Source: Candidatus Kapaibacterium sp. (lineage in GTDB: Bacteria > Bacteroidota > Ignavibacteria > Kapaibacteriales > NICIL-2). Taken from it: DNA of 43,182 nt. The stretch is taken from contig JANWWF010000011.1 in assembly GCA_025055755.1 (NCBI GenBank), positions 1 through 43,182 on the forward strand, in the 5' to 3' direction. Positions 1-43,182 of this stretch are shown one piece after another (position 1 is the first letter of the stretch; each line of letters opens with the position of its first letter). A program made the translations under genes and the position numbers. Below the pieces are notes generated by a model. It made no database searches, was not told where the DNA came from, and saw only the letters and a program-made list of their open reading frames with translations.

Positions 1-1205
1 TGTTCGCCACGTTCCCATCGCTGGTACCACTGTGCCAGGATGGAGACGCATTCGGTCCTGCTATCGCATACCACCCCACAGCGAGTATCGTGAAGAATTG
101 CCTCGACAGCGCTGCCGTGGGGGGCGAGCGCCAGAATAGCCCGCCGCGCTCCAAGATACTCGAACAACTTGCCCGGGACAATTGCGACACAGTCTGGACT
201 GCGATCGACAATTAGCAAGGCTACATCGCTTTCTAAAAGTGCACGGATGCTTTCCTGATGCGGCACGTAGGGGACGATCTCGGTGCTACGCCATACGGGG
301 CTTTGAGCAAGCTCTTCTACAACATCTTGACCAATTCGCCCTACCAAGCGAATGCGGATGCGGTCGAGCGCAACTTTGCCACACGCCGCAAGCTCTTCAA
401 GTGCACGGAGCAGCACAGAAGGATTACGCAGTCCATACAGGGAACCGGTGTAGGTAATAGTGAAACGTTCTGTGCGGTGCTGTTCGATGGGTGGATAATC
501 TGCCGAGTCGAAGCCATTCGGGATGGTCACAAACTTGTCTCGGGGCAAGTGAGGGTACTTCCTCATCGCATCTTCAATAATACCGTCCCATGCAGCAACG
601 ACGCGATCTGCGTGCTGGAGGCAGGAGTATTCCAAATGCCGGTCTATTGCGCTGGGGAGCCACCACCGACGCGGAGTGGTCAGAAAGCCTGTCCATGGGT
701 CACGCAATTCCATAACCCACGGCAGCGAGGAGCTTCGCTTCAGCGATCGTCCAATGAGGGCACAGGTGTAAGGGGGCGAGGAAGTGTAGAGCATCTCGAT
801 ACCGAGCTGGCGAATAAGTCGTCGTCCCGCAGGGATAGCGTCCACAAGCCACCCTACTCGAGCGTCGGGGATAAAAAATGTTGCTCTAATCCACTGTGCA
901 ATACGCTGCCGTCGTGAAGTAGGCAAGCTATCAGTTAGCACCGCAACATCAATAGGCTGACGTGTATTGGTTAGACGACGATAGAGAGCGTATGGCTCCA
1001 GGATGCGCGTCCGCTCTACGTGTATTCCCGGCGGGATGTCTGCAAGGAGCGTTTCATCCCGAGCAGGAAAGGTGCCTGCATGAACAGTTAGGACAACAGG
1101 TTCCCATCCGTAGTCAGGAAGATAGCGGATCATCTTGAGCACACGCTGCACCCCTGGCCCCCCAGAGGGAGGAAAGTAGTACGCGACGACTAACACGCGC
1201 CGCAT
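1..1205 (-). CDS. Glycosyltransferase family 4 protein, 3' end beyond window
   Basis: Reading the minus strand from the ATG at 1205 gives an uninterrupted frame of about 401 codons that leaves the window at base 1, so the C-terminus is missing. The protein opens with a GT-B N-terminal signature (VVAYYFPPSGGPGVQR, then a segment ending PDYGWEPVVLT), typical of GT4 enzymes that transfer sugars from nucleotide-sugar donors to lipid or polysaccharide acceptors. A second-domain start is visible as VTIPNGFDSADY followed by ITYTGSLYG, and the donor-site region as VPGKLFEYLGARRAIL. The gene begins 3 bases after the DUF3078 gene stop, so it is probably translated from the same mRNA. The acceptor cannot be told; capsule, exopolysaccharide or LPS is likely. 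Family call is firm, substrate unknown. Confidence 0.85.
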   Translation of the reverse strand, partial: MRRVLVVAYYFPPSGGPGVQRVLKMIRYLPDYGWEPVVLTVHAGTFPARDETLLADIPPGIHVERTRILEPYALYRRLTNTRQPIDVAVLTDSLPTSRRQRIAQWIRATFFIPDARVGWLVDAIPAGRRLIRQLGIEMLYTSSPPYTCALIGRSLKRSSSLPWVMELRDPWTGFLTTPRRWWLPSAIDRHLEYSCLQHADRVVAAWDGIIEDAMRKYPHLPRDKFVTIPNGFDSADYPPIEQHRTERFTITYTGSLYGLRNPSVLLRALEELAACGKVALDRIRIRLVGRIGQDVVEELAQSPVWRSTEIVPYVPHQESIRALLESDVALLIVDRSPDCVAIVPGKLFEYLGARRAILALAPHGSAVEAILHDTRCGVVCDSRTECVSILAQWYQRWERGE

Positions 1206-1208
1206 GGG

Positions 1209-2081
1209 CTAAAGAGGAATGGTTATCCCGATACCAAGTACATTCCGCAGCTGGGTTGCTGGACCTCGCGTACCATCGTCGCGCGTGAGAATAATTCGCG
1301 GATCGTAAGCGACGTCGAGAGCAAAACTGGCGCTCAGATATTTGTTGATGCGAAACGTTAGCACCGTGTTCCAGTTGACAACTTGCGAGGTGAATGCATC
1401 GTAAGGGGCAAATACTGCAAGCTTGGTGTTGAGTAAGACGTTCTCGATAATTTCTGTGACAATCGTGGTGTTCAGTGATGCCCCTAATTGTAAGCGTACA
1501 GCCTTCCCTGAATCGACCCCAAGCGAACCGTCCTGCAAGCGCCGATCCAGCACAAAAACACCACGACCAGTAGCAGCCATGAGGGTAATGCTGACGCCGC
1601 GAGAAGGAGTGTAGGTTGCTCCAAGACCGAGATTGAGCGTCGCTGGTGCAAAAAGAGTCGAGATCAACTTCGATGTTGTATCGGTGGGATACTGGAAGCC
1701 GTCAGTAAGCTGTGTGCGGAAATCCAGCTGAACCGCGTAGGCAATGAGCGAGTCTGGGCTTCGCACGCCATAAGTAGAGATGAGGATAAAGCGGTCGTCG
1801 CTTTTGCGGAAGGGCAGATTGCCAAGTTTGGTAAGTCCGTAGCCAACGTCGAAAGTTGTTTCCCAGCGGCTACCAGTCCCGTTGTACAAGGCACGATAGG
1901 TAAGAAGTCCAGCAATCCCAATAGTGTTTTGCCCCCCAGCGGCCCAGTTGCGGAGAGCAACTTGTGTTAGGTTTATCGTTGCTGTGCCTTTGTTATCCCA
2001 CACTGATTCGGTTTGGGCGAAAGCGGAAATAAAAGTGCAGACAAGGCCGCTGCACACTACAACAGTAGTACGTACCATCAT
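1209..2081 (-). CDS. DUF3078 outer-membrane protein
   Basis: This 290-residue protein has an N-terminal signal peptide (hydrophobic stretch ending about residue 22, SAFAQ) and a body of alternating aromatic/hydrophobic strands, as expected of an outer-membrane beta-barrel. The segment NLTQVALRNWAAGGQN, with its W-x-x-GG core, is the recognisable DUF3078 signature common in Bacteroidota and Chlorobiota. The ATG at 2081 is chosen because AAGGAG lies six bases upstream; a second ATG follows immediately at 2078. It sits between mscL (43-base gap) and the GT4 gene (3-base gap) on the same strand, suggesting one operon. DUF3078 has no established biochemical role; a structural or transport role in the outer membrane is inference. 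Confidence 0.8.
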   Translation of the reverse strand: MMVRTTVVVCSGLVCTFISAFAQTESVWDNKGTATINLTQVALRNWAAGGQNTIGIAGLLTYRALYNGTGSRWETTFDVGYGLTKLGNLPFRKSDDRFILISTYGVRSPDSLIAYAVQLDFRTQLTDGFQYPTDTTSKLISTLFAPATLNLGLGATYTPSRGVSITLMAATGRGVFVLDRRLQDGSLGVDSGKAVRLQLGASLNTTIVTEIIENVLLNTKLAVFAPYDAFTSQVVNWNTVLTFRINKYLSASFALDVAYDPRIILTRDDGTRGPATQLRNVLGIGITIPL

Positions 2082-2124
2082 GAAGAACTCCTTAAGTGAT
2101 GAACATGCAAGGGAAGCAAACGGA

Positions 2125-2433
2125 TTAGCTGTTGCCTTTCGCGTTCTCCAAGCGGTGGCGTATGGCGTTCATTGGTTTGACAATAGCAAAAAAGACAACT
2201 GCTGCAGTAAGGAGAAAGTTAATCAGAGCATTGATGACTCGACCGATATCAATTGGACCGAGCATCAGGCCTACCGAAGGATCAGGGGCAAGCAAGGATA
2301 CCAACGGGCGGATAATGCCCTCTGTAATGCTGGTGACAACACCGGTGAATGCTGCTCCGATGATAACACCAACAGCTAAATCTACAGCATTTCCCTTTGC
2401 GATGAACTCGCGGAACTCTGAAACAATACTCAT
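2125..2433 (-). CDS. mscL: Large-conductance mechanosensitive channel MscL
   Basis: The protein (102 residues) is an MscL: it opens with [19 protein letters not shown] and continues [15 protein letters not shown], the conserved amphipathic helix and first pore-lining membrane helix, and has a second membrane helix near residues 65-85 ([19 protein letters not shown]). MscL opens under membrane tension to release solutes on osmotic downshock. It is short compared with the roughly 136-residue E. coli protein: the periplasmic loop is reduced and the chain ends at RLENAKGNS, so most of the C-terminal cytoplasmic helical bundle is missing. The start at 2433 is preferred over an in-frame ATG at 2481 because the latter lies inside a -7 promoter box and the family starts with the MSI segment. 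First gene of a probable mscL-DUF3078-GT4 operon. Confidence 0.92.
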
Positions 2434-2474
2434 AGCTGGCACTAAGGTGAAGGAACATACTCGTAAAAGCCGCG

Positions 2475-2482
2475 CAAACATA
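2475..2482 (-). promoter_or_regulatory. Promoter -7 box for mscL
   Basis: Minus-strand TATGTTTG matches the Bacteroidota -7 consensus TAnnTTTG and lies 42 bases upstream of the mscL start. No clear TTTG -33 element is seen at the usual distance, so only half of the promoter is supported. Confidence 0.4.
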
Positions 2483-2502
2483 CTATCAAGCTGGTAGAAA
2501 GT

Positions 2503-2533
2503 ATTGCTGAGGCCAGCATGCCATGTAGATTTG
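2503..2533 (+). promoter_or_regulatory. Bacteroidota-type promoter for the ATP-grasp/smpB unit
   Basis: ATTG at 2503-2506, a 19-base spacer and TAGATTTG at 2526-2533 fit the TTTG-N19-TAnnTTTG (-33/-7) architecture of primary sigma factor promoters in Bacteroidota. It lies 38 bases before the ATG at 2571 and is divergent from the mscL promoter. Confidence 0.55.
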
Positions 2534-2570
2534 CATCATTATTTAAGTTGTGTCTTCGGAGGACTTGCCA

Positions 2571-3518
2571 ATGAAGGTAATTGGCTTGCTATTCGGTATG
2601 GAGCAGACGTTTCCTCCTGCCGTTGTTGAGCGCATCAATAGCATGCATGCAGGGGATGTGCGTGCTGAATTTGTCAAGGTGGGAGGCATTCGGATGGACA
2701 CTCTTCTGCAATACGACGTGATTCTCGACCGAATTTCCCACGATATTCCATTCTACCGCTCGATGCTCAAAGTTGCTGCTCTGGGGGGGACGCGAGTAGT
2801 CAACAATCCCTTTTGGTGGAGCGCCGATGACAAGTTCTTCAACTACGCGCTCATGGAGCGCATCGGAGTGCCCGTACCCCGCACAGTGCTTCTACCGCAC
2901 AAGCAGCATCCTCCGGGGACAACGTCGGAATCGATGCGGAACTTGATATATCCCCTCGATTGGGATGCAATTTTCGAATACGTTGGCTTCCCTGCTTTTC
3001 TCAAACCCCATGCAGGAGGGGGGTGGAAGCATGTGTACAAAGTCCATTCGCCGGAAGAGTTTTTTGCTGCCTACGACCAAACGGGCGATTTATGCATGGT
3101 ACTACAGACAGCTGTGGAATTCACCGAATACTACCGCTGCTATTGCATCGGCCGGAAGTGGGTGCGAGTGATGCCGTATGAGCCGCGTCATCCGCACCAT
3201 TTGCGGTATGTGGCTTCGTGGACTCCAAGTCCAGAGCGAATAGCACAAATCGAGGATATGACGCTGAAAATTTGCAATGCTCTCGGCTATGACTTCAACA
3301 CCGTTGAATTTGCGGTTGCTGGCGATGTTCCCTACGCAATAGACTTTCTCAATCCTGCTCCAGATGCAGAGCGGAGCTCTGTTCAAGAGGAAAATTTCGA
3401 GTGGGTGGTACAGACCACTGCGGAGTTTTTGATCGAGCTTGCTCGCGAAGGGCGACAAGTGCCGAATCAGTATGAGTGGAGCGCATTTATTCGCTCATCG
3501 CGTCGGAAGCGCTCATGA
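2571..3518 (+). CDS. ATP-grasp (RimK-like) family protein
   Basis: This 315-residue protein resembles ATP-grasp ligases, which use ATP to join a carboxylate to an amine or thiol through an acyl phosphate. Visible features are FFNYALMERIGVPVPRT (about residues 85-102), a lysine-containing nucleotide-binding strand GFPAFLKPHAGGGWKHV (about 137-153), the acidic strand TVEFAVAGDVPYAIDFLNPAPD near residues 244-265 with likely Mg-binding Glu/Asp/Asn, and no signal peptide. The start at 2571 is fixed by GGAGG at 2558-2562; an in-frame codon at 2550 is less likely. The stop overlaps the smpB start (ATGA, 3515-3518), so the two are translationally coupled. Substrate is unknown; amino-acid or peptide ligation is only inferred from fold. 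Confidence 0.7.
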   Translation: MKVIGLLFGMEQTFPPAVVERINSMHAGDVRAEFVKVGGIRMDTLLQYDVILDRISHDIPFYRSMLKVAALGGTRVVNNPFWWSADDKFFNYALMERIGVPVPRTVLLPHKQHPPGTTSESMRNLIYPLDWDAIFEYVGFPAFLKPHAGGGWKHVYKVHSPEEFFAAYDQTGDLCMVLQTAVEFTEYYRCYCIGRKWVRVMPYEPRHPHHLRYVASWTPSPERIAQIEDMTLKICNALGYDFNTVEFAVAGDVPYAIDFLNPAPDAERSSVQEENFEWVVQTTAEFLIELAREGRQVPNQYEWSAFIRSSRRKRS

Positions 3519-3988
3519 GTGCTCCTCCCTCAGAACGCCCGCGGCGAGTAATTGTTACTAATCGCAAAGCCCAACACCTCTATCACATCGTCCATCGTAT
3601 AGAGGCAGGGATTGCTCTCCAGGGGACAGAGGTCAAATCCCTGCGGCAGGGGAAGGTCAATCTTACCGATGCTTACGCGACATTTCTCGATAAAAGTAAG
3701 CTGGAACTGTGGCTGGTCAATCTGCATATCGCGCCGTATGAGCAGGGATCATTTCACAACCATAATCCAACCCGTCCCCGGAAGCTTTTGCTGCATCGAA
3801 GGGAACTTGTGCGTTTACGCACGATGCTGGAGGAAAAAGGCATGACTATTGTTCCGCTGGCACTATACTTTTCAGGTCCCTACGTAAAGGTCGAATTAGG
3901 CGTCGTGCGTGGGAAAAAGCTATACGACCGGCGAGAAGATATCAAACAGCGAGACCTGGAGCGCGAACTTCGACGATCAGAAGAGTAA
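3515..3988 (+). CDS. smpB: SsrA-binding protein SmpB
   Basis: SmpB (157 residues) binds tmRNA and delivers it to stalled ribosomes for trans-translation. Diagnostic segments are VTNRKAQHLYHI, the core EAGIALQGTEVKSLRQGKVN, DAYATF, HNPTRPRKLLLHRREL, and the C-terminal GVVRGKKLYDRREDIKQRD tail, which inserts into the decoding site. Length is normal for the family and all conserved blocks are present. The ATG at 3515 overlaps the stop of the ATP-grasp gene (ATGA). No tmRNA gene was recognised in this window. Confidence 0.96.
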   Translation: MSAPPSERPRRVIVTNRKAQHLYHIVHRIEAGIALQGTEVKSLRQGKVNLTDAYATFLDKSKLELWLVNLHIAPYEQGSFHNHNPTRPRKLLLHRRELVRLRTMLEEKGMTIVPLALYFSGPYVKVELGVVRGKKLYDRREDIKQRDLERELRRSEE

Positions 3989-3993
3989 CCACG

Positions 3994-4068
3994 GGCGGGC
4001 AACGGGACTCGAACCCGCGACCCCCAGAGCCACAATCTGGTGCTCTAACCAACTGAGCTATACCCGCC
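3994..4068 (-). tRNA. tRNA-His (GTG anticodon)
   Basis: The minus strand folds as a cloverleaf: acceptor stem with an encoded extra G at -1 opposite discriminator C73 (the histidyl-tRNA identity pair), D-arm AGCTCAGTTGGTTAGAGC, anticodon loop TTGTGGC with GTG in an intact CCAGA/TCTGG stem, and T-arm GCGGG-TTCGAGT-CCCGT. The 3' CCA is not encoded. It lies 23 bases downstream of a lipoprotein gene on the same strand but has its own -7 box at 4080-4087. Confidence 0.96.
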
Positions 4069-4079
4069 ATGCACCGATG

Positions 4080-4087
4080 CAAAAATA
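4080..4087 (-). promoter_or_regulatory. Promoter -7 box for tRNA-His
   Basis: Minus-strand TATTTTTG fits TAnnTTTG and ends 11 bases before the mature tRNA 5' end, which would give a transcript leader of only a few bases. No good -33 element is visible. Confidence 0.45.
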
Positions 4088-4091
4088 CGCA

Positions 4092-4769
4092 CTATCGCTG
4101 CAACGGTACTTCGCACAACATTGTGGCCCGGTGGCGACGGAAATCGCGACCGCCCGGCAGCTCCACAGGAGTAAAATGCTGAAGTACGATTCGGAACACT
4201 ACAGTCCGATGATCTGTCCGCCATGCCTTGATAGTGCAGAAAATAGAATCGTTGAGCTCAGGAGGGATGTTCGGTGAAGAGCGGACAATGCGCACTGGGC
4301 GATAAGCGATGAGTCCTCCCGCTTGTCTTTCGCGGAGGAATAACACCACTTGTCCCTGCAGGAGAGAAGTCTCCTGTCCAGTGAACCGGATCAGAGTGGT
4401 AGTGTCCACCTCAATGACCAGGCGGCGTAGAGAGAGTTCCATCGTATCACGCATCCGCTCGACTAATGGTATCATGCTAAGACGCAAGTAGAGCAACCGT
4501 CTCCGCAGCGTGTCAATGACAGCCCAACTGCTATCGCTAGCGCTGCCAAATGGAACAAAGGTCTTCGATGCAAAAGTGAGGGAGCATTCTTGTTCCTCCC
4601 CTTTTCCAAGGAGGCGGTTGCTGTACTCTCCTTCGACCAAGTGCTCAGGGCTGATCGGAAGGATCACTGGCTTGGGATTTTCAACGATTGGGTCGGTAAT
4701 ACCGCTGGGGTCGGCACAGCCAGCGATCCACATCATCCCAGCAGCGATAAGAACATAGTGTGCTTTCAT
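4092..4769 (-). CDS. Hypothetical lipoprotein of the sigma/anti-sigma operon
   Basis: A 225-residue protein with a lipoprotein signal peptide: MKAHYVLIAAGMMWIAGC, lipobox IAGC with acylated Cys near residue 18. The mature part begins with a Pro/acidic linker (DPIVENPKPVILPISPEH) and then has beta-rich sequence without a family I recognise; it has only two further Cys-containing segments (QECSLTF and SIFCTIK). The start at 4769 is chosen for the signal peptide; an upstream in-frame start would spoil it. It follows the anti-sigma-like barrel protein by 10 bases, and that gene follows an ECF sigma factor by 4 bases, so the three form an operon. A role as periplasmic or outer-membrane partner of that system is inference from position. 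Confidence 0.65.
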   Translation of the reverse strand: MKAHYVLIAAGMMWIAGCADPSGITDPIVENPKPVILPISPEHLVEGEYSNRLLGKGEEQECSLTFASKTFVPFGSASDSSWAVIDTLRRRLLYLRLSMIPLVERMRDTMELSLRRLVIEVDTTTLIRFTGQETSLLQGQVVLFLRERQAGGLIAYRPVRIVRSSPNIPPELNDSIFCTIKAWRTDHRTVVFRIVLQHFTPVELPGGRDFRRHRATMLCEVPLQR

Positions 4770-4779
4770 TGCTGCTTTT

Positions 4780-5937
4780 CTAAAAGCGAAACATGATGCC
4801 GTAGGTGATACCAACGTTCGGTGTCCAGTACGGCGTAGCTTGGTACACGTAGCGCATCAATGCACCTTCTACGCCAAGCAGAACGCCAACCGCCGTCGTT
4901 GGACGGTAAAGAACGCCTAGGCTCGAGCGCCCTAATAAGCCGAATTCCGTTGCACCAATACCGAGTTGCATAAATGGTTCCAGCTGCGGACTTAGCCGCA
5001 TGCGGTACTGGTAGGCAAATGTCCCCCATAGCAGGGCAGGATAGGCCTCGTAGCGCAGACGTGTATCTTCACGGTAGCCGTAAAACTGCATTGCAAACGG
5101 TTCTCTCCCTACCTCAATCCCAATGGCGTGGTGATCGCTAAGGGTATACAGAAGTCCTACTGCGCTGGTATTGAATGGAGAACTTCTGTCAGGTTGCTGG
5201 GGCACATTGATAAGCGAGGTAGTTCCCAAACCGCGTACAATCAGTCGGAATTGGGGATGGAGCTCGCTGGGGGAAAGAACAGGAGGCGATGGGCTTTCGA
5301 CAGCGAGAACGTCATTTTCCAGCCGAGGCGCTGGTTCGATGTAGCGAACAATTGTCGGAATGGGCATGTGTCGTACAACCGATGCTTCTGCCAGGGGAGA
5401 GAGAGGAGAGGGCAATTGCGCTTGTGCGGTCTCTGAGGGGGAGGAAAAAGGAGCCGATACGTCTCTATCTCCCCCCGGCGATGGCAGGTACACTGTCCGC
5501 GTCCGATACACAATTCGTTCGACAACGGTGGTTTCTGGCTTTACAACAGGGACAGACGTTGGTGGAAGAGCAGCCTGCTGTGGGAGCTCCTGCGGGGGAG
5601 TCCAGAGGATGCGTGCTGTTACTCCAAGCCAAGTGAGTACACCGCCTGCTATTGCACTGAGAGCAGGGAGCCAGAGCTTGTGGAGGAGACTCAATCCTGC
5701 CCCAATGCCGGCTCCAATGCCAAGGCTTTGGAAGACAGCTGCGGTTGCACTCATCGGGGGGATGAGCACAGCGCGGTCATGGTGTGCTGCCTGGCGCAGT
5801 GCAAGTAATTCGCGCAGTTCTTGACGAAGGTCAGCATTGCTGGCTAAGGCAGCAAATAATGGCTCTTCCAGTGATGCATCCAGTTCGCCATCAATGTACG
5901 CGGAGAGCCATTCTGAGTATTGCGCCGTGTAGTCCAT
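4780..5937 (-). CDS. Anti-sigma-like protein with C-terminal outer-membrane-type beta-barrel
   Basis: This 385-residue protein combines three parts. Residues 1-60 are a short charged helical region (YSEWLSAYIDGELDASLEE) like the N-termini of anti-sigma factors, without the zinc-binding His/Cys set. A hydrophobic stretch lies at about 72-108 (LWLPALSAIAGGVLTWLGV). Residues 110-225 are Pro/Ser/Thr/Val-rich, like a periplasm-spanning linker. From about 228 to the end the sequence alternates like a beta-barrel (LIVRGLGTTSLI, then AIGIEVGREPFAMQFYGY) and ends in GIMFRF, a C-terminal aromatic typical of outer-membrane proteins. Its start is 4 bases after the ECF sigma gene stop. Inference: a membrane-bound regulator of that sigma factor that may contact the outer membrane. 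Similar layouts occur in Bacteroidota genomes but are poorly described. Confidence 0.7.
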   Translation of the reverse strand: MDYTAQYSEWLSAYIDGELDASLEEPLFAALASNADLRQELRELLALRQAAHHDRAVLIPPMSATAAVFQSLGIGAGIGAGLSLLHKLWLPALSAIAGGVLTWLGVTARILWTPPQELPQQAALPPTSVPVVKPETTVVERIVYRTRTVYLPSPGGDRDVSAPFSSPSETAQAQLPSPLSPLAEASVVRHMPIPTIVRYIEPAPRLENDVLAVESPSPPVLSPSELHPQFRLIVRGLGTTSLINVPQQPDRSSPFNTSAVGLLYTLSDHHAIGIEVGREPFAMQFYGYREDTRLRYEAYPALLWGTFAYQYRMRLSPQLEPFMQLGIGATEFGLLGRSSLGVLYRPTTAVGVLLGVEGALMRYVYQATPYWTPNVGITYGIMFRF

Positions 5938-5941
5938 GATA

Positions 5942-6526
5942 CTATCGCTCCGTGTTCATGTCTTCTGTTCGATCGGAGAAGTAGGGGGCTAAGATTTTCC
6001 GGAGTTTCTGTCGTGCACGGAATGCACGGACCTTGATAACATCGGCACTTGTACCGGTCATTGCGCCGATTTCTGCATAGGAGAATCCTTCGTATTCGTG
6101 GAGGACGAACGCCTCGCGGTACTCCATAGGTAAAAGCTCCAATGCATGAGCAAGTAAGCTTGCTAATTCATTGTTCTCATAGGGGTGATCAGGAATAATA
6201 GCGTGAAAATCTTGGAGCTCCACAGTTGGGCGCTGCGATCGTTTCAAGTTGAGGCAGATGTTCCGAGCAATGCGCAGGAGATAGGCGGGGAGATTAGTCA
6301 TTGTGCGCTCTACATCGGCGGCTGTGTAGAAACGGACGAAGGTTTCCTGAAAAGCATCCTGAGCACTGGTATCGTCGCCGAGGATACGCCGGCAGTATGC
6401 ATACACGCGCGGCGAATAGCGGCGGTAGATTTCCGTAAAAGCAGCATCCCGCTCGCGTTTGGACGAAGCGGTGTTGCACATCTGCTGGTACAGCTCCGCA
6501 TCGCTACGGTGGTCCAGTTTATTCAT
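5942..6526 (-). CDS. ECF-type RNA polymerase sigma factor
   Basis: This ~194-residue protein has sigma region 2 (FTEIYRRYSPRVYAYCRRIL, then QDAFQETFVRFY, about residues 30-75) and region 4 with the DNA-binding helix-turn-helix (LPMEYREAFVLHEYEG followed by SYAEIGAMTGTSADVIKVR, about 130-175), and lacks regions 1 and 3, as in extracytoplasmic-function sigma factors. It would direct RNA polymerase to a stress- or envelope-dependent regulon. Start at 6526 (MNKLDHRSD) is chosen by family length; an in-frame ATG at 6553 is an alternative. It leads an operon with the anti-sigma-like barrel protein and a lipoprotein. The upstream 384-base region contains no gene. Confidence 0.93.
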   Translation of the reverse strand: MNKLDHRSDAELYQQMCNTASSKRERDAAFTEIYRRYSPRVYAYCRRILGDDTSAQDAFQETFVRFYTAADVERTMTNLPAYLLRIARNICLNLKRSQRPTVELQDFHAIIPDHPYENNELASLLAHALELLPMEYREAFVLHEYEGFSYAEIGAMTGTSADVIKVRAFRARQKLRKILAPYFSDRTEDMNTER

Positions 6527-6765
6527 TGAAACGACTACATAATCTGCCGGCAATAACCAAACTACTATTAAAAGGTAACATACGTGTGTATTGCACTCTG
6601 CATCGAAACAGAATCCAGATTAGGACGTTGCTGCATATAGCACGTACAAGACTGGTGCTGTTCCATAACGGACAGGGTCAATCGTGAATAGGCATTAGTA
6701 TGGGAGCTTGTCTTTCTAGAAGGTAGAGGGTAACGGCTCCATACACTGCTGTATTCCCCAGAGAA

Positions 6766-6784
6766 ATTCCCCCACTGGGGGAAT
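6766..6784. repeat. Perfect inverted repeat
   Basis: ATTCCCCC-ACT-GGGGGAAT, an 8-base perfect stem with a 3-base loop, about 130 bases before the start at 6911. It has no T-run on either side, so it is an unlikely terminator; it could be an operator or an RNA hairpin. Confidence 0.6.
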
Positions 6785-6856
6785 GCTCTCGGCGCTCAAT
6801 GAGAGTCGAAGATATAGCATGCTGTTACGTTGCTCACTTGAGTGTGTCATTGCTAC

Positions 6857-6874
6857 GGAGGTTGCTGAACCTCC
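6857..6874. repeat. Perfect inverted repeat upstream of the T9SS cargo gene
   Basis: GGAGGTT-GCTG-AACCTCC, a 7-base perfect stem with a 4-base loop, 36 bases before the ATG at 6911. In RNA it would hide a GGAGG sequence inside a hairpin. Operator or leader hairpin are both possible. Confidence 0.6.
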
Positions 6875-6910
6875 GACGCAGAGTTGTTTCACTTTGGGTT
6901 TGGTGCTAAT

Positions 6911-9169
6911 ATGCAAGGGTTCAACAGGTTCTCTCTTCTGGTAGCAATAGGAGGCATTCTGCTGCCGGGATTAGTAGTAGCAGGAGTCCCCAGCAAGCCT
7001 CGTGAATTCACAGCTAAAGGGCAATACACAAACACTCCTAATGTGTACCAGGCACTACTCCAATGGGCAGCAAGTCAATCCGAGAATGCTAACGATAGTC
7101 CCACAGGCTACTACATCTACCGTGCAACAGGGCAAACCGAAGACATGAGCCAATTTTCTCGGATTGCAACAGTGCCCAGCGATACTCAGCGCACATACGT
7201 GTACATTGATAGTCCTCTGTCGGCAGGAACGTACACCTACTTTCTAACCGCATACAATAACGATGGGGAAAGCCAGCGTACCCCCATCCGGGTTGTCGTT
7301 GTACCACCAAATACTCCACCGGATAATGTCCTTCGCTTTGTGACAGTGCCTCCCCCTCAAGGACGTGTCGGAGTGCAGTATCGCTATCAGGCACGAGCAG
7401 AAACATCGCTACAAGGAGTTACAATTCGCTATCAACTCCTCCAAGGTCCCGATGGAATGAGCATAGATGAAGAAAGTGGTTTAGTGACATGGGTCCCACA
7501 GCGTCCAGGCCGGTATGAGGTTAGTATCAAGGCGATTGTTCAATACCAAGGACAAGCCATTTCCGTTAGACAGGGATGGACGATAGTCGTTGAAGGAGAG
7601 GAAAATGAAGAAGGATGTATCGTTGTCGAAGGTGTTGTTCAGGATAGCAATGGTACGCGAATGACGGATGGTGTCGTTTATGCGTACCGCTCTGTAGCTC
7701 GAGAAAATCGAATCATCTGGATCGTCGCAGCGCGGGCAGAACTCAATCAACACGGAGTTTTCCGAATGCGTCTTCCTGCAGGACAATACAAGTTCTTCAC
7801 GGAAGGGCGGAGCCATCTGCCAAGCTGGTATGAACGCAGTCGTAATGCAGATAATGCAACAGTATTGACATTTGAGTGTGGCAGCGATTCAACGCGCGAA
7901 CTGGTTTTTATCGTGAGTCCACGCTCAGCAGAGCAGTTTTATGTTGTCAGCGGTCGCGTCACATCGCAACAGACAGGGGCTGGCGTTTCCGCATGGGTGA
8001 AGTTTAGTGCCTTTATCAATTACCACCGTGATGATGACTATCGTGGTGAGTGGGGAGGAACAGTCACTTTTACTGCTGAGACGAATGCAGATGGATACTT
8101 CGAAATACGTTTGTCCAATCGCTATACCTACATTGCACGAGCTATTCCTCGCAGTGAGGACTACCTTGCGCTCTACTACGACGGAACAACCAACATAGCT
8201 GAAGCAAAACGTATTACACTTACTGGCAATCTTGATGGAATCAACTTTGCACTTCCACTACGTCCTCCATTCCATGGTGGCTTTAGCGGGCAAATCGTTG
8301 ATAGTAGTGGCAGGGGAATAGCTGGTTGGGCAGTAGCATGTCGCCTCGTTGCGCAGGATAGTGATCGCCGGGAGCATATCCGGCGCTTCCGGACTGTAGA
8401 AACTGATTCAATGGGACACTATCAGTTTGTTGGACTCGAACCTGGGGTGTATGTTGTGCTCGGTATTCCTCGCTCGCGAGATTATGTGCCAGGATTCTGT
8501 GTACTGGGCGAAATGGCAGCACTTCGGTGGCGGAATGCAACGCGAATTGGAGTAGGGGAGGTGATGCTGACAGTTCAGTACGACATAAAACTCCGTGCTC
8601 GCAGTGGAGAGCGGGGAATGGTGCGGCTGGAAGGATGGATACGAGGGCGTACTGGACAGATGAAAAACAGTATGCGTGAGCAGGGGGATGTGCCTGTCGC
8701 AGGTGCATTAATCGCAGTCATTACTTCTTCAGGAATCGCTGGATATGCAGTGAGTCAAGATGATGGATACTATGCAATTACTGAATTGATACCGCTGACC
8801 GGTCAGCTGGTTGTGGATCATCCCGACTACGAATCAACCATTGTTCCGCTTACACTTGGTGTGGCCGCAGGCACTCAATCTCAGGATCTGACGGTGGAGC
8901 CGGTTATTCTGAATGTTGAAGAAAAGAGCATACCCAATCTTCGCCTCGTGCCAAATCCCGCGAGCACATATCTCCAGCTCGAACTTGGACACATGGTCGG
9001 CACAGTAAAGATTGAGCTCACTACATTGCTTGGCACAACCGTTGCGGTATATCAAACAGATACTCCGACGATTTCCATTGCGACCGATCAATTAGCCAGT
9101 GGCATCTATCTGGTGCGGATAATTTCTTCAGCGGGAGTGCAAACAGTTCCAGTCGCAATTATGCATTGA
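6911..9169 (+). CDS. Secreted multidomain protein with T9SS sorting domain
   Basis: A 752-residue exported protein. Residues 1-25 are a signal peptide (SLLVAIGGILLPGLVVAG). Next come a fibronectin type III-like domain (about 27-130, with SPTGYYIYRATG and GTYTYFLTAYNNDG), a putative Ig/cadherin-like domain (about 137-235, ending in LVTWVPQRPGRYEVSI), then several carboxypeptidase-regulatory-like beta-sandwich units (for example GHYQFVGLEPGVYVVLG and GYYAITELIPLTGQLVV). The C-terminus (about 675-752, LRLVPNPASTYLQLEL ... LASGIYLVRIIS) is a type IX secretion sorting domain, so the protein should cross the outer membrane and be anchored or released. The only in-frame ATG near the beginning is 6911. 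No catalytic domain is recognisable; an adhesive or structural surface role is inferred. A hairpin terminator follows at 9201. Confidence 0.85.
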   Translation: MQGFNRFSLLVAIGGILLPGLVVAGVPSKPREFTAKGQYTNTPNVYQALLQWAASQSENANDSPTGYYIYRATGQTEDMSQFSRIATVPSDTQRTYVYIDSPLSAGTYTYFLTAYNNDGESQRTPIRVVVVPPNTPPDNVLRFVTVPPPQGRVGVQYRYQARAETSLQGVTIRYQLLQGPDGMSIDEESGLVTWVPQRPGRYEVSIKAIVQYQGQAISVRQGWTIVVEGEENEEGCIVVEGVVQDSNGTRMTDGVVYAYRSVARENRIIWIVAARAELNQHGVFRMRLPAGQYKFFTEGRSHLPSWYERSRNADNATVLTFECGSDSTRELVFIVSPRSAEQFYVVSGRVTSQQTGAGVSAWVKFSAFINYHRDDDYRGEWGGTVTFTAETNADGYFEIRLSNRYTYIARAIPRSEDYLALYYDGTTNIAEAKRITLTGNLDGINFALPLRPPFHGGFSGQIVDSSGRGIAGWAVACRLVAQDSDRREHIRRFRTVETDSMGHYQFVGLEPGVYVVLGIPRSRDYVPGFCVLGEMAALRWRNATRIGVGEVMLTVQYDIKLRARSGERGMVRLEGWIRGRTGQMKNSMREQGDVPVAGALIAVITSSGIAGYAVSQDDGYYAITELIPLTGQLVVDHPDYESTIVPLTLGVAAGTQSQDLTVEPVILNVEEKSIPNLRLVPNPASTYLQLELGHMVGTVKIELTTLLGTTVAVYQTDTPTISIATDQLASGIYLVRIISSAGVQTVPVAIMH

Positions 9170-9191
9170 TGCCCCGCGCTTCATGGTACCC

Positions 9192-10316
9192 TCACACGGA
9201 GCGCCCCGCAACCTGACGGGGCGCTTTTGTTTTCGGGCGCATAATCTGCAGAAGAGTCTGCTGGAGCACTGTAAGAGTATCGGTGGAGGAGCTTTTGAGC
9301 GTAACATCAGCCTGGTGGAGTAGCTCAAGCGCATCGGCAATGTGGTCGCTGGTGTAATGCCGCAGAGCAGCCAGGTACTCCGGTACAAAGAAGGGGGAAA
9401 TCCCTGCAGCACGGCCAAGTTCAGTGGCATTGATTGTCGTTTGTCGCAGCTCATCAATGCGCCAAAGCGTGAAAAAGTATCGCGCAAGCATAGTGACAAT
9501 CAGCAAATCCTGACGCTCAGTGCGTACCATGTGGTGGAGAATTCTGAGAGCAGCTGTAAGATCACGCTGACCAACAGCTTTCTGGAGCTCAAAGACATTG
9601 TACACGCGCGATGCTCCTGCGACAGCGAGCACATCCTCGATACTCAATCGCTTCCGCTCGCCTACGTAGAGCATCAGCTTGGCTGCTTCGTTAGCAAGGT
9701 CTCGCAGTCGCGTTCCAACCTGCACGATGAGGTATTCAGCTACTTCAGGGGGACAGTCGTAGCCATGGCTCTTGAAGCGCTTGATGATCCACTCAGGCAG
9801 TTGGCGCTCTGGAAGGCGAGGAAATTCTATCCACGCTGCATGCTCAATAAGCAGGTTGTACGGGAAGCGAAGCTTTGCAATCTTAGAAACTGCCTTGGCT
9901 TGCTGCTTCGGATTGCTCAGTGCTGCTGCGAGCCCTTTGAGGTCATCCAAACGGCTATCCTCACTGGCAGCAAGGACAAGGATTGTCGTCGGAGAAGGAG
10001 AACGAATGTACTCCGCAAGCGCAATGTAGTCAGCACTATTTTTCCTCCCCACCGGTACCCGGTCGAAGTGGCGGACAAGAATAAAGCGCTCCTGGCTTGC
10101 CATTGGGAATGCCTCTGCACGGCGGACAAGCTGCTCAGCACTGATTTCCTCTCCATCGAGCACATCAATGTCCACTTGCTCGATTCCTCGCATGCGAGCG
10201 ACTTCGACAAGAGAAGACGCTGTTTCCTCCAGGAGGAATTCCTCTTCGCCGAAGAGGAAAATCAGCCGGGGAAGTGACTTCATCCGTAGTAATGCAGAGG
10301 GCGTTTCGATATGCAT
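9192..10316 (-). CDS. holA: DNA polymerase III delta subunit
   Basis: HolA (374 residues) is the clamp-loader subunit that opens the beta sliding clamp. Family features are FLFGEEEFLLEE (near residue 20-31), the domain II region EEISAEQLVRRAEAFPMASQERFILV, the strand TTILVLAASEDSRLDDLK, the hydrophobic WIIKRFKSHGYDCPPEVAEYL segment, and the C-terminal collar domain VYNVFELQKAVGQRDLTAALRIL. Length is close to usual. The ATG at 10316 faces the divergent BNR-repeat gene. Its last codons overlap the terminator hairpin of the convergent T9SS cargo gene (9201-9233), so the C-terminus (TKAPRQVAGRSV) is shaped by a GC-rich palindrome. Confidence 0.92.
   Translation of the reverse strand: MHIETPSALLRMKSLPRLIFLFGEEEFLLEETASSLVEVARMRGIEQVDIDVLDGEEISAEQLVRRAEAFPMASQERFILVRHFDRVPVGRKNSADYIALAEYIRSPSPTTILVLAASEDSRLDDLKGLAAALSNPKQQAKAVSKIAKLRFPYNLLIEHAAWIEFPRLPERQLPEWIIKRFKSHGYDCPPEVAEYLIVQVGTRLRDLANEAAKLMLYVGERKRLSIEDVLAVAGASRVYNVFELQKAVGQRDLTAALRILHHMVRTERQDLLIVTMLARYFFTLWRIDELRQTTINATELGRAAGISPFFVPEYLAALRHYTSDHIADALELLHQADVTLKSSSTDTLTVLQQTLLQIMRPKTKAPRQVAGRSV
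9201..9233 (+). terminator. Rho-independent terminator of the T9SS cargo gene, inside the holA 3' end
   Basis: GCGCCCCG (9201-9208), an 8-base loop, CGGGGCGC (9217-9224) and then TTTTGTTTT form a classic intrinsic terminator on the plus strand, 32 bases after the stop at 9169. It lies within the final codons of the convergent holA gene. Confidence 0.85.
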
Positions 10317-10420
10317 TGGTCTCTACTAGTTGTGCGCAAAAGCGAAGATAGAATGGCGTTTGGTTTTTTCGCTTGCGGTTTTGTAAATAGCACTTGGTTT
10401 CATTTTCCCAAGCAGTGCCT

Positions 10421-13255
10421 ATGTGGCGATATGGTGCTGTCGTGCTCCTTGGATGTGTGCTCTGGGCAGATCATCCACGGTGGGAACGGTACCTTGAAGC
10501 AGCACGCCCGACGGCGATTACTTCCAAGCCTCTTTTCCCTCCCTTTCTGCTTGCTGAGCGCGTGTTTGAGACTCCCTTTGCAAACATCAACCTCATTGAG
10601 CCAGAGCAGGATAATTCACCGATGCAGAACGAATCAAGCATAGCAGTCAATCCGCGAAATCCTCAGCAGCTAATCGCTTCGGCAGTGGACTATCGGGCCA
10701 ACCAATCTGCCTGGGTGTACGTTTCTACCGATGGGGGCAAAACCTGGCGAAATGTCAATCTTGGTAAGCCTAATTTCCCTCGCTGGACGGCAGGCAATGA
10801 CCCATCGGTAGCGTGGGGACCTGATGGCACTGCGTATGTGGTGTATGGTGCATTCGATCGTTCTTCTCCTCCGACGGGAGAAAACGCCGTGCTGCTTGCC
10901 CGTTCCACCGATGGAGGACAAACCTGGCAAGCGCATCTACCAATCATCCTTCATCGTGGGGTGATGACAGCGGATTCAGCCTTCGAAGACAAATACTACA
11001 TTTCGGTCGATCACAGCTCGACATCTCCCTATCGCGGTAGGCTGTATGTGCCATGGAAGCGCGTGATTGACCGGGATTCATCAACGCAGATTGTCGTCAC
11101 CTGGTCCGACGATCGCGGAACGACCTGGCACGAGCCTGTGCGTGTCAGTCCCGTCTTACCGGGTACGTCGCTTGATACCACATTTGGGCAAAGCTTTCCA
11201 CTTGCGGCAACTGGTCCTAATGGCGAAGTGTACGTGGTGTGGAACTCCGGCACGCAGCGCAGCATAGGCTTTGCCCGTTCCACCGATGGAGGGAGGACAT
11301 GGTCTGCACCGCGATTGATACACACCTACCAGTGGCTCGGGCAGACACGCTTTACAGGGACGCAATACAATCACACTCTCAAGGGTGGAACCCGTGCAGA
11401 AACCTATCCTGCATTGGTGGTGGACACAGTCCCTGGCTCGCCGCGACGAGGATGGCTCTACTTGACTTGGGCTGCTGACCCTGTGCCCAACGTGTACTTT
11501 TCGCGCTCGACCGATGGAGGACAAACATGGTCAACCCCACGGATTATTCACCGTGACACTACCAATGACCAGTTCTGGCAATGGATTGCCCTTGATGGAA
11601 CCAGCGGCGATCTCGCTGTTATGTGGTTGGATAGCCGCGACGACCCGGACAACCGCTACTCGCGCGTGTACGTTGCCTATTCGAGTGACGGCGGGGATAC
11701 GTGGCTAGAGCGTCCGGTGACTGATACCGCCTTCGATATTCGCCGCAATCCATTCACTGGTGGTGGCATCACTGGCGTTTTTGCAGGGGACTACAACGGC
11801 TGTGCATTCTGGAATGGGATCATTTATCCTTCAAGCGTGGACATGCGCAATGCGGAAGTGAACATCTTCGACAGCGACGTGTACTCTGCTCGCATAAGCG
11901 TTCGCGCTCCAGAGCCGGTTCGCGCATTCCGTGCGCAGACGGTTCCCAGCGATCCGCGTCGCATAGAGCTTTCATGGCAACCACCGCGTCAGCGGAGTTT
12001 TGGCCAGCCGCTATCACCAGGTGAAGTGGTGCTTTCGTTGTATCGGAACGATACGCTCATAGCTCAGCTTCCTGGCACTGCGACGGCGTACATCGATGCA
12101 AATCTGCCGCCATACTCGGTGCATCGCTACGCAATACTGGCAGTTGCAGGAAGGGATACCTCATCACCACGGACAGCGTTTGGATATGCGGGAGGAGCGC
12201 GGCAGCCTGCTCCACCTCAGCTTGTTGAAGTGCGCAACGAGCGCTCCACCCGCAATGATGCAACAATCGTTGCGACGCTGCCGACGCAACGTGCCGATGG
12301 AGCAACGCCCCTGGTCAACTTAGCCCGCGTTGCGGTACTCTTGGACGGAATGGAGCACAGCCTACACACTGTGTCCTCAAGCGATACGGGGCAGACTGTT
12401 GAGCTTGCAGTTACTGCTCCTGAGCGAGGCTATTGGCGTGTACAGCTGTGTGTGCTTGACAGCGATGGCAATCGAAGCGACACCACCACTCCAGTGGTGA
12501 CATACATCGGTCCAGTAGAATCTCGCTACAGCGATAGTTTCGATGAACCACGTCTGCGCCGCTATTGGACGAGGGGAGGATGGGGACTTACCGATGAGTT
12601 CTCATTCTCTGCACCCAACAGCCTGACCGAATCACCTCAGCGCCAATACTCGGCTTCAGCACGTGATACGCTGCTGCTTTTCCCCATCCGAGCGGAACGG
12701 GATACCTTGCTGGTGGCGTTCTACACTGCAGCGTTTGTCGAGGAGCGCGATAGTGCCCTTGTCGAATACACAACCGACGGTAGTCAATGGCAACGCGCGC
12801 TTGCGTTCAATCGCGCGCAATATCCAGAGTGGACCGATGGAGTTCGCTCTGCAACAGATTGGAAGTTTGCCTCCGTCGCAATTCCAGTCGCAAATCCACC
12901 GGTGGATGTAACGCTGCGCTTCCGCTTCCGTTCGAACCTTAGTGGACAGGACGACGGCTGGTACATTGACGACCTAACTATCAGCGGCGCTGCGCAGACG
13001 AGCGCTGATGAATCGTCGGCAGCGGTGACACTATTCCCCAATCCGGCGACAGGTGTTGCTATCGTCGAGGGCATTGCGCCGACTGCGCAGGTGACTGTCG
13101 TCGCCCTCAGCGGGCAGCAATGGAGCGTGCCTGTTGAACCTGTGGCGTCAGGCTTAGCGCTCGACCTTCGCCCGCTACCACGCGGCACGTATTTCGTTCG
13201 TCTCTATGACGGCATGCGCATCCATGTTCTGCGGTGCGTGCGCATTGACCCATAG
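10421..13255 (+). CDS. Secreted BNR/Asp-box repeat protein with T9SS sorting domain
   Basis: A 944-residue exported protein with a short signal peptide (MWRYGAVVLLGCVLW). Residues ~60-480 hold a sialidase-type beta-propeller: six Asp-boxes of the S-x-D-x-G-x-T-W kind are visible at about residues 100, 160, 227, 286, 361 and 420 (for example STDGGKTW, SDDRGTTW, SSDGGDTW). A fibronectin type III-like domain follows (PVRAFRAQTVPSDPRRIELSWQPP begins it), then a jelly-roll-like region (DGWYIDDLTISG) and a T9SS sorting domain (VTLFPNPATGVAIVEG ... LPRGTYFVRLYDG). The catalytic Arg triad, Tyr and Asp of true sialidases were not identified, so an enzymatic role is not claimed; glycan binding or surface structure is possible. 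nadA starts 21 bases later on the same strand. Confidence 0.85.
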   Translation: MWRYGAVVLLGCVLWADHPRWERYLEAARPTAITSKPLFPPFLLAERVFETPFANINLIEPEQDNSPMQNESSIAVNPRNPQQLIASAVDYRANQSAWVYVSTDGGKTWRNVNLGKPNFPRWTAGNDPSVAWGPDGTAYVVYGAFDRSSPPTGENAVLLARSTDGGQTWQAHLPIILHRGVMTADSAFEDKYYISVDHSSTSPYRGRLYVPWKRVIDRDSSTQIVVTWSDDRGTTWHEPVRVSPVLPGTSLDTTFGQSFPLAATGPNGEVYVVWNSGTQRSIGFARSTDGGRTWSAPRLIHTYQWLGQTRFTGTQYNHTLKGGTRAETYPALVVDTVPGSPRRGWLYLTWAADPVPNVYFSRSTDGGQTWSTPRIIHRDTTNDQFWQWIALDGTSGDLAVMWLDSRDDPDNRYSRVYVAYSSDGGDTWLERPVTDTAFDIRRNPFTGGGITGVFAGDYNGCAFWNGIIYPSSVDMRNAEVNIFDSDVYSARISVRAPEPVRAFRAQTVPSDPRRIELSWQPPRQRSFGQPLSPGEVVLSLYRNDTLIAQLPGTATAYIDANLPPYSVHRYAILAVAGRDTSSPRTAFGYAGGARQPAPPQLVEVRNERSTRNDATIVATLPTQRADGATPLVNLARVAVLLDGMEHSLHTVSSSDTGQTVELAVTAPERGYWRVQLCVLDSDGNRSDTTTPVVTYIGPVESRYSDSFDEPRLRRYWTRGGWGLTDEFSFSAPNSLTESPQRQYSASARDTLLLFPIRAERDTLLVAFYTAAFVEERDSALVEYTTDGSQWQRALAFNRAQYPEWTDGVRSATDWKFASVAIPVANPPVDVTLRFRFRSNLSGQDDGWYIDDLTISGAAQTSADESSAAVTLFPNPATGVAIVEGIAPTAQVTVVALSGQQWSVPVEPVASGLALDLRPLPRGTYFVRLYDGMRIHVLRCVRIDP

Positions 13256-13276
13256 TACTGACATGGAGGTGCACAA

Positions 13277-14263
13277 ATGGACCTACAAGTTGCAATTGCT
13301 CCCACAAAAGAAACGGCACTTTCCGACGAGGAGCTGATTAGAGAAATTCTTCGGCTTAAGAAAGAACGCAATGCAGTGATCCTGGCGCACTACTACCAGT
13401 ACTCGGAAATCCAGGAACTGGCAGACTTTGTGGGCGACAGTCTGGAGCTTTCTCGCCGCGCCCAGAAGACCGATGCTGACACAATCGTTTTCTGCGGAGT
13501 GCACTTTATGGCGGAAACTGCAAAAATTCTCAATCCTACCAAGAAAGTGTTGCTGCCAGACCTAAAAGCAGGATGCTCGCTTGCCGAAAGCGCTCCTGCA
13601 GAAGAATACCGTCGAGTGCGAGAGCAGTTACGCCAGACCTATCCCAACCACGTCGCCATCACCTACATTAACTGCAGCGCAGAAGTAAAAGCGCTCAGCG
13701 ATATCATCTGCACCAGCAGCAATGCAGAACGCATCATCCGCAGTGTGCCAGAAGATGTGCCAATCCTCTTTGCACCAGACCGAAACTTAGGGGCATACCT
13801 GCAGCGGAAGACAGGACGGCAAATGATTCTGTGGAATGGCACCTGCATTGTCCACCAAAGCTTCAGTGTGCGGCGCATTGAAGAGCAACTGGCGGAATAT
13901 CCCGATGCAGAACTCATCGCACATCCTGAGTGTGAGGATGCGATTTTGGAGCGTGCACACTTTATCGGGTCAACCAGTGCTCTGCTTCGCTATACGGTCG
14001 AATCCCCGCGGACAACCTTTATCGTTGCGACTGAGCCAGGCATCATTCATCAGATGGAAAAAGCCTCGCCGCACAAGCGATTCATTCCTGCTCTCCCAGA
14101 ACAAGAGGGATGCCGATGCAGTGAGTGCCCTTACATGAAACTCAACACGCTGGAGAAACTCTACTTGTGCCTTCTGCGCGGGGAACCAGAAATACATCTC
14201 GACCCGGCGCTGATCGAGCGTGCACGCCTTCCCCTGGAGCGTATGATGGCACTTTCGCAGTAG
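13277..14263 (+). CDS. nadA: Quinolinate synthase A
   Basis: NadA (328 residues) condenses iminoaspartate with dihydroxyacetone phosphate to make quinolinate in de novo NAD synthesis, using a [4Fe-4S] cluster. The likely cluster ligands are Cys100 (LKAGCSLAES), Cys190 (WNGTCIVH) and Cys284 (CRCSECPYMK); other landmarks are ILAHYYQYSEIQELADFVGDS, FCGVHFMAETAKIL, and FAPDRNLGAYL. The start at 13277 is supported by GGAGGT at 13265-13270. It may be read together with the preceding BNR-repeat gene or from a promoter inside it. nadB and nadC are not in this window. The last base of the gene is three bases from a convergent tRNA gene. Confidence 0.96.
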   Translation: MDLQVAIAPTKETALSDEELIREILRLKKERNAVILAHYYQYSEIQELADFVGDSLELSRRAQKTDADTIVFCGVHFMAETAKILNPTKKVLLPDLKAGCSLAESAPAEEYRRVREQLRQTYPNHVAITYINCSAEVKALSDIICTSSNAERIIRSVPEDVPILFAPDRNLGAYLQRKTGRQMILWNGTCIVHQSFSVRRIEEQLAEYPDAELIAHPECEDAILERAHFIGSTSALLRYTVESPRTTFIVATEPGIIHQMEKASPHKRFIPALPEQEGCRCSECPYMKLNTLEKLYLCLLRGEPEIHLDPALIERARLPLERMMALSQ

Positions 14264-14266
14264 GAG

Positions 14267-14339
<73 letters not shown>

Positions 14340-14353
14340 ATGTGTTGGAGCTG

Positions 14354-15124
14354 CTATTCGCTGCGGAATAGGCCGATGAACAACCCAAAGCCCGCAGCAA
14401 AGCCGCGTGCATTGATTGCAGAAGGCACGTTATTGACCGTTGTGATGTTGTTTTCCTGCCACGTACCCATGAGCGTGACGTTATAACTCCCCCATGCCCG
14501 CACAGTGGCATAGCCGCTCAGGGCGTATTCTAAGGATACGGTTGGACGAATGAGCCAAAACGGTGCTGCAAGTGTGCTGGTTACTGCTTGACCGAGGTTG
14601 CCGTTTGCATTTGGCCATTGAGTGGAGGCAGGTCCTGTCGTATGCTCAAAGCTGAGCAGGCCGCGGCCAAGAAACACTCCCGGTGCAACAATAAATCCGC
14701 GCAGCAGAGGCAGGGCGTAATCGAGCTGCAGGGCGGCACTCGACAAGGAAAGAGTTGCCCGATGCTGCCCGCCTGATTGCGACTCTGTATGCGAAGACGA
14801 GCCACTGAGTGCTTCAAATCCAACGCGCAGATTCCCCACCAGGCTCAAGGTCAGAAATCCGCTTACTCCGCTGGTGAAAAGTGGGGCAGAATAATCTCCA
14901 TGCATCGAGTAGGGCATGACCAAGTTTGCATTGATGTCGGCAGCAGGAAAATACCAGAAACCGCCGACATACCCTGCACCGATGCCAAAGTATGCGGCGC
15001 TGGACTGCTTGTCTTGCAAATCCTCAAAGGTGATTTCACCAAGCTGGTCGCCGCTGCCTTGCTGGGCATGTCCGGCAAGTGCCATAAGGAAAAGCAGCGG
15101 TGCAATCGCAAAAAAGAGTCGCAT
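14354..15124 (-). CDS. Predicted outer-membrane beta-barrel protein
   Basis: A 256-residue protein with a clear signal peptide (LFFAIAPLLFLMALAGHAQ, cleavage near residue 20) followed by alternating Gly/aromatic strands (FGIGAGYVGGFWYF; SGFLTLSLVGNLRVGFEAL; ARGFAAGFGLFIGLF), as in transmembrane barrels. I do not recognise a named family. The ATG at 15124 has a -7 box 27 bases upstream (15151-15158). The gene follows the RlmI-like methyltransferase by 31 bases on the same strand and precedes the CAU tRNA by 14 bases, so these may share transcripts. Function unknown. Confidence 0.7.
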   Translation of the reverse strand: MRLFFAIAPLLFLMALAGHAQQGSGDQLGEITFEDLQDKQSSAAYFGIGAGYVGGFWYFPAADINANLVMPYSMHGDYSAPLFTSGVSGFLTLSLVGNLRVGFEALSGSSSHTESQSGGQHRATLSLSSAALQLDYALPLLRGFIVAPGVFLGRGLLSFEHTTGPASTQWPNANGNLGQAVTSTLAAPFWLIRPTVSLEYALSGYATVRAWGSYNVTLMGTWQENNITTVNNVPSAINARGFAAGFGLFIGLFRSE

Positions 15125-15150
15125 ACAAAATCACTGGTGTGATACAAGTA

Positions 15151-15158
15151 CAAACTTA
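15151..15158 (-). promoter_or_regulatory. Promoter -7 box for the outer-membrane protein gene
   Basis: Minus-strand TAAGTTTG fits TAnnTTTG; it overlaps the stop of the upstream methyltransferase gene. No clear -33 element was found. Confidence 0.35.
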
Positions 15159-16355
15159 CGGACTTGCAAGCCGCACTACTTCGAAGACAAGCAGCTTGAG
15201 GTACTCAGTTTCTGGCATTGGTGCATAGATCGGATGGCAGGGCGACTGCATGCCGCGGGCAATCAGCCGAACACGACAGCCTGCCCGTTTCGATTCGGTG
15301 ACAACTGTCTCCGCAAGCATGCGCTCGCTGATGTAGTGAGAGCAGCTCGCAGTGACAAGAATGCCACCATCACCGAGCAATTGTAGAGCACGACGATTGA
15401 TTTCTGCATAACCCCGTAGCGCTCGTTCGATGTGGTCAACGCTCTTTGCAAAAGCGGGAGGATCAAGGATAACCATATCCCACCGCTCGCCCCGAGCGAC
15501 TGCAGCCTTGAGGTAATCGAACACATCTGCTTCCACAAAATCGCAGCAGGCGGAAAGATTATTCCGCTCTGCATTCTGCCGAGCAAGAGCAATAGCAGAG
15601 GCGGAACTATCAACTCCTACTACCTGCCGTGCACCACTTCGGGCGCAGTGCAGAGCAAAACCACCTTGGTGAGTGAAGCAATCGAGCACTCGTCGTCCCT
15701 GCGCAAAGCGTGCAACAAGAGTGTAATTGGCACGCTGGTCAAGGTACAACCCTGTTTTCTGCCCACCGACAAGGTCAACGTACACCACCAGCCCATTTAT
15801 CGTAAGCTCCAAGCGCTCTGGTATGCTGCCCCAGAGCAGCATCTCGGTGCGCGGTAAGCCTTCCTTTTCGCGGAGGACAGAGTCATTCTTTGCAATGATG
15901 CCGCGAGTTTCCGGCAGAAGTTGCCGCAGGGTTTCTGTGATGATATCACTCCGCCGATCCATTCCGACAGAGAGATACTGGACCGCAAGGTACTCGCCGT
16001 AGCGATCGACAATTAATCCCGGCAGAAAATCGGCTTCGCCGAAAACAAGGCGGTACACCTGTTCTTGTCCGTAGAAAGTGCGGCGAAGGGCAAGTGCTCG
16101 TTCAAAGCGGCGTAGGAAGAACTCAGCGTCCGCATCACCATTCCAGAGAAGGAGCCGAACGGCAATTTTACTGGTGGGATGGTAAAAGCCTACCCCCAGC
16201 TCGCCGCCATGAGCTGCCTGCACTCGGACGACATCACCTGCAGCGAGTGGTGCCGAAGGATGCTCCAGCTCGTCGCGGTACACCCATAAATGACCGCTTC
16301 TGAGGCGACGATGAGCGCCTGGACGTAATCGGAGGGAAGGAAACGGCATCTGCAT
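15156..16355 (-). CDS. RlmI-like class I SAM-dependent rRNA methyltransferase
   Basis: This 399-residue protein matches the RlmI (YccW) type of 23S rRNA 5-methylcytosine methyltransferases. An N-terminal PUA-like RNA-binding domain (LRPGAHRRLRSGHLWVYRDEL, then AGDVVRVQ, residues ~10-75) is followed by the RlmI middle domain (FGEADFLPGLIVDRYGEYL) and the Rossmann methyltransferase domain: GQKTGLYLDQRAN, motif I VLDCFTHQGGFALHCA, WDMVILDPPAF (motif IV) and the catalytic-type TASCSHYI near the C-terminus (Cys). The family is firm; the exact target base is inferred. Either of two close ATGs (16355 or 16349) may start translation. It is divergent from miaB. Confidence 0.88.
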   Translation of the reverse strand: MQMPFPSLRLRPGAHRRLRSGHLWVYRDELEHPSAPLAAGDVVRVQAAHGGELGVGFYHPTSKIAVRLLLWNGDADAEFFLRRFERALALRRTFYGQEQVYRLVFGEADFLPGLIVDRYGEYLAVQYLSVGMDRRSDIITETLRQLLPETRGIIAKNDSVLREKEGLPRTEMLLWGSIPERLELTINGLVVYVDLVGGQKTGLYLDQRANYTLVARFAQGRRVLDCFTHQGGFALHCARSGARQVVGVDSSASAIALARQNAERNNLSACCDFVEADVFDYLKAAVARGERWDMVILDPPAFAKSVDHIERALRGYAEINRRALQLLGDGGILVTASCSHYISERMLAETVVTESKRAGCRVRLIARGMQSPCHPIYAPMPETEYLKLLVFEVVRLASP

Positions 16356-16359
16356 AGCG

Positions 16360-16367
16360 CAAAACTA
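16360..16367 (-). promoter_or_regulatory. Promoter -7 box for the RlmI-like gene
   Basis: Minus-strand TAGTTTTG fits TAnnTTTG but lies only 4 bases before the ATG at 16355, which would give an almost leaderless mRNA or favour the ATG at 16349. Confidence 0.3.
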
Positions 16368-16399
16368 CCAGCGGCGAATGTGCGTAGTAAGTGCAGTAG

Positions 16400-16437
16400 G
16401 GCTGAAAGCCTGAGTGTAGAAGTGCACTCTTTCAGCC
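16400..16437. repeat. Interrupted inverted repeat upstream of miaB
   Basis: GGCTGAAA (16400-16407) pairs with TTTCAGCC (16430-16437); inside it GAGTG (16412-16416) pairs with CACTC (16425-16429). A four-base bulge separates the two stems. It ends eight bases before the miaB -7 box, so it covers the -33 region and looks more like an operator than a transcribed hairpin on the miaB side. Confidence 0.6.
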
Positions 16438-16444
16438 GCTACGC

Positions 16445-16452
16445 TAAGTTTG
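16445..16452 (+). promoter_or_regulatory. Promoter -7 box for miaB
   Basis: TAAGTTTG fits TAnnTTTG and lies 28 bases before the ATG at 16481. The place of the -33 box is taken by the inverted repeat at 16400-16437. Confidence 0.4.
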
Positions 16453-16480
16453 CAGTTAGTTGTCTATAGCGGTTTTGCTT

Positions 16481-17872
16481 ATGCTTGAGTTACCTGTACT
16501 CGAACTGCAGGACAGCGCTTTGTCAGCTGCTCCAGTGCAATCTGGCAACACAGGGCGCGCCCTTTATGTGGAGACGTATGGCTGCCAGATGAACCTCAAC
16601 GATACGGAAATTGTCCAGGGCATCATGGCAGGTGCTGGCTATCGTCTTGCCAATTCGATTGAAGAAGCCGATGTTGTTTTCTTGAACACCTGCGCTATCC
16701 GTGAGAATGCCGAGCGTAAAATTCACGAACGACTCAAACACCTGCGCTACTGGCGCAAGCGAAAGCCTGAGCTGGTAGTTGGTGTGCTTGGATGCATGGC
16801 AGAGCGGCTTCGGCGTAATCTTCTCGGCGAACAGGGGCTGGTTGATTTGGTCGTTGGTCCTGATGAGTACCGCCGATTGCCAGAGCTGGTCGAGCGTGCC
16901 TTTGCAGGCGAACAAGGCATCGCTGTCAAGCTCTCGCGTGTGGAAACATACGACGACATTACTCCGCTTCGCACGCAGGGCATTAGTGCGTGGATCTCCA
17001 TTATGCGCGGATGCGACAAGTTCTGTACATTTTGTGTTGTCCCCTTCACTCGAGGGCGTGAGCGTTCGCGTCCCCTGGAAAGCATTGTTCGGGAAGCAGG
17101 GCAATTGTGGGAGCAGGGGTTCCGTGAGGTGACTTTGCTCGGGCAGAATGTCAACTCCTATCGCGATCCGCATGGACAAGGAGACTTTGCCGACCTGCTG
17201 GCTGCTGTTGCCGAAGCAGTACCGCGCATGCGGATTCGGTACACGACCTCCCATCCCTATGACATGAGCGATAAGCTCATCGAAACGATGGCAGCCTACG
17301 AGAACATTTGCCCCTACATCCACTTGCCGGTACAATCGGGCAGCGACCGCATCTTGCAGTTGATGAATCGCCACTACACTGTGGCTCAGTACTTGGAGCG
17401 TATCGAGAAGATTCGCACCACCATTCCAGGATGTGCTCTTTCGACGGACATCATCGTGGGCTTCTGCACCGAGACCGAAGAGGACCATCAGAAGACAATG
17501 GAGCTGATGGAGAAAGTACGCTACGACGGGGCATACATGTTCAAGTACTCCCCTCGCGAGAACACGAAAGCGTGGAAATGGGGAGATGATGTGCCTGACG
17601 AAGTCAAATCGCGACGGCTGGAAGAAATCATCGAGCTCCAAAACCGCATCTCATGGGAAATCAATCAAGGAGAAATTGGGAAAGTTGTAGAGGTGCTGGT
17701 TGAAGGTCCGAGCAAACGTGATCCCGCACAATGGCAAGGGCGGACGCCGACGAACAAGGTGGTAATTTTCCCACACATTGGCACACAGGCGGGCTACGTC
17801 GTTGGCGATCTCATCCACGTTCGCATTGAACGCGCCACCAGCGCTACTCTTATAGGGCACGTAGTGGCATGA
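16481..17872 (+). CDS. miaB: tRNA-2-methylthio-N6-dimethylallyladenosine synthase MiaB
   Basis: MiaB (463 residues) adds a methylthio group to i6A37 of tRNAs using two [4Fe-4S] clusters. The N-terminal UPF0004 domain has Cys35 (ETYGCQMN), Cys71 (LNTCAIRENAE) and Cys105 (GVLGCMAER); the radical-SAM motif CxxxCxxC is Cys178, Cys182, Cys185 (RGCDKFCTFCVVP). HLPVQSGSDRIL and ALSTDIIVGF are further landmarks, and a C-terminal TRAM domain (residues ~395-460) binds RNA. Segment NLNDTE and length agree with MiaB rather than RimO or MtaB. The ATG at 16481 is used; an upstream TTG is unlikely. Its stop overlaps the GT9 start by ATGA, so expression is coupled. Confidence 0.95.
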   Translation: MLELPVLELQDSALSAAPVQSGNTGRALYVETYGCQMNLNDTEIVQGIMAGAGYRLANSIEEADVVFLNTCAIRENAERKIHERLKHLRYWRKRKPELVVGVLGCMAERLRRNLLGEQGLVDLVVGPDEYRRLPELVERAFAGEQGIAVKLSRVETYDDITPLRTQGISAWISIMRGCDKFCTFCVVPFTRGRERSRPLESIVREAGQLWEQGFREVTLLGQNVNSYRDPHGQGDFADLLAAVAEAVPRMRIRYTTSHPYDMSDKLIETMAAYENICPYIHLPVQSGSDRILQLMNRHYTVAQYLERIEKIRTTIPGCALSTDIIVGFCTETEEDHQKTMELMEKVRYDGAYMFKYSPRENTKAWKWGDDVPDEVKSRRLEEIIELQNRISWEINQGEIGKVVEVLVEGPSKRDPAQWQGRTPTNKVVIFPHIGTQAGYVVGDLIHVRIERATSATLIGHVVA

Positions 17873-18873
17873 CCTTCGATCAGGCACGTGCATGCCTGCT
17901 TGCAGCGCAACGGATTGGCATTGTGCGGACCGATCACTTAGGGGATATGGTCTTGACGCTCCCGCTTGCGCGAGTGCTCAAGGAAGAATTTCCCGCTGCA
18001 GAGCTCGTGATGATTGCGCACAGCCGGACTGCCCCGTTGCTCGAAGGGCTCAAGGTGATCGATCGCTGCGAATACGTTGATCGCACTCCTTTGCCGATGA
18101 TTTTTCGACGGATGAAGTTCGATGTTCTGTTCTTCCCTCGCTCGCGCCCAGAAGAAGCATGGCATGCGTGGCGGGCAAAAGTTCCAGTGCGAGTGGGGAC
18201 AGTGTATCGGTGGTGGAGTGGGCTCTATTCTGTCCGTATTGCTGAGCATCGCCGCCACGGGCTGTTTCATGAGGCGGAGTATAACGTCCGCATGGTTGAG
18301 CATATCATGCGGAAACGCTACTTTGTGCGTCTTGAGCCGCCACCTGTATCGGAGATAGCGCGCAATTACATCTCGCATGTGCTACAAGCAAACGGCATAC
18401 AACCAGCGGAGCCATTTATAGTTCTCCATCCCGGTGGGCGAGGCTCGTCGCCTCTGTGGACGAAGTTTCCTTCCTTGGCGAAGATGTTGCGGCAGCAGCT
18501 TCCGAACACGCACCTTGTGGTGACGGGAATCACGGAGGACGCCATGCGGGCGGAGGAAATAGTCCGCGCAGTTCCTCAAGTGATCAATCTGTGTGGTATG
18601 CTCACTTTGGAGCAGCTTATTGCGCTATTAGAAAAAGCAGCTGTTGTCGTTGCTAATTCAACGGGAATTATCCACATCGCCGCTGCCCTGGGGCGACCAG
18701 TAGTTGGGCTGTATCCTGCATCTCCTCCGGCATTGAGTCCAGCGCGATGGGCACCGTTGACGCAACGTCGTGCAGTGCTTGCAGCAACGCCGATTGATCG
18801 TATTTCTCCCATCCATGTGGCTGAGGAAGTACGCAAACTTCTTTGCGGGAACTACTATCCTCGATCGGTTTAG
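17869..18873 (+). CDS. Glycosyltransferase family 9 (heptosyltransferase-like)
   Basis: This 334-residue protein has the ADP-heptose:LPS heptosyltransferase fold. The N-terminal domain shows IGIVRTDHLGDMVLTLPLA, the usual R-x-D-x-x-GD-x-x-x-x-P signature; the C-terminal domain has FIVLHPGGRGSSPLW (donor phosphate contact) and VVVANSTGIIHIAAALG with VGLYP. GT9 enzymes add heptose to the inner core of lipopolysaccharide on the cytoplasmic face. The presence of rfaE2 (heptose-1-phosphate adenylyltransferase) 4.5 kb away fits an ADP-heptose donor. The start overlaps miaB (ATGA 17869-17872). Acceptor specificity is not predictable. Confidence 0.88.
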   Translation: MTFDQARACLLAAQRIGIVRTDHLGDMVLTLPLARVLKEEFPAAELVMIAHSRTAPLLEGLKVIDRCEYVDRTPLPMIFRRMKFDVLFFPRSRPEEAWHAWRAKVPVRVGTVYRWWSGLYSVRIAEHRRHGLFHEAEYNVRMVEHIMRKRYFVRLEPPPVSEIARNYISHVLQANGIQPAEPFIVLHPGGRGSSPLWTKFPSLAKMLRQQLPNTHLVVTGITEDAMRAEEIVRAVPQVINLCGMLTLEQLIALLEKAAVVVANSTGIIHIAAALGRPVVGLYPASPPALSPARWAPLTQRRAVLAATPIDRISPIHVAEEVRKLLCGNYYPRSV

Positions 18874-18993
18874 TCCCGGGCGGGAATCGCTGTATAGCCT
18901 CCTTGTAGCTTTGGATTTAGGAATTGGGGAGGAATGCCGATAATTTTTTGGGCAGACCCGTAGAGAGGTAGTTGTAGTCTATGATACATTGCC

Positions 18994-21900
18994 ATGCTCG
19001 AGTCCCTCGGAGCTGTCCGCCGGTCATATGTGGCTACTGTGGCTCTCCTGGTTACAGGGGGAGTGGGAGCAGTGTATGCACTTGAATTGAGCGCGTTCCT
19101 TCCAGATCCATTTCACGACATTCTAACAGCTTTCTTGACTCTGGGCCTTGGGGTGGGTAGTTCAATCTTGTGGGAAAAGTATCAACAAGCACATCGCCAA
19201 AAAGAGATAGCTCTTAGACTGCTGGAGCAAAGCCCTGATTGCATGGTGATTCTCACCGAGCAGGGTACAATCCTTGACGCGAATGCACGCAGCAAGGATG
19301 TTCTTGGCTACCAGGTTGCAGAACTTATCAACAACCATTTTCGCGCGCTTGTTCATCCTGACCATCGCTCGACAGTGACTCATCTGTTGAGCCGACTTGC
19401 ACTCTCCGATAGCAGTGATACGGTGCGCGCAGAGCTTCCCCTTATCCATCGTTCTAAGAAGACATTCCCAGCAGAACTCTCTGCAACAATTGAGCGGATT
19501 GGGCGGAAGCGATATGTATTGGTTTCCCTTCGTGACATTAGTGAGCGAGTTCGACAAGAGCGCAAAGTGCGTCGTGTATTGCATACGCTCGATCGGATTG
19601 TGCAAACGATTCCCCACTCGCTGTTGATTTATGATTTGCGTCGCCAGCGGTTTGTTTATGCGCGGCCTAGTGCGGAGAATGATCTTGGATACACTCCGAC
19701 AGAGCTAACCAGCGCAGATGCCTCCCTGCTCGAGGAAATGATCGTTCATCCCGAAGACCGAACAATTCTGGAAGAAGCGATGCAAGAAGCTGTAGCATCG
19801 CCCACGTCCCACACAGTGCAGTGTTATTACCGGGCACGGGCAAAGTCAGGGCAGTGGCGATGGCGACATGTGCGTATCGCTGTTTTCGAGCGCGATTGCA
19901 ATGGGACACCGGTCAAAATGCTGCTGGTTGGGGAGGATATCACAGACCTCATGCTATCCAAGAAAGAAGTGGAGCGACTGCATGAACGGATGCGCCTTGC
20001 CACCTACGGTGCGCGGATAGGTATCTGGGAGATTGACTTGAAAAACTATATCCCTTATTGGGATGCCACGATGTATGAACTTCACGATATTTCATCCCAT
20101 GTGCAAGGAAGAAATCTCTTGCAACAGTGGCGCCGCCGTGTTCATCGTCGCGATATGAAGGATATTATTGCAGGGCTGCGAGAACTTCTCCGGCGCCAAA
20201 GTGGACATCTGATTGTGGAGTACGAGTACTTCCTGCCCAGTGGGGAGCGTCGGTATTTCCGCAGCATAGCGACAATGCATCAGAATACGATTGATGGGGA
20301 ACGACGCTTGGTGGGCATCGTTATTGATGAGACAGCTCAGCGCCTTCAGCTTCAGCGCGAGCAAAAGCTCGAGCATTTGCTCGAAGAATCTCAGCGCATG
20401 GCTCGCATGGCGTCATGGGAGCTTGATCCCCGTACCATGGAATTCGCAACCACAAAAGAAATATGGAACATTCTCGGTCTTCCGATACCGAAAGGAGATG
20501 GAAAGGTCACTGTTGAAATGGTGCAGCAGGTCATTCACCCTGATGATTGGGAACGGTGGTATTCTACCATTTTCCACTCGATCAAAGAAGTTACCTCCCA
20601 TTCCTTCCGATACCGGATTATTCGGCAGTCCGATGGAGCAATTCGATGGCTGGAATGTAAAGGGGAACCCCTTGTCCAACGAGGGAAGCTTGTCTTGTAC
20701 CGTGGCACTGTGCAAGATATCACTGAGCGTTACCTTCAAGAGCAAGAGCTTATTCAAGCACGGGAAGAAGCACTCAGAGCAAGTCGGGTAAAGAGTGAGT
20801 TTCTGGCAAATATGAGCCATGAAATTCGTACGCCGATGAATGCAATTCTGGGATTCGCATCATTGTTGGACCAAGCAGTGCACGATCCTCTCTTGCGGGA
20901 ATACATTGCAGCTATTCGCAGTGGAGGGCAAACCTTACTCCAGCTTATCAATGACATCTTAGATCTTTCCAAACTCGAAGCAGGAAAAATGCGCTTGTCA
21001 CCAGAACCGACTGCATTAGCAGCATTTATCGAGGAAGTGCAAATGTTCCTCAGTGAGCGTGCCAGTTCGAAGGGGATAGAGCTACGGACCGAGTTGATTG
21101 GTACATTGCCTAATGCTGTAGAGCTTGATGTTGTGCGGATGCGACAGATTCTCTTCAACCTTGTTGGCAATGCAATCAAGTTCACGGAAAGAGGGTGGGT
21201 TACCATCCGCGTCTATGGCTCCCCCGATGGAGAAAACACCTGGCGCTTAGTTTTTGAGGTCGAGGATACAGGGATTGGTATTCCAGCCGACCAACTCGAT
21301 GCAATTTTCGAAGCATTCCAGCAAGTCGAAGGGCAAAGCACACGGAAATACGGAGGTACCGGACTGGGGCTTTCTATATGTAAGCGCTTGACAGAGCTTA
21401 TGAACGGCACAATTAGTGTCCGGAGTGCTGTAGGGAGTGGATCTGTCTTCACAGTAGTTCTTCCGAATATCCCGGAAGTCTATGTGGAGGGTATGCCACA
21501 ACGGACCGCTGCGGAGGCACCAGCTGTTACCTTCGAGGGAGTGGTGGTCGTCGTTGTTGACGATGTCGAAAGTAACCGAGCTCTTCTCCGGTCATATCTA
21601 GAGCATCATCATGCGCTTGTGCACGAGGCAAGTTCTGCCGATGAGGCAGAACAGCTCATTCGAACAGTGCAGCCAGTCGCGGTGTTCACCGATATTCATA
21701 TGCCAGAGCGCAGCGGAATAGACCTTGCTCAGCGCCTACGGTCGGACAATACTTATAGCAGCCTTCGCATTGTTGCAGTGACGGCATCTCCCCTTGCGCG
21801 TCAAGACGATGCTGCCCTGTTCGATGCAGTTATCCTCAAGCCTGTGACCTTAGAGGCTTTTCTCCAGGTTGCCTGCCGGGTGCTGCCATACCGCTCTGCA

Positions 21901-22227
21901 GAGGAGGTGTCCTCCTCCGAAGAGGAGAATCTCGACCAACACAGTGAGTTTGTGCTCAGTGAACAGGAACAGACAATGCTCCAAGCAATTGCAGAGGGTG
22001 AGTGGCGTCGAGCGATGGAGCGACTGTCTTCTGCAGACATTGAGGCATTCCTTGCAGCACTTGAGCAGATTCCTTTCAGCGCAAGTCCATCTCCCCTCCG
22101 CCGCTATATCGAACGTGTACGCCATGCCTACGAAAAGTTCGACATTGCACTTCTCCGACAATCATTGGAGCGGTATCCTACCTTGATTCAGCGAGATTAT
22201 TCACGACTGGCGAATACAGCCCCATGA
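18994..22227 (+). CDS. Membrane hybrid sensor histidine kinase with several PAS domains and a receiver
   Basis: A 1077-residue hybrid kinase. Two membrane helices are predicted at about 13-33 and 41-59. Four PAS-type sensor regions follow at roughly 72-185 (LLEQSPDCMVILTEQGTI), 195-320 (TIPHSLLIYDLRRQRFV), 330-445 (GARIGIWEIDLKNYIPYW) and 458-575 (MARMASWELDPRTMEFAT). HisKA has His609 in FLANMSHEIRTPMNAILGF; the ATPase shows FNLVGNAIKFTERGW, VEDTGIGIP and GGTGLGLSICKRL. The receiver has Asp900 (VFTDIHMPERSG) and a Lys in VILKPVT. The C-terminal ~100 residues are helical without an obvious Hpt phosphohistidine. The short periplasmic loop suggests sensing in the membrane or cytoplasm. Its stop overlaps the next gene by ATGA. 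Confidence 0.93.
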   Translation: MLESLGAVRRSYVATVALLVTGGVGAVYALELSAFLPDPFHDILTAFLTLGLGVGSSILWEKYQQAHRQKEIALRLLEQSPDCMVILTEQGTILDANARSKDVLGYQVAELINNHFRALVHPDHRSTVTHLLSRLALSDSSDTVRAELPLIHRSKKTFPAELSATIERIGRKRYVLVSLRDISERVRQERKVRRVLHTLDRIVQTIPHSLLIYDLRRQRFVYARPSAENDLGYTPTELTSADASLLEEMIVHPEDRTILEEAMQEAVASPTSHTVQCYYRARAKSGQWRWRHVRIAVFERDCNGTPVKMLLVGEDITDLMLSKKEVERLHERMRLATYGARIGIWEIDLKNYIPYWDATMYELHDISSHVQGRNLLQQWRRRVHRRDMKDIIAGLRELLRRQSGHLIVEYEYFLPSGERRYFRSIATMHQNTIDGERRLVGIVIDETAQRLQLQREQKLEHLLEESQRMARMASWELDPRTMEFATTKEIWNILGLPIPKGDGKVTVEMVQQVIHPDDWERWYSTIFHSIKEVTSHSFRYRIIRQSDGAIRWLECKGEPLVQRGKLVLYRGTVQDITERYLQEQELIQAREEALRASRVKSEFLANMSHEIRTPMNAILGFASLLDQAVHDPLLREYIAAIRSGGQTLLQLINDILDLSKLEAGKMRLSPEPTALAAFIEEVQMFLSERASSKGIELRTELIGTLPNAVELDVVRMRQILFNLVGNAIKFTERGWVTIRVYGSPDGENTWRLVFEVEDTGIGIPADQLDAIFEAFQQVEGQSTRKYGGTGLGLSICKRLTELMNGTISVRSAVGSGSVFTVVLPNIPEVYVEGMPQRTAAEAPAVTFEGVVVVVVDDVESNRALLRSYLEHHHALVHEASSADEAEQLIRTVQPVAVFTDIHMPERSGIDLAQRLRSDNTYSSLRIVAVTASPLARQDDAALFDAVILKPVTLEAFLQVACRVLPYRSAEEVSSSEEENLDQHSEFVLSEQEQTMLQAIAEGEWRRAMERLSSADIEAFLAALEQIPFSASPSPLRRYIERVRHAYEKFDIALLRQSLERYPTLIQRDYSRLANTAP

Positions 22228-23498
22228 CAGCATCCATTCGGCATACGGTGTTTATCGTTGACGATGTTCCGCAGAACATCCAAGTGGCAGCCACTGCTCT
22301 GCGCGACAATGGCTACAATGTGAGTTTTGCAACAAGTGGAGCGGAAGCGCTCGAGCGAATTCCTCTGGTGATGCCAGACCTTATTCTCCTGGATGTGATG
22401 ATGCCGGAAATGAACGGTTTCCAAGTGTGCCAGGCACTCAAACGTGATGCGCGAACATCAACGATTCCGATTATCTTCTTGACAGCCCTCAATGATAGTG
22501 ATTCGGTTGTTCAGGCTTTTTCTGTCGGCGGAGTAGATTACGTAACAAAACCATTCAACACTGCAGAGCTGCTTGCTCGAGTACGAACGCAGTGCTCCCT
22601 CCATACGCTCCAGCGATTACTCGCCGAAAAGAACACAATCTTAGAAGACCTCAGTCGCACACTTGAAGCACAAGTAGCGCAGCGTACAGAAGCGCTGCAG
22701 GCAGCACTCCGGCGGCAGCAAAATTTTGGGCAAATGAGTGTGGCACTGGTAGGACTAATCAACCATGAGTTCCGCACCCCAATGACAGTGATTCAATCGA
22801 GCATTGACATGCTACAATATGCGGAACGTCTTGAATCCCCCAAGCGAGAAGAGCTATGCGCTACTATAAAGCGGCGGGTCACTGAAAGTATCGATGCTAT
22901 GCAGCGCCATCTTGATTCGGTTGCTCTCATGATTGAGCAACACACCACTCTGCTTTACGAACAACCACAGCTTGCATCTCCCGCACAGATCGTACAGGAA
23001 ATTGCCCACACCTGTGCAAGTCGTTTCAATCGGCTCTCCACGTTAAAGATTGTTATCAGAGATGTTCCCTCCCGTGCTCTTCTGATGGTTGAAAACTTTC
23101 GTGCAGCCCTTTCCAATATCATCACGAATGCATTCGAATACTCTCCGCCGGACACAACAGTCCAGGTAACCTGTAACGCTGATGAATCGTGGCTTACAGT
23201 AACTGTTGACGATGAGGGACCAGGTATTGATCCGGAGGAAGAGCCTTATCTCTACAATTGGTTCAAGCGTGGCCGTGCACATACCAGCCTTGGCAAGCAT
23301 CGTGGGTTAGGTGTTGGGCTTCCATTGGCACAGCTTGCAGCGGAGACGATGATGGGGTCTGTGTGGCACGAGCGGCGATTTCCTCATGGCAGTCGGTTTG
23401 TTCTTCACGTGCCCTATGGACAAGATCTCACGTGCGATTCTCGCAAAGCCGTGCTATCAAGCCGCTTGTCGAGTGCCCCGGTACAAGCGGAACAATGA
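22224..23498 (+). CDS. Receiver-histidine kinase protein
   Basis: A 424-residue soluble protein with a receiver domain first (residues ~8-122; Asp57 in [13 protein letters not shown], Lys in YVTKPFN), a coiled-coil linker (~130-165, [19 protein letters not shown]), HisKA (His181 in [13 protein letters not shown]) and an ATPase domain ([38 protein letters not shown]). It overlaps the upstream hybrid kinase by ATGA, so the pair probably works in one phosphorelay, with the kinase above phosphorylating Asp57. No DNA-binding output is encoded here. The last ~25 residues after the ATPase fold ([15 protein letters not shown] onward) lie antisense to the end of rfaE2 and do not resemble a domain. Confidence 0.92.
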
Positions 23499-23898
23499 CG
23501 ACCGACCCTCCTCGCGCTCGGACAAAATCAGCACCAACGACTGTTGCTTCGGTGTAGTCTCCGCCTTTGACTAAGATGTCCGGCTCAATTGCCCTGATAA
23601 GGTCTGCAGGGGTGTCCTCGTCGAAAATTGTCACGATGTCTACTGCTCGAAGTGCATCCAGTACAACAGCGCGATCCTGCTCGTTGTTGATTGGGCGGTT
23701 GGGTCCTTTGAGCCGGCGGACGGAGGCATCGCTATTGAGACCAACGATGAGCACATCCCCTAAAGCCCGTGCAGCGGTCAAATACTCCACATGCCCCCGG
23801 TGGAGGATATCAAAGCAGCCATTGGTAAACACAATCTTTTTTCCTGCTGCACGCAGGTGGCGAACATGCTCAATTAGTTCCGAACGAGGGAGAAGCAT
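23428..23898 (-). CDS. rfaE2: D-glycero-beta-D-manno-heptose 1-phosphate adenylyltransferase
   Basis: This 156-residue protein is the stand-alone adenylyltransferase half of HldE: it makes ADP-heptose from heptose 1-phosphate and ATP for LPS core synthesis. The nucleotidyltransferase signature is [17 protein letters not shown] (HxGH-type), followed by [36 protein letters not shown] and the closing [12 protein letters not shown]. Length is normal for the family, and the kinase half is absent. Its 3' end overlaps the convergent receiver-kinase gene by 71 bases. A heptosyltransferase-like GT9 is encoded upstream at 17869. Start at 23898 agrees with family starts. Confidence 0.93.
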
Positions 23899-23975
23899 TA
23901 GCCCTTTGATAATAGTGGCACCGACAGGAGGTTGTCGTAGATTGCAACATCTTGTGCAAAATTCATTACACCGCT

Positions 23976-25244
23976 ATGGTAGGCATCTTGAATTGGTGGC
24001 TTGTCGGCGCAGTGTTGATGACCACAGTAGCACTCAACGCGCAGAACAATCCGCGTCCTTATGACACAAATGCGGTGATTGTAACGCGACAGCTTTCCAA
24101 GCAGCTTTTTGATCTCAACAGTATTCCTTTCATGGAGCCGCTAGTCACCACCGTCAACGCAACGAGTAATGCACGCTTTTTCCGACAAGCATCAATTCCA
24201 TCGTCGGTAGAGCGCCCTTACATTCGCTTCGGTGTACATTCGATGCTCGGATTTGTCCGCGATGATCAACGTGTGTACCGTCCCCAACTGCCAACACTTG
24301 CACAACCAGTTGACTACAGCAAATACGTTGGGTTCCGCAATGGGTCATTTTACTTACGCGACACAATAGGGCTGGCTGTTGATTTGATTAGGCGCCTGTT
24401 TCACAAAAGTGTGGACTCTGGCCGTGTGCGAGTTCCGGAGCAAGCGCCGACAGTGTTCGGCTACGCCCCAACAACGATTGAGATTGACCGAGCATACTTG
24501 TTGGAACTTGTCCGAACCGATCCAGAATTTGCGCCGCTGTATAACCTTCTGCCGGAGTCCTCGCAGCAATTGGTGGATAGTCTTTTGCTCAAACTTCCCT
24601 CTACACTTTCACTCCCTCCTGGGCAGAATATGCGCACAATAGTTGCTGCTGTCCCTCAGCTTGAAATTGGTTCCCTCTTTGGCACAGAGCTTTTGTTACG
24701 GTACATCCCACCAGTTGTGTTCGATCCCAATATTGGGCGCTTTTCATTTTGGGGTATTGGAGTGCGACACTCTCTCTCGCAATATCTGCGTGATCCGTTC
24801 CTGGATGTCGCTCTCCAAGTAGGATACCAAGGAACGCTCCTTCGAAAAACGGTGGGAGTAACCAACGCGCAACTGGAAGCGCGCGGCGAGTTTCTACTGG
24901 CAAATATCCATGTTAGTCGCCGATTTGAGGGCATTGTTGATGTGTATTCGGGAATTGGCTACGAGCAACTTCGTGCTCGCTCGAGCTATCGGTACACATT
25001 GCCTCAGCAGTTGCAGATTCAGCTGGGTCTGCTTAAAGTGCTGCCGGATGGGACAGTTGTCCGCGATCCGGCAGCAGGATATCCTGGCGATGATGTTGTA
25101 CAGGAAAGTATCGCAGAGCTCACCGTCCGCAACATCAAGTGGACGCTTGGCATTGCCCGAAGCCTGGGTCCAGTGACACTTTGCCTTGATTACAATCTTG
25201 GTTCGTGGTCACTGGTGACCTTCGGCATAGATGTACAGTGGTGA
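23976..25244 (+). CDS. DUF6588 family protein (predicted outer-membrane barrel)
   Basis: A 422-residue exported protein; residues 1-28 form a signal peptide (ILNWWLVGAVLMTTVALNAQ). The central part has AAVPQLEIGSLFGTELLLRY and FSFWGIGVRHSLSQYL, segments I associate with the DUF6588 family found in Chlorobiota/Bacteroidota, and the C-terminal third reads like amphipathic beta strands ending in SLVTFGIDVQW. The ATG at 23976 is chosen over an upstream TTG because it gives a normal signal peptide. It is divergent from rfaE2 (77-base gap) and converges with the TonB receptor gene, with seven bases between. No function is known for the family; an outer-membrane location is inferred. Confidence 0.65.
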   Translation: MVGILNWWLVGAVLMTTVALNAQNNPRPYDTNAVIVTRQLSKQLFDLNSIPFMEPLVTTVNATSNARFFRQASIPSSVERPYIRFGVHSMLGFVRDDQRVYRPQLPTLAQPVDYSKYVGFRNGSFYLRDTIGLAVDLIRRLFHKSVDSGRVRVPEQAPTVFGYAPTTIEIDRAYLLELVRTDPEFAPLYNLLPESSQQLVDSLLLKLPSTLSLPPGQNMRTIVAAVPQLEIGSLFGTELLLRYIPPVVFDPNIGRFSFWGIGVRHSLSQYLRDPFLDVALQVGYQGTLLRKTVGVTNAQLEARGEFLLANIHVSRRFEGIVDVYSGIGYEQLRARSSYRYTLPQQLQIQLGLLKVLPDGTVVRDPAAGYPGDDVVQESIAELTVRNIKWTLGIARSLGPVTLCLDYNLGSWSLVTFGIDVQW

Positions 25245-25251
25245 GGCGCTT

Positions 25252-27705
25252 TCAGTGAAGCTCGTACGAGAGACCAGCGGTAGCGTACCGTCGTAGTATA
25301 GTGCCACCGAATATCTCGTAATGCGGACGGTCGAGCAAATTGAACACGTTGACAGAAACACGCAAATCGTCAGTCAAGTAGTAGCTGGCATTGAGATTGA
25401 CAACTGCATACGACGGCACCACTCCCTCGAACAATCCTGCGACCCAGGTGAATTTATCCACATAGCGCAGATTGATGCTTACGTCGAATTGACGAGGGAT
25501 AGTGTAGGAAACCCCAAGATTGTATCGTCGCGGTGAGGTGTTCGGGACGATCTTTTGTGCAGAGACGCTGTTTTCAATCACGCGATAATCAAGCCATGCC
25601 GCATTACCGCTGAGCATAAGGTAGTCGCTGATGTAGTAGTTGATGCCCAACTCAACGCCGCGCTCGACCACTTCGGCAATGTTGGTGGGAGTAATAATCA
25701 GCGCGGCAGTGCCGTCGCGATCATATGCCAGGCGGTCGAAGTATGCGGGATTGATTCGATTGAGTTCCACGCGGAGCAAGGAGTCAGCTCGCCGGTCGCC
25801 ATACCGTACAGGACGGTACACCTGTGGAGCAAGTCCCCCGAGTGGAACGGAAATGAAATTCCGCCGCTGGTTGATATAAGCATCAAGGGTGAGATACAAC
25901 GAACGTCCAATAACACCTTTGTAGCCTACTTCATAGGAAACGGCAGATTCTACCCCAATTGTCGGATTACCAAGATTCCACTGAGGCAACGATTGAATGC
26001 CCAGGCGTTGCACACCTGTTTGGGCGCTGATTATCGAGTCTATGCGAGCAAAAGCTACTGGTGGTCCTGCGGGGGAACGGCGGTATTTGTCGGGGTAGCT
26101 TGGTCGCAGAAATGAGCGGTTTACCGTTGCACGAAATGTATGCTCAGCTGTTGGGGACCACACGATGCCCCCCTTGGGCGAAAGCTGTGTCTCAAAGAAG
26201 GTCGAGCGATCCAACCGCAGGGCACCGACAAGACGAAGAGTGGGAAGTAGGGAATATTCTGCTTGTCCATAGAGCCCAGTAAAGTTATTGTGGAGCTCGC
26301 TTGGGTCAATGATTGCCAACGCACCGGCGACGGCAGTGCGCACGTGCTCATAGCTGTGCTGAATGCCCGCTATTACGCGGAGTCGTTCGTCGAAAAAGTG
26401 ATCATTCCACTGTGCATCGAGCATAGCAACGTCAGATTTTTCCGCCGAAGTTGCTGCAGCGTTCATGACAATCTGCGGCTCTGGCGTGACACGACGTGTC
26501 CAGTATCCTTGGATATTGAAACGCTCACTATTGTACGCCAGTCGCACGTAAGGCTTTTCGACATTCGGGATCAAGATGCGTCCTGTTTGATTGACAAAGT
26601 ATTCGTTCCCATAGCGGGAGTACCCGAGGTCTAAGACCAGCCGCTGGACATCAGAAAAGTCGTAATCAGCACGGACGGTGAATGCATAGAGGTAAGCTCG
26701 ACGATGAGCATTGATAAGGGAGTCAATGTTTGTAATACGACGTCCCCAGACAATCTGTCCTGTGACATCGCGGGCGAGTCCAGGATACTCCAGTCGTCCT
26801 CCAGCCGTTGTATCGCGGGACTGAATCCATACCTGATTTTGGAATGACACACCAGCACTGATTTTGTAAGAGAGACGATCAAGAGCTGCTGCATGCCGTA
26901 CCGAAGCGCGGAATGTTGCAAATTCTCCGCCCGTAATGCTTGCAGTTGTGCCGAGAACTTCGCGAGGTGCATACGTTGTGATGTTGATAACACCGTTGTA
27001 GGCATTTGCCCCGTAGAGTGCAGAGCCTGGTCCCCGAATCACTTCGATCGAGCGAACGTCGCTCATCTGTTGCTGCAGGGAATTCCACTCCAGGAGATTG
27101 AGTAGAGGGGTAGAGGGGTCCCGTCCATCAATGAGCACCAAAACGCGACGATTGATCGAGGTGTTGAAGCCACGGGTATTAACATTGAAGTCGTTCATTC
27201 CTGATTGCACGACATCAACCCCCTGGAAATGCTCGAGTGTCTTGGGAAGCTGCCCGTGGGTGGTTGCCCGTGCTAAATCATTGGGCATAACAACGGAGAT
27301 TGCAGCAGGAGCATCGGTGATTTTCTCCAGGCGCCGTGATGCTCCATAAACGACAACCTCGCTCATCGTGCGTGCCTCTATACCAATTGTGTCTTGGAGG
27401 AAGAGGGTTTCTCCTGATGCTATCGAGATGCGGCGCACAAGCTGCTGGTATCCTATTCCCCCGATTCGCAGAGTGTACGTGCCAGCAGGGATGCTCTCAA
27501 AGCGATATGTTCCGTCAGATCGAGTTAGCGTGCGCTTGCGTAGTTCCTCCACTGTTACCACCGCCCCTGCGGCGGGCTCACCATCGCGGGTAAAGAGCTG
27601 ACCTTGGAGAGTCTGTGCAGCAAGATGCTGAAACTGACAGACGGTCCAAACAATCAACGGAGCAAGTAATCGCATATGCATAGGGAAGGGATAGTGAAAC
27701 ATCAT
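25252..27705 (-). CDS. TonB-dependent outer-membrane receptor
   Basis: An ~817-residue receptor. After a signal peptide (ending near LAAQ) comes a carboxypeptidase-regulatory-like domain (about 27-105; GQLFTRDGEPAAGAVVTVEE, SDGTYRFESIPAGTYTLRI), a plug domain (about 120-235; LEHFQGVDVVQSGMNDFNV, VLVLIDGRDPS, IEVIRGPGSALYGANAYNG) and a long beta-barrel ending in TAGLSYELH. Such receptors import ligands such as siderophores, cobalamin or oligosaccharides with TonB energy; the ligand cannot be told here. The ATG at 27705 overlaps the TetR stop (TGATG), implying coupled translation; downstream ATGs at 27681 and 27675 are alternatives. Control by the TetR protein is likely. Confidence 0.92.
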   Translation of the reverse strand: MMFHYPFPMHMRLLAPLIVWTVCQFQHLAAQTLQGQLFTRDGEPAAGAVVTVEELRKRTLTRSDGTYRFESIPAGTYTLRIGGIGYQQLVRRISIASGETLFLQDTIGIEARTMSEVVVYGASRRLEKITDAPAAISVVMPNDLARATTHGQLPKTLEHFQGVDVVQSGMNDFNVNTRGFNTSINRRVLVLIDGRDPSTPLLNLLEWNSLQQQMSDVRSIEVIRGPGSALYGANAYNGVINITTYAPREVLGTTASITGGEFATFRASVRHAAALDRLSYKISAGVSFQNQVWIQSRDTTAGGRLEYPGLARDVTGQIVWGRRITNIDSLINAHRRAYLYAFTVRADYDFSDVQRLVLDLGYSRYGNEYFVNQTGRILIPNVEKPYVRLAYNSERFNIQGYWTRRVTPEPQIVMNAAATSAEKSDVAMLDAQWNDHFFDERLRVIAGIQHSYEHVRTAVAGALAIIDPSELHNNFTGLYGQAEYSLLPTLRLVGALRLDRSTFFETQLSPKGGIVWSPTAEHTFRATVNRSFLRPSYPDKYRRSPAGPPVAFARIDSIISAQTGVQRLGIQSLPQWNLGNPTIGVESAVSYEVGYKGVIGRSLYLTLDAYINQRRNFISVPLGGLAPQVYRPVRYGDRRADSLLRVELNRINPAYFDRLAYDRDGTAALIITPTNIAEVVERGVELGINYYISDYLMLSGNAAWLDYRVIENSVSAQKIVPNTSPRRYNLGVSYTIPRQFDVSINLRYVDKFTWVAGLFEGVVPSYAVVNLNASYYLTDDLRVSVNVFNLLDRPHYEIFGGTILRRYATAGLSYELH

Positions 27706-28403
27706 CAGGATTTCGATTGCTGGGTTGAATGAAGGTATCCTTCTTTGAGGCGCTTGGTGACTTTGCGTTTCAACAGTGTACGAAGTGTAGGGCGCATCAA
27801 TCCTGCACCGATTACTGCTTGGCGGAACCGATATGCATCTCGAAGTGAATACTGCTGTCCGTCGAGCACCCAATGAAGGAAAATGCCATCGGAAATACCA
27901 AGCTCAAGCTGTGCGAAAGACTCAACATCAACTTGGGTAAACAAGCCCTTTGCGATAAGTTGGCGGGCAGTGCGTGCACCGATTTCCCCAAGGACCTGTT
28001 TCATCTTCCGAATCCGCTCGAGGCAATGCGGGTTATCGCTTCGAAGAGCGTGTGCCCAGAACTCCAAAAGAATCGGGGCGTATGCTGCATGCTCTTGGTA
28101 AAATGCGATTGCTGTTTCGATGAGTGCATCGGCAGTTGCCAAAGGGTCATCGGCATGTTTCTCTGCTGCTTGCTGCATAGCAGCCTCGTAGCTATCCATC
28201 CAGTAGTCATACACTGCCAGAAAAAGCTCGTCTTTGGAGGAAAAGTACTCGTAGATGGTGCCTTTGCCAATCCCAGCAGCTTCTGCGATATGCTCTATTT
28301 TCGTTGCATGAAAGCCGCGCTGAGCAAATACGCGAATTGCTGCAGCAATGATTTGCTGACGCTTTGCATTGTACTGCTCTTCTGTTTGCGGACGGCGTGC
28401 CAT
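27705..28403 (-). CDS. TetR/AcrR family transcriptional regulator
   Basis: A 232-residue regulator. The N-terminal TetR domain is clear (IIAAAIRVFAQRGFHATKI, then the recognition helix AAGIGKGTIYEYF, residues ~16-62), and the rest is an all-helical ligand-binding region (LLEFWAHALRSDNP and QLELGISDGIFLHWVLDG). The ATG at 28403 is preferred to an upstream TTG, as the family starts just before the first helix. Between the start and the -7 box at 28437-28444 lies an inverted repeat (28419-28434) that would suit autorepression. The stop overlaps the TonB receptor start, so the pair form one operon, and the receptor or its ligand is probably the regulated function. Confidence 0.93.
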   Translation of the reverse strand: MARRPQTEEQYNAKRQQIIAAAIRVFAQRGFHATKIEHIAEAAGIGKGTIYEYFSSKDELFLAVYDYWMDSYEAAMQQAAEKHADDPLATADALIETAIAFYQEHAAYAPILLEFWAHALRSDNPHCLERIRKMKQVLGEIGARTARQLIAKGLFTQVDVESFAQLELGISDGIFLHWVLDGQQYSLRDAYRFRQAVIGAGLMRPTLRTLLKRKVTKRLKEGYLHSTQQSKS

Positions 28404-28418
28404 GGCAAGGTATGATTT

Positions 28419-28434
28419 GACTGACTGGTCGGTC
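28419..28434. promoter_or_regulatory. Candidate TetR operator
   Basis: GACTGACT followed directly by GGTCGGTC is an imperfect 16-base inverted repeat (six of eight positions pair) placed just downstream of the tetR -7 box and 15 bases before its ATG. Position and shape fit an autoregulatory TetR site; binding has not been shown. Confidence 0.5.
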
Positions 28435-28436
28435 GG

Positions 28437-28444
28437 CAAAAATA
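28437..28444 (-). promoter_or_regulatory. Promoter -7 box for the tetR-TonB receptor operon
   Basis: Minus-strand TATTTTTG fits TAnnTTTG, and the same eight bases precede eno and tRNA-His. It lies 33 bases before the ATG at 28403 and abuts the candidate operator. Confidence 0.5.
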
Positions 28445-28512
28445 CGAAAGAACTGCTGAGAGTTTTCGACGAGACTGATTCTGCGTGAAGTTGGTGTTAC
28501 GGTTTTCCAACC

Positions 28513-28845
28513 ATGGTATCCATCGAACAGTTCCAGCAGCTTGACATGCGGGTCGGAAAAATTGTGCGTGCTGAACAGTTTCCCCAGGCGCGGAAGCCAG
28601 CCTACAAACTTTGGATAGATTTTGGTCCCTCGCTTGGGATCAAACAGTCCAGTGCCCAGCTGACATACCACTATACCCCCGACTCCCTTATCGGACGACT
28701 TATCATTGCGGTTGTGAACCTTCCACCACGAGTGATCGCAGGATTTCGGTCCGATGTTCTTGTGCTGGGAGTGCCCGATGCCGATGGAGCGGTTGTTCTC
28801 CTTCGTCCTGACTGGGAGGTACCGCTTGGAGGACGCGTATTTTAG
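28513..28845 (+). CDS. csaA: CsaA-like tRNA-binding domain protein
   Basis: A 110-residue protein consisting of a single EMAP/Trbp111-type OB-fold: [39 protein letters not shown], and [19 protein letters not shown] are all conserved CsaA segments. CsaA dimers bind tRNA and have been linked to chaperone and protein-export activity in Bacillus; its real cellular role is not settled. Full length for the family. It is divergent from tetR, so the 109-base gap holds both promoters; no clear plus-strand -7 box was seen. Serine palmitoyltransferase follows after 101 bases. Confidence 0.9.
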
Positions 28846-28946
28846 TGCGGTGCTGCCAGCAAAAGCAGTTTCAGCAGAAGAGAATCTCCTCTGTTCCCGA
28901 TATTTGCTGCCAGAAGATTTGCTATCGCACATTTTGCGGAGCACGT

Positions 28947-30206
28947 ATGGCTGATTTATTTGCAAAGTGTTTCGAGTTCACTCGCGCCGACGAAGTCAAG
29001 GCTAAAGGGCTCTATCCCTATTTCCGCCCGATTGAGGAAAACGAAGGTCCAGTGGTTATGATCGAAGGGCGGAAAATCATCATGGCGGGCTCGAACAACT
29101 ATCTTGGCTTGACGGCGCATCCAGCAGTCAAAGAGGCAGCAATTCGAGCAATTGAGCGCTATGGCACAGGGTGCTCCGGCTCGCGGTATTTGACCGGCAC
29201 GATAGATCTCCACATTGAGCTGGAACGACGCCTGGCTGAATTTTTGGGATACGAAGCAGTGCTCCTGTTTTCGACGGGGTATCAAACGGCTCTGGGGGTC
29301 ATTAGTGCCTTGGTTGGCAAAGGGGATTACGTCATCAGTGACAAGGAAAATCATGCTTCGATTATCAACGGATGCATGCTGGCAAAAGGGGGATTTGCTC
29401 AATTCGTCCGGTATAAGCACAATGATATGGAGGACTTGGAGAAGGTTCTCCAGCATATCCCCGAGAATGCGGGAAAGCTTGTTGTAACGGATGGAGTCTT
29501 TTCGGTAACAGGGGAAATCGTTGATTTGCCCCGCTTAGTCGAAGTGGCGCATCGCTACGGTGCCCGTGTCCTGGTTGACGATGCGCATGCAATTGGTGTT
29601 ATCGGAGAGGGAGGACGAGGAACTGCCAGCCACTTTGGCTTGACCGATCAAACGGACTTAACGATGGGGACATTTTCGAAAACATTTGCCTCGCTGGGAG
29701 GATTTATTGCGGGTCCTGAGCGGGTGATCAACTACCTGAAACATCACTCTCCTGCACTCATTTTCAGTGCATCGCCAACGCCAGCATCAGTAGCAGCTGC
29801 CATGGCTGCACTGGATATTCTTGAGCAGCATCCCGAGCTTGTCTCGCAGCTTATCGCCAACGCTGACTACATGCGGAAGGGACTTTCAGCTCTTGGCTTC
29901 AACGTGTACCATTCCCCAACGGCAATTGTCCCGGTTATTGTCGGTGATGTTGATACCGCGTTAGTCTTTTGGCGTAAGCTCTACGATGGCGGAGTGTTTG
30001 TCAATGCATTCATTCCTCCAGGCGTACCACCCAATATGAGCATGATGCGCACCAGTTACATGGCAACGCACCAGAAAGAGCATCTCGATGCAATCCTTGC
30101 GGTGTTTGAGCAAGCAGGACGGGAATTAGGGCTTATTCCTTCTCCTGCACTTGCGCAGCAGAGTAATGGCGTAATGTCAGAAAATCAACCAGTGGAGGAA
30201 CGATGA
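28947..30206 (+). CDS. spt: Serine palmitoyltransferase-like alpha-oxoamine synthase
   Basis: A 419-residue PLP enzyme of the alpha-oxoamine synthase family, which condenses an amino acid with an acyl-CoA. Conserved parts: [70 protein letters not shown], and the PLP lysine Lys245 in [31 protein letters not shown] closes it. The detailed pattern ([24 protein letters not shown]) fits bacterial serine palmitoyltransferases, the first step of sphingolipid synthesis in Bacteroidota, better than BioF or Kbl, although those remain possible. Start at 28947 has GGAG upstream. Its stop overlaps the next gene's start (ATGA). Confidence 0.82.
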
Positions 30207-30751
30207 GCGGACGCAGTCTCTGCACCTTTATCCTTTTGACGGTTGGAGTCTATGCTCAACAGTATTTGCCCCAAGGAAGCATTTTCGGCAGCCTACGGCT
30301 TGGGATTGGCCCAAAAGAGAATGCCTTCAACGTAGGAATTGATGGAGAATACACCTTGACAGCAAAGGATCAAGCAGGGCCAGGCATTCTGAACATCGGT
30401 TTGTCGGTAGACTATTCACAATACAGCAAAGCAGTGCAACAGGGTGGAGTCAGCGCTACGCAAACGACAACAGTTATTCCAATTACCGTGGCAGGTGTAT
30501 ATCACCTTTCTCCCTCGATAGAAGATAGTCCTGAAATTGACCCGTATATTTTGGCAGGATTTGCCTATCGCCTCCAGCGTGCGACAAGTGAATTGACAAA
30601 TGGCGTGACGCTGTCCACATCGGACAACGACATTCAACTGGTTGGAGGGTTGGGGGCGTGGTACTTTTTCACGCCCCGGCTGGCAGCCCATCTACGCATT
30701 GCGTTTGCTGCATCGTTTTTGACGGTGGGGATAGTGTACCGCTTCCAGTAG
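30203..30751 (+). CDS. Small predicted outer-membrane beta-barrel protein
   Basis: A 182-residue exported protein: signal peptide [15 protein letters not shown] (cleavage near residue 19), then eight or so amphipathic strands ([75 protein letters not shown]) and an ending VGIVYRFQ. This pattern fits a small eight-stranded barrel of the OmpA/OmpX size class, but no family name can be given. It starts within the stop of the serine palmitoyltransferase gene (ATGA 30203-30206), so they are translationally coupled, suggesting a role connected with membrane lipids; that is inference only. Confidence 0.7.
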
Positions 30752-30857
30752 AGGAGGAGAGCAGCGGCGTCTTTTGGCCGCAGAGTGTAGTGCATGGATG
30801 CTATCTTCGCCATGCAGCGAAGGGAGAAAGCTATAGCAAACACAAGTGTGTTTCCCT

Positions 30858-31505
30858 ATGCGCATTTGGATAGAACGGCAGCAGTTGGTCCGCCGTGTGT
30901 GGATTCGCGTAGAGCCGGACGGACAAGTTGTCGTCACAGCACCGCCTTGGTATGGGGAAAGGCTGCTGTGGCGGCTGGTTGAACGGCACCGAGAGTGGAT
31001 TGAACGCCAGCGCCGCTGCTACCGTGCGATGGACCGTATCATCATCGGTAGAGAGGAGCTGCTCTACCGAGGGCATGTCTATCGCTTTGTTCTGCGCCGA
31101 GGTCTTGGCTCCGAGGTGCTCATTTACCCACGACTACGAATTATTGCCAGCGGAGCAAACCTGCTTTCTTCCCCTATCCAGCGGCAATGGTATATCAACG
31201 AGGCAACGCGGCTGGTAGGTCGGCGCTTGCGGCAGCTTGCAGAGCGTTACGGCTTCAGATTTACCGACTTTGCAATTCGGGAGTACGCCTCCGCGTGGGG
31301 ATATTGCACTTCCGATGGCACTATTACATTTGATTGGCGGATTGTAAAAGTACCACGCTTTGTTATGGATTATCTTCTCCTCCATGAGCTGGTTCATACA
31401 AAAATTCCGCACCATGGGCCACGCTTCTGGCAACAGGTAGAGCGTCTCTGTCCTGCCTATCACAAGGCAGTGCATTGGCTGCGTACTTACGGGCGCTGGA
31501 TATAG
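30858..31505 (+). CDS. YgjP-like (M48-type) metallopeptidase domain protein
   Basis: A 215-residue soluble protein of the YgjP/SprT-like metal-dependent hydrolase family. The zinc site is visible as HELVHTKIPHHGPRFW: His176, Glu177 and His180 form HExxH, with a third His at 185-186. Upstream landmarks are RRVWIRVEPDGQVVVTAP, the middle WYINEATRLVGRRLRQLAERYG and WGYCTSDGTITFDWRIVKVP, which are typical of the family. No signal peptide or membrane helix. The ATG at 30858 is preferred to an upstream GTG. Biological substrate is unknown. It is separate from the preceding barrel gene by 106 bases and convergent with the DGQHR gene. Confidence 0.85.
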   Translation: MRIWIERQQLVRRVWIRVEPDGQVVVTAPPWYGERLLWRLVERHREWIERQRRCYRAMDRIIIGREELLYRGHVYRFVLRRGLGSEVLIYPRLRIIASGANLLSSPIQRQWYINEATRLVGRRLRQLAERYGFRFTDFAIREYASAWGYCTSDGTITFDWRIVKVPRFVMDYLLLHELVHTKIPHHGPRFWQQVERLCPAYHKAVHWLRTYGRWI

Positions 31506-31607
31506 AAGAGCCAGCACCAGAGGCAAACATTCATCCCTCTCAAGCTGTCCAGCAGGAGGGTGTGGGGCGGTAGCATGAGTGCGCTATGCTGCGAATGCTC
31601 TCATAGT

Positions 31608-31641
31608 AAGCGCGCTGGAGAAGGAAGCATTTAGCGCGCTT
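31608..31641. terminator. Possible bidirectional terminator between convergent genes
   Basis: AAGCGCGCT (31608-31616) and AGCGCGCTT (31633-31641) form a 9-base inverted repeat with a 16-base loop between the metallopeptidase gene and the DGQHR gene stop. The T-tracts are short on both sides, so terminator function is uncertain. Confidence 0.35.
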
Positions 31642-32773
31642 TCTGTGCCCGTGCCGATGCTGCCGGAGTTATGCCAATAATAGTTGCCAGGCGGCGATAA
31701 ATTGCATCTACTCGTTCTGTTTGTCCGCGGGCAGCGAAGCGCTCAGAGAATCCTTCGCTACGGAACTCTCGGAGCAGAGACGTCCACGGAACAAGTCGGC
31801 GCACCCACCGTTCGGCTCGACTTTCGGCAGGGTCTGGGTCTTGAGTTGCTAAGTCAGCACAGACACGGATTAAGGCACGAAGTGTTACCGATCGGGTAAG
31901 CATGTAGTGCTCATTGCCCCACGCTTCGTAGAGAACAGCCTGAACTGCTTTCAAGAAATCACGGACGATGTCGTAGTAATAGCGAACGTTATGCATACTC
32001 CGGTGGAGCCGTCCTGGAAGCAATTGGCTGTCGCGGAGTATCCAGCGGTGCAGCTCAGCATAGAGCTCCGATTGCAAGATCCACTTTTCCTTCCGACTGC
32101 GTCCTCCCAAGCGATTGATGCGGTAGCGGAGAGGACTATCAGGCTCTTCATAGAGCAACCGCGCCACTTGCGAAGCAATCCAGGCTTCTGGCTCAACGAA
32201 GCTGACTTTTTCGTAAAGGTCAATCAGGTGGCTCTTGTTGATTCGCGTGGGAGTTGAGTTGATGATAACAAACATTTCTGCTGCAAAGTCTTCACTTCTG
32301 CCGTCGAAAATGATGCACGGCACAGCAATAGTGCGGGCTTCGTCGGGGTGCTCGCGCATGTAGAATTCCAGTGCTGCTAAGCGATGCTGACCGTCAATAA
32401 TCAAGTACTTCTCCTGCGGCTCGGCAAGATCGCCTACCGATTCAAATGGTGCCACTGGGGTGAAGGCAAGATGCTCGCTGGTGAAAAGCAAGACCGTAGC
32501 GGGAATAGGGGGTTGCTGGACAGCAGTTTCATAGAAGTTTTTGATAGAGCGAATTTTCGCCCGCGATAATTCGCGCTGGAATGCAGTATCGCGGCGTTCA
32601 ATGCTGGCAATAAATGCAGCAATTTCGTCTCCTTCGGGAATACGCTCTGCTGGAATGTGCTCGTGGCGATCGTAGTATCGGCTAATGAAGCGGACTTTTT
32701 GTAACAAGTCCTCTGCGGGGTAGGCAACAAAGTAGAACACGGCATCTTTCTGTCGCACTTGAGTAGCAAGCAT
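31631..32773 (-). CDS. Stand-alone DGQHR-domain protein
   Basis: A 380-residue soluble protein with the DGQHR motif at 127-131 (YLIIDGQHRLAALEFY), the hallmark of a superfamily that includes DndB, the regulator of DNA phosphorothioation systems, and resembles ParB-like folds. The supporting segment FVIINSTPTRINKSHLIDLY fits the family's usual second block. The C-terminal half is helical and has no recognised domain. The ATG at 32773 is chosen because GGAG precedes it at a suitable distance; a GTG at 32785 is less likely. No dnd, ssp, restriction or other defence genes are nearby; the neighbours are a metallopeptidase and the divergent enolase operon. Role unknown: nucleic-acid binding or regulation is inferred. 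Confidence 0.78.
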   Translation of the reverse strand: MLATQVRQKDAVFYFVAYPAEDLLQKVRFISRYYDRHEHIPAERIPEGDEIAAFIASIERRDTAFQRELSRAKIRSIKNFYETAVQQPPIPATVLLFTSEHLAFTPVAPFESVGDLAEPQEKYLIIDGQHRLAALEFYMREHPDEARTIAVPCIIFDGRSEDFAAEMFVIINSTPTRINKSHLIDLYEKVSFVEPEAWIASQVARLLYEEPDSPLRYRINRLGGRSRKEKWILQSELYAELHRWILRDSQLLPGRLHRSMHNVRYYYDIVRDFLKAVQAVLYEAWGNEHYMLTRSVTLRALIRVCADLATQDPDPAESRAERWVRRLVPWTSLLREFRSEGFSERFAARGQTERVDAIYRRLATIIGITPAASARAQKAR

Positions 32774-32856
32774 GAGTAGCTCCACATCACAAGGTCCACA
32801 CTCAAACGCAAAATACAGCAGTTTGCTCGATGTTCGAATACTTACGGCCCGCCTGA

Positions 32857-34194
<1,338 letters not shown>

Positions 34195-34222
34195 TGAAGT
34201 GTCATTATTCCCTTCGACGACA

Positions 34223-35626
34223 ATGATTGTCTTTGGCACTGATGGATGGCGTGGTGTTATTGCACGCGATTACACTTTTGACAATCTTGCGCGTGTTGCT
34301 CTGGCAGTTGCAGAGTATCTCCGAACGCAAAGTGCAGCACCAACCGTGGTGATAGGCTACGACACTCGCTTTCTTTCTCGGGAGTTTGCCCATGAGACAG
34401 CGCGGATTCTTGCTGCGCGCGGAGTGCGGGTTTTACTTAGTAACAGCGTTGCGACCACACCGCAGGTGTCACTGGTGACAAAGAAAAAGCGAGCACAGCT
34501 GGGGATTGTCATTACTGCCTCGCACAATCCGCCCCAGTACAACGGGTTCAAACTCAAAGGAAGCTACGGCGGTCCTGCGACGGTGGATATTGTTGCCCAA
34601 GTGGAACGCCATCTGCGCCGCATCGAATCGCGTCCCCTGCGATTGCCACGATTAGAGACGCTCGAAACATATCAGGGAAAACGCATGATTCGGTTTTTCG
34701 ATCCGATGGCATTGTACCACCAGCACGTTGCGGCAAAAATTGTTCTCGAGCGCATTCAAGCCGCAGGGCTTCGCATTTTGTTCGATCCAATGTACGGGGC
34801 TGGTATAGGTGTACTGCCTGCATTCGTCGCTTGCGAGAGCATTCATGCGGAGTATAATCCAGGGTTTGGAGAAATAGACCATCCCGAGCCAATTGCCGAG
34901 TGCTTGCAGCCAGCAATAGCGGCTATGCAGCGTGGTGGCTATGATGTTTGCATTGCAACTGATGGAGATGCGGATCGGCTTGGACTTCTCGACGCAAAGG
35001 GAAATTTCGTCGATGCGCACCGCATCTTTATGCTGCTGTTGGACTACCTGTGGCATGATAAGCGCCGTCGCGGCATTGTGGTCAAAACAGTGTCACTAAC
35101 CTCAATGGTGGACAAGTTTTGCGAGCGCTACCGAATCGAGCTGGTGGAGACTCCAGTCGGCTTCAAGCATGCAGCAAAACTGATGCTCGAACGTCGAGTA
35201 TTGATCGGGGGGGAAGAATCTGGCGGGCTGGGAACGATTCTCCACATACCGGAACGCGATGGAGTGTTCAATGCCTTGCTCATCCTGGAAATGATGGTTA
35301 GCCGCAACAAGACCCTTGCAGAGCTTGTCGCTGGACTGGACGATCAGTTTGGTCCCCATCGGTATCGCCGGCGCGATGTCCATGTGACTGCCCAGCAAAA
35401 ACAACGGATATTACGTGCATGCGCACGGATGCCACGCACGATCGGAGGACATGCTGTCGAGCGAGTAGTAACCACCGATGGGTACAAGTTTTTCTTTGCT
35501 GATGGCTCGTGGTTGCTAATACGTCCGTCGGGGACAGAGCCGCTGGTACGGTTCTATGCGGAAGCACCAAGTGAGGAGCAGGCAACTGCTCTTGTTGAAG
35601 CGGGTATTGACATGGCACTGGGCTGA
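34223..35626 (+). CDS. Phosphoglucomutase/phosphomannomutase family protein
   Basis: A 467-residue alpha-D-phosphohexomutase with four domains. The active-site phosphoserine is Ser100 in TASHNPP; the Mg-binding loop DGDADR is at about 247-252; the sugar-binding loop GGEESGG is near 330, and the phosphate-binding loop RPSGTEP near 434. The N-terminus IVFGTDGWRG is typical. It interconverts hexose 1- and 6-phosphates; glucose, mannose or glucosamine specificity cannot be decided from these motifs. The ATG at 34223 begins directly at the conserved region. It lies 28 bases after eno, and its stop overlaps the TrmH-type gene start by TGATG, so it belongs to that operon. Confidence 0.93.
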   Translation: MIVFGTDGWRGVIARDYTFDNLARVALAVAEYLRTQSAAPTVVIGYDTRFLSREFAHETARILAARGVRVLLSNSVATTPQVSLVTKKKRAQLGIVITASHNPPQYNGFKLKGSYGGPATVDIVAQVERHLRRIESRPLRLPRLETLETYQGKRMIRFFDPMALYHQHVAAKIVLERIQAAGLRILFDPMYGAGIGVLPAFVACESIHAEYNPGFGEIDHPEPIAECLQPAIAAMQRGGYDVCIATDGDADRLGLLDAKGNFVDAHRIFMLLLDYLWHDKRRRGIVVKTVSLTSMVDKFCERYRIELVETPVGFKHAAKLMLERRVLIGGEESGGLGTILHIPERDGVFNALLILEMMVSRNKTLAELVAGLDDQFGPHRYRRRDVHVTAQQKQRILRACARMPRTIGGHAVERVVTTDGYKFFFADGSWLLIRPSGTEPLVRFYAEAPSEEQATALVEAGIDMALG

Positions 35627-36444
35627 TGGTCGAGATTTCCTCGCTTGATGATCCCCGCATTGCAGAGTACCGCTTTCTACCCCAACGAACCGGTGCTTTG
35701 CGGAGTGGAGAACGAACAATTGTCGAAAGCGAGGTTGTAGCACGACGTCTGTTGCAGCACGAGTGGTCATCCGAGATTGTTGAGTCTGCCTTGCTTGCGC
35801 CTGATGCTGCCGAACGGCTTGGCAATCTGCTTGCCAAGCGAGGGGTACCGCCGGAGCGCGTGTTTGTAGCTCCGAAAGCGTTGATGGAGCGCATTGTGGG
35901 ATACCATCTGCACCAGGGAGTGTTCCTTTGCACCAGAGTTCCTCCCCAAACGGAGATAGCAGCACTGCCGCTACCAGCGGTGGTGCTGGTGGGAGTGAGT
36001 AGTTCTACAAATGTCGGAGCTATTATTCGGAGCGCAGCGGCGTTTGGCTTTGCCTCTATTGTCTGTGATGCTGCCAGTGCGTCGCCATGGCTTCGACGCT
36101 GTATTCGGGTGTCAATGGGAGCCATATTTACCATGGCATGGCATCATGCACATGGAACAACCGAGGAACTATTTATGCAGCTTCGTCAGCGTGGAGCACG
36201 ACTGGTGGGAGCGGAAGTAGGAGCCCCATTGGTGTATTCTGCCTTTGCCTGGAGTAAGCACGATGCTATCGTGTTTGGGAGCGAAGGGCAAGGGCTTAGT
36301 CCGTCACTTTTGAAGCAGCTCGATGCGGTCGTCCGTATTCCAATTAGTCCTGCGGTTGAATCGCTCAACGTTGCGGCAGCTGCAGCAATTATCCTTGCTG
36401 AGCATGCGGAATGGTGTGGACTTGTGCATGAACGCATGCCATGA
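35626..36444 (+). CDS. TrmH/SpoU family RNA 2'-O-methyltransferase
   Basis: A 272-residue SPOUT methyltransferase. The N-terminal substrate-binding domain (residues ~1-105) resembles the L30e-like fold of rRNA 2'-O-ribose methyltransferases. The knotted SAM domain shows motif 1 (VSSSTNVGAIIRSAAAFG), motif 2 (AIVFGSEGQGLS) and motif 3 (IPISPAVESLNVAAAAAI). RlmB-, TrmH- and TsnR-like proteins share these, so the exact target (23S rRNA is most likely) is not fixed. The ATG at 35626 lies within the stop of the phosphohexomutase gene (TGATG), and its stop overlaps the rsmD start (ATGA), giving tight translational coupling. Confidence 0.9.
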   Translation: MVEISSLDDPRIAEYRFLPQRTGALRSGERTIVESEVVARRLLQHEWSSEIVESALLAPDAAERLGNLLAKRGVPPERVFVAPKALMERIVGYHLHQGVFLCTRVPPQTEIAALPLPAVVLVGVSSSTNVGAIIRSAAAFGFASIVCDAASASPWLRRCIRVSMGAIFTMAWHHAHGTTEELFMQLRQRGARLVGAEVGAPLVYSAFAWSKHDAIVFGSEGQGLSPSLLKQLDAVVRIPISPAVESLNVAAAAAIILAEHAEWCGLVHERMP

Positions 36445-36992
36445 GGATTATCAGTGGACGCTGGCGCGGGCGCATTCTCCCTGCCCGAGTTCCTCCAGAG
36501 ACGCGTCCAACGCAGGATGCGGTGCGAGAGGCAGTTTTTAACATTCTCTCTACACGGATAGAGTGGAGTGGCCGCCGCGTACTGGATGTATTTGCTGGCA
36601 CAGGTGCGTTGGGTTTAGAAGCCCTTAGCCGTGGTGCCAGCTGGTGCACGTTTGTAGAGCGCTCTGCAAATGCCTGTAAGGCAATCGTTGAAAATTGTCG
36701 TGCTCTTAGGGTTGAGCGGGAGTTCTATGCAGTAGTTCGTGCTGATGCTGTCAAGTATCTTCGATCTGCGACCGAACAGTTCGACGTTGTCTTTGCTGAT
36801 CCCCCCTACGGAAATGCTACGATGGTGCAATTGTTGATTGAGGCAATCCAGGAAGCAAACTGTATTGCACCGGAAGCTGTTGTCGTAGTTGAGCACGCAG
36901 CAAGTATTGCTTTACCAGTCCCTTTGCGATACGAACTGTTGGTCCATCGCTGTTGGGGAAAAACGGCATGCACCATTTTTTTGCGTCAATAA
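36441..36992 (+). CDS. rsmD: 16S rRNA guanine-N2 methyltransferase RsmD
   Basis: RsmD (183 residues) methylates G966 (E. coli numbering) of 16S rRNA. Diagnostic parts: MRIISGRWRGRIL, RPTQDAVREAVFNIL, SAM motif I VLDVFAGTGALGLEALSRGA, FVERSANACKAI and the catalytic VVFADPPYG (N/DPPY). Length is normal. It overlaps the TrmH-type gene by ATGA and ends the eno operon. In many bacteria coaD follows rsmD; here the next gene is on the opposite strand instead. Confidence 0.94.
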   Translation: MRIISGRWRGRILPARVPPETRPTQDAVREAVFNILSTRIEWSGRRVLDVFAGTGALGLEALSRGASWCTFVERSANACKAIVENCRALRVEREFYAVVRADAVKYLRSATEQFDVVFADPPYGNATMVQLLIEAIQEANCIAPEAVVVVEHAASIALPVPLRYELLVHRCWGKTACTIFLRQ

Positions 36993-37022
36993 AAAAGCCT
37001 GCTTCCGACGACGGAAGCAGGC
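36991..37022 (-). terminator. Rho-independent terminator of the ECF/anti-sigma/DUF1573 operon
   Basis: On the minus strand an 11-base perfect stem, GCCTGCTTCCG paired with CGGAAGCAGGC around a four-base loop, is followed by six T. It lies 22 bases after the DUF1573 stop and touches the convergent rsmD stop. On the plus strand the T-run is missing, so it acts mainly for the minus-strand operon. Confidence 0.9.
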
Positions 37023-37043
37023 GCAGGCATGGGAAAAGTTCTG

Positions 37044-37853
37044 TTACTTCTTCCGCCGAGGCGGCTCTGCTGCAGGTGCAGCAGCAGACTCTTTCTTTGG
37101 AGATGCGGACACTGGCTGAATCTTGATAACCGATGGATCATCGCTTCCATCAAGTCCCTTGACATTGCCGTATGCAGCGATTTCAAAGGGGACGTACTCA
37201 GGATCATCAATTTGGACAATGATGTTGCCATTGTAGTATCCACGCTCTTTGCCCTCGAATGTGGCGTTGATTTGGAGCGTGTCTCCAGGATTGAGCGTAA
37301 TCGGTGCTTGCTTGTCAATCTTGATGCCCTTTGTGGGGAATAGCATCGTGAGGGTATAGGGCCGAGTGTCATTGTTTTTCAACGTAACACTGGACCGTGC
37401 TACCTCTCCCACTTTGATTTCTGGGAAATTGCAGGCTGAGGGCTGAACGGTAATCGGGCGGAAGACGTTCGCCTTCAGATACATGATGCGCCCTGTATTC
37501 TCTGGATCGGCATTGGAAAAGATAGTCAGATTTTTGATCATTTCCCCCGAATTCAATCCTGCATTAAGACCGATACGAAGTTTGGTGGATTTGCCCGGCT
37601 CGATCACCTTTGATTCCAGATATGGGGTGGTGCAACCACAGCCCACTTTGACAGTGTCGATGATGAGGGTTTTGTTGCCCGTGTTTTTCAGCGTGACTTC
37701 TGTTTCGAGCGTAACAAGTTTTAGGGGATTATTCTTGACAACTACTTTCCCCCAGTCATATGTTTCGCCACCAACTATTTCCAGCTTTGGCTGGGCAAAC
37801 GCTATGACAGTGATCCCAAGGGCGACAGCACTGAGCAAAAAGAAACGATTCAT
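37044..37853 (-). CDS. DUF1573 domain periplasmic/secreted protein
   Basis: A 269-residue exported protein with a signal peptide (FFLLSAVALGITVIAFAQ, cleavage near 20). The N-terminal half is a DUF1573 beta-sandwich: YDWGKVVVKNNP, TLKNTGNKTLIIDTVKVG and the family's CGCTTP motif, here GCGCTTPYLESKVIEPGKS. A second similar sandwich follows (FPEIKVGEVARSSVTLKNN), then a low-complexity Ala/Pro/Lys-rich tail ending RRKK. DUF1573 folds are Ig/ASPM-like and common in Bacteroidota; function is unknown. The ATG at 37853 is used as it gives a normal signal peptide. It is the third gene of an operon after an ECF sigma factor and anti-sigma factor (38-base gap), suggesting an envelope target or sensor partner. 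Confidence 0.85.
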   Translation of the reverse strand: MNRFFLLSAVALGITVIAFAQPKLEIVGGETYDWGKVVVKNNPLKLVTLETEVTLKNTGNKTLIIDTVKVGCGCTTPYLESKVIEPGKSTKLRIGLNAGLNSGEMIKNLTIFSNADPENTGRIMYLKANVFRPITVQPSACNFPEIKVGEVARSSVTLKNNDTRPYTLTMLFPTKGIKIDKQAPITLNPGDTLQINATFEGKERGYYNGNIIVQIDDPEYVPFEIAAYGNVKGLDGSDDPSVIKIQPVSASPKKESAAAPAAEPPRRKK

Positions 37854-37891
37854 CGCATAAAACCAGAATGGTGAAACATACCTCAAAGCGG

Positions 37892-38725
37892 TTACGGTTG
37901 ATGCTGGACATTTTCTGATTCGACAGCAGAAGAAACTTCGCAGACAGTGGTGCTTGCAATGTGATGAAGAAGTTCCACCTGTTCCTGGGAAAGTGGTTGC
38001 ACTTCCCGAGAAAGATTCGCAAGAACGATTTCAACATCTTGGAGAACTTTCTGCACTTTTGGGTCATGATGGAGCATTGGGCGTAGTCGCTGTGCCTCTT
38101 TGAGTAATTCGCGGGCAAATTGTCGGTGGTCAACTTGGTGCTCGATCGGAATACACCGTTTGCACGCAAGTTGTCTATCTGCTGTTGTCGCAATGTACAG
38201 CTGCGAGCGTTTCAGAAAATTTCGCAAGTGTTCTGTCGTTGCGCTGCTTGCGACGGCAGCAGTAGGAGGTGGCGTATCCCATGGCAGTGCCAATGGGAAA
38301 GCTTGACTCCCGGCGTCATTTTTGGTAGTGGACAACAAGGAACGTGTCCCAAGAGTGAATCCTCCAATGAAGGCCAGCACTATGCTCCCCAGCGCAAGCG
38401 CAACCCGCACAGGAATAAGGTGACCGATAATTTTTCCAATGCTCTGTCTCTGTCGTATCCTTACATGTTGACGGCGTTTTTCTTGCCGAATACGGTGGAG
38501 AATGCTATGCTCGAGTCCTTGCCAGTAGTCTTCACTTTCTGGGGGGGGAAGCTGGCCAATTTGCGGATCTGCGATTGTGTCCAACATGGTGCAAAGGGTG
38601 CGATAACGCTCTGCCTGTTCGGGATTTTTGGCCTGTTGGGACTCAAAGCGAGCACGTTCACGTTTGGAAAGCTCTCCGTAGTATGCCAGCACCATCAATT
38701 TGGTGATGCGGTTGCAATTTTTCAT
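37892..38725 (-). CDS. Membrane anti-sigma factor-like protein
   Basis: A 277-residue protein, not matched to a named family but typical of anti-sigma factors: a helical cytoplasmic region (residues 1-95, with ITKLMVLAYYGELSKRERARF), one membrane helix (about 106-127, VRVALALGSIVLAFIGGFTLG) and a helical periplasmic region. The periplasmic part holds Cys188 and Cys191 in a CxxC arrangement (LACKRCIP) followed by His196 and His200, a possible metal or redox site. No zinc-finger HxxxCxxC is present in the cytoplasmic part. It begins 27 bases after the ECF sigma gene and precedes a DUF1573 protein, so it most likely holds that sigma factor at the membrane; this is inference from layout. Confidence 0.75.
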   Translation of the reverse strand: MKNCNRITKLMVLAYYGELSKRERARFESQQAKNPEQAERYRTLCTMLDTIADPQIGQLPPPESEDYWQGLEHSILHRIRQEKRRQHVRIRQRQSIGKIIGHLIPVRVALALGSIVLAFIGGFTLGTRSLLSTTKNDAGSQAFPLALPWDTPPPTAAVASSATTEHLRNFLKRSQLYIATTADRQLACKRCIPIEHQVDHRQFARELLKEAQRLRPMLHHDPKVQKVLQDVEIVLANLSREVQPLSQEQVELLHHIASTTVCEVSSAVESENVQHQP

Positions 38726-38752
38726 GCAGCAGGGTCGGAGATGGTGGAACCG

Positions 38753-39355
38753 TCAGCGCGATGCGGCATTGTTGTCACGATAGAACGAAAGAAGCTTTTG
38801 CAAATTGCGCACTGCACGAAACAGAAGCACTTTTACCGTGCCTTCGGTGTTATTCATGCGCTCGGCGATTTCTCGGATCGAGAGGTCGTAGTAGTGGCGC
38901 AGAATAAACGCTGTGCGCTGAGCCGGGCTAAGCTTTGTTAGTGCTTCATCGACGTGCTGGCGCAATTGCTCTATGAATAGTTCATGCTCAGGGTCATATT
39001 CTGCGCTCTGAGTACCGCTCATTACCTCTTCATCGAAGGAATCCCATTGCTTTCGAGCGATGTATTCCTTCGAGCGTGCAATGTTCAGATAAAGATTTAC
39101 TGTAATTCGGTGAAGCCACGTGCTCAGACGCGCATCGCCACGGAAGCTATCCAGGCTTTTCCATGCACGGATGAAGACTTCCTGGGTCAAATCCTCTGCA
39201 TCGTCGTGATCGCGACATAGTTGCAAGGCTAAATGGTACACCTCGCGCTTATAGGTGCGTACGATATCTTCGATGACGGTCGGGTCCTTGGCTAAGACCC
39301 GCTCGACCAATTGACGGTCGAGCTCAATCACTGCTGCAGAGGAACGCATCGGCAT
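38753..39355 (-). CDS. ECF-type RNA polymerase sigma factor
   Basis: An approximately 200-residue sigma factor with region 2 (IVRTYKREVYHLALQLC, then DAEDLTQEVFIRAWKSL and ARLSTWLHRITVNLYLN, residues ~30-100) and region 4 (LTKLSPAQRTAFILRHYYD, then SIREIAERMNNTEGTVKV, ~135-190). No regions 1.1 or 3 are present, as in ECF group members near SigW/RpoE types. The start at 39355 is the first ATG that fits; ATG 39349 and an upstream GTG are alternatives. A -7 box lies at 39415-39422. It leads an operon with a membrane anti-sigma factor-like protein and DUF1573 protein, ending at the strong terminator at 36991. Confidence 0.93.
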   Translation of the reverse strand: MPMRSSAAVIELDRQLVERVLAKDPTVIEDIVRTYKREVYHLALQLCRDHDDAEDLTQEVFIRAWKSLDSFRGDARLSTWLHRITVNLYLNIARSKEYIARKQWDSFDEEVMSGTQSAEYDPEHELFIEQLRQHVDEALTKLSPAQRTAFILRHYYDLSIREIAERMNNTEGTVKVLLFRAVRNLQKLLSFYRDNNAASR

Positions 39356-39414
39356 AGACACCAAAAAGAAGGCAAGCGTTGACACTACGCAATAAGCTCT
39401 TCTACCCGCCCCTG

Positions 39415-39422
39415 CAAAATTA
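39415..39422 (-). promoter_or_regulatory. Promoter -7 box for the second ECF sigma operon
   Basis: Minus-strand TAATTTTG fits TAnnTTTG, 59 bases before the ATG at 39355. The expected -33 area holds the inverted repeat at 39423-39438. Confidence 0.4.
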
Positions 39423-39438
39423 GACCTTGCCTAAGGTC
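39423..39438. repeat. Perfect inverted repeat between photolyase and sigma gene
   Basis: GACCTT-GCCT-AAGGTC, a 6-base stem with a 4-base loop, lies directly upstream of the -7 box at 39415. It may be the photolyase terminator (followed on the minus strand by TAATTTTG) or an operator between the promoter elements. Confidence 0.5.
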
Positions 39439-39453
39439 CCCAGGAGAAAAAGA

Positions 39454-40782
39454 TTAACGGAGAATTTTCCCTGTCGCAATAAGTGCATGGCGGTATGCTG
39501 CGACAGCCCGTTCTTTTGCTGTTGTGTGCTCAACTATGGGAGGAGGGTAGTCAGGGGTCCCCAGTTCTGGTATCCACCGACGAATATAATCTCCGTGGGG
39601 ATCGAATTTCTCTTGCTGTAGCAAAGGATTGAAGATGCGGAAATAGGGTGCAGCATCGCATCCTGTGCCTGCAGCCCATTGCCAATTGCCATTGTTACTT
39701 GATAGCTCATAGTCGAGGAGTTTCTCAGCAAAGTATGCTTCGCCCCAGCGCCAGTCGATTAGGAGGTCTTTGGTCAAAAACGAAGCAACGACCATGCGCA
39801 CACGGTTGTGGAGGTGGCCAGTAGCGTTCAGTTGGCGCATCCCTGCATCCACCAGGGGATAGCCAGTTCGTCCCTCACACCACCGACGGAAATCGTTTTC
39901 ATCGTTTCGCCACACGATAGCGTCGTAGGCAGGATGAAATGAGCGCTCGACCACGTGGGGGAAGTTGGCGAGAATCATCATGAAAAACTCTCGCCAGATA
40001 AGTTCTCCGAGCCATGCATCAGCATCAAGTTCGAGAGCACGCCGGACTAAGGCACGAACACTTACCTTTCCAAAGCGCAGGTAAACACTCGCATGAGATG
40101 TCGCATCGAGTGCGGGATAATCGCGTTGTTGCTTGTAGCGTCGAAGTGTTTCCTCGCTCAAATCAAGCGGAGCAAGCTCAACTGGCACATCATGAAAGCC
40201 AATCTGCTCTAACGAGGGGAGGAGAAAAGGAGAAGTCTTCCAAAAGTTGGTGCAATAAGGGTCTATCGAGCACTCTGCGTAGTCTGCCGCAGAAAGTTTT
40301 GCTCGCCATGCCTTGCTGTAGGGAGTGTACACTGTGTAGGGGGTACCGTCGGGCTTGAGGATTTCTTGTTCTTCGAAGATGCATTGGTCTTTGAACGTGT
40401 AGAATCCGATACCGTGTTCATGAAGAAAGTCGGCAACCTGTTGGTCTCGCTGGCGTGCGTAGGGCTCATAGTCGCGATTAGTGTACACAGCGCCAATGTC
40501 GAAGTGCTCGACGAGGCGATTGAAAACCTCCAACGGCGTACCATGCTCAACCAGAAGACTGCTTCCGTACTCCCTGAGAGCGGTGGAGAGCTCTTCTACC
40601 CAGCGATGGATGAGGACCACACGGCGATCTACTCGACTTTCAAGTCGGTCGAGAATATTACGGTCGAAAATGAACAAAGGTAAAACCGGACGCTCTGCTC
40701 GCAATGCTGCTTGCAATCCCCGATTGTCATCCAATCGAAGGTCACGCCGAAACCAAAATATGTTGACTGAAGGCTTGGCCAT
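39454..40782 (-). CDS. phrB: Deoxyribodipyrimidine photolyase
   Basis: A 442-residue photolyase/cryptochrome family protein that repairs UV pyrimidine dimers with light. The N-terminal antenna domain (residues ~8-130; [33 protein letters not shown]) and the FAD-binding domain (~200-440; [48 protein letters not shown], then [22 protein letters not shown]) are both complete. The conserved Trp residues of the electron-transfer chain region are visible. Signature details ([17 protein letters not shown]) fit class I CPD photolyases rather than (6-4) enzymes. The gene is single and precedes the ECF sigma operon on the same strand, with a possible terminator between. Confidence 0.94.
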
Positions 40783-40886
40783 GCTGCGCTATCCAGAAAA
40801 GACACATTTGCACACAACGGCGAAGGCTGCATAACAGTTCCGTGCAGTTTTGCGAAATTTGTAAGAGATTACGCAAGACTACAACC

Positions 40887-42332
40887 ATGGCTACACCAGT
40901 TCCCCCCTACCAAGCCACGAACCGAATACGGATCGTGACAGCTGCTTCACTATTTGATGGTCATGATGCCGCTATCAACATTATGCGGCGCATTATGCAG
41001 GCAAGCGGAGCAGAAGTGATTCATCTGGGGCATAATCGTTCTGTTGCGGAAATTGTTCAGTGCGCGATCCAGGAGGATGTTCAAGCAGTAGCGGTGACCT
41101 CCTACCAGGGAGGGCACATGGAGTTTTTCACTTACCTTTACGACCTCCTCCACCAACATGGCTGTGGACACATCCGTATCTTCGGAGGGGGTGGAGGTAC
41201 CATTCTTCCCACTGAAATAGAGCAGCTTCACCGTTACGGGATAACACGAATTTATTCTCCCGATGATGGCCGTGCAATGGGCTTACAGGGGATGATCAAT
41301 GACGTTCTGGCTAAAAGCGACTTTGAGACGCCGATAACTTTTTCTCCAGAGGAGATGATCGAAGCTGTGCGCGATCGGGACGATCGGGCAATTGCGCAGG
41401 CAATATCCCTGTTAGAACGAGGGCAGAACACTATCGACTGGGAAACGGTAGCACGTCAGCGGAATCATCCCAGTTGCGTCCTGGGCATCACGGGGACTGG
41501 GGGAGCAGGGAAATCCTCGTTGACTGACGAAATCGTGCGACGGTTTTTGGAGGATTCGACCGATAAGACAGTTGGTATTCTTTCGGTGGATCCCTCAAAA
41601 CGGCGAACCGGCGGAGCACTTCTCGGTGACCGGATCCGGATGAATGCCGCATTCTCGCCGCGGGTGTATATGCGGTCGTTTGCTACTCGGCAAGCCAACC
41701 TCGCGCTTAGTCCTTTTGTGCACGATGCAATTTGGGTCCTCCGAGCAGCAGGGATCGACCTTATCATCGTGGAAACTGCTGGAATTGGTCAGGCAGATTC
41801 CCAGATTACTGAGGTTGCCGATATTTCTCTCTATGTTATGACACCAGAGTACGGAGCCGCAACCCAACTAGAAAAAATTGATATGATCGACTACGCTGAT
41901 TTGATAGCAATCAACAAATTTGACAGACGAGGCGCACTGGATGCCTTACGCGATGTTCGGAAACAGTATCAGCGATCCCATGGATTGTGGGGAATGCCTC
42001 TTGAGCAAATGCCGGTGTTTGGGACGATTGCATCCCAGTTTAACGACGAAGGGACCAATGCTCTTTACCGGGCGTTTATCGAAAAAGCACGCGAGCGACT
42101 TGGAGTTGAATGGACGACGGAGGTGGAAAAAACCAGCCCCGTTAGCAAACGAATGACAATCATTCCGCCAGACCGCTGGCGCTATCTTGCTGAGATTGTT
42201 GAATCGAACAAGCAATACGATGCGATGGTTGCAAGGCAGGCAGAAATTGCTCGCCGACTCTACCAGCTCCGCGGTGCCATGGAGCAGCTTCTGGCTGCTG
42301 AGTCTGAGCAGGAGCGTGAGCGCGATATGTAG
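40887..42332 (+). CDS. IcmF-type B12-binding plus G-protein chaperone, lacking the mutase domain
   Basis: A 481-residue protein matching the first half of fused isobutyryl-CoA mutase (IcmF). Residues ~10-140 are a cobalamin-binding domain ([17 protein letters not shown] with His26, [29 protein letters not shown]). Residues ~190-470 are a MeaB/MeaI-type G-domain: P-loop GTGGAGKSS (203-211), [17 protein letters not shown], Walker B region [15 protein letters not shown] and NKFD (343-346). In IcmF a linker and a ~570-residue mutase domain follow; here the chain stops at the linker ([10 protein letters not shown]), and the next gene is unrelated. The catalytic subunit must be elsewhere or missing. 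The ATG at 40887 gives the natural start. Confidence 0.85.
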
Positions 42333-42804
42333 TGTGGTGGTAGTGCTTGCAATGGCGGGATGCGTAAGTAGCTTGCGCTATTCTCAGCATGCGGGGGCAA
42401 GTGCACTGACTGCATTGCAACGCCAGGTACTCGCGGTTGCTGCATCGTATGTAGGGACGCCTTATTGCAAAGGTGGGGTTCGAGAGAAGTGCTTTGATTG
42501 CTCCGGTTATGTTCAAACGGTATTTGCTGCTGTGGGAATTTACCTGCCACGGACGACGCTTCAACAGTCGCATGCTGGTCATCAAATTCCACCGGAACAG
42601 TTGCAAGCAGCCGATGTGGTTTTTTTCCGATTCAGCGGACAAAAACCGAGCATACACGTTGGTATCTACGCAGGGGATGGCACGCTCTACCATGCCTCGG
42701 AGACGCGGGGGGTAATACGCGAGCAGTTGTGGGGTACCTATCTTGAACATGCGATTATGCAGTGTCGGCGAGTGCTTCCTAAGCAGGGGGATATTTTTCG
42801 ATGA
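42274..42804 (+). CDS. NlpC/P60 family lipoprotein (predicted peptidoglycan hydrolase)
   Basis: A lipoprotein with an NlpC/P60 cysteine peptidase domain. The lipobox is LAMAGC with Cys encoded at 42361, then [26 protein letters not shown]. The catalytic Cys lies in [11 protein letters not shown], the His in [18 protein letters not shown]. Such enzymes cut gamma-D-Glu-diaminopimelate bonds in peptidoglycan, here probably from an outer- or inner-membrane anchor. The start is uncertain: GTG at 42274 gives a plausible signal peptide; GTG 42316 or ATG 42220 are alternatives. All overlap the end of the IcmF-like gene, so translation is probably coupled. Confidence 0.85.
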
Positions 42805-42912
42805 GTGTTCAATCTGCAATTTTTTTTCGGGTGAAACAGAAAAGACAAAAAATGTATTTTTACAGTTGTCCCGTCTCTACAGATAGTTTCATTTTTCAGA
42901 TGAGGTACTACC

Positions 42913-43182
42913 ATGAAACGAGCGTGCACCACAATGGTACGAGTTATCAGTGCCACAATTCTATTGCTGCTTCCCACATTTCGTCTTTTTGCACAGCTTG
43001 CCCCGAATGTATGCAGCCCTAATGCCTCAGCATATGGTTGTATGAGCATCATGAGCTTTGGGGTGAGTGGTTCCACTACATGGAATAACCCAACCTCCTA
43101 CCCAAACTGTGGTGCTGCTTATACAGGCACCGGTACAAACTCCAATCACACGTTCAATGCAGCTGCAGGGCAGACTCTATCA
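42913..43182 (+). CDS. Secreted protein, 5' part only (GEVED-like N-terminus)
   Basis: The ATG at 42913, with GAGGT at 42902-42906, opens a frame of 90 codons that runs off the window end. Residues 1-28 are a signal peptide (TTMVRVISATILLLLPTFRLFAQ segment). The mature start (CSPNASAYGCMSIMSFGVSG and TFNAAAGQTLS) is like the beginning of GEVED-type adhesive proteins of Bacteroidota, which usually carry T9SS sorting domains at their C-terminus; that end is outside the window. It is an incomplete gene, not a pseudogene as far as can be seen. Confidence 0.7.
   Translation, partial: MKRACTTMVRVISATILLLLPTFRLFAQLAPNVCSPNASAYGCMSIMSFGVSGSTTWNNPTSYPNCGAAYTGTGTNSNHTFNAAAGQTLS

Follow-up and report, generated by a model that had tools for sequence, protein, structure and literature searches.

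A putative RseA-type anti-sigma factor of Kapabacteria with a predicted outer-membrane barrel on the same chain

Gene content of the locus

The window (the whole stretch of DNA analysed, 43,182 nucleotides of contig JANWWF010000011.1) comes from a Candidatus Kapaibacterium sp. genome of 2.33 Mb that is 99% complete; NCBI taxonomy gives Kapaibacteriota as a synonym of taxid 976, Bacteroidota. The window contains a row of three genes on the minus strand, preceded by a conserved block and followed by a tRNA gene:

6550..6579, minus strand: GTTAC-N9-GTAGTTTGGTTATTGC, a promoter-like block ahead of the sigma gene
6526-5942, minus strand: ECF sigma factor gene, 194 aa, putative regulated partner
5937-4780, minus strand: whole gene (open reading frame) of the predicted dual-membrane anti-sigma factor, 385 aa
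5767..5937, minus strand: predicted class I (RseA/RsiW-like) three-helix part, residues ~1-57, without zinc motif
5602..5745, minus strand: residues 65-112, predicted fourth helix that continues as the transmembrane segment
5251..5601, minus strand: Pro/Ser/Thr/Ala-rich, disordered, predicted periplasmic linker, residues 113-229
4783..5250, minus strand: predicted 8-stranded outer-membrane beta-barrel, residues 230-385, with a C-terminal F
4769-4092, minus strand: putative lipoprotein gene, 225 aa, third in the operon
3993-4067: tRNA-His, after the three-gene row

The tightly spaced arrangement given in the preliminary description was recovered with every feature in its place on the minus strand, only 4 bases separating the sigma gene from the 385-aa reading frame and 10 bases separating the latter from the lipoprotein gene. 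The product of the first gene matches Sigma70_r2 (E 5e-16) and r4_2 (E 2.5e-14), both above cut-off, and its PDB matches are SigE, SigW, SigH and RpoE. The third gene begins with a lipobox-like stretch (MKAHYVLIAAGMMWIAGC), and a homologue lies directly downstream in all members of the genus that have the region, while none was found outside the genus among the loci at hand. As its product finds no match in Pfam, even at E 1, an assignment as NigD-like was dropped.

The block upstream of the sigma gene is conserved within the genus: GTAGTTT-GTTATTGC is kept in 5/5 aligned members and preceded, at a distance of 9-10 bases, by GTTAC or GTAAC, which suggests that the sigma factor may direct transcription of its own operon. 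No second exact copy exists in the genome, and a regulon could not be derived from the block, the only exact match being that of the operon itself and matches with three mismatches being as numerous (40) as those of a reversed-pattern control (39). Divergent from the sigma operon, a large protein (6884-9169, plus strand) carries carboxypeptidase-regulatory-like repeats and matches a type IX secretion C-terminal sorting domain; a second large protein with BNR repeats (10394-13255, plus strand) matches such a domain below cut-off (E 0.003).

The N-terminal anti-sigma-like domain

Searched alone against Pfam, the 385-aa protein matches RseA_N (E 0.011) and zf-HC2 (E 0.013) weakly and falls short of both curated cut-offs (16.8 bits vs 24 and 16.1 vs 22.2, respectively), so that it cannot be named from single-sequence searches of Pfam or NCBIfam, where nothing lies above cut-off. 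A profile of the N-terminal part built from 19 family members is more informative: among 177,635 PDB sequences its best three matches were RseA (1or7_C, E 0.014), RsiW (5wuq_C, E 0.054) and DdvA (8rlz_A, E 0.36), all of which are anti-sigma factors. AlphaFold places helices at residues 3-15, 21-33, 35-52 and 65-112, and the model thus presents the three-helix bundle and the fourth helix of a class I anti-sigma domain (ASDI), the fourth at low confidence.

The putative contact with the sigma factor is conserved on both sides. Acidic residue 16 of helix 1 is D or E in 30/30 family members, and the second arginine of the FRAR motif in sigma region 4, which we take to be the equivalent of R178 of RpoE, is R or K in 34/34 sigma factors. 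The counterpart of residue 16 in RseA, D11, makes contact with a region 4 arginine of the sigma factor (PMC7406223). The window protein has no zinc motif, and class I anti-sigma domains are known both with and without zinc (PMC7406223). The N-terminus had been called anti-sigma-like, and the resemblance of its profile to RseA and RsiW bears this out; judged by sequence, this end of the protein is an RseA/RsiW-like class I anti-sigma domain, which would bind the neighbouring sigma factor.

Transmembrane helix and linker

The fourth helix runs into the hydrophobic segment noted in the preliminary description; the segment is kept as a helix across the family, the AlphaFold model being of low confidence before residue 86. 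It is followed by a linker of ~116 residues with pLDDT <50 over residues 113-228. With limits set by a simple rule, linkers in the family measure 72-194 residues (median 143) and are rich in A, S, P and T, and in the alignment they form the most variable part of the protein. An extended chain covers up to ~0.35 nm per residue, hence ~40 nm for this linker, which is enough for the periplasm. Being predicted as disordered and long enough, the linker could thus cross this compartment as initially suggested.

One patch of the linker, ERIVYRTRTVY (5488-5521, minus strand), departs from this variability and is strongly kept in the genus. VYRD-like patches resembling it occur in some other family members, and one homologue (locus L015) carries several repeats of it. 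The patch could be a protease site, a contact with peptidoglycan or a strand.

The predicted C-terminal beta-barrel

The AlphaFold model of the full-length protein, which was computed from six input sequences and whose barrel region has a pLDDT of ~65-86 (the other models of the five being much poorer), shows exactly eight strands in the C-terminal part; when residues 217-385 were modelled separately, the mean pLDDT was 67.7 and the pTM 0.59. In Foldseek the best PDB matches are outer-membrane barrels with OmpA first (E 1.6e-6), and the matches at E <= 0.001 are outer-membrane or designed membrane barrels. A second structure comparison gave OmpA a VIA Z of 8.5 over 112 residues at 2.8 A, which is near what common arrangements give. 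Independent of any fold match is the alternation of hydropathy along the strands: using column-averaged family hydropathy and strand limits taken from the model, the dyad contrast of the eight strands is 2.03; shuffling the residues of each strand gives 1.02 +/- 0.26, and 0/5000 shuffles reached as high a value. The protein ends in ...GIMFRF, and of 50 copies 29 have F as last residue and another 16 have L, W, Y or I (45/50 altogether). The predicted domain has the eight amphipathic strands, the closure and the C-terminal aromatic residue of an OmpA-like barrel, at moderate model confidence.

If the domain were instead a soluble beta-sandwich or a periplasmic barrel, the protein would be an anti-sigma factor of the ordinary kind, with its anchor in the inner membrane and its sensor in the periplasm. 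The little alternation that strands 270-285 and 295-312 show when the window protein is taken alone, and the appearance of avidins (soluble barrels) low in the structure list, would agree with this. We nevertheless consider it very improbable, because the alternation is clear at the family level, outer-membrane barrels lead the structural matches and the aromatic or hydrophobic C-terminal end is typical of barrels handled by BAM. A soluble sandwich in particular was rejected on the structure matches and the alternation, within the moderate confidence of the model. The barrel anticipated in the preliminary description was thus recovered by structure prediction, and the computations support a predicted membrane beta-barrel at the C-terminus.

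Distribution and pairing with ECF sigma factors

In a single-protein search, homologues were found in 61/61 genomes of the order (Kapabacteria), with 1-37 copies each. Orthologues beside ECF genes proved to be full-length and of the same architecture across the order, with the ECF gene immediately upstream in all informative loci of a first set and in 28/29 loci of a second, which comprises multi-copy genomes and, through two collections, also the four genus members already in the first set. An architecture that is present order-wide and has, with a single exception among the informative cases, an ECF gene upstream reflects more than chance. The source genome itself holds three pairs of ECF and anti-sigma-barrel genes among 12 matches to sigma region 2. 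The largest number of copies occurs in a 7.9-Mb genome of the order (G022), where 37 matches to the 385-aa protein were found; those checked are on different contigs and nearly all have an ECF gene of their own.

A further ECF sigma gene in the window (39385-38753) precedes the gene of a 277-aa protein (together 37892-39385, minus strand) that matches zf-HC2 weakly, has a single hydrophobic segment and lacks a barrel. This is an ordinary sigma/anti-sigma pair, and it offers an internal contrast to the barrel-bearing protein.

Two loci in relatives (L120:1877-4289 and L121:1-2633) have three genes in succession, for a sigma factor, an anti-sigma factor and, encoded on its own, an OMP_b-brl_2 barrel with a signal peptide, and a third (L112:536-2818) is similar, with a short anti-sigma reading frame in between. 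These rows look as if the fused protein had been split or had not yet been fused. Even as separate genes, sigma, anti-sigma and barrel stand side by side, which ties the barrel to the sigma system and allows for a joining of the parts more than once.

A predicted bridge between the two membranes

The layout of the domains, the fold class at either end, the pairing of the genes and the conservation throughout the lineage, all of them supported by computation, make it highly probable that a single chain combines a cytoplasmic end that holds the sigma factor, a helix in the inner membrane, a linker across the periplasm and a barrel in the outer membrane. We infer the following course of events. 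The N-terminal helices would bind the neighbouring ECF sigma factor and keep it inactive in the cytoplasm, while the single helix would anchor the chain in the inner membrane and the disordered linker would cross the periplasm. The small barrel would be placed into the outer membrane by Omp85 machinery, giving the protein its topology across both membranes. A change in the outer membrane, as the signal, would be relayed along the chain, and the sigma factor would be released by proteolysis, possibly through a site-2-type protease. The genome encodes Omp85 proteins as well as a site-2-type protease (PF02163).

The same parts could also work apart from each other, if the chain were cut soon after synthesis into an inner-membrane anti-sigma fragment and a free barrel whose fate, assembled or not, would serve as the signal, no permanent bridge being formed. 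The relatives with anti-sigma and barrel encoded by separate adjacent genes, the high variability of the linker and the presence of site-2-type proteases are all compatible with such early cleavage. It appears unlikely, however, as the two parts are fused in nearly all copies throughout the order and the linkers stay within a range of lengths that fits the distance to be crossed in the periplasm; moreover, a spanning chain has been described in the work on the Dma (dual membrane-spanning anti-sigma) proteins of Bacteroides thetaiotaomicron (PMC13088901).

Relationship to the Dma proteins

The statement in the preliminary description that no worked-out mechanism was known for such layouts is not supported, since the same layout has been published as the Dma family with genetic evidence of sigma repression (PMC13088901; PMC9308784). 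In B. thetaiotaomicron two pairs are known, Dma1-Das1 and Dma2-Das2, in which the Dma genes adjoin ECF21 sigma genes; loss of Dma leads to more vesicle production in a sigma-dependent manner, and Dma2 consists of the same four parts and has a phenotype that requires its sigma factor (PMC13088901). A protein of the same layout in Phocaeicola vulgatus, M0N98_03760, responds to toxin and envelope stress (PMC9308784). The 385-aa protein has both the order of parts of Dma and the adjoining ECF sigma gene. We regard it as an RseA-type variant of the Dma design, the design itself being already known, and this variant was possibly assembled independently.

Bacteroidia-type proteins of the same layout adjoin ECF genes in other genomes of the phylum, and their N-termini carry a PPxxxW motif. 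When the N-terminal profiles were compared with hhalign, the Kapabacteria type and the PPxxxW type scored 2.0%, hence no detectable homology of their anti-sigma domains, whereas the Kapabacteria N-terminus reached 98.6% against a genome of another order of the same class (G179) and 99.3% against short anti-sigma factors of the phylum, and split-half controls within each type gave 98.8-100%. Dma1 and Dma2 of B. thetaiotaomicron, whose own sequences lie outside this comparison, are assumed to be of the PPxxxW type from their layout and taxonomy. A profile of the Bacteroidia type matched nothing in the genomes of the order. Homology between the barrels could not be established either, the similarity being weak and confined to 48 columns (hhalign 48.8%). 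In the sigma factor tree, the factors beside the PPxxxW type form a group of their own with 100% support, and those of the Kapabacteria type group with the partners of short RseA-type anti-sigma factors. An AU test of a joint clade of the two sigma groups gave p 0.0195 with long branches and 0.369 without them, and because of this difference the sigma tree does not settle a separate origin.

The comparison of N-terminal domains favours a separate origin. There would seem to be about an even chance that a bridge in one chain arose at least twice, in Kapabacteria from an RseA-type domain and a small barrel and in Bacteroidia from another anti-sigma domain, and that in Kapabacteria such proteins became the main outer-membrane sensing switches of the order, with up to 37 copies per genome and a sigma factor for each. 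Descent from an ancestor shared with the Bacteroides Dma proteins, with an N-terminal domain diverged past recognition, is a more tentative reading. The identical order of parts, the pairing with ECF factors in both lineages, the single clade allowed by the AU test without long branches and the weak barrel similarity would be in line with it; the 2.0% score of the N-terminal profiles beside controls of 98.6-100%, the fully supported group of the Bacteroidia sigma factors and the absence of matches to the Bacteroidia profile throughout the order speak against it. In G179, three loci (L122-L124) encode proteins of 491-599 aa with RseA-type N-termini, the C-termini of which show no recognisable similarity to the barrel of the Kapabacteria type (hhalign 3%); these are possibly another barrel fusion.

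Comparison with known systems

With the RseA-RpoE pair of E. coli (PDB 1OR7) the system shares a zinc-free three-helix bundle, an acidic residue facing a basic partner in sigma region 4 and one transmembrane helix. RseA has a small periplasmic domain, and barrels are sensed via DegS and RseB, whereas here the barrel is carried by the anti-sigma chain itself. The likeness to signalling through FecR and TonB-dependent receptors lies in the relay of outer-membrane state to an ECF sigma factor, but that route needs three proteins, and a FecR relay was rejected here as the genome contains no match to FecR, in agreement with the earlier proposal of a system that does without a TonB receptor/FecR pair.

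Closer are the P. vulgatus pair M0N98_03760/03761 and the ECF/anti-sigma pair for oxidative stress of B. fragilis, in which the anti-sigma factor is likewise predicted to span the periplasm, ends in an outer-membrane barrel and is encoded 3' of the sigma gene, and in which its loss activates the sigma factor (PMC9308784). They differ in organism and in inducing signal (toxin and envelope stress), and are compared here by their published description.

The system bears on how outer-membrane state is relayed to transcription within a single polypeptide, including the signal and the step of cleavage or pulling in Dma. In the Kapabacteria proteins the RseA-like end is of a well understood kind, so that RseA biochemistry (sigma binding, site-2 cleavage) is directly transferable, and the dozens of paired examples per genome lend themselves to co-evolution analysis of the barrel loops (signal) and of the sigma pair (output). 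With Dma the window protein has in common the N-terminal anti-sigma domain, the one transmembrane helix, the long disordered tether, the C-terminal beta-barrel and the adjoining ECF gene. It differs in that its N-terminus is RseA/RsiW-like, whereas the Bacteroidia proteins of this layout that were examined are of the PPxxxW type, in that the sigma factors fall into separate groups of the tree and in that up to 37 copies occur per genome. What is new beyond Dma is thus the RseA-type end, the multiplication throughout an order and a possible independent origin.
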